Below, in pieces: positions 1-41,865 of a DNA stretch of 41,865 nucleotides (its first letter is position 1; every line of letters begins with the position of its first letter). The DNA is from Coriobacteriia bacterium (GTDB taxonomy: Bacteria > Actinomycetota > Coriobacteriia > Coriobacteriales > Eggerthellaceae). Under the pieces are notes generated by a model that was given only the letters and a program-made list of their open reading frames with translations, was not told the DNA's origin and ran no database searches. The stretch covers positions 1 to 41,865 of the forward strand of contig JAUNWQ010000011.1 in assembly GCA_030540225.1 (NCBI GenBank), in the 5' to 3' direction. The translations under genes were made by a program, and so were the position numbers.

Positions 1-183
1 CTTGGGGGCGCCGGGGGCAGCAGGGGCACCAGGAGCAGCCGGAGCGCCAGGAGCAGCAGCCGTCAGATCACCTTTGCAGAAGGGGCAGTTCTTGAGAACC
101 ATGCCACCCATAGCCTGGATAGCCTTGCCGCAGTGCGGGCACTTGCTCGGGCCAGCCGATGCGTCTGCAGGACGAAAACACAT
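1..183 (-). CDS. Zinc-ribbon protein with Ala/Pro/Gly-rich linker (3' part outside the window)
   Basis: The reading frame starts at ATG 183 behind an AGGAGG ribosome site six bases upstream and stays open to the left edge, so the C-terminus is missing. The visible 61 residues begin MCFRPADAS, then carry a four-cysteine zinc ribbon (CPHC at about residues 18-21, CPFC about 35-38), then repeats of AAPGAP-type sequence. Such layouts are common in small bacterial membrane or scaffold proteins in which a zinc ribbon is joined by a flexible linker to a transmembrane part, but that part is not visible here. A second protein of the same general plan, zinc ribbon plus flexible linker plus membrane helices, lies at 38155-38646. 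Function unknown. Confidence 0.75.
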   Translation of the reverse strand, partial: MCFRPADASAGPSKCPHCGKAIQAMGGMVLKNCPFCKGDLTAAAPGAPAAPGAPAAPGAPK

Positions 184-652
184 AACAATCCTCCTTTGTA
201 GCTTCCCAAAGAATCAGCTTCATACCGAGCCTTCGGGCATCCTTTTTTCAAAACGCCATCCCCGCCGGATAGACGCTTCGATTACCTTCCGCTTTGTCCG
301 AACGTAGCCATCGGCTGCTCTGGACCTTCCCAATCCGTAAATTGAGCAGTCGCCAACTAGGCTCTGTTATCAAAGCATCTTTAGTTTATAGGTCGAAGCG
401 GGAATTGCATCATCACAATGGGATGTCTTTATATTTTCACCATCATCCTTCGAGGTTGAATTTCCTCATCTTATCAGGGAAAACGTATAGGACATAATCC
501 ATTATATGGGGCGTTCCTATGATAAAATCGAGAAGCAAGAATAACGGTAGCTTTTAAAGCTAAATCTATGGGATTGCCGAGCCTTTAAGCGGCAATTTCC
601 CGTCTTGCTCTATACTTTTCAGTAATGTTTTCGGCACTACCGAAGGAGCTCT
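184..652. other. Intergenic region between divergent genes, with two dyads
   Basis: No convincing gene lies here; the short frames lack ribosome sites and family resemblance. Two inverted repeats sit close to the downstream gene: 548-562 (TAGCTTT, one base, AAAGCTA) and 573-596 (ATTGCCG, ten-base loop, CGGCAAT). A -10-like TATACT lies at 611-616, 37 bases before the ATG at 653, without a clear -35. The dyads could be an operator or a leader hairpin; this is inference. Confidence 0.4.
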
Positions 653-1258
653 ATGCCCAAGTTCAACAAGATGTACTTCCCCGTCGACGCTATCGCGAAA
701 CACGAGGATTTCGACGTTTGGTATAGCGACGGAGAACGAGCTTTGCGCTTCGAGGGCCCTTGGGAGAAAGAGTCCGACCGCATTGCGATGATCGGGCGCA
801 TGGGCGGCCAAATCGGCCAAATCAGACCCGACAACAAGGCGCTCAACTACTACCTGCGCCACGATCGCTTCGAATACGAGTTCCAAACCCGCGTGATCAA
901 GGAACACTACTACGTCGAGGGCATGCTGTGGGACATCCACGGCAGCGTGAGCAAACCACCGGTCGACTTCTTCCAGATCAAAAAGAAGAAAAACGAAGTC
1001 CACGTTCGCAAGACGCTGTTCAAGGACCACGGCGAGTGCTTCGAGGTGACTGCTCGCGACACGGCGACGCTGCGCATTGCCGTCGAGGCCACGGTGGCCA
1101 TGTGCATCAAAGAGGAGTACAAGGGCTTAAGCGACCCTGATGAAGACGAGCGCGGCGGAAAGAAACGCGGCACCTTCGGCAAGTTCTTCGACTTCATCCA
1201 GCCCAAGGGCGTTCCCTACGAGAAGCTCTACGATGAGGAGGGCAATCCCCTCGGCTAG
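653..1258 (+). CDS. Conserved-looking protein of unknown function, 201 aa
   Basis: A cytoplasmic-looking soluble protein without signal peptide or membrane segment. ATG 653 follows a good GAAGGAG ribosome site. The sequence alternates short beta-strand-like stretches rich in aromatic and charged residues (YFPVDAIAKHEDFDVWYSD, ALRFEGPW, HYYVEGMLWDIHG) and includes a lysine run, FQIKKKKNEVHV, near residue 105. The C-terminal 40 residues are charged (DPDEDERGGKKRG). The strand-rich pattern recalls tubby/LURP-one-like phospholipid-scramblase folds, but I cannot confirm that by eye and do not assign a function. It is monocistronic: its own terminator follows at 1301-1340 and the next gene is on the other strand. 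Confidence 0.8.
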   Translation: MPKFNKMYFPVDAIAKHEDFDVWYSDGERALRFEGPWEKESDRIAMIGRMGGQIGQIRPDNKALNYYLRHDRFEYEFQTRVIKEHYYVEGMLWDIHGSVSKPPVDFFQIKKKKNEVHVRKTLFKDHGECFEVTARDTATLRIAVEATVAMCIKEEYKGLSDPDEDERGGKKRGTFGKFFDFIQPKGVPYEKLYDEEGNPLG

Positions 1259-1300
1259 CAACAGCGTCAAGAGACACGACGCAAGTTCTGATGAACGATT

Positions 1301-1340
1301 AAGGCGACCTCGAATTTTAGTTTAGAGGTCGCCTTTTTGT
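1301..1340 (+). terminator. Rho-independent terminator of the 653-1258 gene
   Basis: An 11-bp perfect stem, AAGGCGACCTC (1301-1311) pairing with GAGGTCGCCTT (1325-1335), followed by TTTTTGT. It lies about 40 bases past the stop codon. Confidence 0.9.
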
Positions 1341-1388
1341 ATGTCGTCGAATACGGCTCCGATGCGCAACGCATGCGGAATCGATCCA

Positions 1389-1421
1389 ACAACAAAAGAA
1401 CCCCCGCCGAAGCGGGGGTTC
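1389..1421 (-). terminator. Rho-independent terminator of the MFS transporter gene
   Basis: Read on the minus strand, GAACCCCCGC pairs with GCGGGGGTTC (arms 1412-1421 and 1398-1407) around a four-base loop and is followed by TTTTGTT. It sits 37 bases past the transporter stop codon and back to back with the terminator at 1301-1340. Confidence 0.9.
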
Positions 1422-1457
1422 TCGATGCAACCGAATGGGTTACTTTTCAAGCTTGCG

Positions 1458-3137
1458 CTACTTCTCGAAGTAAGCCTTGCGATACGGGGTAGCGAAGATG
1501 AAGAAGTAGACGAACGGAAGCAGAACGCCGACAGCCATGAGGGGCAGAGCAACCGGGTTCTTCGACCAGCCGGAGACGGCCAGCGGGCACACGATGCAGG
1601 TGACGAACAGGAACGCAATCACGATGAGCATGATGATGAAGTTCGTCATGCCGGTGTCGGAAGCATCGGTCTTGCCGTCGCCAGCGAGCTCGTCCATAGA
1701 CTTACCGCCGGTTTCCTTAACGAACAGGAGGCAGCAGATGAAGCCGAGAACGAACGGAACGATGAGAACGAGAACGACCGACGACCAGTTAGTAGCGCCT
1801 TCAGCGGTCTGGAACATAGCCATACCAGCGATGCCGCCGAGGACGATCGAGGAGGCGGAGCCGCCGAAGCGGGCGAACGCCTGGCACCACGAAACGCCGG
1901 TGTTGCGGATTGCGGTCGGGTAAGACTCAGGCATCAGCGGCTGAACAGCGGTGATGGCGTAGTTCAGAGCGAAGCCGAAGAGGAGCATGAGGGCGATCGA
2001 CAGACCGAAGTTGTTCGGGACAACGAACACGGAGCAGATGACGATCGCGACGATGCAGAAGATCCAGGAGAACGCCAGGTTGCGCTTACGGCCGATGCGG
2101 TCAGCGACGAAGCCGACGCAGCAGTTGGAGGCGATAGCAGCAACGTTGTTCCAGGTCTGGAGAGCAACAGCCTCAGACGGGGTGTAGCCAATGCCCTTGA
2201 ACCAGGTGGGCAGCCATGCGTTCATGCCGTACACGCAGAACTGGCCAACGAAGTAAGCGGTCCAGATAGCAGCGGTCGGGACGATGAACTTCTTGGAGAA
2301 CAGGATGTTCGGGGAGGTCTTGGCAGGCTTCGGCGGAACGACGAGGAGCTTCGGGTCGAAGTGGGTCTCTTCCTGGCCAGCGGAGCGCTGCAGATGGTTG
2401 AGAGCCTTGCAAGCCTCTTCCATGCGACCGGCATTGGCGAACCAGTGCGGGGTCTCATGCATGAAGAAGTGAAGCACGATTCCGTAGATGATGGGCAGAG
2501 CGCCGATCAGGTAGCAGAGGCGCCAGTTGGCGTACATGGTGGCAGAGGAACCATCAGCGTTGAGGTAGGTGACCTCGTTGGTGAAGCCGCCGAGAATCGG
2601 GCTTGCGGTGTTGCAGATCGGGTTGCCGATAACACCAGCGAGAACCCAGCCAGCAACCATGCCCGCCATACCGATCGTCACGAAGACGCCGCGCTGCTTG
2701 GACGGAATCGTCTCAGAGAACACGGTGGTGACGATGGGGATGCAGGAGCCGACGCCGAAACCGGCGATCAGGCGGAATGCTGCGAAGAACACGAGGTCGT
2801 TCGCGAAAGCCTGGGGCAGGGTGAACAGACCATAGAAGATAACAGCGATGGTCAGCATCTTCTTACGGCCGATCTTGTCGGACAGGATGCCGCCGACTGC
2901 GCCGCCGAGAACCATGCCGAGCAGGCCCCACGTGGTGAGCGAGCCCATGAGAGCACCCGGGTTCGGGTTGTCGGGCCAGAACGTATGTGCAACGAACAGG
3001 TTGGTGGTGTTAACGACCATGAAGTCGTAACCATCGAAAATCATAGCGAAGATCATGAGGAAGAACATAAGCCACGTGTGGCCGTTAACTCCCAAATGGT
3101 CTACAACCTCTGAAACGGTGAATTCCTTACCGTTCAT
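1458..3137 (-). CDS. Major facilitator superfamily transporter, aromatic-acid/sugar-acid symporter type
   Basis: A 559-residue inner-membrane secondary transporter. The start at 3137 (MNGKEFTVSE) is preferred because AAAGGAGGGACTA precedes it; an upstream in-frame ATG at 3179 has no such site and would read through a 7-bp dyad. The first helix carries DGYDF, typical of the AAHS branch of the MFS, and the loop between helices 2 and 3 has the family signature GGILSDKIGRKK; the equivalent loop in the second half is GFVADRIGRKR. Helices 1-6 lie at roughly residues 20-240, helices 7-12 at roughly 290-480, and two further hydrophobic segments near the C-terminus (residues 495-550, FIIMLIVIAFLFV and LPLMAVGVLLPF) make it longer than the usual 12-helix transporter. 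Substrate is not determinable. The divergent membrane-LuxR gene at 3805 is the likely regulator. Confidence 0.9.
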   Translation of the reverse strand: MNGKEFTVSEVVDHLGVNGHTWLMFFLMIFAMIFDGYDFMVVNTTNLFVAHTFWPDNPNPGALMGSLTTWGLLGMVLGGAVGGILSDKIGRKKMLTIAVIFYGLFTLPQAFANDLVFFAAFRLIAGFGVGSCIPIVTTVFSETIPSKQRGVFVTIGMAGMVAGWVLAGVIGNPICNTASPILGGFTNEVTYLNADGSSATMYANWRLCYLIGALPIIYGIVLHFFMHETPHWFANAGRMEEACKALNHLQRSAGQEETHFDPKLLVVPPKPAKTSPNILFSKKFIVPTAAIWTAYFVGQFCVYGMNAWLPTWFKGIGYTPSEAVALQTWNNVAAIASNCCVGFVADRIGRKRNLAFSWIFCIVAIVICSVFVVPNNFGLSIALMLLFGFALNYAITAVQPLMPESYPTAIRNTGVSWCQAFARFGGSASSIVLGGIAGMAMFQTAEGATNWSSVVLVLIVPFVLGFICCLLFVKETGGKSMDELAGDGKTDASDTGMTNFIIMLIVIAFLFVTCIVCPLAVSGWSKNPVALPLMAVGVLLPFVYFFIFATPYRKAYFEK

Positions 3138-3160
3138 TAGTCCCTCCTTTAAGTGAGAAG

Positions 3161-3180
3161 CTTGAGTATCCCGACTCAAG
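3161..3180 (-). promoter_or_regulatory. Dyad in the MFS leader
   Basis: CTTGAGT (3161-3167) and ACTCAAG (3174-3180) form a 7-bp perfect inverted repeat between the predicted transcription start and the ribosome site of the transporter. It could be an operator for the divergent LuxR protein or a leader hairpin. Confidence 0.45.
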
Positions 3181-3193
3181 CGGAGCGGCTTTG

Positions 3194-3223
3194 CCTATAT
3201 CCCTTAGGCGAACCGCCATGCAA
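3194..3223 (-). promoter_or_regulatory. Candidate promoter of the MFS transporter
   Basis: On the minus strand TTGCAT (3223-3218) and TATAGG (3199-3194) are separated by 18 bases, about 60 bases upstream of the ATG at 3137. Inferred from motif match only. Confidence 0.45.
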
Positions 3224-3520
3224 TTACTCCCCATTTGCACTAACGGTAAGAACATGGTGCGAAGGACGTACCCCAGAATTCAGATTCCGCAACTACGGGT
3301 AGTGACTCTTCAATACCGGCCATTGCAGAAGCTTCGGCGCCCTCTCGCATCCATTGCGAGAAACCGTATGTGCCACATCCCCCTTTCTGACTTCTCTTTC
3401 AAATTGCCAATCTATCCCCTGCGGCCAGCGGTACAAAAACGCCGGCGAACAGACAAACGGTACTTTACGTAAGGCAAACGGTATGAGCGTCAAACCATGA
3501 GGTTATTTTTGCTCATATCG

Positions 3521-3541
3521 TATCAACCTCACGGGTTGATA
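3521..3541. promoter_or_regulatory. Candidate operator: 8-bp inverted repeat
   Basis: TATCAACC and GGTTGATA separated by five bases (TCACG), in mid-position between two divergent promoters. The symmetric form and its location between a transporter and its likely regulator suggest a binding site for a dimeric repressor or activator. Confidence 0.45.
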
Positions 3542-3804
3542 TTTCGACATCCACGCGTAAATCTGTCCACTTTTGCCCTCATCAAATCGCAATTGCCCGT
3601 CCCTTCCCCAAAATAGGCACTGTGTTGTTTTTACTGCATTCTGCGCACGAAATTGAGCAAAGATTGCGCGCATTCGATAGCATTACCTAGCTTCAGTAGG
3701 GTAATATAGCTGCGTACGCAGTATCGAACGCTTAGGTTGAGATTTACCGCGCAAAAGAAGATAATCACGAAGCTCGCAAACGCATCATTTAGGGGAACAA
3801 ACAT

Positions 3805-5481
3805 ATGGCTTCGACTTTTCCGCATGTCACTATTACGGTCGCAGGCAAGGAAAACGGCGCTGACGCCTCGGGTGAACTTAATACGCTTTCACTCGGTTAT
3901 GGCTTCCATCAGGCATGGATTTACTCTGCCATGTTCAGCGCTGGCGTGTTCTTTGGGACCGACACGCCCTTCACCACGCTTTTCGACGGAGCATATTCCT
4001 GCTCGCTCATCGTTCTCGTAATCTCGATGATTTTCTTCGGCATCGCACTTCTTGCCCTTGGCGTTACCAATCAGATGTTCTTGCGCTTCTACGTGTCGAA
4101 GCGAGCGCTCGGGCTTTCCGCATCGCTCATCTGTTTGGGCACCTACGCCTCGTTCCTCGTTCCTGTCGGCGGGCCCCTCGGCACCCTCGCCCTGCTCTTC
4201 GCAGGCTTGGCAACGGGCATCGGATCGAGTCTTATGGTCGTGCTGTGGGGCACGGCGTTCGCACGCTATGAGTTCAGCACTATCATCCTGAACACGGCGG
4301 TTTCAGTCGCCATCGGCATCGGCCTCTACATGGTTCTCACTCACTTGGTGCCGCCCTTCTGCTCGGGCGTCATCACCGGCATCTTCCCCATTGCCGAAGT
4401 CTTCATCCTCTGGCGCCTGACGCCGATTCCCTACTATCGTCGTCGCGAGATGCCGATTTTCCACCCGCTGACAGTCAAGCCCGCGCAGTTCCTTGCCCGC
4501 CTGCTTGTCCCGACAGCGATCTTCGGCTTCGCGCTCGGCGTGCTGCGCACCGTCGCAAGCAATATCGTGCTTCCCGCCGCCGACTTAACGACGCTTCTCG
4601 TCATGGGCGCCGCGGCCTGCTTGGGCATGTTCATCACCATCGTAACGATCTTCATTTCGAAGAACGAGGGGCATTGGGACCTTATCTTCCGGACGCTTTT
4701 GCCGTTTATCGCCCTCGCAGCGATTTCTTTGCCGTTCCTCAACTCCCCGAGCTCGCTTCTCGCGTGCCTCGCACTTATCGCGGGATACATGTGCTTTGAA
4801 GCGCTCATGTGGATATTCTTCGCCGACCTGGCGCAGGAGTTCCGCCTTTCGCCCATTTTCGTGTTCGGCACGGGACGAGGCACACTTGCGCTTTCCTCTC
4901 TTTTCGGAACGCTTTTCGCCATGACACCGATCGGCGACGCCAGCTCCATGATCACGGGAGCCGATTACGGTTCCGGCGCTCTACTCGTTCTGTTCGCGCT
5001 CATTCTCGGATACGTGCTGTCTCCCCGTCAGCGCGAAGTGAAGGCAATTGTTATGGCCCCAATTGAAGGAGTGAACGTCGACCAGGGAACGGAAGCCCTG
5101 AAAAAGCACATCGCCGCGCTGGACGAAAAAGATGCCACTGCAGAGAAGGCGCCCACTCCCGAAACCGATGAGCCTCAGGAGACACCGCAGGATGCCGAGG
5201 AGGGTCGCCGCGCGAAGGGCCGCTTCCATGCCCAATGCGAGGCAATTGCCGATCGTTATCTTCTCTCGCGGCGCGAGACCGAGGTTATGTTCCTTCTTGC
5301 GAAGGGTCATAACGCGGCGTTCATTCAAGACCAGCTCTGCATCTCTAAGAGCACGGCGAAGACGCACATCAACCACATCTATCGCAAGCTCGATATCCAC
5401 ACGCAGCAGGAGCTTCTCAGCATGGTCGAGGCCGCCAAACGCGAGGCATACGACTCGGAGAATAATCCTCCGCGCCGCTAG
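3805..5481 (+). CDS. Membrane-anchored LuxR-family transcriptional regulator
   Basis: A 558-residue protein with two parts. Residues about 35-420 contain some ten to twelve hydrophobic segments in an MFS-like arrangement. A polar linker rich in Glu, Pro and Thr (about 425-475) leads to a C-terminal LuxR/GerE helix-turn-helix at about 485-545, recognisable from the core LSRRETEVMFLLAKG, the recognition-helix region SKSTAKTHINHIYRKL and the closing HTQQELLSMV. This architecture is characteristic of Eggerthellaceae, where many copies sit beside transporters or respiratory reductases and probably sense a ligand or membrane state. AGGGGAAC precedes ATG 3805. It faces the MFS transporter across 667 bases and is followed 22 bases later by the activase gene, so it may be co-transcribed with that gene. 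Effector unknown. Confidence 0.9.
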   Translation: MASTFPHVTITVAGKENGADASGELNTLSLGYGFHQAWIYSAMFSAGVFFGTDTPFTTLFDGAYSCSLIVLVISMIFFGIALLALGVTNQMFLRFYVSKRALGLSASLICLGTYASFLVPVGGPLGTLALLFAGLATGIGSSLMVVLWGTAFARYEFSTIILNTAVSVAIGIGLYMVLTHLVPPFCSGVITGIFPIAEVFILWRLTPIPYYRRREMPIFHPLTVKPAQFLARLLVPTAIFGFALGVLRTVASNIVLPAADLTTLLVMGAAACLGMFITIVTIFISKNEGHWDLIFRTLLPFIALAAISLPFLNSPSSLLACLALIAGYMCFEALMWIFFADLAQEFRLSPIFVFGTGRGTLALSSLFGTLFAMTPIGDASSMITGADYGSGALLVLFALILGYVLSPRQREVKAIVMAPIEGVNVDQGTEALKKHIAALDEKDATAEKAPTPETDEPQETPQDAEEGRRAKGRFHAQCEAIADRYLLSRRETEVMFLLAKGHNAAFIQDQLCISKSTAKTHINHIYRKLDIHTQQELLSMVEAAKREAYDSENNPPRR

Positions 5482-5503
5482 CGCGTAAGTTGGCGCTCGA
5501 AAG

Positions 5504-8500
5504 ATGACGGCAGAGGAACCCGCTAAAACGTATCGCTTCGGAATCGACGCAGGGTCGAAGACCGTGAAAGTCGTGATCGTCGACGAAGATGGCACCGTGG
5601 TGAACTCGATTTACCGCCGCCACCTTTCAAACATCCGCGAGACGCTTCTCGATATTCTGCACAACTTAGTCTGGCGCTATGGCGACCTTCCCGGCAAAGC
5701 AACCGTCACCGGCTCGGCGGGCATTGCGCTCGCCGAGATGCTTGAGCTTCCATTTGTGCAAGAAGTTCTGGCAACCGAGCGCGCCGTGCGGGAACTCTAC
5801 CCCGACGCTGATGCAGTCATCGAGCTTGGCGGTGAGGACGCGAAGGTGATGTATCTCTCGAGCTCTCCCGAACAGCGAATGAATGCGACCTGCGCCGGCG
5901 GAACGGGCGGATTCATCGACTCGATTGCCTTTATGCTCGGCGTGCGCACAAGCGACATGAGTCGACTTGCGGGCGGGGCGTCGCGTATCTACCCGATTGC
6001 ATCGCGATGCGCCGTGTTCGCGCAAACCGACGTACGACCGCTTCTGAACGCTGGCGCAAAGAAGAGCGACATTGCGGCAAGCGCCCTTGAGGCCGTCGTG
6101 CGCCAAACGATTACCGGGCTCGCGTGCGGACGACCCATCGAAGGGAAGGTCATCTTCCTTGGCGGGCCGCTGCAATTCATTCCCGACCTGTTCAGACGCT
6201 TCCAAATCGGCCTTGGGCTGAAACGCGGAGAGGGTATTAGGCCGCGCTGGGCCCACATCTTCACCGCCCACGGCGCCGCGCTGTATGCAGGGGAGCTGCC
6301 AGAGAGCAAGCCTACATCGCTTGGGCAACTCGAGAAGCGCATACGACAAGCGGATGCGCCGGAAGACGACTTAATGCGGCTTGAACCCCTGTTCGCAACC
6401 GACGAAGAGCGTGAGACGTTCAAGGAGCGCCATGCACGGGTTGATTTCCCCCGAAAGAGGCTCTTCGATTGCAAGGGTCCGCTTTACTTAGGGATAGACG
6501 CGGGATCGACCACGGTGAAGATGGCCGTTATCGATGATGCGGGTAACCTTGTTTATTCCTGCTATACGCCGGTGCAGGGCGACGCACTCGCCACCGCGGC
6601 CGAAGAGCTGCTCGATTTCGACAGATCGCTCCCCCACGTCTATGGCACGGACGAAACGACCGCCTGGGTTGCACATGCCACGGCGACGGGATATGGTGAG
6701 GACCTGCTGCGTGCGGCGCTCGGTATTGATTCAGGCATCGTGGAGACGACGGCGCACGCCCGCGCGGCAATGGAGCTCGTGCCCGACGCGACGTTCGTGC
6801 TCGACATCGGCGGGCAGGATATGAAGGCGCTCTGGATTAAGAATGGCATGGTGTCGAACGCTATCCTCAACGAAGCGTGCTCGAGCGGATGCGGATCGTT
6901 CATCGAGGGAACCGCGCATTCGCTGCGCTTGAGCCCCCATGCGTTCAACGATGCCGCACTTACCTCCGAGCACCCTGTTGACCTGGGGACGAAGTGCACG
7001 GTGTTCATGTCATCCCGCGTCAAACACGCCCAGAAGATCGGGGCGAGCGTCAGCAATCTGGCAGCGGGTATCGCGTACTCGGTGGTGAAGAACGCCCTGT
7101 TCCGCATCATCGGCGCCGAGAGAATCGACACGCTGGGGCCTCAGATAGTCGTGCAGGGCGGGGCGTTCAAGTCCAATGCCGTGCTGCGCGCGTTCGAGAA
7201 GGTTTGCGGTGTGGAGGCAATCCGCCCCGAGACCGCCCATCTTATGGGAGCGATCGGTGCGGCGCTGATCGCGCGCGAGCGAGCCTACGATGCGGCGAGG
7301 AACACCGACGGCGGCTTGAACGCAGCGCCGCGAAGCACGATGATTTCCGCGCGCGAGCTTGAATCGCTGTCCGTCGAGCGCTTCTCGTCCCGATGCCCGG
7401 GGTGCTCGAACGCGTGCCTTCTCGCCATTGCCGATTTCGGGCATGGCAGGCGTTTCATCAGCGGAAACAAATGTAATAACGCGAATGACTTCGAGTTTTC
7501 GCGAAACGAGAAACCCAAAGCCCGCGCCGCGGAGGCGGCCGCGATTGAAGATCGCGAGCCGACCCCCCGCCCCCACCAGGCCCCGAACGCGATCGCCGTC
7601 GAGCAGCGTCTGCTGCAGTCGGTTGCAAGCGTAGAGCAAACCGAACTTCGAGGGACGTGCGCAATCGGCATCATGAACTGCTTCGAAACCTACGAATATA
7701 CGCCCTTTTGGCGGACGCTGTTCGCAGAGCTTGGCTTCAGCGTCATCATGCCCGACGATGCTCGTGGCGCCTCACTCGAACAGGCGGCGCTCGCAACCGT
7801 CCCCGCCGAAGGTGCATGTTTTCCCGCAAAGATTGCGCATATGAGGACATTCGACCTGATGAACGCAGGTACAAATGTCATTTTCATGCCCCGCTTCAAC
7901 CGCATCGGACGCTGCGCAGTGTCGTGCGAATACGCCGATGCGCTCGCAGATGCCGTACCCGCGTTTGAGCAAGGGGAAGTACGGCTTTCGCGATCCCACC
8001 TCTCATCGTTCAAGGTGGCGCGCATTGCAAAGGACGAGGACGACCTCTCGACGCTCTTTTCCGAGGTGAGAAGCTTCTGCCCTGACGGCGCGCCGCTTTC
8101 CCGCAAAGAATTCGACCGCGCCCTTGAAAAGGCGCTTGCATCGCAAAGGGAATTCTTCGATGCGGTCGCCCGAGCAAACGAGAAGGTGATCGACTGGCTT
8201 GCCGAGGACGCACAGCGGCACGCTATCGTGGTTGCCGGGCGCCCCTACCACACCGACCCTCGCCTTATGAGGGGAATCGATACGATGCTTACGAAGTTGG
8301 GGTTCGCCATCCTGTGCCCCACAAGCTCGGATACATGGGCGACGCGTCGACCGCATGACCCGAATTGCCCGCCATGGAAACCAGGTAAGCATCTTGCGCG
8401 CCTCGCCCGATTCGCCGCCGAGAATGCGCAGGTCGACCTCGTGTGCCTGCAATCGTTCGGCTGCGGCTACGACGCGCTGAGCCTCGAAGACGCGCGCGAT

Positions 8501-9475
8501 ATCCTCGAAGCGGCAGGCAAACCCTTCACCGCGCTGAAAATCGACGACCTTTCGGACAAGGCGCACCTCAATATCCGACTTCGCACACTGGCCGAGGGAA
8601 TCGAGTCGATGAGCCGCCGCGGAGGAAACGCGCAAAGATCGCTCACTGAGAGCCCGAAAAAGCGCGAATGCGCAATTGGCCGCCCAGCTACCAGTGCCTT
8701 GGCCGCAACATCGCATGTCGGGAAGGAGCGTGCCGCAGTCGAAGGCTTCGCCGGAAACGTAGAGGCCCCCGAAGCTTCGGGCCGCGAGCTCGAGCGTATT
8801 CCGAACGTCATGAGCGAGGGTATATCCGCCGTCGATGTGCAGGTAGCGCAACGCCAAGTACCAGGCGACGTCTGCTTTACCGCAGCGGCTCTCATCGCGC
8901 GCACTCTGCGAATAGTTGAGGAAAATCCGCAGCTCAAAGCATTGCGAATCCCGCTGGTCTGTAACCGCTGCCTGCTCGACGGGCTCGCCCATACCGTTTG
9001 GCGGCTCAACGGCAGCTGCCCAGAAATCATAGAGGAAGAACGCTGGCCGCAACCCATCGAAAAACCCGCCACGCCCAAGGAAAATGACGCCGAACGCGTT
9101 CTCGTCGGCATTGTCGGCAATCCGCTCCTCTGCTTCGATGCCTTCATGAACGACTCCATCTTGAAGCTGCTGAAGCACCTGGGGTGCGACGTTGCGATGC
9201 CCGATCCCGACAAGCTCTTCTGCGAGGACGTCCGCTATCTCGACCAGCTGGACAAGTTCTCACGCAAAAAGGTCGATTGCGTGATCTACCTACAGAGCTT
9301 CGGCTGCATGAAAGCGCATGTGCACGCCCGCGGTTTCGCCCACGAATACGCGCGGCGCTACCCCGATATGCCGATCACCGTCATCGACTATGACCCCGAA
9401 TCATCGGCGCTGAACAGGGAGAACCGCATCCGTCTCGCCGTGGAGGCCGCCATGCGGGCGAAGGGTGAAAGATAG
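5504..9475 (+). CDS. Fused acyl-CoA dehydratase activase-related protein with two ASKHA ATPase domains
   Basis: A 1323-residue cytoplasmic protein of the BadF/BadG/BcrA/BcrD-type activase family, which uses ATP hydrolysis to drive an electron into 2-hydroxyacyl-CoA dehydratases or related radical enzymes. Two complete ATPase modules are visible. Module 1 (about 10-265) has FGIDAGSKTVK, ELGGEDAK and the iron-sulfur ligands in NATCAGGTGGF and SRCAVFAQ. Module 2 (about 325-600) has LGIDAGSTTVK, DIGGQDMK, NEACSSGCGSF and GTKCTVFMSS. A cysteine cluster RCPGCSNAC follows at about 630, then a DUF2229-like region (about 725-1030) and a C-terminal domain (about 1100-1320) with GNPLLCFDAF and YLQSFGCMKAH. 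The start has a weak ribosome site, but only 22 bases separate it from the LuxR gene, suggesting translational coupling. No dehydratase alpha/beta subunit gene lies in the window, so the partner is unknown. Confidence 0.85.
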   Translation: MTAEEPAKTYRFGIDAGSKTVKVVIVDEDGTVVNSIYRRHLSNIRETLLDILHNLVWRYGDLPGKATVTGSAGIALAEMLELPFVQEVLATERAVRELYPDADAVIELGGEDAKVMYLSSSPEQRMNATCAGGTGGFIDSIAFMLGVRTSDMSRLAGGASRIYPIASRCAVFAQTDVRPLLNAGAKKSDIAASALEAVVRQTITGLACGRPIEGKVIFLGGPLQFIPDLFRRFQIGLGLKRGEGIRPRWAHIFTAHGAALYAGELPESKPTSLGQLEKRIRQADAPEDDLMRLEPLFATDEERETFKERHARVDFPRKRLFDCKGPLYLGIDAGSTTVKMAVIDDAGNLVYSCYTPVQGDALATAAEELLDFDRSLPHVYGTDETTAWVAHATATGYGEDLLRAALGIDSGIVETTAHARAAMELVPDATFVLDIGGQDMKALWIKNGMVSNAILNEACSSGCGSFIEGTAHSLRLSPHAFNDAALTSEHPVDLGTKCTVFMSSRVKHAQKIGASVSNLAAGIAYSVVKNALFRIIGAERIDTLGPQIVVQGGAFKSNAVLRAFEKVCGVEAIRPETAHLMGAIGAALIARERAYDAARNTDGGLNAAPRSTMISARELESLSVERFSSRCPGCSNACLLAIADFGHGRRFISGNKCNNANDFEFSRNEKPKARAAEAAAIEDREPTPRPHQAPNAIAVEQRLLQSVASVEQTELRGTCAIGIMNCFETYEYTPFWRTLFAELGFSVIMPDDARGASLEQAALATVPAEGACFPAKIAHMRTFDLMNAGTNVIFMPRFNRIGRCAVSCEYADALADAVPAFEQGEVRLSRSHLSSFKVARIAKDEDDLSTLFSEVRSFCPDGAPLSRKEFDRALEKALASQREFFDAVARANEKVIDWLAEDAQRHAIVVAGRPYHTDPRLMRGIDTMLTKLGFAILCPTSSDTWATRRPHDPNCPPWKPGKHLARLARFAAENAQVDLVCLQSFGCGYDALSLEDARDILEAAGKPFTALKIDDLSDKAHLNIRLRTLAEGIESMSRRGGNAQRSLTESPKKRECAIGRPATSALAATSHVGKERAAVEGFAGNVEAPEASGRELERIPNVMSEGISAVDVQVAQRQVPGDVCFTAAALIARTLRIVEENPQLKALRIPLVCNRCLLDGLAHTVWRLNGSCPEIIEEERWPQPIEKPATPKENDAERVLVGIVGNPLLCFDAFMNDSILKLLKHLGCDVAMPDPDKLFCEDVRYLDQLDKFSRKKVDCVIYLQSFGCMKAHVHARGFAHEYARRYPDMPITVIDYDPESSALNRENRIRLAVEAAMRAKGER

Positions 9476-9480
9476 GGCCC

Positions 9481-9587
9481 AAAAAAGAACCGCGCCCAGC
9501 AAATCCCAGCCTTCCACGAGCAGCCCGCGAATGCGCATGCAACGCACGCGGGGAGCGTAAGGTGGGAAGACGGGGCGCTGGGCGCGG
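9481..9587 (-). terminator. Large structured terminator downstream of serA
   Basis: On the minus strand an 11-bp perfect stem (9577-9587 with 9490-9500, GC-rich) encloses about 76 bases and ends in TTCTTTTTT. Inside, CCCGCG/CGCGGG arms at about 9547-9552 and 9524-9529 form a second stem around a TGCATGCGCA palindrome. Ordinary terminators have loops of a few bases, so this one is unusually large. It lies between the convergent activase and serA genes. Confidence 0.65.
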
Positions 9588-9629
9588 CATTGGCAACGGC
9601 TCGTTTTCACAGGCCGTTGATGCGTAAAA

Positions 9630-10544
9630 CTAGTTGACGCAGTGGACCTTCTTGCCCGTTTCCAGGTAATCCATGACTTCGCGCACGGCCATTTCCGCAC
9701 AGTTTTCCTCAGCCTCTGCGGTCGATGCACCCAGGTGAGGAAGGACAAGCGCGCCCTCCATCGTCATGACCTCGGGCGTTGCGAAGTCCGTCACGTAACG
9801 GCGAACCTTGCCCGACGCAAGCCCCGCGCGCATGGCATCATTGTCGACCAGAGTGTCGCGCGAGAAGTTCAGAAACGCCGCTCCCTCCTTCATGGCCGCA
9901 ATTTCGTCCACACCGATCATGCCCTTCGTCTTCGGCGTTGCCGGGACATGGATCGTGATGTAGTCGCAGCTTGCGCACAGGTCGAGCAGGTCGTCGGTGA
10001 AGCGAAGGTTCGGGGAGATGGTAGCTGCGCGCTCGGCATCGAGGAACGGGTCGTAGCCGACCGTCTTCATCCCCAGCGCCTCAGCAGCGGGGATGACGAG
10101 GCGCCCGATGGCTCCAAGGCCGATCACCCCGAGCGTCTTCCCCATGATTTCGGTGCCAGCGAACTGCTTCTTCGCCTTCTCGGCGCTCTTCGCGATGTTC
10201 GCGTCGTCCGCGTTGTGGCGGCACCATGCGGCGCCCCCCACGACGTCGCGCGCGGCCAGAAGCAGGGCGCACAGCACGAGTTCCTTCACCGCGTTCGCGT
10301 TCGCGCCCGGCGTGTTGAACACGGGAATCCCGCGCTCGGCAAGCGCGTCGAGCGGGATGTTGTTCACGCCCGCGCCCGCGCGCGCGACCGCCTTCAAGTT
10401 GTCGGAGAATTCCATCTCGTGCATGTTCGCACTACGCACAAGGATGACATCAGCCTCCGACACGTCGTCGGTCAGCTCATAGTCAGACGACAGGAGCGCC
10501 AGCCCTTTTTGCGAAATGTTGTTCAAGCAGTGCACTTTGTACAT
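9630..10544 (-). CDS. serA: D-3-phosphoglycerate dehydrogenase, short form without ACT domain
   Basis: A 304-residue NAD-dependent D-2-hydroxyacid dehydrogenase, most likely SerA, which oxidises 3-phosphoglycerate in the first step of serine synthesis. The substrate-binding half begins MYKVHCLNNIS and contains the conserved ARAGAGVNNIP and FNTPGANANAVKE. The Rossmann core has GVIGLGAIGR at about residue 140. The C-terminal part has the arginine of NFSRDTLVD, VTDFATPE, and the catalytic-histidine segment LPHLGASTAEAEENCA. This set matches the short SerA of Clostridia-like anaerobes; the regulatory ACT domain of the longer SerA is absent. AAAGGGGATTCC precedes ATG 10544. It is a single gene with its own promoter at 10615-10644; a related 2-hydroxyacid substrate is the main alternative. 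Confidence 0.85.
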   Translation of the reverse strand: MYKVHCLNNISQKGLALLSSDYELTDDVSEADVILVRSANMHEMEFSDNLKAVARAGAGVNNIPLDALAERGIPVFNTPGANANAVKELVLCALLLAARDVVGGAAWCRHNADDANIAKSAEKAKKQFAGTEIMGKTLGVIGLGAIGRLVIPAAEALGMKTVGYDPFLDAERAATISPNLRFTDDLLDLCASCDYITIHVPATPKTKGMIGVDEIAAMKEGAAFLNFSRDTLVDNDAMRAGLASGKVRRYVTDFATPEVMTMEGALVLPHLGASTAEAEENCAEMAVREVMDYLETGKKVHCVN

Positions 10545-10614
10545 GGAATCCCCTTTCTATTGGTAGGTTTACCGCACAGGATAACGCGGCGGCGGCACAA
10601 TGCGCGGGGAAAAT

Positions 10615-10644
10615 ACTGTAGGCGGCTAAAGTGGCGCCTGTTAA
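10615..10644 (-). promoter_or_regulatory. Candidate promoter of serA
   Basis: Minus-strand TTAACA (10644-10639) and TACAGT (10620-10615) are separated by 18 bases, about 70 bases upstream of the start codon. Confidence 0.5.
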
Positions 10645-10782
10645 GACGCGCTGGCCGCCGAAAGCGGGAAATGAGCAGTTGGCGGTGGTAGTGAGCGAAA
10701 GCCCCAGCGCCAGCAGCCGCAAGCGGCTTGGGATCGCATGGGCGAGGGGTCTGGCGCCTGCGGGCCTGCAGCCGCGAGCGCG

Positions 10783-11694
10783 CTAGAAGCTGATGCCAAC
10801 CGTCATATGCATCATGTAGAAGGAGAAACGCATCACGAAGATGCCCGCAAGCACGAGCAGCGCCGCAACCGAGGCGCGCGAAACCGAGATGGTCATCTCG
10901 TCGGGAGACGCCTTCCCCTCCCGCGACACTGAGGGTCTGAACAGCGACAACGCGTCGACAGCGATTCCCGCCGCAGCGAATGTGGCGAAGACGCAGACGA
11001 GCAGCGCGTAATGCGGCACCAAATCGCCAGCGGACGCGACGGCGTTCTCGGCCGGCAACACGATCACCCCCTGAAGGGCATACACGACAAGGCATGCCGC
11101 CAGCGCAACGACCGCAAGCACGAGCATGAGCCGCCCAAAGCGGTTCCCCCGCGATTTCCACCGCGCAGCCCGCAAACCCACGATAGCGAGGACCGGCCCG
11201 CCGAGCAGCGCGTTCGTCCACAGGCTCAACGGGGAAAACGGCGTGTCCCACGTGACGATGGTGCTCGCGGAGTACGCGAAGGCGATGGCTGTGATGCACG
11301 CGATGGCGCTTGCGCACGCCCCGGCGGCGAGCAGGCGCTGGAGCAGCCAGCGGGGCTTCACGGCGAACGAGTAGAGCCAATACACGCCAGAAAACGCGAG
11401 AAATATGACGGCGCTGAACACCTCGTTGGAAAGCGGGCTTCTCCCCACCCCCATGAACACGTAGAGCGCGTTCGCTGGGTTCCCCAGATGCGTGGCCGAT
11501 GCGACAAGCCCCACCAGCGACACGATGAGCGGGATGCAAAGCGCCTTGTCGATGCGGCGGTGGGCGTCGTCGGAGAGCCTTCCGCGAATGATAGGGAGCG
11601 ACATAAGCGCATACGCCACCGCACCCGAGGGTGCAAGCGTCGTGAAAAGCACGAGTGTGATTTCGCTGAACGCAGTGGCGAATCCCGTCGACAT
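10783..11694 (-). CDS. Second DmsC-type membrane anchor subunit
   Basis: A 303-residue integral membrane protein of the DmsC family, which anchors a molybdoenzyme/ferredoxin pair and oxidises menaquinol. The N-terminus (TGFATAFSEITLVLFTTLAPSGA) and the first loop (HLGNPANALYVFMGVGRSPLSNEVF) match those of the other anchor at 12463-13326, and the end (FVMRFSFYMMHMTVGI) is also shared. About eight hydrophobic segments are visible. The gene starts nine bases past the torD stop behind AAGGAATTGCC, so it is co-transcribed with torD. It has no catalytic or ferredoxin gene of its own nearby. It may replace the first anchor under some condition, or serve a Dms-like enzyme encoded elsewhere; both are inference. 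Confidence 0.85.
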   Translation of the reverse strand: MSTGFATAFSEITLVLFTTLAPSGAVAYALMSLPIIRGRLSDDAHRRIDKALCIPLIVSLVGLVASATHLGNPANALYVFMGVGRSPLSNEVFSAVIFLAFSGVYWLYSFAVKPRWLLQRLLAAGACASAIACITAIAFAYSASTIVTWDTPFSPLSLWTNALLGGPVLAIVGLRAARWKSRGNRFGRLMLVLAVVALAACLVVYALQGVIVLPAENAVASAGDLVPHYALLVCVFATFAAAGIAVDALSLFRPSVSREGKASPDEMTISVSRASVAALLVLAGIFVMRFSFYMMHMTVGISF

Positions 11695-11703
11695 GGCAAT
11701 TCC

Positions 11704-12345
11704 TTACTTGTAGAAGCGCGGAAGCTTTACGGAAAGCCCGCGGAAATCCTGGATGCCGAGAAGCGTGGAGCGCGTGAGCTCGGCAAGGCCGTGGTAGAAG
11801 GGATGGCGGGCTACAGATGCGAGTTCCTCCAGGTAATGCGGCGCCCAAGTGAGCAAATGGCTGCGCAGATAATCATCGAGTGCCTCGGGCTGCGTGCGAC
11901 AAAGGTGGGACATGAGAGCCAGCATGAGGCCGATATGGTCCTCGGGAGTCTTATCGTCAGTTGCCCTCGCGACGCCGTGCTCGCGCATCCACGCGCGCAG
12001 CGCAAGCGTCGTCTCGCCGAACACGACGCACTCGCGATCGGTATAGACAGACCCCCACGGCGGAGCCGCGAGGTGCCCTGGCCCCACGAAAAGGGCTCGA
12101 TATTCCCAAACGAGGTTGTCGGTGATGCCTTCCGCCAAGCCCTCGACCATTTCCCGAAGGGCATGGGCGGACGAGGCGGCCTCGGCGAAAGGCCACTCGC
12201 GCGCCGCCGCGTCGGCATCGAGCGCCGCAAAGGCCGAAAAGGACGCCTGCGCGCCGCCCGTCTTCGGATCTTCTAGGAAAAACGGCGCAAGCGTGTCGCC
12301 TACGAAAGCGATTGCATCGAGCATCTCGTCGATCTGTTCGGCCAT
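11704..12345 (-). CDS. TorD-family molybdoenzyme chaperone
   Basis: A 213-residue cytoplasmic chaperone of the TorD/DmsD family, which binds the twin-arginine leader and apo-form of DMSO-reductase-type enzymes and holds them for cofactor loading before Tat export. The start at 12345 (MAEQIDEMLDAIAF) is chosen because AGAGGGGGTTCGCT precedes it; a longer frame would begin inside the 12383-12418 hairpin. Family motifs visible are EYRALFVGPGHLAAPPWGSVY at about residues 80-100 (given here in two overlapping parts: EYRALFVGPG and PPWGSVY) and PEDHIGLMLALMSHL at about 135-149. It is separated from dmsC upstream by 117 bases holding two hairpins and is followed closely by the second anchor. The natural client is DmsA at 13966-16440. 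Confidence 0.9.
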   Translation of the reverse strand: MAEQIDEMLDAIAFVGDTLAPFFLEDPKTGGAQASFSAFAALDADAAAREWPFAEAASSAHALREMVEGLAEGITDNLVWEYRALFVGPGHLAAPPWGSVYTDRECVVFGETTLALRAWMREHGVARATDDKTPEDHIGLMLALMSHLCRTQPEALDDYLRSHLLTWAPHYLEELASVARHPFYHGLAELTRSTLLGIQDFRGLSVKLPRFYK

Positions 12346-12382
12346 AGCGAACCCCCTCTTATCCTGTCGCCTGAATATAGCA

Positions 12383-12447
12383 CAAGCTCCGCTACTGGGA
12401 AGGTGGTAGCGGAGCTTGCTCATTTTGAGCCGCACGGGCGGGTCAAA
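12383..12447 (-). terminator. Two tandem intercistronic hairpins between dmsC and torD
   Basis: Hairpin 1: TTTTGA and TCAAAA arms with an inner CCGC/GCGG stem (about 12422-12447). Hairpin 2: a 13-bp perfect stem, CAAGCTCCGCTAC (12383-12395) with GTAGCGGAGCTTG (12406-12418), ten-base loop. Neither is followed by a strong T-run on the minus strand, so they look more like attenuating or processing hairpins that lower torD-dmsC2 expression relative to dmsABC than a full stop. Confidence 0.55.
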
Positions 12448-12462
12448 ATCGCTGGGAAGGCG

Positions 12463-13326
12463 TTACCCGAAGTAGATGCCCACCGACATCTGGATTGCGT
12501 AGAACGCCATGCGGGCCAAGAAGATGCCCACCAAAGCCGCGATGACAGCCGCTGCAGCAAGGCCGGTTGCAGCTTCTTTCTTCACGGAGACGAAGACGAG
12601 CGCTGCGGCGACCACGATAAGCGCCAGGCCGATGATGGCAGGAAGGAGGGCGCCGGAGACCAGCTCTGATCCCGAAACGAGCGCATTTTGCATACCGGAA
12701 GCCATGGCAAGCTGGCCGACCAGGTCCACGATGGCGAGCACCGCGCCCACAACGGCAAGCCCGATGACGGCAGACTTGAAGGACCCCTTGCACGCATCGG
12801 CCCAGGCACCTGCGGTTGCAAGCACGAACGCCGCGGTGGCGGCACCGCCGACGAGCGCGAAGCCGAGCATCTGCACGGGAACGAGTGGCGTATCCCAAGT
12901 GGCAATGGTGCTCATGACGTACGCCAAGCCGGTGAAGATGGCGAAGACGACAGCCAACACAGCCACGACGGCAGCGAAGCCCTTACGCGCAGAACCGCAA
13001 AGCTTGCCCGCGTTCGTAACGATCACGTACACGATGGCGACAATCGCGAACACACAGCCCGCGATGATCTCGTTGGACATCGGGGAACCCGCGCCCAAAA
13101 ACACCGAGGGAGCGTTCATCGGACTGGCCAGGTGGAAGAACGCGCAGATGAAGCCAACAATCACAATCGCGAGCGGGATAATGGTGCCACGATCGATCTT
13201 CTTTAGCTGCTCGTCCGAGAAACTCGTGGTGAAGAAAGCGCACGCAAGGGCGACGAACGCGCCCGCACCCAGCGGCGCCAGCGTGGTGAAAAGCGCCAAA
13301 GGCAGCTCAGCAACGGAAAACTGCAT
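12463..13326 (-). CDS. dmsC: DMSO reductase anchor subunit
   Basis: A 287-residue inner-membrane protein with about eight hydrophobic segments that passes electrons from menaquinol to the DmsB ferredoxin subunit. It begins MQFSVAELPLALFTTLAPLGA and carries the first-loop motif HLASPMNAPSVFLGAGSPMSNE (residues about 65-86), conserved in this family; it ends ARMAFYAIQMSVGIYFG. The gene starts one base after the dmsB stop codon, behind CTGGAGGTGATGTAGC, so translation is coupled to dmsB. Compared with the paralogue at 10783-11694 the loop cores and terminal helix are similar and the middle helices diverge. Confidence 0.88.
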   Translation of the reverse strand: MQFSVAELPLALFTTLAPLGAGAFVALACAFFTTSFSDEQLKKIDRGTIIPLAIVIVGFICAFFHLASPMNAPSVFLGAGSPMSNEIIAGCVFAIVAIVYVIVTNAGKLCGSARKGFAAVVAVLAVVFAIFTGLAYVMSTIATWDTPLVPVQMLGFALVGGAATAAFVLATAGAWADACKGSFKSAVIGLAVVGAVLAIVDLVGQLAMASGMQNALVSGSELVSGALLPAIIGLALIVVAAALVFVSVKKEAATGLAAAAVIAALVGIFLARMAFYAIQMSVGIYFG

Positions 13327-13327
13327 G

Positions 13328-13951
13328 CTACATCACCTCCAGGGGATTAGCTACCAGACCGGCGACGTTTTTAGCGCGCGCGGCGGCAGGGCATTTTTTC
13401 ACGACAATGTTCGGATGGGTATAGCTCGCGTCGGGCAAAGGAGGCACGGAGTCGACACCGTCGTACTTCTTGCGAATATCCTCGATAGAGCCGAAGTCGA
13501 GGGCGCGAAGCGGGCAGGCGTCCACGCAGATGGGGTTCTTCCCCTCCGCCACGCGTTCCGCGCAGCCGTTGCATTTCACACTGTGGCCCTTTTCGCGATC
13601 GACCTTCGGAGCGTTATAGGGGCACGCCATATGGCAGTAGCCGCAGCCGATGCACTTGTGCTCGTCGACCGAGACCAGACCCGTGCTCGCATCCTTATGC
13701 ATCGCAGTGGTCGGGCACACCTTCACGCAAGCGGGGTCATCGCAATGCTGGCAGCCAAGCGACACGTGGTAGACGAAGCAATCCTGCGTGTAGGTGCCGT
13801 CAGATTGCATCTGCCAGTCGCCGCCTTCGCAGTCATACACATGTCGATATGCGAAATCGACGCCCAAATCCTTGTAATCCTTGCAGGCTATCTCGCACGT
13901 GCGGCATCCGGTGCAGCGCGTGCTGTCGAAATAAAATCCGTACTGCGTCAT
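13328..13951 (-). CDS. dmsB: DMSO reductase iron-sulfur subunit
   Basis: A ferredoxin-type electron-transfer protein of 207 residues with four [4Fe-4S] clusters. The four cysteine groups are all present: CTGCRTCEIAC, CQHCDDPACVKVCP, CIGCGYCHMACP and CNGCAERVAEGKNPICVDACP (quoted in part: CNGCAERV and CVDACP). It lies between DmsA and DmsC in the electron path. The start at 13951 (MTQYGFYFDS) is preferred over the ATG two codons upstream (13957), because AAGGGGG lies nine bases before the former and only three before the latter, and family members begin MTQYGF. The dmsA stop lies 14 bases upstream. Confidence 0.92.
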   Translation of the reverse strand: MTQYGFYFDSTRCTGCRTCEIACKDYKDLGVDFAYRHVYDCEGGDWQMQSDGTYTQDCFVYHVSLGCQHCDDPACVKVCPTTAMHKDASTGLVSVDEHKCIGCGYCHMACPYNAPKVDREKGHSVKCNGCAERVAEGKNPICVDACPLRALDFGSIEDIRKKYDGVDSVPPLPDASYTHPNIVVKKCPAAARAKNVAGLVANPLEVM

Positions 13952-13965
13952 TCTCATCTACCCCC

Positions 13966-16440
13966 TTACGCCTTCGAAACCTGAACAATCATCGAGTGAG
14001 CAGTTCCGTTGCCCTTCGCAAGGGGCGACGGTTTGTAAGCGGTCAACGTGTTCACGCATCCACCCGTGTCGATCTTGTCGCCGAACATATCTGCCTTGTG
14101 CCACGCGCCTTGTGGGATGCCGACAGTGCCGGGGACGATGCGCGGGGTGACCTTCGCCTCGATGCGGATTTCGCCAACGGGGCTCTTAACAGCAAGCATG
14201 TCGCCGTCCATGATGTTGCGCGGCTCCGCATCGGCGGGATTGATCCACAGCTGCTGGCGCGCAACCTTCTCGAGCTCCTCGATGAAACCGAACGAGCTGT
14301 GGGTGCGGCTCTTGTGGTGGAATCCCGAGCAGTAAAGCGGGAACTCGCTGGTCACGCTTCCGTAGCCATGGAAGCCTTCAGAAAAGACCGGAATCGGATT
14401 GATGACTTCATCCTCGGCGAGTTCCCAAGTATCGTTCAGGCCCGCAAGCGTTTCCGAGTAGATTTCGATCTTGCCCGACGGCGTCGCCAGAGGGTGCTCG
14501 TCCGGGTCGTCGCGGAAGCTCTTAAGGCCGATCGCCGGCTCGAGCGCGCGCTTGTAGACGCCCTGCTCCTTGATCTGCTCCCAGCTCGGCATCTTGTCGT
14601 CCGCTTGGGCGCCCTTCTTGTAGAGGTACTCTACCCAGTCGTCGTGCGTGCGGCCTTCGGTGAACTCGTTCTTGAGCCCGAAGCGGTCGGCAATGTCGGC
14701 GCACACATCGTAGTTGCTGCGGCACTCTCCCGGCGGCTCTTGCGCCGGGGTTCCGACGACGACAGCGGTGTAATACTCGGAGTAGCCCTGTGTCTGCAAG
14801 TTCATCTGCTCGGAGCGCATCGCGTCGGGCAGAAGCAGGTCGGCATACTTCGCGGAGTCGGTCATGACGGTATCCCACACCAAGATGAACTCGCACTTGC
14901 TCTCATCGGAGAGAATCTCGTGGGTGTAGTTGATGTCGCCATGCTGGTTCGTCAGGCAGTTCCCCGCGTAGTTCCAGATGAATTTAAGGTCGCTGCCGAG
15001 TTTTTCAGCGCCCATAATTCCAGCGTTCTTCGCAGTCATCTTGTGGCCATGGTCGACCGCATTGACCCACTGGTACACGGGGAGCGTTGTCTTGATCGGG
15101 TTCGTGAAGGGGATCTTGCCCACCAGGTATGTCGGGGGCTCCGCTTCGCGTTGGCCGGTGTTGGTGCCGGGCAGGCCGATTTTCCCGATTAGAATAGGAA
15201 GCATGCAGATGGCACGCGTGGTGTCCTCGCCGTTGGTATGGCGCTGAGATCCCCATCCCTGGCAGATGAACGGCGCTTTTGCCGAGGCAATCATGTCGGC
15301 AAGTTCGCGGATCTTGCTTGCCGGAATCTGGGTAATCGGTGCCGCCCATTCGGGAGTCTTCTCGATTTTGTCGTAGCCGGTGCCCATGATGTAGTCCTTG
15401 TAGGACTTGTTCTGACCCTTTGCGGACTCGGGCATCCTATCGTCATCGTAGCCGACGCAGTACTTGTCGAGGAATTCCTTGTCGACCTTGTCACCCTTGA
15501 TCCACTCGTAAGCGATGGCCGACACGAGAGCAGCGTCGGTGCCCGGGCGAATGGGGAGCCACTCGTCGGGATGACCTGAGGAGGATTCGTTCAGACGGAA
15601 GTCGATGTTGACGATTTTCCCGCCGCGGCCAAGAACAGCTTCGCGCATGAGAGCATAATCCCAGACGGCGTTCGCTCCGCCCATGCGCGTCTCAGCAGGG
15701 CTGTTGCCGAACATGACCACGAGGTCGGAGTGCGCCTCCGCCTCGGAGAAGGAGCTTGCGTTCACATTGTCGTACGGACTGAACTTGGTTGCCTTCTTCC
15801 CCAACGTTTTGTGGAGGCCCGTCTTCGGATCGGCGATGTTGCTCGCGCTGCCGTACATGTAGGGCATGACCGCCTGAAGCATATGGGTGGAGTAGTCGTA
15901 ACCCTGGTTCACGTAGCCGCCGAGCAGGGAAAGGAGGCGCTGGATAGGCACGCGACCCGTCGCGCTGTACATTCCCGTTGCGTAGTTGATATAGATTGCC
16001 TCGTTGCCGTATTTGTCGATGGTCGTTTTCAGCTTCTCCACGATGATGTCGATGGCCTCGTCCCAGCTGATTCGCTCGAACTTGCCCTCACCGCGCTTGC
16101 CGACTCGCTTCATGGGGTACATCAGGCGGTCGGGGCTGTTCAGCCAGCGTCGCATGGCGCGGCCCCTCAGGCAGGCGCGGGCCTGCAGGTCCGTACTCCC
16201 GAGGTTGTCGGTTTCCATGTACTGGATTTTGCCGTCTTTGGAGTGCCACTGGAAGATGCAGTTTCCACCGCAATTCACGTTGCACTGAGACCAGTGGATC
16301 TCATCGGGCGCCTCGGCGAAAGCCGGCGTTGTCGGCTCGAACAGAGAGCCCGTCGCCGCGGTTCCGCCGACGGCCGCCAGGGCACCGAGGGCACCCGCCG
16401 TCTTGACGAACGTGCGACGGTTTACGTTCATGTTTGGCAT
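13966..16440 (-). CDS. dmsA: Molybdopterin oxidoreductase catalytic subunit, DMSO-reductase family
   Basis: An 824-residue enzyme exported by the Tat system to the outside of the membrane, where it reduces an S-oxide, N-oxide or similar acceptor with menaquinol electrons. The leader shows RRTFVK followed by a hydrophobic AGALGALAAVGG and an AFAEA cleavage region near residue 43. A [4Fe-4S] site follows: CNVNCGGNC (C-x3-C-x3-C, residues about 53-61) and ACLRGRAMRRW about 35 residues later. Molybdopterin-binding blocks include GWGSQRHTNGED near residue 395 and the C-terminal dinucleotide-binding domain (residues about 690-824) ending in SMIVQVSKA. GGAAGGGAG precedes ATG 16440. It is the first gene of dmsA-dmsB-dmsC-torD-dmsC2. 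The exact substrate cannot be read from sequence; Eggerthellaceae encode many such enzymes. Confidence 0.9.
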   Translation of the reverse strand: MPNMNVNRRTFVKTAGALGALAAVGGTAATGSLFEPTTPAFAEAPDEIHWSQCNVNCGGNCIFQWHSKDGKIQYMETDNLGSTDLQARACLRGRAMRRWLNSPDRLMYPMKRVGKRGEGKFERISWDEAIDIIVEKLKTTIDKYGNEAIYINYATGMYSATGRVPIQRLLSLLGGYVNQGYDYSTHMLQAVMPYMYGSASNIADPKTGLHKTLGKKATKFSPYDNVNASSFSEAEAHSDLVVMFGNSPAETRMGGANAVWDYALMREAVLGRGGKIVNIDFRLNESSSGHPDEWLPIRPGTDAALVSAIAYEWIKGDKVDKEFLDKYCVGYDDDRMPESAKGQNKSYKDYIMGTGYDKIEKTPEWAAPITQIPASKIRELADMIASAKAPFICQGWGSQRHTNGEDTTRAICMLPILIGKIGLPGTNTGQREAEPPTYLVGKIPFTNPIKTTLPVYQWVNAVDHGHKMTAKNAGIMGAEKLGSDLKFIWNYAGNCLTNQHGDINYTHEILSDESKCEFILVWDTVMTDSAKYADLLLPDAMRSEQMNLQTQGYSEYYTAVVVGTPAQEPPGECRSNYDVCADIADRFGLKNEFTEGRTHDDWVEYLYKKGAQADDKMPSWEQIKEQGVYKRALEPAIGLKSFRDDPDEHPLATPSGKIEIYSETLAGLNDTWELAEDEVINPIPVFSEGFHGYGSVTSEFPLYCSGFHHKSRTHSSFGFIEELEKVARQQLWINPADAEPRNIMDGDMLAVKSPVGEIRIEAKVTPRIVPGTVGIPQGAWHKADMFGDKIDTGGCVNTLTAYKPSPLAKGNGTAHSMIVQVSKA

Positions 16441-16616
16441 TTCATTCTCCCTTCCTATCGCTTCCCCTGAGAAAGAGCGAGCCGTGCGCTCGCTTCGAAT
16501 CGCGGGCGTGGCTCCCGCCCCACTCCCGCACGCGTCCTCTCATCCTCTCGCTGTGGAATCTCGTCATAAGAACGCGCCTCAACACGGAACACAATATCTT
16601 CTTTCGCTGTCCCTCG

Positions 16617-16686
16617 TGTCACATAAAACGTGCGAATTGTGAATTATCGCAGGTCACACGCTTGCATGTGACTGCACTATGTGACA
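16617..16686. promoter_or_regulatory. Cluster of four GTCACA/TGTGAC half-sites, candidate operators
   Basis: TGTCACAT at 16617-16624, GTCACA at 16653-16658, TGTGAC at 16667-16672 and ATGTGACA at 16679-16686. The inner pair makes an exact dyad GTCACA-N8-TGTGAC; the outer pair is also mutually inverted (8 bp). They lie between dmsA and the divergent LuxR gene and are the best visible candidates for LuxR or CRP/FNR-type binding. The inverted order (TCACA-N8-TGTGA) differs from the CRP/FNR order (TGTGA-N6-TCACA). Confidence 0.6.
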
Positions 16687-16745
16687 ATTTCGTCTCATGT
16701 AAGAATAGTTTTGCAGCCATTGCGGCCCGATGTTTCCGCCGCGAT

Positions 16746-16754
16746 TGCTATACT
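16746..16754 (+). promoter_or_regulatory. Candidate extended -10 box of the LuxR gene
   Basis: TGCTATACT: a TG dinucleotide one base before TATACT, about 73 bases ahead of the GTG start at 16828. No matching -35 is visible, consistent with an activator-dependent or extended -10 promoter. Confidence 0.45.
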
Positions 16755-16827
16755 GAAGCAACTCGCAGCGCCATCGACATACGTCCCTGCACCAGAATGA
16801 CAACCGCGGAGTGACCCGAGGAGGAAC

Positions 16828-18588
16828 GTGGCCAGAACCGCGCTGACATATCTTGCACGCCCGAACGTGGCCTCGCTGGGATACGCGCTCTTCCTCGCGA
16901 TCAATGCCGCAGGCGTTTGGGGCGGCGTGTTCCCGTTCCTTCCCCTGGATTTTCAAACGTCGGAAATCATCTTCTGGTTCTTCCTCACCCAATCGCTCGT
17001 GTTCTCGTTGTGCTATTTCGCAAGCGCGGTGGGCGTGTACTTCCTGCCAGGGCCGACGCGCCGTTTTCTCGTGAGGCTTGCCTGCATTCCCTACCTTCTG
17101 GGATGGTGCTGCCTTATCGCCGCGATCTACTTCGACCGAGCCTCGCTTCCGCTCGTCATCGTTGGTGGTGCGTTTTTGGGACTCGGATCGGCCGGCTTCT
17201 ACATGCTGTGGCAGCGCCTGTTCGCAAGCTTTGACTCCGATCGCGGAAACCTCGACCTCATCCGAGGAACGGTGTACGGCGCCATCATGTACTTCGGGCT
17301 TTACGCTATTCCCCAAGCGGTGACCGCGTTTCTCATCCCCTTGGTCTTCATGCCGCTGTTCGGCCTCGCCATCGTCTTGAAAAGCCGCGAGATCGACCTT
17401 GACCAGCCGATGTTCGAGGACGTGCCGCACGAGAACGCGGCGGTGTATCGCGCCGTGATTCGCGACTACTGGCGGAGCGCCCTCTGCGTCGGCGCCATCG
17501 GCTTCTGCACCGGCATCATGCGCGCACTCGCAATCGGCGAGCCCCAAGTCGGGTCGCTCGTGAACATGCTTTCGATGGCCGCTTCGTTCGTTGGCGCCAT
17601 CACCATGCTCGCGCTGTGGAAGGTGAAGAGCGTGCGGTTCAACGTCGTCGGGCTCTACCGTGTGGCGTTCCCCTTCGTGATCACGTCGTTCCTCCTTCTG
17701 CCCTTCTCGTCGCTTGAATACGCCCGATGGCAGGCCGCGATTCTCTACGCGGTCTACAGCGTGGTCATCATGCTCATGATGATCCAATGCGCTCAGGCCT
17801 CGCGCGACCGCGGCATCAACCCGGTCTTTATCTACGGCTTCTTCGGCGGCATCGTATATACCTTGCATGATGTGGGTTTTCTTGCGGGTACCTTCTCCGA
17901 ACAGGTCCGTATTTGGGGCATCGACCCCTTGGCAACGACCGCACTCGTGTCGCTATACCTTCTAGGGTTCATGTTCTTCATCGGCCAAGGCGGCTTCAAG
18001 CGAGTCCTTCGACACGACCCGTCCGCTGAGAACATCGAGCTTATCATGCTCGATGGCCGTCCTCCCGCGCGCGTGACGAAAAGCGCCGCCAGCCAGTTGC
18101 CTGCAGACGACAAGCACGAAGCCAGCGCTGCGAGCACGCCCGAAGGTGATTCCCCTGCCGAGCCTCAAGCCGCCTTCCCGAAGAAGCCCGCGACCATGGC
18201 TGAACCCATGTGCAACGAGAGGGAAGTGGACGGGCGAGACAGCGGCCAACCTGACGGAAGGAAGCGTGGCGGCAACAGTCGCAGCGGCGGCACCGATTCG
18301 CAGGCAGACGCCCCGCGCGGACGCGGCAGGCGCAATTTCGAAGGCGACTTCGAGCTGACCGACCGTCTCTCCAAACAGGCGCAAGTCCTTCGCGAGCAAT
18401 ACCGCCTGAGCGCGCGCGAGACGGAGGTCATGGAGTACATCGCACGCGGGTACACCGTCGCGCGCACCGCCGAGGAGCTCATCGTGTCGGAAAACACCAT
18501 CCGCACGCACAGCAAGCGCATCTACGCGAAACTCGACGTGCACAAGAAGCAGGAGCTCATCGACATGCTCAAGACCGTCGAACTATAA
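16828..18588 (+). CDS. Membrane-anchored LuxR-family regulator of the dms operon
   Basis: A 586-residue protein starting with GTG behind a strong GAGGAGGAAC site. Residues about 15-395 form roughly ten to twelve hydrophobic segments. A long disordered linker (about 400-510) is rich in Ala, Pro, Gly, Arg and Ser. The C-terminal LuxR/GerE helix-turn-helix (about 520-583) has LSARETEVMEYIARG, SENTIRTHSKRIYAKL and VHKKQELIDML. It shares its layout with the regulator at 3805-5481 but the membrane part is divergent, as expected if each senses a different signal. Divergent orientation to dmsA and the TGTGAC half-sites between them make it the probable regulator of the reductase operon. Confidence 0.9.
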   Translation: MARTALTYLARPNVASLGYALFLAINAAGVWGGVFPFLPLDFQTSEIIFWFFLTQSLVFSLCYFASAVGVYFLPGPTRRFLVRLACIPYLLGWCCLIAAIYFDRASLPLVIVGGAFLGLGSAGFYMLWQRLFASFDSDRGNLDLIRGTVYGAIMYFGLYAIPQAVTAFLIPLVFMPLFGLAIVLKSREIDLDQPMFEDVPHENAAVYRAVIRDYWRSALCVGAIGFCTGIMRALAIGEPQVGSLVNMLSMAASFVGAITMLALWKVKSVRFNVVGLYRVAFPFVITSFLLLPFSSLEYARWQAAILYAVYSVVIMLMMIQCAQASRDRGINPVFIYGFFGGIVYTLHDVGFLAGTFSEQVRIWGIDPLATTALVSLYLLGFMFFIGQGGFKRVLRHDPSAENIELIMLDGRPPARVTKSAASQLPADDKHEASAASTPEGDSPAEPQAAFPKKPATMAEPMCNEREVDGRDSGQPDGRKRGGNSRSGGTDSQADAPRGRGRRNFEGDFELTDRLSKQAQVLREQYRLSARETEVMEYIARGYTVARTAEELIVSENTIRTHSKRIYAKLDVHKKQELIDMLKTVEL

Positions 18589-18645
18589 GCGCGCGCCGCT
18601 CTCCCAAAGTCGCCGTTTGCAGCCGCCTTCACCGGCCAGCCGCAC

Positions 18646-19302
18646 CTACCCCGTGACGTCGCCCGATTGGTCGAGCGAGATCGGCTCGCCCACATACGTC
18701 GAGGGCACATCGAAGAGCGCCTTGAAGAAGTCCTTGGTGCGGGCGGGAATCTCGCGCACATCGTACCAGGTCTGCTTGCCGTAGCTGCGATAGTCGCTCG
18801 CTACGCCGATTGCATCGACCCCCAAGGCGTGCGCCGAGTAAAGCGCGCGGTAGAGATGGTAGGTCTGCGTGGCGATCACGACGCGCGAGCAGCCGAACAC
18901 ATTTTTCGCGCGATACATGCTCTCGTAGGTGGAAAAGCCCGCATGGTCGCAGAAGATATCCTCGGAAGGCACGCCCTGCGCAATCGCGTAGCGCTTCATC
19001 GCCGCGCACTCGTTGTAGTGCTCGGTGCTGTTGTCGCCCGACATGATAATCTTGGGCGCGGCCCCTGCCTTGTAGAGCGCGATGCCGCAATCAAGGCGGT
19101 CCTGTAGAATCGTCGACGGCGTGCCATCGGCGAACACCGACGCACCGAGCACGACGATTGCGTCGGCTTGATAGCTCGACGCCTCGTCGACGCTCACGAT
19201 ATCGTCCTTCGTCGTGAGCACCACAAGCGCATTCGTCGTACCGACGACGATCGCCACGGCAGCAATGCAGGTACACAGTATTTTCAACAACGCCTTAATC
19301 AT
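18646..19302 (-). CDS. SanA/YdcF-like DUF218 membrane protein
   Basis: A 218-residue protein with one N-terminal membrane helix (residues about 3-28, LLKILCTCIAAVAIVV) and an external DUF218 domain. The core shows DAIVVLGASVFADGTPS, RLDCGIALYKAG, IIMSGDN, the acidic NECAAMKRYAIAQGVP, and ATQTYHLYRALY, all features of SanA, which affects envelope permeability to vancomycin-type compounds in enterobacteria. The start at 19302 is chosen because the longer frame to 19425 crosses the leuS terminator; the ribosome site is weak (GAAGTGAT). It follows leuS on the same strand after that terminator, so it may be expressed by read-through or from its own promoter. Confidence 0.8.
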   Translation of the reverse strand: MIKALLKILCTCIAAVAIVVGTTNALVVLTTKDDIVSVDEASSYQADAIVVLGASVFADGTPSTILQDRLDCGIALYKAGAAPKIIMSGDNSTEHYNECAAMKRYAIAQGVPSEDIFCDHAGFSTYESMYRAKNVFGCSRVVIATQTYHLYRALYSAHALGVDAIGVASDYRSYGKQTWYDVREIPARTKDFFKALFDVPSTYVGEPISLDQSGDVTG

Positions 19303-19340
19303 GCAGCTATCACTTCGATGCCTTCCAAACTGCGAGAGGA

Positions 19341-19373
19341 CAAAGAAGGGTCGGCAGCGGAAACTGCCGACCC
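19341..19373 (-). terminator. Rho-independent terminator of leuS
   Basis: On the minus strand a 10-bp stem GGGTCGGCAG/CTGCCGACCC (arms 19364-19373 and 19348-19357) with a six-base loop is followed by TTCTTTG. It lies about 90 bases past the leuS stop. Confidence 0.85.
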
Positions 19374-19461
19374 CCGATTTCCCATTCAATCCGCCGCCTA
19401 GCAAGTGATCAGCGGAGCTTGTCAACGAAACGATTGTAACGCGACAATCCTCTTTTGAGGT

Positions 19462-22017
19462 TTATTTCGCGACGATGTTCACCAAACGTCCCTTGACGAC
19501 GACGACCTTCTTCACGTCCTTGCCCTCGATGGCCTGGGAGACGGCTTCGAGCGCCTGAGCCTTCACGTCTTCCTCCGCGGCGTCGGCGGCAACCGTGATC
19601 TTCGCCTTCACCTTGCCGTTCACCTGCACCGCGAGCTCCACCTCGTCGGCCTTCGCCTTCTCGGGGTCAAACTCCGGCCACGGCTCGACGTGCACGCTGC
19701 CCTCATGGCCGAGCACCGTGTGCCACAGCTCCTCGGACCAATGCGGGCAAATCGGCGAAAGCAGCTTCACGAGCACCTCGGCGATATCGGCCGAAAGTGC
19801 CTTGAGCTCGGCGTTTGCCGCGCGCTCCTCGGCGGATGCCGCATGCAGGAAATCGCCCGTCGCGTTCGCGAGCTCCATGATGGCGGCGATGGCGGTGTTG
19901 AAGTTGTTGCGGTCGAAGTCCTCGACCACCTTGCCGCACACGCGATGGCGCTCACGCACGAGCACCTTCGCGGCCTCAGCGGCGGAAAGCTTGCCGCCTT
20001 CCTGGTAAAGCGTGTCTTCCCCCGCGACGCCGGCCAAGTCGCCAACCATGCGCCACACGCGGTTCAGGAACTTGTACATGCCCGCAAGGCCGTCCTCGTT
20101 CCACTGCAGCTCCTTGTCAGGCGGGGCCATGAACAAGATGTACGCGCGCACGGCATCGGCGCCGTAACCTGCGATCATGTCCTCGGGCGAAATCACGTTG
20201 CCCTTCGACTTGCTCATGACGTCACCATGCTCGTCAAGCACCATGCCCTGGCACAGCAGGTTCTTGAAAGGCTCGTCGAAGTCGACCATGCCCATATCGC
20301 GCAGCACCTTCGTGAAGAAGCGGCTGTAGAGCAGATGCAGAATCGCGTGCTCGATGCCGCCGATATACTGGTCGACGGGCATCCAGCGGTTCGCCTTCTC
20401 GGGAGCGAAGGGCAACTCGGTGTTGTGCGGATCGGTGTAGCGCAGGTAATACCAGCTCGAGCACGTGAACGTGTCCATCGTGTCCGTCTCGCGGCGCGCA
20501 GGGCCACCGCACTTCGGGCACGTGCATTTCGCGAACTCCTCATGCGTGGCGAGCGTCTCGCCTGCGGAAAGATCGATATCCTTCGGGAGCGTGACAGGCA
20601 GGTCCTCTTCGGGAACCGGCACGAGTCCGCACTTGTCGCAGTAGATGGCGGGAATGGGGTTTCCCCAGTAGCGCTGGCGGGAGATGAGCCAGTCGCGCAG
20701 GCGGAACTGCACCGACTTCTTCCCCTTGCCCGCGGCCTCCAAGTCGCCGATGATCGCGTCGACGGCGGGCGAATGCTTGCCGCCGACCATGCCGGTGTAC
20801 TTGCCAGACTGCACGAGCTTACCCTCGGCCTCGTAGGATTTCTCCCAGTCGACCGTGGTGACGACGCGGTTCTGCTCGTCTTTGAGCTGCGGATAGAGCG
20901 CGTCATCCTCACCCAAGATGATGGGGATGATGGGCAGGTCGTACTTGCGGGCGAACTCGAAGTCGCGCTGGTCGCCGCACGGAACGGCCATGACCGCGCC
21001 GGTGCCGTAATCGGCCACGATGTAGTCGGCGACCCACACGGGGACCTTCTCACCGTTCACGGGGTTCACGACGTAGCGGCCGGTGAACGCGCCGTGCTTC
21101 TCGCGGTCGCCCTGGGCGCGCTCGACGGCGCTCACCTTGGAAGCTGCCTCCACGAGCGCCATGACTTCAGCTTCGTATTCCGTGCCGGCAACGAGCTCGG
21201 GCACGAGCTTGCTCTCGGGAGCGAGCAGGAAGAAGCTGCATCCGAAGAGCGTGTCGGGGCGCGTCGTGAACACGGTGATCGTCTGGCCGTCGTCTTTGCC
21301 CTCGGCGGGAAGGAGCTCGAAGTCGACCTCGGCGCCTTCCGAACGGCCGATCCAGTTGGACTGCATCTGCTTCACGCGCTCGGGCCAGCCGTCGAGCTGA
21401 TCGAGGTCATCGAGCAGCTCCTGCGCGTAGTCGGTGATCTTGAAGTACCACTGCGTGAGGTCGCGCTTCTCGACAGCGCCGTGGCAGCGCCAGCATTCGC
21501 CTTCCGTGACCTGCTCGTTTGCGAGAACAGTCTTGCAGTTGGGGCACCAGTTCACCGGGGACTCGCGGCGCTCGACAAGCCCGCGCTTCCAGAACTGCAG
21601 GAAGATCCACTGGCCCCAACGATAGTATTCGGGGTCGCACGCAACGACCGTGCGGTCCCAATCGTAGGACAGGCCCATGCGCTTGAAGGACGCCTTCTGC
21701 GTCTCGATGTTCGCATACGTCCACTTCGCAGGGTGGCTGTGGTGCTTGATGGCGGCGTTCTCGGCCGGCAGACCGAAAGCGTCCCAGCCCATGGGATGAA
21801 GCACGTCGAAGCCGCGCATCTTCGAGTAGCGGGCAATCACGTCGCCGATCGTGTAGTTGCGCACGTGCCCCATGTGGATGTCGCCTGAAGGATAGGGGAA
21901 CATCTCGAGCACGTACTTTTTGGGCTTCGACTCGTCTTCTCGAACGGTATTCAGACCTGATTCGTCCCACGCCTTCTGCCAACGCGGTTCGATCTCATGC
22001 GGGTTGTAAGCTTTCAT
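19462..22017 (-). CDS. leuS: Leucyl-tRNA synthetase
   Basis: An 851-residue class I aminoacyl-tRNA synthetase that charges tRNA-Leu; the length is normal for the bacterial enzyme. The HIGH signature appears as [15 protein letters not shown] at about residues 42-56 and the KMSKS signature as DVMSKSKGN at about 600. The CP1 editing domain occupies about 225-420, including the conserved [10 protein letters not shown]. Zinc-binding cysteines are visible in the first insertion (CPNCKTV, CWRC) and again as CTCPKCGG, typical of the LeuRS zinc modules. The C-terminal anticodon-binding region ends [25 protein letters not shown] precedes ATG 22017. The roughly 80-base leader is too short for a T-box; a TACAAT -10-like box lies near 22070-22075. 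Confidence 0.98.
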
Positions 22018-22095
22018 GGTTGCTGCCTTCTCGTTTTCATTCTCGCTGGGTAAAAACGCGACTATATATTGTAGCGCATCCAGGGCGCTCGCCGG

Positions 22096-23097
22096 CTACG
22101 TTTGCGCCGCTAGGTCGACCATTACCGACATGCGGAACCCGCCCTTGGAGCGTTCGAGGGAAACCGCCCCGTCGTAGCGCTGCACGATCGTGTCGATGAC
22201 GGACAGCCCCCAGCCGTGCTCGGCGAGGGAGCCGCCGCTCGTCTGCTCCTCGGCGAACCTGATTCTCTCGAGAATTCCGCGGCGCGTCGTTTCACGACCC
22301 TCGTCCCCTTCCGACGCCGACTTGCTGTTGCGCATATCGAGCACGAGGTACGAGCCTTTGACGGAAGCCCTGAAAACCACGAAGCGCTTGCCGCGATCGA
22401 CATCTTCACAGGCGTTGAGCGCGTTGTCGAGCATATTCGACACGAGGGCGCACAGCTCGGAGTTGGAAATCGACAGCTCGGCAGGAACCTTCAGCGAGCA
22501 CTCCATGTTAACGCCCTTCGCCTTGAACTCCCGCATCTTGAGCGACATCAGCGCATCGAGGGCGACATGGTCGCACACGCGCAGCGATTTCCTGCCCGCG
22601 AGCACAATGATCTCGTCCATGCGCTGCCCGCTTGAGGCAACCTCTCCTCGGGAAAGCTGCGCGTCGAGCTCGTGGAGCTGCTCGGCAATCTTCCTGCGAA
22701 TGTCGCACGCCTCGTTTTCCACGGAAATAAGCCCGCGAGCGCCCATGCGCTCGGCATCGATCTGCGCCTTGAGCAGGCGCGCCTGTTCGCGAAGGGCGTC
22801 CGCGTACTCGGCCTTCCCCAGCGCTGTGAACAGCAGCGAATCGAGCGGGATACAGGCCACACCCAGCGCAAGCGTCAAGAAAAGCATCGTCGGCTCTAGG
22901 TGGAGAAGCATCGTCGACGCCGCGATTCCCGCCACGCAGACGATCTGGCTTGCGGGGAACAGCATGCAGGACAGCAGGTAGCGAGGCGACGTGCGGGTCA
23001 GTCGGCGGCACAGGATAGCGGCCTTCACCGTCATCGCGACCAGCACGGCAACGGCAAGCGAAAGGGATATCACGAAGAGCATGTCCATAGCGTTCAC
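22096..23097 (-). CDS. GHKL ATPase membrane protein lacking the His-box; half of a split sensor kinase
   Basis: A 333-residue protein. About three membrane segments lie in residues 5-120, then a helical region and a GHKL ATPase domain (about 190-330) with the N-box LVSNMLDNALNAC, the Asn-containing VLDMRNSK, and the G-box GWGLSVIDTIVQRYDG. In AgrC-type kinases the helical region carries RHDxxNH. Here the aligned segment is IRRKIAEQLHEL, with Arg135 where the phosphorylated His should be and Gln in place of the second His. The upstream neighbour (23104-24096) has the His-box but no ATPase, so the two are complementary. The GTG start at 23097 follows AGGGAC; ATG 23088 is an alternative. Only six bases separate it from the upstream stop codon. 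Confidence 0.85.
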   Translation of the reverse strand: MNAMDMLFVISLSLAVAVLVAMTVKAAILCRRLTRTSPRYLLSCMLFPASQIVCVAGIAASTMLLHLEPTMLFLTLALGVACIPLDSLLFTALGKAEYADALREQARLLKAQIDAERMGARGLISVENEACDIRRKIAEQLHELDAQLSRGEVASSGQRMDEIIVLAGRKSLRVCDHVALDALMSLKMREFKAKGVNMECSLKVPAELSISNSELCALVSNMLDNALNACEDVDRGKRFVVFRASVKGSYLVLDMRNSKSASEGDEGRETTRRGILERIRFAEEQTSGGSLAEHGWGLSVIDTIVQRYDGAVSLERSKGGFRMSVMVDLAAQT

Positions 23098-23103
23098 CTG
23101 TCC

Positions 23104-24096
23104 CTACGCCCTATCGCTCGACAATGCGGCGGGTTCGCAAAGCGGCGATGCGGCAGAAAGGGCGGCCTTGGAGCGAAGGACCACCGAGGCATCTCGGGCG
23201 TCCATGCTCTCGATTTCCCCTAGAAGGTCGCGAACATGCTCGCGGGCAGCGTCGAATTCCCCACGCGAGGCGAGCATCTCGATAATCTGCAGATGATTGC
23301 GCAGGTCATGGCGGAGTTGAGCGGAATTCTCGAGAAGGGTGGAAAGATCGTCGAACAACTGCAACTCATCGTTGAGCTGACGCTCGAGGGCCTCGATGCG
23401 CAGAGCTTCGAACCGTTCGAGCACGAAATCGTCGATTGCGCGGAACAGGGCGAGGTCGGACACGAGAAAGAAGACGCCCATGAGCAGGACACTCACAACA
23501 AGCAGCGGACTCCACACGGCGGCCGTCCCAATACCTATGAGCGCAATCAGCAAGAAGGGAACTTGGAGCAGGGGAAACCATATAAAATACTTCGTTCCCC
23601 CACCAGTATACCGCTTCACCTCGGGGGTCAACCATTGGCTTTGAGCGCGACGAAGCATCACGAACAGTACATCGAGCAGAATCAGATGGAGGCCGGACGC
23701 CACCGCATAGCTGGCAAGTCGCGTGTATTTCTCCTGGTAGCTGAAAGGATCGTCGACAACGAGCATCCAAAGGAGAAGGCATGCAAGGTAAGCGATGATA
23801 GCAGCGACGATCGACGATGCGACGACAATCGCGCGATGCAATGGGCGATCGCGCGCGAAAAGCGCAGGGGCCGCGCAGAGCAGTATCTGCACCATAACGA
23901 AAAAAGGCATGCTAAACCGCGACGAGAGGGGGTCAACCACTAAAGCGAAGACCGAATATGCGGTCATGAAGAGAGCTGGGCGCGGAATATCCAGAAGTCG
24001 AGTCATCGCATAGCCGTACAAGATCTGAATCGGTACAGCCCCTACTAATTCGACGATAATGTTTTCCCAGGTCATGTCAAATGCCAGAACCTCCAT
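23104..24096 (-). CDS. Membrane His-box (SpoB-like dimerisation) protein without ATPase domain; half of a split sensor kinase
   Basis: A 330-residue protein with six or seven hydrophobic segments in residues about 10-225, followed by a coiled-coil-like helix and the two-helix phosphotransfer domain. The His-box is LRHDLRNHLQII, with phospho-acceptor His263 and His268. The chain ends about 65 residues later without N-, G- or F-boxes, so it cannot bind ATP by the known GHKL fold. No frameshift explains this: the next gene begins with its own membrane segments. It lies four bases after the response-regulator stop and is followed six bases later by the GHKL protein; the three form one operon. The protein may be phosphorylated in trans by the GHKL partner and pass the phosphate to the LytTR regulator. 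Confidence 0.82.
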   Translation of the reverse strand: MEVLAFDMTWENIIVELVGAVPIQILYGYAMTRLLDIPRPALFMTAYSVFALVVDPLSSRFSMPFFVMVQILLCAAPALFARDRPLHRAIVVASSIVAAIIAYLACLLLWMLVVDDPFSYQEKYTRLASYAVASGLHLILLDVLFVMLRRAQSQWLTPEVKRYTGGGTKYFIWFPLLQVPFLLIALIGIGTAAVWSPLLVVSVLLMGVFFLVSDLALFRAIDDFVLERFEALRIEALERQLNDELQLFDDLSTLLENSAQLRHDLRNHLQIIEMLASRGEFDAAREHVRDLLGEIESMDARDASVVLRSKAALSAASPLCEPAALSSDRA

Positions 24097-24100
24097 TTTG

Positions 24101-24886
24101 CTATGCTTGCGCTTTCAGGTAATCGAGCAGCGCCTCTTTCACCTCGTGGCGCCGTTTCTGGCTCATAGGAACGCGCGAGCCGGATTTCACAAGAATGTCG
24201 TCTTTGCCGATTTCCACAACGTCGGCAAGATTAACCACGAAGCTCTTATGGCACCGCACGAATCCTTCGAGCAGCATGGCCTGAGCATCTGCGAGCGAGC
24301 AGTACACTTCCATAACACCGCCGTCGGTGTGCAACCGCAGCTTGCGGCGCTCGCTTTCCAGATACTCGATGCGATCGGCGTCGACCACGATCGTCCGACC
24401 GCGCACATTGAATGTGAGCGCGCAGGGGAACGACTTCGGGGGGACATCGGCACGCGCGCCCTGACCCACCTGTTCGGTCTGCCCATCCTGCGCATTTTGA
24501 CCCGCAAGATTCTCCAGCGCCTTTTTCAGGGCGTCGTCGAGGGCGCTTTGCCTGATGGGCTTAACCAGGAAATACACGTGTTGCGTTTCATAGACGGGCG
24601 TACAGTACTCGATGTAACCAGTTGCGTAGATGACCTGGGTTTTCGAGCCCGCCGGAAACAGATCGCGCACCATGGAGATGCCGTCTGCGGCGTCGGTTCC
24701 CAAGTTGATGTCGGTGATGAGAATGTCGATTGCGCGGCCTTCGGAGACGAAGGACTCGAGTTCGGCGCGGGAAGCCATCTCGTGTATGACCAAACCCTCC
24801 GAGAAAGGCGAAGCCGCAACCCTGTCGATGAGCGCCACCGCGCACTCTGCGTTGTCTTCGACTATGCAAACCGTGTAGGAAGGCAT
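24101..24886 (-). CDS. LytTR-family response regulator
   Basis: A 261-residue cytoplasmic regulator. The receiver domain (about 1-125) has the acidic pair in VEDN near residue 10, the phospho-acceptor Asp59 in LITDINLG, and the conserved Lys in VYFLVKPI. A linker rich in Gln and Gly leads to a LytTR DNA-binding domain (about 155-258) with RIEYLESERRKLRLHT, FVRCHKSFVVNL and PMSQKRRHEVK. AgrA-like regulators of this class bind repeated imperfect direct repeats upstream of their targets. It is the first gene of the operon with the two half-kinases. The ribosome site is weak (TAGG at about nine bases). Confidence 0.93.
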   Translation of the reverse strand: MPSYTVCIVEDNAECAVALIDRVAASPFSEGLVIHEMASRAELESFVSEGRAIDILITDINLGTDAADGISMVRDLFPAGSKTQVIYATGYIEYCTPVYETQHVYFLVKPIRQSALDDALKKALENLAGQNAQDGQTEQVGQGARADVPPKSFPCALTFNVRGRTIVVDADRIEYLESERRKLRLHTDGGVMEVYCSLADAQAMLLEGFVRCHKSFVVNLADVVEIGKDDILVKSGSRVPMSQKRRHEVKEALLDYLKAQA

Positions 24887-25230
24887 GTTTGCAAACCTAC
24901 TTTCGCTCGCTTTCCCCTGAATGATATCGAGTATACCCGAAAGGTCCGAGTTTGACGCGCCGCCGCGAGAAGCATGAGGGGGACAATTTGAGGGGCTCTT
25001 CGGCAGCGCCCAGTCGATCAGACAGTCCTCATGCGCTGCGGAACTCGCTTTGTGGGCGCCGCCTCGGGTCGAGGGGGCTCTTCGGCAGCGCCCAGTCGAT
25101 CAGACAGTCCTCGCTGCGCTGCGGAACTCGCTTTGTGGGCGCCGCCGAAGAGCCCTCGGTCGGGTCGCGAGGACTAAACGCGGCCGCTTTCTGATACCAT
25201 GAACGCACACGCGTAAAGAGAGGCATCCCC
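24887..25230. other. Intergenic region holding an 82-base tandem repeat
   Basis: The region lies between two divergent genes (the response regulator and engB) and contains no credible gene. Most of it is the tandem repeat listed separately. The engB ribosome site AAAGAGAGG lies at its right end. Confidence 0.6.
24992..25155. repeat. Tandem direct repeat, second copy with terminal inverted repeats
   Basis: Two copies of about 72-73 bases begin at 24992 and 25074 (period 82) and differ only by a small change in the middle (CTCATGCG against CTCGCTGCG). Copy 2 is complete: its first 20 bases (25075-25094) and its last 20 (25136-25155) are inverted repeats of each other at 19 of 20 positions, so the unit folds into a long hairpin. 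Copy 1 lacks the last 12-13 bases of the closing arm. The layout suggests a REP/MITE-like extragenic palindrome. Confidence 0.8.
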
Positions 25231-25818
25231 ATGAATTACCACATCGCATCGTTCAAGGCAGCTTACGGCACCTCGTCGCAGCTTCCCGAGTCGACCCGCC
25301 CCGAAGTATCGTTCGCCGGGCGCTCGAACGTGGGGAAATCATCCCTTTTGAACAAACTCATGTACCGAAAAGGCCTGGCCAAGGTGTCACAAACGCCGGG
25401 CAAAACCGCCACAATCAACTTCTACGACGTCGACGGCACCGATTTTGTCGACCTGCCCGGCTACGGCTACGCAAAGGTAGCGAAGTCGGAGAAGGGCCGC
25501 TGGTCGGAGCTGATCGAAGGCTACTTCAATCAAGACCGACGCTTCGCCTTGGTTGTGTCACTTGTCGACATCCGCCACGATCCCTCGGCGCTCGACATGC
25601 ACATGGCGAAGTTCCTCTGGGAAAACGACTTTCCCTTCGCGATCGCCCTCACGAAAGCCGACAAGCTCTCGAAGCAAGCGGCGGGGAAACAGGCGTCAGC
25701 CATCCGCAAGAAGCTCGATTTGCCGAAGGATATCCCCTTCGTGGTGACGTCCTCCTCAAACGGCACAGGCATCGATGAGCTGCGACGCCTGATCGATTCC
25801 TACGTCGCCGAAGCGTAG
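25231..25818 (+). CDS. engB: Ribosome-biogenesis GTPase EngB/YsxC
   Basis: A 195-residue TRAFAC-class GTPase required for maturation of the 50S subunit; the length is normal. Motifs: P-loop GRSNVGKSS at residues 30-38, the switch region QTPGKTATINF, G3 DLPGYGYAKV, G4 as TKADK, and G5 as VTSSSNGTG. AAAGAGAGG lies eight bases before ATG 25231. The glycosyltransferase follows after 75 bases on the same strand and may be co-transcribed. Confidence 0.96.
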   Translation: MNYHIASFKAAYGTSSQLPESTRPEVSFAGRSNVGKSSLLNKLMYRKGLAKVSQTPGKTATINFYDVDGTDFVDLPGYGYAKVAKSEKGRWSELIEGYFNQDRRFALVVSLVDIRHDPSALDMHMAKFLWENDFPFAIALTKADKLSKQAAGKQASAIRKKLDLPKDIPFVVTSSSNGTGIDELRRLIDSYVAEA

Positions 25819-25893
25819 CCACCGAGGACGCAACAAAGATTACGTGAGCGGACGACCGTGGAGGGTTGCCGCGCTTTTGGGAGGAAACGCCGC

Positions 25894-27120
25894 ATGAAAA
25901 TCCTGGTCATCACTGCGCAAAAGCCCGACAGCACCGGAAGCGGCGTCTACGTCGCCGAAACAGTGCGCGCATTTTCGTCGGCGGGACACGAAGTGACGCT
26001 CGTTGCCGGCATCGACGTTTCCGACAACGTGACCCTCCCCGAAGGCGTCGCCTTCCATCCCGTGCGCTTCCGCACGCCCGAGCTGCCCTTCCCCGTGTGC
26101 GGCATGAGCGATCAGATGCCATACGAGGCAACACGCTATCGCGACATGACGTCCGAGATGTGCGAGCGGTTCAAACGCGCTTTCGACCAGGTGATTCGCG
26201 AAGCATGCGAGGAGAAGTTCCCCGACGTGGTGCTCTGCCACCACCTGTATCTGGCGTGCGGCGTCGCCGTGCGCTGTGTGCGCGAGGTTGCCGAGGCGAG
26301 GGGGTTCACGTGCCCGAACGTGCGCGGCATCTGCCACAGCACCGATTTGCGCCAGATGGGAAAGCACTCGCTCGAACGCGAGTTCATCGTCGAAGGCGTG
26401 CGCGCACTCGACTGCATCTTCGCACTGCACGAACCGCAGAGACGCGAGATTGCGGAGATGTACGGCGTGCCCGAGAAGCACGTGCGCGTTGTGGGCTCGG
26501 GATACAATGATAAGCTCTTCAACCCGGCAAGCCGCACGCCTCACGTTGAGGGCACGCCCGCCCGCTTCCTCTACGTCGGCAAGATTTGGCGGAAGAAGGG
26601 CGTGGAAAGCCTCATCCGCTGCGCGAAACTGCTGGAAACGGCACCGCCCGATATTACGTTCAACCTGGTCGGAGGCTATAACGACGAGCATGAATATGCC
26701 GAGCTGCGCGAGCAGGCCGATGCATCGCCTTATCGATTTGCCTTCCCGGGAAAGGTCGACCAAAACCAGCTTGCCGGAATATATCGCAACTCCGACGTGT
26801 TCGTGCTGCCGTCGTTTTTCGAGGGCTTGCCGCTCGTGGTGATCGAGGCGCTCGCCTGCGGATGCAAAGCCGTGGTGACCGACCTGCCCGGCATCCGTCC
26901 GTGGATTTCCGAGAACATCCCCGCGGCGCCCGTGTGGTTCGTCGAGCCCCCGCGCATGGAGAGCGTCGACGAGCCCGTAGCGGACGACCTGCCCGCTTTC
27001 GAGCGGCGTTTGGCGAAAGCGCTCGATGCCGCCGCGACAGCGCCCGCGCCGAGTGCCGCCGATTTCGCCGGTATCGAGCGCGTGACCTGGGCAGGACTCG
27101 CGGAGAAGCTCATCGCGTAG
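25894..27120 (+). CDS. GT4-family glycosyltransferase
   Basis: A 408-residue GT-B-fold retaining glycosyltransferase, probably acting on a nucleotide-sugar donor at the inner face of the membrane. Start 25894 (MKILVITAQKPDSTGSG) is preferred to the upstream GTG 25858 because GGGAGG lies eight bases before it. The N-terminal half contains the glycine-rich acceptor loop STGSGVYV. The C-terminal half begins after RVVGSGYND with FLYVGKIWRKKG and ends with the GT4 signature SFFEGLPLVVIEALACG, whose Glu residues contact the donor. Its acceptor cannot be inferred; the Wzx-like flippase at 29050 suggests surface polysaccharide or glycolipid assembly in the area. Confidence 0.9.
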   Translation: MKILVITAQKPDSTGSGVYVAETVRAFSSAGHEVTLVAGIDVSDNVTLPEGVAFHPVRFRTPELPFPVCGMSDQMPYEATRYRDMTSEMCERFKRAFDQVIREACEEKFPDVVLCHHLYLACGVAVRCVREVAEARGFTCPNVRGICHSTDLRQMGKHSLEREFIVEGVRALDCIFALHEPQRREIAEMYGVPEKHVRVVGSGYNDKLFNPASRTPHVEGTPARFLYVGKIWRKKGVESLIRCAKLLETAPPDITFNLVGGYNDEHEYAELREQADASPYRFAFPGKVDQNQLAGIYRNSDVFVLPSFFEGLPLVVIEALACGCKAVVTDLPGIRPWISENIPAAPVWFVEPPRMESVDEPVADDLPAFERRLAKALDAAATAPAPSAADFAGIERVTWAGLAEKLIA

Positions 27121-27153
27121 CAGCAAGCCAAAACGCACCGTGTTCGTGTCATG

Positions 27154-27191
27154 GCATAAAGAAAGCGACCAGGAGGTCGCTTTCTTTATGC
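27154..27191. terminator. Bidirectional terminator between the glycosyltransferase and guaB
   Basis: A 17-bp perfect inverted repeat (27154-27170 with 27175-27191) around AGGA. The arms end in AAAGAAA/TTTCTTT, so the hairpin has a T-rich 3' side on both strands and can serve the two convergent genes. Confidence 0.88.
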
Positions 27192-27297
27192 CTCAGCGGA
27201 CCGCCGGCTCGCCGACAATCCGCTATCTTGCCAAGACCGCGCATCAGACTCCCTCGCGGCAGCCTATTCCGCCGATCAAAGACCCGATGATGCCCGC

Positions 27298-28815
27298 TTA
27301 CCTCATGTTGGAAGCGTAGGGAGCCTTGTCCTTCAGAAGGACGTCGTGCGCGCCGCCCTCGACGATGGACGTGGAGCTGATCACCGTGAGCTTGGCCTTG
27401 TCCTGGAACTCGGGAATAGTGAGCGCGCCGCAGTTGCACATGGTCGACTTGATCTTGAGCAACGTGACCGCAATGTTGTCCTTAAGCGGACCAGCGTAGG
27501 GCACGTAGGAATCGACGCCCTCTTCGAACGACAGGCTCTTCTTGCCGCCCAGGTCGTAACGGCCCCAGTTGCGGGCACGGGCGGAACCCTCGCCCCAGTA
27601 TTCCTTCATATAGGTGCCATTCACCATGACCTTGGCCGACGGGGACTCGTCGAAGCGCGCGAAGTAACGACCGAGCATGACGAAGTCGGCGCCCATGGCC
27701 AGAGCCAGCGAGATGTGGTGGTCGTAAACGATGCCGCCATCGGAGCAAATCGGCACGTAGATGCCGGTCTCCTTGAAGTACTCGTCGCGCGCTTTGGCAA
27801 CTTCGATGGTCGCCGTCGCCTGACCACGGCCGATGCCCTTGGTCTCACGCGTGATGCAAATGGAGCCGCCGCCGATGCCGATCTTCACGAAGTCCGCACC
27901 CGCCTCGGCCAAGAAGCGGAAGCCCTCGCCGTCGACGACGTTGCCAGCGCCGATCTTCACGGAGTCGCCGTAGTGCTCGCGCACCCATTCGATCGTCATC
28001 TTCTGCCAATCGGAATAACCCTCGGAAGAGTCGATGCACAGCACGTCGGCGCCCGCCTCGACCAGCGCGGGAACGCGCTCGGCGTAGTCACGGGAGTTGA
28101 TGCCGGCGCCCACGATGTAGCGCTTGTGGGCATCGAGCATCTCGTTGGGGTTCGACTTATGGGAATCGTAGTCCTTGCGGAACACCATGTAGGCGAGCGT
28201 GTCGTCTTCGTTCACGAGCGGCAGCGAGTTCAGCTTGTGATCCCAGATGATATCGTTAGCGACCTTAAGAGAAGTGTCCGCCGGCGCCACAATCAGCTTC
28301 TCGCGCGGGGTCATGAACTCGGAAACCTTCTCGTCTCCGCTCATGCGGGAAAGGCGGTAATCGCGCTCGGTGACCACGCCGAGCAGCTTACCGTGCGCCG
28401 TACCGTCATCGGTGACGGGCATGGTGGAGTGATCGGTGGCCTCCTTCAGCGCGACGACCTCATTGAGCGTCATGTCGGGGGAAAGGTTGGCGTCGGACTC
28501 GACGAACCCGGCCTTGTAATCCTTCACGCGCTTGACCATGGCGGCTTCCTGCTCGATGGTCTGGTTGCCGTAGATGAAGGAAAGGCCGCCCTCGGTGGCA
28601 AGGGCCACGGCCATGTTGTCGTCGGAGACGGCGGCCATGATAGCGGACACCATCGGGATGTTCAGCGAAAGCGGGCACTCCTCTTCGCCCTTGCGATACT
28701 TGACGAGCGGCGTTTTCAGGCTGACCGACGCCGGAATGCACGTAGCAGGCGTGTGACCAGGCACCAAAAGATACTCGTTGAACGTGCGTGACGGCTCGTC
28801 ATAGTAGTAAGCCAT
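27298..28815 (-). CDS. guaB: Inosine-5'-monophosphate dehydrogenase
   Basis: A 505-residue enzyme that oxidises IMP to XMP with NAD, the committed step of GMP synthesis. The barrel begins with [17 protein letters not shown]; two CBS repeats (residues about 95-225) contain MPVTDD and [14 protein letters not shown]. The catalytic loop is [15 protein letters not shown] with the nucleophilic Cys in SIC, and the flap region follows near [10 protein letters not shown] and GSARARNW. The sequence is of the clostridial/eukaryote-like type, with a longer insertion than Escherichia coli GuaB. AAGGAG lies ten bases before ATG 28815. A perfect -10 TATAAT is seen on the minus strand at 28869-28864. Confidence 0.95.
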
Positions 28816-28863
28816 GGGGAATATGCTCCTTCGCGAACGGGGACGACTATAGTGTTGTTCGAC

Positions 28864-28869
28864 ATTATA
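28864..28869 (-). promoter_or_regulatory. -10 box of guaB
   Basis: Perfect TATAAT on the minus strand, 48 bases upstream of the guaB start codon. No clear -35 is visible. Confidence 0.55.
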
Positions 28870-29049
28870 GACACCCCGCCGCAGCTTGCGCAGGACGCAG
28901 CGGCGAAATACCTGCGTTTTCGGATAAATTCCCCAGCCCTTAACGCGCGAGCAGGAGAAGGCGACGCGGAGTGCGAGGAGAACTTTGAGGCGGGAGTTGG
29001 GGGCGTGCTGCCGGCCTACCGGCGAAAGGAGGGCGCCCGCGGCTCAAGC

Positions 29050-30669
29050 TTACCGGCGCGGCGTGCGAGATGTGCGAAACTCGGCGGAGGCGTCGCGGGA
29101 GCGACGCTGGCGCTCAGAGCCCCCGCGCTCGCGCGAACGGCCAGATTCCTCACGCTCACGCGAACGGCTCTCCCGCTCGCGAGCAGAGCCTTCCCCATCG
29201 CGCGCGGAACCCCCGCGCTCACTTGGGGAGACAGCGCGGGACGCGGAACCCTCGCGCGCGGCGGAAGCATCTTCCGTCGGCACGACGCGCCCGACCACGC
29301 GCGTTGCGTGCGCGGCGGCCGCCTGCTTGTCGCGCTCGGCCAAAGCCATGCGAACCTTCCCGTACTCCCAAACCAGAAGCACGAGCAGGATGCACATCAC
29401 GATGAGGTACCCGATGATGGCGCCCGGCAGCCCCGTGAAGTTCACCAGCAGAATCGGGACGAAAAGCGAGAACCCGAATGTGATCAGGTAAAGCTTCGTC
29501 ACCGTGCGCTGCTGGCGCAGCACCGTGACCACCTGATAGAGGAAGTCGATGCAGGCAGTGACGCCGCCGGCAGCGAGCATAATGAACACAAGCCCGCGGA
29601 ACTGCTCGAAATCCACACCGTAGAGGAAGCTCATGATCGTGATGCCGACCCAGCCCATAACGAGAGCCATCACGACGGTGATGCCCACGATCACCGCCAC
29701 GATCACGACGATGATCATGTCGAAGCGCTTGCGCTTCTCGGGATCAGCCCACACGGCGGCCATCTTCACGAGCATCGGCTTGTAGATGAGCTGCGCGGTG
29801 AGCAGAATGCCCATAGCCGGGAAGTAGAGCGCGTTGTAGTAGAGCTGGTTGTCGTAGGAAAGAACGCCTTCCATGACGAACTTGGGCATGTTGTCGATGA
29901 GCGAGTAGAGGAACAGCGCGACGAACAACGGGGCGCACTGCTTGAAAAGCGCGACGACGCTGTCGAAGCTCGCACGCGCCGACGTGGGCGTTTCCCAAAT
30001 CGCGAGCGGCAAGGTGAGCACGATGAACGAAATGCCCGCGGCAACGGCCATCGCGATGCAGGAGACGCTGACGCTGCGCGTGATAAACAGTGCGACGGAG
30101 AACACCACGAGCACGAGCACCGAGCGGAATGCCTGGGAGATGCCCGCGAGATAGAGCTTGTCCTTCTGCTGAAGGCGGCCCTCGTAGACGTCGGCTAAGC
30201 CATCGACCATCTTGTAGACGTACACGCCCATGCTGATCGTAAACATCTCGTCCGTATAACCCCTGATGGCGCAATATATCCACCCGACGATGAGCATCGT
30301 CGCGCAGGTGAGCCAGCGGTTGAGCTGATAATCCGAGAACGAGTGCGCCTCGTCCAGGTCGGAAATCTGGTAGGTGCGCACGCCGTAGTTCGCGAGGATC
30401 ATGAGCAGCGACCCCGTGACGAAGGCGAGCGAGAACATGCCGGCGAGCTCAACGCCCGCGAGCTGCGTCACCACGATGGTGAGGACGGGGAACACCATGC
30501 CCCATGCGCTCGTGCCGAGCGTGTTGCATATATAGTCGCGCGTGGTGCGGTGCGAAGCATACTCGGCCGGCTGATCGGCGAGCTCGCCTTCCGTCACCGC
30601 GCCCAGGAGGCGATTGCACCACCCGTTGACGGCGCGTGTAAGGAAAAATTTATTCGGGTCGAATGCCAT
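29050..30669 (-). CDS. Wzx-like polysaccharide flippase with a Ser/Arg/Glu-rich tail
   Basis: A 539-residue inner-membrane protein with about twelve to fourteen hydrophobic segments (residues about 50-435), of the MOP/Wzx superfamily that flips lipid-linked oligosaccharides. Typical features are the early NYGVRTYQISD and the polar-charged YLAGISQAFRSV. After residue about 440 the chain changes to a 100-residue low-complexity cytoplasmic tail dominated by Ser, Arg, Glu and Gly (SARERESRSRERE, SGRSRERGGSE), ending RTSRTPRR. That tail is unusual for a flippase and is encoded by imperfect DNA repeats. A ribosome site is not clear (AGGGA 17 bases upstream); the start MAFDPNKFFLTRAVN is chosen because the frame begins there. 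A -10 TATAAT lies on the minus strand at 30718-30713. Confidence 0.85.
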   Translation of the reverse strand: MAFDPNKFFLTRAVNGWCNRLLGAVTEGELADQPAEYASHRTTRDYICNTLGTSAWGMVFPVLTIVVTQLAGVELAGMFSLAFVTGSLLMILANYGVRTYQISDLDEAHSFSDYQLNRWLTCATMLIVGWIYCAIRGYTDEMFTISMGVYVYKMVDGLADVYEGRLQQKDKLYLAGISQAFRSVLVLVVFSVALFITRSVSVSCIAMAVAAGISFIVLTLPLAIWETPTSARASFDSVVALFKQCAPLFVALFLYSLIDNMPKFVMEGVLSYDNQLYYNALYFPAMGILLTAQLIYKPMLVKMAAVWADPEKRKRFDMIIVVIVAVIVGITVVMALVMGWVGITIMSFLYGVDFEQFRGLVFIMLAAGGVTACIDFLYQVVTVLRQQRTVTKLYLITFGFSLFVPILLVNFTGLPGAIIGYLIVMCILLVLLVWEYGKVRMALAERDKQAAAAHATRVVGRVVPTEDASAAREGSASRAVSPSERGGSARDGEGSARERESRSREREESGRSRERGGSERQRRSRDASAEFRTSRTPRR

Positions 30670-30712
30670 GGAATCGCGCGTGCTGTCCCTTCGTGTCGTG
30701 TCTCATCCAAGG

Positions 30713-30718
30713 ATTATA
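30713..30718 (-). promoter_or_regulatory. -10 box of the flippase gene
   Basis: Perfect TATAAT on the minus strand 44 bases upstream of ATG 30669; a TTGGCA lies 20 bases further upstream, a spacing longer than usual. Confidence 0.5.
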
Positions 30719-30751
30719 GAGTCGCTCTTCCGACGGGTTGCCAATTTGCAC

Positions 30752-30789
30752 AGAAAGTGAAGAAGCCGAGCCCCGAAGGACTCGGCTTC
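30752..30789 (-). terminator. Rho-independent terminator of rubrerythrin
   Basis: On the minus strand GAAGCCGAG pairs with CTCGGCTTC (arms 30781-30789 and 30762-30770) around a ten-base loop and is followed by TTCACTTTC. It lies about 140 bases past the rubrerythrin stop. Confidence 0.75.
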
Positions 30790-30792
30790 GCA

Positions 30793-30808
30793 TGTTTCAC
30801 GTGGAACG
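30793..30808. promoter_or_regulatory. Candidate parS site (ParB binding)
   Basis: TGTTTCACGTGGAACG. Its reverse complement CGTTCCACGTGAAACA matches the Bacillus parS consensus TGTTNCACGTGAAACA at every defined position except the first. It is intergenic, in the 3' region of the rubrerythrin transcript. ParB-parS sites nucleate chromosome-segregation complexes and lie mostly around the origin. No other copy was seen in the window. Confidence 0.7.
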
Positions 30809-30931
30809 CGCCGAAGCGCACTCGCATGATGTTGCGGCGGTCGGCTCACATTCCGCAACCGCGCAGAAGACGCCCGCCTTCCGCGATGCGCGGGGATCGC
30901 TCGACGCAAGCCGCACACATCACCGCGAGGA

Positions 30932-31540
30932 CTAGAAGCGCTGGAACTTCGCCTTCGGAACGCCGCAGATCGGGCACTTCTCGAAGTCGTCGCCCTTGTG
31001 GATGTAGCCGCAGCCCGGGCAGAGGTAGTACGCGTCGTCATCGGCGGCGTCGATGTTGTTGTACGCCTCGAGGTATTTCTCGGCATGGACGGCCTCGGCA
31101 AGCTTTGCCCTGGTGAACACCTTAACAGCCTTGGCGTGGCCCTCTTCCTGCGCCTTCTTGATGAAGGTGGGGTACATGTCGGAGGTCTCGAAGATCTCGC
31201 CATTGGCGGAGGCGATCAGGTTGAGGTCGATTGCCTCGGGAGCCGGAGCCTCGGCGGTCGGGCGGGTGTAGGAGGGATCTTCGGCCTCCACGAGGGAAGC
31301 TTCAAGGTTGATGTGAATCTGCTCGGCGGCAGAAGTGGCCTCCCACAGACGTGCGAGCTGGTCGAAGCCCTGCTCCTTGGCAGCCTTGGCGAAGGCGGCG
31401 TACTTGGCGGAAGCGCCGGTCTCGCCAGCGACGGCGGCCTTCAGGTTCTCGAGCGTGGTGCCCGCCTTGGTAGCGGCGTCGGCGACAGCGTTGAGGTTGC
31501 TGGAGTTCTCAGCGGTGGGAAGTTCGGTACGAAGGTTCAT
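30932..31540 (-). CDS. rbr: Rubrerythrin with C-terminal rubredoxin domain
   Basis: A 202-residue cytoplasmic peroxide-scavenging protein of anaerobes that reduces hydrogen peroxide with electrons from NAD(P)H by way of rubredoxin. The ferritin-like four-helix part (about 25-165) contains diiron ligand motifs AVAGETGASAKYAAF, EQIHINLE, IFETSDMYP and AEAVHAEKYLE. The rubredoxin-like C-terminus shows CPGCGYIHKG and CPICGVPK. GAGAGGGG lies seven bases before ATG 31540. A complete promoter (31615-31643) with a 23-base dyad over the predicted start point suggests control by a Fur/PerR-type repressor. Confidence 0.95.
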   Translation of the reverse strand: MNLRTELPTAENSSNLNAVADAATKAGTTLENLKAAVAGETGASAKYAAFAKAAKEQGFDQLARLWEATSAAEQIHINLEASLVEAEDPSYTRPTAEAPAPEAIDLNLIASANGEIFETSDMYPTFIKKAQEEGHAKAVKVFTRAKLAEAVHAEKYLEAYNNIDAADDDAYYLCPGCGYIHKGDDFEKCPICGVPKAKFQRF

Positions 31541-31588
31541 AACGTGCCCCTCTCAATTGTTCTTGTTAACTGTTTTGTTAGCCTCGTC

Positions 31589-31611
31589 TTATTGAGAATT
31601 TATCTCAATAA
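31589..31611. promoter_or_regulatory. Fur/PerR-like operator of rubrerythrin
   Basis: TTATTGAGA and TCTCAATAA, a 9-bp perfect inverted repeat around ATTTA. The core TGAGAATTTATCTCA resembles the 7-1-7 layout of Fur-family boxes. It lies over the predicted transcription start of the rubrerythrin promoter, where a repressor would act. The identity of the regulator is inference; PerR is the usual controller of rubrerythrin. Confidence 0.6.
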
Positions 31612-31614
31612 GGA

Positions 31615-31643
31615 ACTATAACGAGTTGCCGAACCTTATGCAA
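31615..31643 (-). promoter_or_regulatory. Promoter of rubrerythrin
   Basis: Minus-strand TTGCAT (31643-31638) and TATAGT (31620-31615) with an exact 17-base spacer. Confidence 0.65.
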
Positions 31644-31713
31644 GTCGCCTCCTCGCATTCCCCGCCGCAATTCGCAGAACGTTCACATCCGCCGAGGCGC
31701 GGGCGTCGTGCAC

Positions 31714-31719
31714 TATAAT
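31714..31719 (+). promoter_or_regulatory. -10 box of the M18 aminopeptidase gene
   Basis: Perfect TATAAT, 46 bases ahead of ATG 31766. The -35 is not clear. It is back to back with the rubrerythrin promoter. Confidence 0.5.
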
Positions 31720-31765
31720 TGGCCGCATCACGATACGCCTTGGACAACACGAAAGGTCGAAGGAC

Positions 31766-33211
31766 ATGGAACACGAAGTAGCTTGGAAGAAGTACGACGA
31801 GGTGGACCTCGAGGCCCTCGAAGGCCTGGCCAGCAACTACATCGACTTCATTTCGGAGAACAAAACCGAGCGCCGCTGCGCCGCAACCGCCATCCGCATG
31901 GCCGAGAAAGCGGGCTACATCTCGCTCGCCGACGCCGTCCGCGAGGGGCGCGCGCTTTCCGCGGGCGACAAGGTGTGGGCACATTCCCACGGCAAGGCGC
32001 TCATCCTGGTGCAGCTGGGAAGCAAGCCGCTGAGCGAGGGCATGAACATCCTAGGCGCGCACATCGACAGCCCCCGCCTCGACCTGAAGCAGAACCCGCT
32101 CTACGAGAGCAACGGCTTCGCGCTTCTCGACACGCACTACTACGGCGGCATCAAGAACTACCAATGGGTCACGCTCCCGCTCGCCATGCACGGCGTCATC
32201 GCCAAGAAGGACGGCACGGTCGTGGACATAAACGTGGGCGACGATGAGGGCGATCCCGTTTTCTGCGTATCCGACCTGCTCATTCACCTTGCAAGCCAGC
32301 AGATGGACAAGAAGGGCAACAAGATTGTCGAGGGCGAGGACCTCGATATCCTCATCGGCAACCGCCCGATTTCCCTCAATGGCGAGGATGCGAACGGCGA
32401 AGGCACAGACGAAGGAGGCGAGGGCGCGAAGAACAAAGACGCCGCGAAGGAGCCGGTGAAGGCGTTCGCGCTGAAGCTTCTGGCCGACAAGTACGGCATC
32501 GAGGAGGCCGACTTCCTTTCTGCGGAAATCGAGATGGTGCCGGCAGGGCGCGCCCGTGAGCTGGGCTTTGACCGAAGCATGGTCATCGGCTACGGCCAGG
32601 ACGACCGCGTGTGCGCCTACACCTCGCTCATCGCGCAACTCGAAGCGCCGGCGGATTTGACGAAGACGGCGGTCACCGTGCTCGTCGACAAGGAGGAGAT
32701 CGGCAGCGTCGGCGCGACCGGCATGGCGTCAAACTTCTTCGAGAACACCATCGCCGAGATCATGGAGCTTGCCGGCGAAGGCGGTATGCTCCCGCTACGA
32801 CGTGCGCTTTCGGCGTCGAGCATGCTCTCCTCCGACGTGTCGGCCGGCTTCGACCCCGCCTACGCGAGCGTCTTCGAGCCGAAGAACGCGGCGTTTCTCG
32901 GGCACGGGCTCGTGTTCAACAAGTACACGGGCGCACGCGGGAAGAGCGGCAGCAACGATGCGAGCGCGGAATATGTGGCGCGCGTGCGTCGCGTGATGGA
33001 CGACGCGGGCGTGTCGTTCCAGACCGCTGAGCTAGGCAAAGTCGATGCAGGTGGCGGCGGGACGATTGCATATCTGCCCGCGAAGTACGGCATGGACGTC
33101 ATCGACTCGGGCGTGGCCGTGCTTTCCATGCACGCGCCCTGGGAAGTGACGAGCAAGGCCGACATCTACGAGGCCTACAAGGGTTACCTGGCATTTTTGA
33201 AGAACGCGTAA
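31766..33211 (+). CDS. M18-family metalloaminopeptidase
   Basis: A 481-residue zinc aminopeptidase of the aspartyl-aminopeptidase (M18) family, which removes N-terminal residues from peptides in the cytoplasm. Metal-site motifs in order: GAHIDSPRLDLK (His about 97), the Asp of YGQDDRVCA, the Glu pair in VDKEEIGSVGATG, SSDVSAGFDP, and the C-terminal His in VLSMHAPWE. An acidic insertion (GEDANGEGTDEGGEGAKN, about 205-222) is seen between the domains. GAAGGAC precedes ATG 31766. It is transcribed divergently from rubrerythrin. Confidence 0.93.
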   Translation: MEHEVAWKKYDEVDLEALEGLASNYIDFISENKTERRCAATAIRMAEKAGYISLADAVREGRALSAGDKVWAHSHGKALILVQLGSKPLSEGMNILGAHIDSPRLDLKQNPLYESNGFALLDTHYYGGIKNYQWVTLPLAMHGVIAKKDGTVVDINVGDDEGDPVFCVSDLLIHLASQQMDKKGNKIVEGEDLDILIGNRPISLNGEDANGEGTDEGGEGAKNKDAAKEPVKAFALKLLADKYGIEEADFLSAEIEMVPAGRARELGFDRSMVIGYGQDDRVCAYTSLIAQLEAPADLTKTAVTVLVDKEEIGSVGATGMASNFFENTIAEIMELAGEGGMLPLRRALSASSMLSSDVSAGFDPAYASVFEPKNAAFLGHGLVFNKYTGARGKSGSNDASAEYVARVRRVMDDAGVSFQTAELGKVDAGGGGTIAYLPAKYGMDVIDSGVAVLSMHAPWEVTSKADIYEAYKGYLAFLKNA

Positions 33212-33214
33212 AGA

Positions 33215-33412
33215 CGAGAAGGCGGCCGATAGCTGGCGTGCGCCTCGTAGAGCGAGGGGCCAGGCGAGCCGAGCGGGCGCAAGTCGTGGGCGTGAAGCGA
33301 TGGCATTGCCGCCAGGTGCCCCCGTCCGCGGAGGGGTGCGGCTGACAGACTTGCCGGCGAAGTGAACACGCCTGCAGGGAAGGCCAGCCCACCAGTAGGC
33401 CGCGGAATAAAA
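33215..33412 (+). ncRNA. Candidate structured RNA or structured 3' untranslated region
   Basis: Just after the aminopeptidase stop and ending at a strong terminator, this stretch shows several helices: CTGGC/GCCAG (33233-33237 with 33259-33263) enclosing CCTCG/CGAGG (33243-33247 with 33253-33257), and a long-range GCAAGTC/GACTTGC (33279-33285 with 33348-33354) enclosing a CCCC/GGGG stem near 33320-33334. I do not recognise a known family; RNase P, tmRNA and 6S landmarks are absent. It may be an independent small RNA or simply the structured 3' end of the mRNA. Confidence 0.35.
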
Positions 33413-33450
33413 CGGGCTGCTCGGTTCAGGTCGAGCAGCCCGTTTCTCTT
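33413..33450 (+). terminator. Rho-independent terminator
   Basis: An 11-bp perfect stem CGGGCTGCTCG/CGAGCAGCCCG (33413-33423 with 33432-33442), eight-base loop, followed by TTTCTCTTTC. Confidence 0.9.
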
Positions 33451-33591
33451 TCGGCGATAGCTCCATTCGGTATTTCGCAATGTTTTCAACCAGGGCTTTG
33501 CGTATCACGGGTAGGGTCGATCGCCCAGTCTCTGCGCCTCGCGCCCCTAATCACACGAGTCGATTTTTCCCTACCGCCCCCGTTCCACGAC

Positions 33592-33683
33592 TGAGACAAA
33601 TCACCCGACCCCGTCTCGCACCGCGCTTTCGCCCGACCCCGTCTCGCACGCACATGAATGGGACGAATCGCCCGATCCCGTCC
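33592..33683. repeat. Three related hairpin repeats with compensatory changes
   Basis: Copy A (33592-33616) is GAGAC, 15 bases, GTCTC; copy C (33659-33683) is GGGAC, 15 bases, GTCCC; the enclosed bases are nearly the same (AAATCACCCGACCCC against GAATCGCCCGATCCC). The A-T pair of copy A is replaced by G-C in copy C, so pairing is kept. A partial copy B (33629-33648) has only the right half. Short covarying units of this kind are typical of dispersed extragenic hairpins. Confidence 0.6.
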
Positions 33684-33756
33684 CGTTCGTGGACCCCGGT
33701 GGACCGCGCCCACGCGCTTTTGCCGCAAAGCCCCGAGGATGAGAATTCGGCCGGCC

Positions 33757-34299
33757 TTACGTGAAGTTGTGGCGCAGCACGACCGCACCGCAATGGGGGC
33801 CGCGCGTGGTCCGCTCGACCCAGGCGCGCAGAATGCGGCCCTCCCACACGTCGATCTTCGCCACGCATTGCGGGAATCCCCCGCGGGGGTTGGTGGGCGA
33901 GCCGGGGCAGAGCAGCAGGTCGGCCGGGCGCGCTTCCTTCCCCACCACGATCTCGGGAACATGGGTATGCCCATGGATGCACACGTTCGGCAGCGGATCG
34001 CCCGGCGCGAGCGCGCCCGACCCCGCAAACGTGATGCGCACGTCCCTCGGGTAATGCGCCACGAGGAAGCGCACGCCGTCGATGACGGGCCGGGCGTAGC
34101 GGCACACCGAGGCGCCATACTCATTGAAGTCGTTGTTGCCGAGCACGGCAGTCACGGGCGCAAGCGTTTGCAGATCGCGGATGATCTCGGGGCTGCAGAT
34201 GTCACCCGCATGGATGATATGCTCGCAATCAGCGAGTGCATTGAACGCCTCAACAGGCAAAACGCCATGTGTATCGGAAATCACGCCGATTCGAGCCAT
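33757..34299 (-). CDS. YfcE/MJ0936-type metallophosphodiesterase
   Basis: A 180-residue calcineurin-like phosphoesterase of the small YfcE class, which hydrolyses phosphodiester bonds with two metal ions. Motifs in order: GVISDTHG (Asp9, His11), HAGDI, LGNNDFNEYG, VAHYPRD, and the closing GHTHVPE. The start at 34299 (MARIGVISDTHG) is chosen because the frame begins with the catalytic strand there and GGAAGCGGGG lies upstream; the longer frame to 34440 adds an unrelated basic stretch. Natural substrate unknown. In other bacteria this family often sits beside rdgB/rph, which are absent here. Confidence 0.88.
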   Translation of the reverse strand: MARIGVISDTHGVLPVEAFNALADCEHIIHAGDICSPEIIRDLQTLAPVTAVLGNNDFNEYGASVCRYARPVIDGVRFLVAHYPRDVRITFAGSGALAPGDPLPNVCIHGHTHVPEIVVGKEARPADLLLCPGSPTNPRGGFPQCVAKIDVWEGRILRAWVERTTRGPHCGAVVLRHNFT

Positions 34300-34593
34300 G
34301 CCACACCCCGCTTCCTTTCGCCCCTTACTCCCCAAAGCATACTCGTTTGATGAGCGCTCGAGAATACCTGTTCGCGATTGCAATGCGAAACGGGTCTCAC
34401 CGCTATCGCGGCACAGGGCGGAACGACGGAGGAAACCCAAGATGCGAAGCGCGCATCAAGGCGCGGAAGGGGCGCAAGCGGCGTGCTGAGAGCGAGCGAA
34501 CACCCCGCTTCTTCTCTTCGGCGTCGCCTTCTAATTATCTAAGCGTAGACCACTCAAGTTACCTTCTAACAAATGTGTCAGGTTTGTGACGAA
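34300..34593. other. Intergenic region between divergent genes, no gene seen
   Basis: Short overlapping frames are basic and lack ribosome sites. The right end abuts the CIRCE/promoter complex of hsp20. Confidence 0.4.
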
Positions 34594-34620
34594 CTAGCAC
34601 TCTCAATTGACGAGTGCTAA
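34594..34620. promoter_or_regulatory. CIRCE element (HrcA operator) of hsp20
   Basis: CTAGCACTC, nine bases, GAGTGCTAA: the CIRCE inverted repeat with only the outermost base of the left arm changed. It overlaps the -35 box of the hsp20 promoter, so HrcA binding would block transcription until heat stress. Confidence 0.93.
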
Positions 34621-34635
34621 CGAGGAGTCTATAAC
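34607..34635 (+). promoter_or_regulatory. Promoter of hsp20
   Basis: TTGACG (34607-34612) and TATAAC (34630-34635) separated by exactly 17 bases. The -35 shares its last base with the right arm of CIRCE. Transcription would begin near 34642, leaving a leader of about 170 bases. Confidence 0.8.
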
Positions 34636-34641
34636 GATAGT

Positions 34642-34813
34642 CGAACCAAGAAGGGACGCCGAGAAGAAGCGAAGGCAAGGCGCCGCAGGGTTTTAGCCCA
34701 CTGCAGGCGGGCACGGCAACGTTGCCGCCCACCGCTAAAGCGAGCGAACAACCGCGGCAGCAGGCTTCCGCCGATTCCCAAAACAGAGCGCCCCCCGTTA
34801 TTAGGAGATGACA
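34642..34813 (+). promoter_or_regulatory. Long structured leader of hsp20
   Basis: The leader carries GCAGGG/CCC-CTGC arms (about 34685-34704) and a perfect 14-base palindrome CGGCAACGTTGCCG (34714-34727) flanked by GGG/CCC. The Shine-Dalgarno AGGAG is at 34803-34807. Small heat-shock genes are frequent sites of RNA thermometers, but pairing over the AGGAG is not obvious by eye. Confidence 0.35.
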
Positions 34814-35266
34814 ATGATGACCATGCTTATGCCGACTCGTAGGAATTTCTTTAATGACCTGATGGCAGATCCGTTCGACGCGTTCTTCAACACCCCGTTC
34901 ACCCCGGCGCCGAAGTCTTCCTCCACGCTGATGCGCACCGACATCAAGGAGCATGACGACGGTTTCGAATTGACCATCGACCTGCCTGGATTCAAGAAGG
35001 AAGACGTTCAGGCCGAGCTTAAGGACGGCTACCTCACCGTAAACGCCGAGACCAAGACCGAGACCTCCGAAGGCGACGAGAAGAAGGGCACCTGGGTACG
35101 CAAGGAGCGCTTCGAGGGCAAGTGCAGCCGTACGTTCTATGTGGGCGAGGATGTCAAGGAAGAGGACATCAAGGCCCGCTTCGAGAACGGCACGCTCGTG
35201 ATCGACGTCCCCAAGCCGCAGCCGCAGCCCAAGCTTGAAGAGAAGAAGACCATCGCCATCGCGTAG
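34814..35266 (+). CDS. hsp20: Small heat-shock protein, Hsp20/alpha-crystallin family
   Basis: A 150-residue ATP-independent holdase chaperone. The alpha-crystallin domain occupies about residues 40-135: RTDIKEHDDGFELTIDLPGF, AELKDGYLTVNAE, and FYVGEDVKEEDIKARFENGTL, with the closing strand VIDVPKP. The N-terminal arm is short and Phe-rich (FFNDLMADPFDAFFNTPF). Start 34814 is chosen because AGGAG at 34803-34807 is six bases away; the in-frame ATG at 34808 lies directly next to that site and cannot use it. Controlled by the CIRCE element and followed by its own terminator. Confidence 0.95.
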   Translation: MMTMLMPTRRNFFNDLMADPFDAFFNTPFTPAPKSSSTLMRTDIKEHDDGFELTIDLPGFKKEDVQAELKDGYLTVNAETKTETSEGDEKKGTWVRKERFEGKCSRTFYVGEDVKEEDIKARFENGTLVIDVPKPQPQPKLEEKKTIAIA

Positions 35267-35342
35267 CCTTTCCCCTCTCGATTTTCCTTTCCCTCTCTTT
35301 TTTCTCCGATTGACGCCGGGCGCGTCCGATAAGCCCAGCGCG

Positions 35343-35384
35343 AAAGCCCGTAAGGATCCTCCCCTTGCGGGCTTTCTTTTTCTC
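35343..35384 (+). terminator. Rho-independent terminator of hsp20
   Basis: A 13-bp stem (35343-35355 with 35363-35375, one T-G pair) and CTTTTTCTC after it. Confidence 0.88.
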
Positions 35385-35439
35385 GCCCCGCGCCTGGTGT
35401 ATCATGGCGCCGAACAACGACGAGGCAAAGGATGGGCAG

Positions 35440-36069
35440 ATGGACGCAGCAACAACCAGCGGGATTCCGCGACTGAAGAACATCGAGCAGGTCAGCGAAG
35501 GATGGATCAACAAGTACATCCTCACCTACGAGCTGCCCGACGGCACCGACTACGCGTACGAGAGCACATCGCGTAAGAAGCTGGAAGCATACCGCGCGGG
35601 CCTTATGGCGAACGCCCGCGGTGAGGAGCCTCGCGTGGACGCCGTTTGCATCGTGGGCGAAACGCGCGAGGGCACACTGCTCATGATCCGTGAGTTCCGC
35701 TATCCCTTGAATTCCTGGTGCATCGCGTTCCCTGCAGGATTGAAGGAACCTAACGAGAGCATCCGCGAATGCGTCGACCGTGAGCTGCGTGAGGAGACGG
35801 GATATCGCCTGCGCTCCGACGTCGATGAGCCTGTCCGACTTTTGCCCCAGGCGGGATTCTCGTCGACAGGGCTGACCGACGAGGCGATTCAAATTGTATT
35901 TGCCCAGGTGGAGAAGGCAGGCGATGCGCAACCGGAGAAAAGCGAGCTCATAGCGCCCTTCCAGCTTCCCCTAAGCGACGTGCGCCGGTTTCTCGACGAG
36001 AACACGACGCTCATCGGGACGCGCGCCCAGCTCATCCTGGAGGTGTTCGCCGCGCGCACCGAACGCTAG
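35440..36069 (+). CDS. NUDIX hydrolase, ADP-ribose-pyrophosphatase-like
   Basis: A 209-residue hydrolase of nucleoside-diphosphate-linked compounds. The complete NUDIX box G-x5-E-x7-REL-x-EE-x-G is present as GLKEPNESIRECVDRELREETG (quoted in two parts: GLKEPNESIREC and DRELREETG). The sequence before it, LLMIREFRYPLNSWCIAFPAG, is typical of ADP-ribose-type members that read ...QYR.P....E.PAG. Start 35440 is preferred because AAGGA lies seven bases before it; the in-frame ATG at 35404 has no ribosome site and overlaps a likely -10 (TATCAT, 35399-35404). Confidence 0.88.
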   Translation: MDAATTSGIPRLKNIEQVSEGWINKYILTYELPDGTDYAYESTSRKKLEAYRAGLMANARGEEPRVDAVCIVGETREGTLLMIREFRYPLNSWCIAFPAGLKEPNESIRECVDRELREETGYRLRSDVDEPVRLLPQAGFSSTGLTDEAIQIVFAQVEKAGDAQPEKSELIAPFQLPLSDVRRFLDENTTLIGTRAQLILEVFAARTER

Positions 36070-36081
36070 GAGGCTTACGGG

Positions 36082-36375
36082 CTATTCTTTCTTGTCACCA
36101 AGCGCTTCGAGCGCGGCGGCGTAACCGCCCGACCCGTAAGAGAGGCACTTCGACACGCGGGCGATGGTCGTCGCAGAGGCCCCTGTTGCCTCCTCGATCG
36201 CGGAATAGGGCTTGCCGGAGGAAAGCAGGCGGGCCACAGCCAAGCGCTGCGAGGTCTCGCGAATCTCGCGAATCGTGAACAAGTCCTCGAGCAGGGCAAA
36301 CACCGTATCGTTGTCGTTTAGCTTGGCGAAGACGGACAGCAGGTTCTCGACTTCGGGGGTTCTCAACTCGCTCAT
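36082..36375 (-). CDS. YerC/YecD-family TrpR-like regulator
   Basis: A 97-residue all-helical DNA-binding protein of the TrpR superfamily. The N-terminal helices (TPEVENLLSVFAKL, VFALLEDLFTIREIRE) precede the helix-turn-helix at about 45-80, with RLAVARLLSSGKPYSAIEEATGAS and TTIARVSKCLSYG. The start (MSELRTPEVE) lies four bases after the cimA stop codon behind AGAAGGG, so the two are co-transcribed and coupled. Members are usually single-copy regulators of unknown ligand; its place after a branched-chain amino-acid gene may be a hint to its role. Confidence 0.9.
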   Translation of the reverse strand: MSELRTPEVENLLSVFAKLNDNDTVFALLEDLFTIREIRETSQRLAVARLLSSGKPYSAIEEATGASATTIARVSKCLSYGSGGYAAALEALGDKKE

Positions 36376-36379
36376 TTCA

Positions 36380-37969
36380 CTACCCTTCTGCTCGTATGAG
36401 GCCGTACTCGATGGAATCGACAAGCGCATTCCACGATGCCTCGATGATGTTCTCGCTCACGCCAACCGTGCCCCAGCTACCGCGCTTGTCACTCGTTGTG
36501 ATGATGACGCGCGTCGTAGCGCTCGTGCCGGCGCCTTCCTCGTCCAGGATGCGCACCTTGTAGTCGGTGAGCTCCATATTCGCTACCTGGGGCAGGTACT
36601 CCGTGATGGCCATGCGAAGCGCTGCGTCAAGTGCGCCGACGGGGCCTGTGCCCTCGCCCGTGGCGACAATCCGGCGATCGCCCACATGGATCTTGACCGT
36701 AGCCTCGCTCGCCGCGTCCTTCGCGAGAGCGCCCGTGTCTTCCCGATCGTCCACGATGACGCGAAAACTCTCCAACCTGAAATGGGGCTCGTACAAGCCG
36801 AGGTGCCGCCTGATCAGCACCGCGAGCGATCCGTCAGCCACCTCGTATGAGTAGCCGTGCGCTTCGCGTGCCTTCACATCGTCCAAAATCGCTTGAAGTG
36901 TGCGCGCGTCGCCCGAAAGGTCGATTCCCAGGCTCTTGGCCTTCGCGGCAAGCGACGCCTTGCCCGCAAGTTCGCTCACAAGCATCCGCGTTGCGTTGCC
37001 GACGTTTTGGGGGCTCGTGTGCTCGTAGGCTTCCGGGAAGCGCGCGATGGCGCTCGCATGGAGGCCGCCCTTGTGCGCGAACGCCGAGGCGCCCGTGTAG
37101 GGATGGTGCGCGGGAACGGACAGGTTGCACGTTTCGGCTACGAATTGGGCGGTCCGCGTGAGGTCGCGCAGGTTGTCGGAGCCGACGCAGTGGAGCCCCA
37201 TCTTGAGCTCCATGTCGGCGATGACGGTGAGCAGGTCGGTGTTGCCCACGCGCTCGCCGATGCCGCCGACGGTGCCCTGCACCTGCAGCGCACCCGCACG
37301 GACAGCGGAAAGCGCATTGGCCACCGAACAACCGGAATCGTCGTGGCAGTGAATGCCCAGCTGCTGGCCGGGAAGCGCACGCGCAACGATGCCGACTATC
37401 TCCTCCACCTCGAAGGGAAGCGCGCCGCCGTTCGTCTCGCAAAGATCGATGGAGTCGGCACCGGCCTCGCTTGCCGCGCGGATGCACGCGAGCGCGTAGT
37501 CGGGATTGGCCTTGTAGCCGTCGAAGAAGTGCTCGGCGTCGAACACGACGGTGAGCCCGTGGGCCTTCAGATACGCGACCGAGTCGGCGATCATGCGCAG
37601 ATTTTCCTTAAGCGTGGTCTGCAACGCGCGCGTGACCTGGGCATCCCATGTTTTCCCCACGATGGTTGCCACAGGAGCGCCGCACTCGATAAGGTCGGCG
37701 AGGCCCTGATCTTGATCGGCCGGCGTGCCCTTCTTGCAGGTGGACCCGAACGCGGCGATGCGCGCATGGGCAAGCGGCATCTCCTTCACGCGGCGGAAGA
37801 ACTCGATGTCCTTCGGGTTCGACGCGGGGAAACCGCCCTCGATGAAATCGATGCCGAACGCGTCGAGCCGCTCCACGATGCGCAGCTTGTCGTCAAGCGA
37901 AAGCGAGATGCCCTCGCACTGCTCGCCGTCGCGCAATGTGCAGTCGTATGTGAAGATGTGCTGAGCCAA
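36380..37969 (-). CDS. cimA: Citramalate synthase
   Basis: A 529-residue enzyme that condenses pyruvate and acetyl-CoA to (R)-citramalate, giving a threonine-independent route to isoleucine. The TIM barrel opens with YDCTLRDGEQCEGISLS and contains SIDLCETNGG, GIHCHDDSGCSVANAL and VQGTVGGIGERVGN, which carry the metal-binding His pair and catalytic residues. A LeuA-like allosteric dimer domain follows at about 395-520. The length and the barrel details match CimA rather than LeuA or homocitrate synthase. The start is a TTG at 37969, supported by GAGGCGGGGT; no ATG or GTG fits. An 8-bp inverted repeat GAATAGCC/GGCTATTC (38001-38027) lies in the leader. Confidence 0.93.
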   Translation of the reverse strand: MAQHIFTYDCTLRDGEQCEGISLSLDDKLRIVERLDAFGIDFIEGGFPASNPKDIEFFRRVKEMPLAHARIAAFGSTCKKGTPADQDQGLADLIECGAPVATIVGKTWDAQVTRALQTTLKENLRMIADSVAYLKAHGLTVVFDAEHFFDGYKANPDYALACIRAASEAGADSIDLCETNGGALPFEVEEIVGIVARALPGQQLGIHCHDDSGCSVANALSAVRAGALQVQGTVGGIGERVGNTDLLTVIADMELKMGLHCVGSDNLRDLTRTAQFVAETCNLSVPAHHPYTGASAFAHKGGLHASAIARFPEAYEHTSPQNVGNATRMLVSELAGKASLAAKAKSLGIDLSGDARTLQAILDDVKAREAHGYSYEVADGSLAVLIRRHLGLYEPHFRLESFRVIVDDREDTGALAKDAASEATVKIHVGDRRIVATGEGTGPVGALDAALRMAITEYLPQVANMELTDYKVRILDEEGAGTSATTRVIITTSDKRGSWGTVGVSENIIEASWNALVDSIEYGLIRAEG

Positions 37970-38154
37970 ACCCCGCCTCTTCCCAGCGAAAACGCCGATT
38001 GAATAGCCGTTCGTCCACGGGCTATTCTACTCCAACAGACTAGAGCGGAAGAGCGCTTTTCGGGGAAGGTTCCGCCGCCAAACACGAAGTGCGGTTGAGC
38101 TGGCTATACCGCCCGCCGACCCGACCCATAGGCGCGGACGGATGCGTTCGACGC

Positions 38155-38646
38155 TTACTTCGATCCACCGCCACCAAGCCCGATGAGCAGATAGAGAATC
38201 CAACCTGCGGCAATGATGCCGTATCTGGCCTTTTTGCTCATGTCTTCCTTGTTCAGCATGATAATCGTGAGCGGAACAGGGAAAATGCAGATCCATCCCA
38301 GAACCCACAGCCACGTTTTGCGCTTCTTCGGGGGCTCTTGAGGTGCTGGCTGGCAGGAGGTCTGCTGGGGTTGGAGAGGGACTTGGGGCTGGAAAGTTGG
38401 CTGGGAGGCTGGTTGATAGCAGACTTGCTGAGGTTGGGAAGATGCCTGCGCCGCTTCCGCTTGAGCCCTTTGACGACCCTTTTCGAATTCGTAACCGGCC
38501 TTCTCCGCTCCGTCGATTTGGACTTTCTGAATCTCGTCATCTATCGGCAAGGCAGCACCGCAATAGCTGCAGAAAGCCATCTTCCTATCCAGGTCGACTT
38601 CGAGCCGAGCGCCGCAGCCTGGGCAGGTAAGGTTGACGATCTTCAC
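38155..38646 (-). CDS. Zinc-ribbon membrane protein with Gln/Pro-rich linker
   Basis: A 163-residue protein starting with GTG behind AAAGGG. An N-terminal zinc ribbon (CPGCGA at residue about 8, CSYCGA about 26) is followed by an acidic helix, a Gln/Pro/Ser-rich linker (about 65-105), then two hydrophobic segments (WLWVLGWICIFPVPLTII and IIAAGWILYLLIGLG) and a short GGGGSK end. This is the layout of many small bacterial zinc-ribbon membrane proteins of unknown role. The start of a related plan is seen at 1-183. Confidence 0.85.
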   Translation of the reverse strand: MKIVNLTCPGCGARLEVDLDRKMAFCSYCGAALPIDDEIQKVQIDGAEKAGYEFEKGRQRAQAEAAQASSQPQQVCYQPASQPTFQPQVPLQPQQTSCQPAPQEPPKKRKTWLWVLGWICIFPVPLTIIMLNKEDMSKKARYGIIAAGWILYLLIGLGGGGSK

Positions 38647-38832
38647 GAGAATCCCTTTCGCATCACGAGCACCGACGCACCTGGAAAGACGGCGGTCTCG
38701 GCCGCCAACGTTCCAGATTTGCTATGCTCACCATAAACAGAAACGTATTCGGCTTTCGGCAATTGTACTGCACGGCTTCGGTACGGAAAAACCCAGCTGC
38801 AGTCAATCCGAAGGCGCGCAGCGCGTCGACAT

Positions 38833-38988
38833 GGGATCGCCCCCGCGTGTGCGGGGAGCACCCGTTCCGCCACGCCCCGACGTGGTATACTTCATATCGA
38901 AAAAGGCCTTGTACCGCCGTAGCGGTATGAGACCCTTTTCATTTTTGCAGGTAAAATACGGGATCATCCCCGCGTGTGCGGGGAGCAC
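38833..38988 (-). CRISPR. Two type I-E CRISPR repeats, degenerate mini-array
   Basis: Two 29-base repeats (38833-38861 and 38960-38988) share GGGATC, an inner CCCCGC-GTGT-GCGGGG hairpin and AGCAC; they differ at two positions (GC against AT after GGGATC). In the opposite orientation they read GTGCTCCCCGC...GCGGGG, the familiar type I-E form. The stretch between them is 98 bases, not the 32-33 expected, so this is a remnant or isolated repeats rather than a working array. No cas gene is visible in the window. Confidence 0.75.
38898..38940 (-). terminator. Hairpin between the CRISPR repeats, possible terminator
   Basis: On the minus strand AAAAGG, TACCGC-TACG-GCGGTA and CCTTTTTC form a two-part stem ending in a T-run. 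It would end a transcript from the ribbon-helix-helix gene. A 4-base loop and GC core also resemble a decayed CRISPR repeat. Confidence 0.45.
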
Positions 38989-39039
38989 AACTCCAGCAGC
39001 ACGAGCTGCGAACGGAAACCAGAAACTCCAGGATTTGCC

Positions 39040-39258
39040 TCATTGAGAATCGTTCTCGCTTCTTTCCCTGTCCTCGCGGATGAGACGCTTCAGGTATGCC
39101 GACATGCTTTCCTCCCGGTTCCTCGCGAACTCGTACAAGTCGTAATCGGGCGGGAAGAAGTTGCACTGGATTTTCTTTTGCTTCGCCTTCTTGTACTTGT
39201 TCTCCGCCGCTCGCTGCGCGTCGGTGCGCTTCACGACGCGCTTCTTCGATTCCGCCAT
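39040..39258 (-). CDS. Small ribbon-helix-helix-like protein, mobile-element type
   Basis: A 72-residue basic protein. The start MAESKKRVVKRTDAQRAAE lies behind GAGAGGG at seven bases. The pattern AAENKYKKAKQKKIQCNFF, then a strand-to-helix break (PPDYDLYEFARNREESMSAYLKRLIRED) matches the layout of short Arc/MetJ-like proteins found in conjugative elements and phages (N-K-Y...I...P-x(n)-S-x-x-x-F/L-I-x-R-x-I). Those bind DNA as dimers, often as antitoxin or plasmid-control proteins. It has no toxin gene next to it. It is placed between CRISPR-type repeats, the nearest at 38960 and 39352. Confidence 0.7.
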   Translation of the reverse strand: MAESKKRVVKRTDAQRAAENKYKKAKQKKIQCNFFPPDYDLYEFARNREESMSAYLKRLIREDRERSENDSQ

Positions 39259-39351
39259 TGCAAACCCTCTCTAGAAAGCGGCGAAGCCGGGGCCATCCCG
39301 AAAGTTCGGGAAAACGCCCGCGAAAGGCAGCCTCCACGAGGCCCGCTCGCC

Positions 39352-39378
39352 AGGATTTGCCCGCGTGGCGGGGAGCGC
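39352..39378 (-). CRISPR. Degenerate copy of the type I-E repeat
   Basis: AGGATTTGCCCGCGTGGCGGGGAGCGC: it keeps GGAT, CCCGCGTG, GCGGGGAGC and has a one-base deletion in the loop plus several changes at the left end compared with the copy at 38960-38988. Confidence 0.6.
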
Positions 39379-39535
39379 CTAATGACTCGCTGCCTCTTCG
39401 CCGTGCCCTCTGTTGGGTTCACTATACTCAGCCCGAAGCGGCCGCATGTCCCCACCATAGTACAGGTGCGAAAACCGCCCGCTCGACACGCTTCTGCCCA
39501 TGAATGGAGTTGTTGCGGCGCCCTGTACGACGACA

Positions 39536-39569
39536 TAAAAGAAGCCTGCGAGAGCGCAAAGACTCCCGC
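39536..39569 (-). terminator. Likely terminator of the toxin-antitoxin operon
   Basis: On the minus strand GCGGGAG and CTCTCGC pair (39563-39569 with 39548-39554, one G-T pair) around eight bases, followed by AGGCTTCTTTTATG. Confidence 0.5.
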
Positions 39570-39581
39570 GACTCGCGTTAA

Positions 39582-40007
39582 TCACAAGCCAAGGTGCTGG
39601 ACAAGCTCACGAGGCTCGGCTTTCGGCACGGTTGAGCCCGTAAAGCCTTTCTCGTCTCGAGTAGCAATAAAATCAGCCCCGAACTCCTCTGCCGCCTGGC
39701 GGATAAGCCCATCCTCGAAGTCCGGCTCATCGGATTGCAGCGCATTGCGAAGCAGGGATTGGTCGACCGCGCAAACCGAGCAGCAATCCAGAATCAGCCC
39801 GACGCTTTCTCGCCTTTTCCTGTCGGACATACCTCCCTTTCGGGCGATGTAGTAGAAGTCGACGAGCTGACTTGGCATAACGAGACCAGCGACCTCACCG
39901 TCGGCTATAGCACAAAAGACATCGAAGGCCTCTGCACTCTGTGGCCGACCCTCGACAAGGGCGTCGAGCAAGAAATTCGTGTCAAGAAAGATGCTATTCA
40001 CGCTCAT
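39582..40007 (-). CDS. PIN-domain toxin, VapC-like
   Basis: A 141-residue putative ribonuclease toxin. The PIN acidic residues are visible: FLDTNFLLDAL near the N-terminus, the Glu of SAEAFDVFCAI, DEPDFEDGLIRQAA near residue 95, and ADFIATRDEKGF near residue 115. PIN toxins of type II systems cut RNA when their antitoxin is lost. The ATG at 40007 lies inside the antitoxin frame (14-base overlap) behind AGAGG, so translation is coupled to the antitoxin. Confidence 0.87.
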   Translation of the reverse strand: MSVNSIFLDTNFLLDALVEGRPQSAEAFDVFCAIADGEVAGLVMPSQLVDFYYIARKGGMSDRKRRESVGLILDCCSVCAVDQSLLRNALQSDEPDFEDGLIRQAAEEFGADFIATRDEKGFTGSTVPKAEPRELVQHLGL

Positions 40008-40263
40008 GCGCCGCCTCTTTCTCCTCCTCGATGCTCATATCGACGAGAGCAGTGCAGCGTGCGTTGTCTTTGCGCAATGCAGCAAGACGTCCCTTTATTC
40101 CCGTCGACCCGTCTCTCTTCGGTTTGAGCACGATGCTTCCGTTTGGGAGTTCACTGGCTATGAGGTAATCGCCCGCCGTCACCCCATGCTTGCGCCGCCA
40201 CGCGGCGGGCAGTGCCACAACCTCGCTGTTGCCACTGCGCATCACCTTCATCACTGCGTCCAT
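39994..40263 (-). CDS. AbrB/MazE-family antitoxin
   Basis: An 89-residue protein with a swapped-hairpin AbrB domain at residues about 5-48: VMRSGNSEVVALPAAWRRKHGVTAGDYL (quoted here in parts: RSGNSEVVALP and GVTAGDYL), followed by a C-terminal arm (about 50-89) that would embrace the toxin. The start at 40263 has AGGAG five bases upstream; a GTG two codons earlier (40269) would overlap that site. It precedes the PIN gene, the order of autoregulated vapBC-type operons. The IS110 element begins about 60 bases upstream and may have replaced its original promoter. Confidence 0.88.
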   Translation of the reverse strand: MDAVMKVMRSGNSEVVALPAAWRRKHGVTAGDYLIASELPNGSIVLKPKRDGSTGIKGRLAALRKDNARCTALVDMSIEEEKEAAHERE

Positions 40264-40334
40264 GACCACTCCTATCTTTAAGTCGTTGCATTTTTGAGCC
40301 TCTTATCGAATGCTTATGGATGCAATGCAGATTC

Positions 40335-40527
40335 TGGCGGGCAGGGTTGCCGACATGGCCGATGAGAGCCTTGCTTCTCGTAAAGGAGTCTGGCAACCTG
40401 CCCCATCCGGGCGAGGCCGCGGATAAGCTGGATGAGGGTGGCCGCGCGCCATTCCTCGGATCTCTTCTAGGAGGTAGCGGTCCCGGGTGCGGTAGCAGGA
40501 GCCCGCCGCTAGCGGAAGGAGCCGCCC
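40335..40527 (+). ncRNA. Candidate bridge RNA in the IS110 left end
   Basis: IS110-group elements encode upstream of the transposase a structured bridge RNA whose two internal loops pair with target and donor DNA. This 193-base stretch holds a long stem GGGCAGGGTTGCC/GGCAACCTGCCC (about 40340-40352 and 40392-40403) around a large internal loop, and a second stem TAGCGG/CCGCTA (about 40477-40508) with inner CGGG/CCCG. The presence of a bridge RNA is inferred from family and layout, not proven. Confidence 0.45.
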
Positions 40528-41706
40528 ATGATCTACGCAGGTGTGGACATCGCCAAGGTGGACCACGTGATCGGCGCCGTCGACGAGACGGGGGCCGAGG
40601 CCGCAAGGCCCATGAAGTTCAAGAACAGCGAGGCCGGCTTCGAGAGGTGCATAGCGTGGCTCGAGTCCGTCGCCGAGTCGGAGGACGACGTGTTCGTCGG
40701 CATGGAGGCCACCGGCCACTACTGGAAGGCCTGCTTCGCCTACCTGACGGCCGCGGGCTACCGCGTGTGCGTCGTCAACCCCATGCAGGTGCACGCCATG
40801 CGCACGCTCAAGTGCCTGTCCGGCGTGAAGAACGACCGCATCGACTCTTGGCTCATAGCCGAGACGCTCCGGCAGGGCGATTACGACCAGACCAGGCTCG
40901 CCACCGACGAGGTGCAGGCGCTCAAGCGGCTCACGCGCTACCACCAGGGGCTCAAGCAGGAGCTCGCGACCGTGAAGACCCAGGCCATCTGCGTGCTCGA
41001 CGCCTACTTCCCCGAGTACGCGGGCCTCTTCTCCGACATGTTCGGGACCGCGTCGCTCAAGGTGCTCGCCGAGTGCCCCACGCCGTCCGAGGCGTCCCGC
41101 AAGCGGACGTCCTCGATAGCGAGGCTGCTCTCGGAGGGCTCGCGCGGCAGGCTCGGCGACGCCAAGGCCGCCGAGGTCAAGGCCGCGGCAAAATCGTCGG
41201 TCGGCATAAGGCTCGGCGAGGAGGCCGCCTCGTTCCAGATCAGGACGATGGTCTCGCAGGTCGAGTTCCTGAACGCCACGATCGCCAAGGTCGAGAAGGA
41301 GGTCGCCTCGCTCCTCGGGAAGGTCGAGCCCAACATCACCACCGTCCCCGGCATATCCACGACGACGGGCGCCCAGATCGTCGCCGAGATCGGCGACGTC
41401 AAGAGGTTCAAGGGCGCCGCCTCGATCGTGAAGTACGCCGGCCTCAACTCGGGCGTCGACGAGTCCGGGATGTTTTCCGCCGAGGGGGTTCCCATAACCA
41501 AGCACGGCTCTCCCTACCTGCGAAGATCGCTCTGGCTCGCCGCGAACCGGGCGCGCCAGTACGACCCCAGGCTCAAGGCCTTCTACGACAAGAAGCGCCG
41601 GGAGGGGAAGCCCCACCGGGTGGCGGTGACCGCCGTCGCCAGGAAGCTGTGCCACGTGGTCTATGCGGTCATGCGCGACGGGGAGCCCTACGACCCGAGC
41701 AAGTAG
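40528..41706 (+). CDS. IS110-family transposase (DEDD recombinase)
   Basis: A 392-residue recombinase. The RuvC-like domain supplies the DEDD tetrad: Asp7 (GVDIAK), Glu60 (GMEATGHYW), Asp103 and Asp106 (NDRIDSW). The C-terminal transposase_20 domain (about 265-350) starts TTVPGISTTTGAQIVAEIGD and contains KYAGLNSGVDESG with the serine needed for strand exchange, then GSPYLRRSLWLAA. AAGGAG lies seven bases before ATG 40528. The frame is full length, so the element may be active. Confidence 0.95.
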   Translation: MIYAGVDIAKVDHVIGAVDETGAEAARPMKFKNSEAGFERCIAWLESVAESEDDVFVGMEATGHYWKACFAYLTAAGYRVCVVNPMQVHAMRTLKCLSGVKNDRIDSWLIAETLRQGDYDQTRLATDEVQALKRLTRYHQGLKQELATVKTQAICVLDAYFPEYAGLFSDMFGTASLKVLAECPTPSEASRKRTSSIARLLSEGSRGRLGDAKAAEVKAAAKSSVGIRLGEEAASFQIRTMVSQVEFLNATIAKVEKEVASLLGKVEPNITTVPGISTTTGAQIVAEIGDVKRFKGAASIVKYAGLNSGVDESGMFSAEGVPITKHGSPYLRRSLWLAANRARQYDPRLKAFYDKKRREGKPHRVAVTAVARKLCHVVYAVMRDGEPYDPSK

Positions 41707-41816
41707 GGCGGCCCGATTGCGGCCTTTCCCACATCGCCGCGGCGATGCGCCCCATTGCGCCCAAAAGCATTCGATATTCGGCTTTCAAAATGCAGATTCC
41801 AGTAAATTCGAAACTC

Positions 41817-41865
41817 TCAATTCTTTACGGTTTCGCCCTTGACTTCATATAGCTGGTCTCCTTTC
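41817..41865 (-). CDS. Possible C-terminus of a gene beyond the right edge
   Basis: In one minus-strand frame the last 49 bases read ...KGDQLYEVKGETVKN and then TGA (41817-41819). The composition is protein-like, but sixteen codons cannot identify a family. Confidence 0.25.
   Translation of the reverse strand, partial: KGDQLYEVKGETVKN

Follow-up and report, generated by a model that had tools for sequence, protein, structure and literature searches.

A putative split, heteromeric AgrC-like histidine kinase formed by two paralogous membrane proteins in Coriobacteriales

In the textbook sensor kinase, each chain of a homodimer carries both catalytic parts. In the AgrC/AgrA system of Staphylococcus aureus (HPK10), a six-helix membrane sensor, a DHp domain with an HD box, and an HATPase_c_5 ATPase are combined with a LytTR response regulator. 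In the HK1-HK2-TcrA system of Mycobacterium tuberculosis, which pairs a HAMP/HisKA-type kinase with an OmpR-type regulator, the ATP domain is found on one of the HK1 and HK2 proteins and the His domain on the other. The two kinase genes are listed together with one regulator (Rv0600c-Rv0601c-Rv0602c; PMC8965865). The phospho-His and the ATPase are also on different proteins in CheA3/CheA4 of Rhodobacter sphaeroides, neither of which labels itself alone, and which act by trans-phosphorylation (PMC3591291). The products of Hik36 and Hik43 (PilL-N/PilL-C) of Synechocystis, two genes over which one kinase is divided, interact (PMC7656254). In theory, split bifunctional kinases can yield ultrasensitive or bistable switches (PMC3591291).

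The locus described here lies in a 41,865-nt stretch of DNA from a Coriobacteriia bacterium, the whole of which is referred to as the window. Its three genes are interpreted as one two-component system with an obligate split, heteromeric AgrC-like (HPK10) kinase, a reading to which we assign a probability of roughly 0.86, and in which the complex and trans-phosphorylation are inferred. The locus shares the AgrC features listed above, but the His and the ATPase, which AgrC carries on one polypeptide, are divided here over two paralogous proteins, named HisP and AtpP. Judged by sequence alone, with its phospho-His domain and ATPase on separate proteins, the pair resembles a split histidine kinase in the CheA3/CheA4 sense, in which neither half would label itself and the mixture would label the His protein. 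Those proteins, however, are members of the CheA family with P1-P5 domains and belong to a cytoplasmic chemotaxis cluster, rather than being membrane-embedded paralogues with a LytTR regulator. The CheA P1-P5 domains are absent from HisP and AtpP, for which Pfam gives only SPOB_a (weakly) and HATPase_c domains. Hik36/Hik43 differs in being a CheA-like HPt/CheA split, with its genes far apart in the genome. In a literature search of partial coverage, no description of a split kinase of the LytTR/AgrC type was found for either Coriobacteriales or Clostridia. Split kinases as such are already known; what is new here is that the halves are paralogous and both membrane-bound, that several His subunits often accompany one ATPase, and that the halves have repeatedly been re-fused.

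The operon and its two halves

Three genes, separated by gaps of 4-6 bases, follow one another on the minus strand. The first (24101-24886) encodes a response regulator (RR), in which Pfam Response_reg and LytTR matches delineate a receiver domain (D59, and the Lys of LVKPI) and a LytTR DNA-binding domain. HisP (23104-24096; 330 aa) consists of six membrane helices and a DHp-like hairpin with the phospho-acceptor His, and has no ATPase domain. AtpP (22096-23097; 333 aa) consists of three membrane helices, a His-less DHp-like hairpin, and a GHKL ATPase matching Pfam HATPase_c_5. A first-pass annotation of this DNA had proposed that each half has its own membrane segments and shares one operon with a LytTR regulator, and this arrangement bears it out. 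Every catalytic motif of the window copy is intact. The operon is flanked by what we take to be a ysxC/engB-like gene (25231) and leuS (22017), both named from sequence alone; no shared function was found among the genes that flank the homologous loci. The gene after leuS (18649-19425) encodes a DUF218 protein, and a further protein (16828-18588) is rich in hydrophobic segments and has a LuxR/GerE DNA-binding domain at its C-terminus.

Alignment of homologues placed the His box of HisP at RHDLRN (R262-N267, with His263; 23296-23313, minus strand), within the longer LRHDLRNHL. R262, H263, D264, and N267 are invariant among 17 aligned homologues. The sole Pfam match of HisP is a sub-threshold one to SPOB_a at residues 250-298 (26.6 bits, cut-off 28.1), and systems of this kind are easily missed in annotation, because the His half falls below the cut-off. 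The HE/DxxN/T phosphatase motif is present as HDLRN in the window HisP and as HDxxN in most homologues; its occurrence on the His subunit is the feature named for bifunctional split kinases (PMC3591291), and phosphatase activity itself is inferred.

The ATPase of AtpP matches HATPase_c_5 with 53.1 bits against a cut-off of 22 (E 3e-14), and is the only such match in the window's own genome. Its N-box, NMLDNA (N221-A226; 22420-22437, minus strand), and its G-box-like HGWGL (H294-L298; 22204-22218, minus strand), were located by alignment of homologues; N221, D224, N225, A226, and H294-G297 are invariant in 15 of these, and most AtpP homologues retain the N-box and HGWG motifs. Opposite the His box, AtpP reads IRRKIAEQL (22675-22701, minus strand), with R135 in place of His263 and Q140 in place of the second His. 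Among AtpP homologues the His-equivalent residue is Glu in 16, Arg in 14, Ala in 13, Asp in 5, Thr in 4, Gln in 4, and Ser in 3, with others making up the rest. His occurs at the aligned position in two of the 68 readable sequences (RHRVAE in L098, RHVYAD in L125), both of which are without the Asp and Asn of the box. The open reading frames and motif assignments of the first-pass annotation, namely a His box without an ATPase in HisP and an intact ATPase opposite a replaced His in AtpP, were thus reproduced.

A profile-profile comparison aligned HisP 149-299 with AtpP 27-171, a stretch of 145 columns that takes in the last membrane helices and the DHp-like hairpin (E = 7e-16, probability 98.6%), which excludes chance; the SRGE shared by both proteins ends 17 residues past the His position in each. 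The earlier view that these helices are paralogous is therefore firm. The further suggestion that they decayed in opposite ways stands as regards the complementary losses, and is refined as regards their extent: HisP lacks the whole ATPase; AtpP lacks the His box and also, in comparison with HisP, the first membrane helices. Given the firm paralogy, AtpP is best described, as judged from these alignments, as a kinase paralogue that lacks the His and the first membrane helices, and HisP as one that lacks the ATPase. Between them, the three proteins provide what is expected of an HPK10/AgrC-like kinase, namely a membrane sensor of several helices that leads into a DHp with an HD box (in HisP), a GHKL ATPase (in AtpP), and an adjoining Response_reg and LytTR partner. 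The remaining expectation, a His box and ATPase on one polypeptide, is failed by the window pair and met only in the seven fusions described below.

Distribution, fusion, and loss in Coriobacteriales

When 397 Coriobacteriales genomes were searched with a profile and 86 loci were extracted, approximately 94 HisP-like and 69 AtpP-like genes were obtained outside fusions, with a separate HisP/AtpP pair in 57 genomes. All but one of the AtpP genes (68 of 69) adjoin a HisP, the exception being a deletion remnant in G001. The usual order is RR-HisP-AtpP, sometimes RR-AtpP-HisP, often with overlapping start and stop. Several loci have two or three HisP per AtpP (for example L058, L084, L087, L088, L091, L093, L111, L112, L131, and L138), and six HisP genes were without an AtpP in the stretch examined, several of them at contig ends. 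Strong HisP matches were confined to Coriobacteriales in a sample of 246 Actinomycetota genomes. The loss of the His from AtpP and of the ATPase from HisP co-occur in adjacent genes and are fixed across the Coriobacteriales clade, with no full His box in any AtpP; a separate protein with both His box and GHKL intact, which would have refuted the first-pass proposal, was looked for in this clade and none was found. Because dozens of related genomes preserve this division, the halves almost certainly work only as a pair. In one locus (L086:2484-4265, genome G297), an upstream HisP copy is frameshifted and the main pair is intact.

HisP and AtpP occur as a single open reading frame of 542-691 codons in seven Coriobacteriales genomes (L064, L066, L100, L104, L107, L108, and L141), with the layout TM-DHp(His)-TM-DHp(no His)-GHKL and no other kinase domain. 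A GHKL tree groups the Coriobacteriales AtpP in a single clade (support 0.993) that is free of intact kinases, and the fusions fall at about four places within it. Because they are scattered in this way, separate genes appear to be ancestral in the clade and fusion secondary. As far as the tree can tell, this scatter is as expected of repeated re-fusion of partners, and the fusions offer strong circumstantial evidence that HisP and AtpP are physical partners. The idea of an obligate heteromeric kinase is, accordingly with the adjacency, the fixed losses, and the fusions, strongly supported by the relatives of the window pair; trans-phosphorylation remains an inference.

The N-box of AtpP is damaged in five loci (L132, L136, L137, L139, and L143). 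The Asp after the His of HisP is lost in four of these five, compared with none of the 62 others (Fisher 6.5e-6), the altered His boxes being RHSLAN, RHALAN, RHSLAS, and HHVLAN; in the exception, L136, the His box is intact. The four loci represent approximately two lineages, and hence about two independent events, and the effective number is small. The direction of the apparent co-loss is as predicted for a trans-acting pair. The phospho-Asp of the RR is retained in all 64 readable homologous RRs. The proteins of the four loci persist despite loss of both ATP site and His-box Asp (with the RR phospho-Asp remaining in L137 and L143), and these pairs are possibly phosphorylation-independent receptors.

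The system can also be lost. In a sister species of the same genus (G001; L077), a 2.7-kb deletion has removed the equivalent of window positions 22506-25178, leaving the last 137 codons of AtpP (about the last third) and nothing else of the operon. Both flanks are approximately 95% identical in DNA to the window, and 110 unrelated bases occupy the deletion junction. Since this species lost the system, it is dispensable in the genus. Two direct copies of approximately 75 bases (39 + 32 nt exact, spacing 82-83) are present in the window at 24992-25146, in the intergenic region upstream of the RR gene; these repeats provide no obvious explanation of the deletion.

Proposed mechanism and alternatives

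In the proposed mechanism, HisP, as receptor, DHp, and phospho-His protein, would associate with AtpP via the membrane segments and the paralogous DHp hairpins of both. AtpP would contribute a membrane anchor or second receptor, a His-less DHp-like hairpin, and the GHKL ATPase, which would bind ATP and phosphorylate His263 of HisP in trans; HisP would then pass the phosphate to Asp59 of the LytTR regulator. Because the HDxxN motif is present, HisP, perhaps when free, may also dephosphorylate the RR. The physical complex, trans-phosphorylation, phosphatase activity, signal, and targets are all inferred, and the support consists, at the level of sequence alone, of the gene pair, the complementary losses, paralogy, conservation, the fusions, and the intact RR phospho-Asp.

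Structure prediction added little on the geometry. An AlphaFold model of a natural fusion (L147; mean pLDDT 71, pTM 0.37, a low global confidence) consists of membrane helices, a first long hairpin, more membrane helices, a second hairpin, and a GHKL fold, in that order; the domains are good, the packing is unreliable, and the placement of the His relative to the ATPase is not shown. Its top fold matches are 6e95 and 6e52, both structures of the S. aureus AgrC kinase; 4bxi, the AgrC ATPase domain, also ranks near the top, and the fold matches include kinase regions of DivL and RetS. Covariation between the partner hairpins was suggestive but weak (p ~0.0003-0.06, depending on settings), and, since a control within the HisP hairpin failed, it is not used as support.

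It is very improbable that the pair merely represents a single kinase gene disrupted by a sequencing error or frameshift, or two pseudogenes in decay. The remnant in G001, which keeps only the last third of AtpP, is what such decay might leave, but dozens of genomes have the same two-gene division with their catalytic motifs intact, so a sequencing error that hides a full kinase, which would have refuted the first-pass proposal, can be rejected. Moreover, AtpP has its own membrane helices and a hairpin paralogous to that of HisP; a protein read through both frames would therefore contain two DHp hairpins and would not be one ordinary kinase. It is somewhat less improbable, and still unlikely, that AtpP is a pseudokinase-like regulator whose contact with HisP is regulatory only, and that a different, complete kinase phosphorylates HisP, which would then be HPt-like. 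His-less GHKL proteins can be regulatory, as the DivL and RetS matches recall, and related Coriobacteriales genomes hold complete LytTR-linked kinases (L062, L076, and L078-L083). Nearly all AtpP members, however, retain the ATP-site motifs, most loci that lost the ATP site also lost the HisP Asp, the fusions are without another kinase domain, and the window's genome offers no other HATPase_c_5 protein.

A variant that keeps the split kinase deserves more weight, and is nonetheless the less favoured arrangement: HisP and AtpP might each homodimerise and meet only transiently, without a hetero-bundle. CheA4 acts in this way on the P1 domain of CheA3 (PMC3591291), and the predicted HisP-AtpP interface is not established. 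A mere catalytic donor, however, would have no use for the paralogous membrane-plus-DHp-like module that AtpP retains, and repeated fusion into a 1:1 chain also speaks against it. The hetero-bundle is tentatively preferred over two homodimers that meet.

Clostridial counterparts and a possible evolutionary route

A scan of a genome collection with the AtpP alignment identified comparable cases in Clostridia. HisP and AtpP pairs were found in Merdimonas MAGs (L149, L153, and L162), in Caccovicinus (L174), and in Clostridia(les) (L151 and L154), and a fusion in a Lachnospiraceae MAG (L164). The His position of nine Clostridial AtpP-like proteins is occupied by S, S, S, I, E, D, E, Q, and L, and a longer set of membrane helices is still present in AtpP of L154 and L165. 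The Clostridial sequences branch apart from the Coriobacteriales clade in the GHKL tree, at more than one position and with low support; their origins are on these grounds likely, but not proven, to be independent.

Two loci resemble earlier stages. L148 has tandem kinases that are both intact. In L167, both tandem kinases are full-length: the first has a good GHKL and no His, and the second has IRHDYSN, an N-box changed to SHLVDLA, and no Pfam ATPase; this tandem in complementary decay looks like an intermediate. The series suggests, from comparison of present-day genes, a route from tandem duplication through complementary point loss and domain loss to, sometimes, re-fusion. More tentatively, at somewhat under even odds, the systems may constitute a modular family of heteromeric receptor kinases, ancestral to much of Coriobacteriales and reinvented in Clostridia, in which one membrane ATPase subunit serves 1-3 membrane His subunits via hetero-four-helix bundles, and a single LytTR regulator integrates at least two signals. 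Such integration would become possible with several His subunits per ATPase. A division of labour between paralogues that is fixed across an order of gut bacteria, recurs in Clostridia together with intermediate stages, and has several times been reversed by re-fusion, provides a natural series for testing the evolution of heteromeric enzymes after duplication. One further AgrC-like kinase (L173:4465-5328) has a single in-frame stop exactly between DHp and GHKL, which represents either a recent split, a pseudogene, or a sequencing error.
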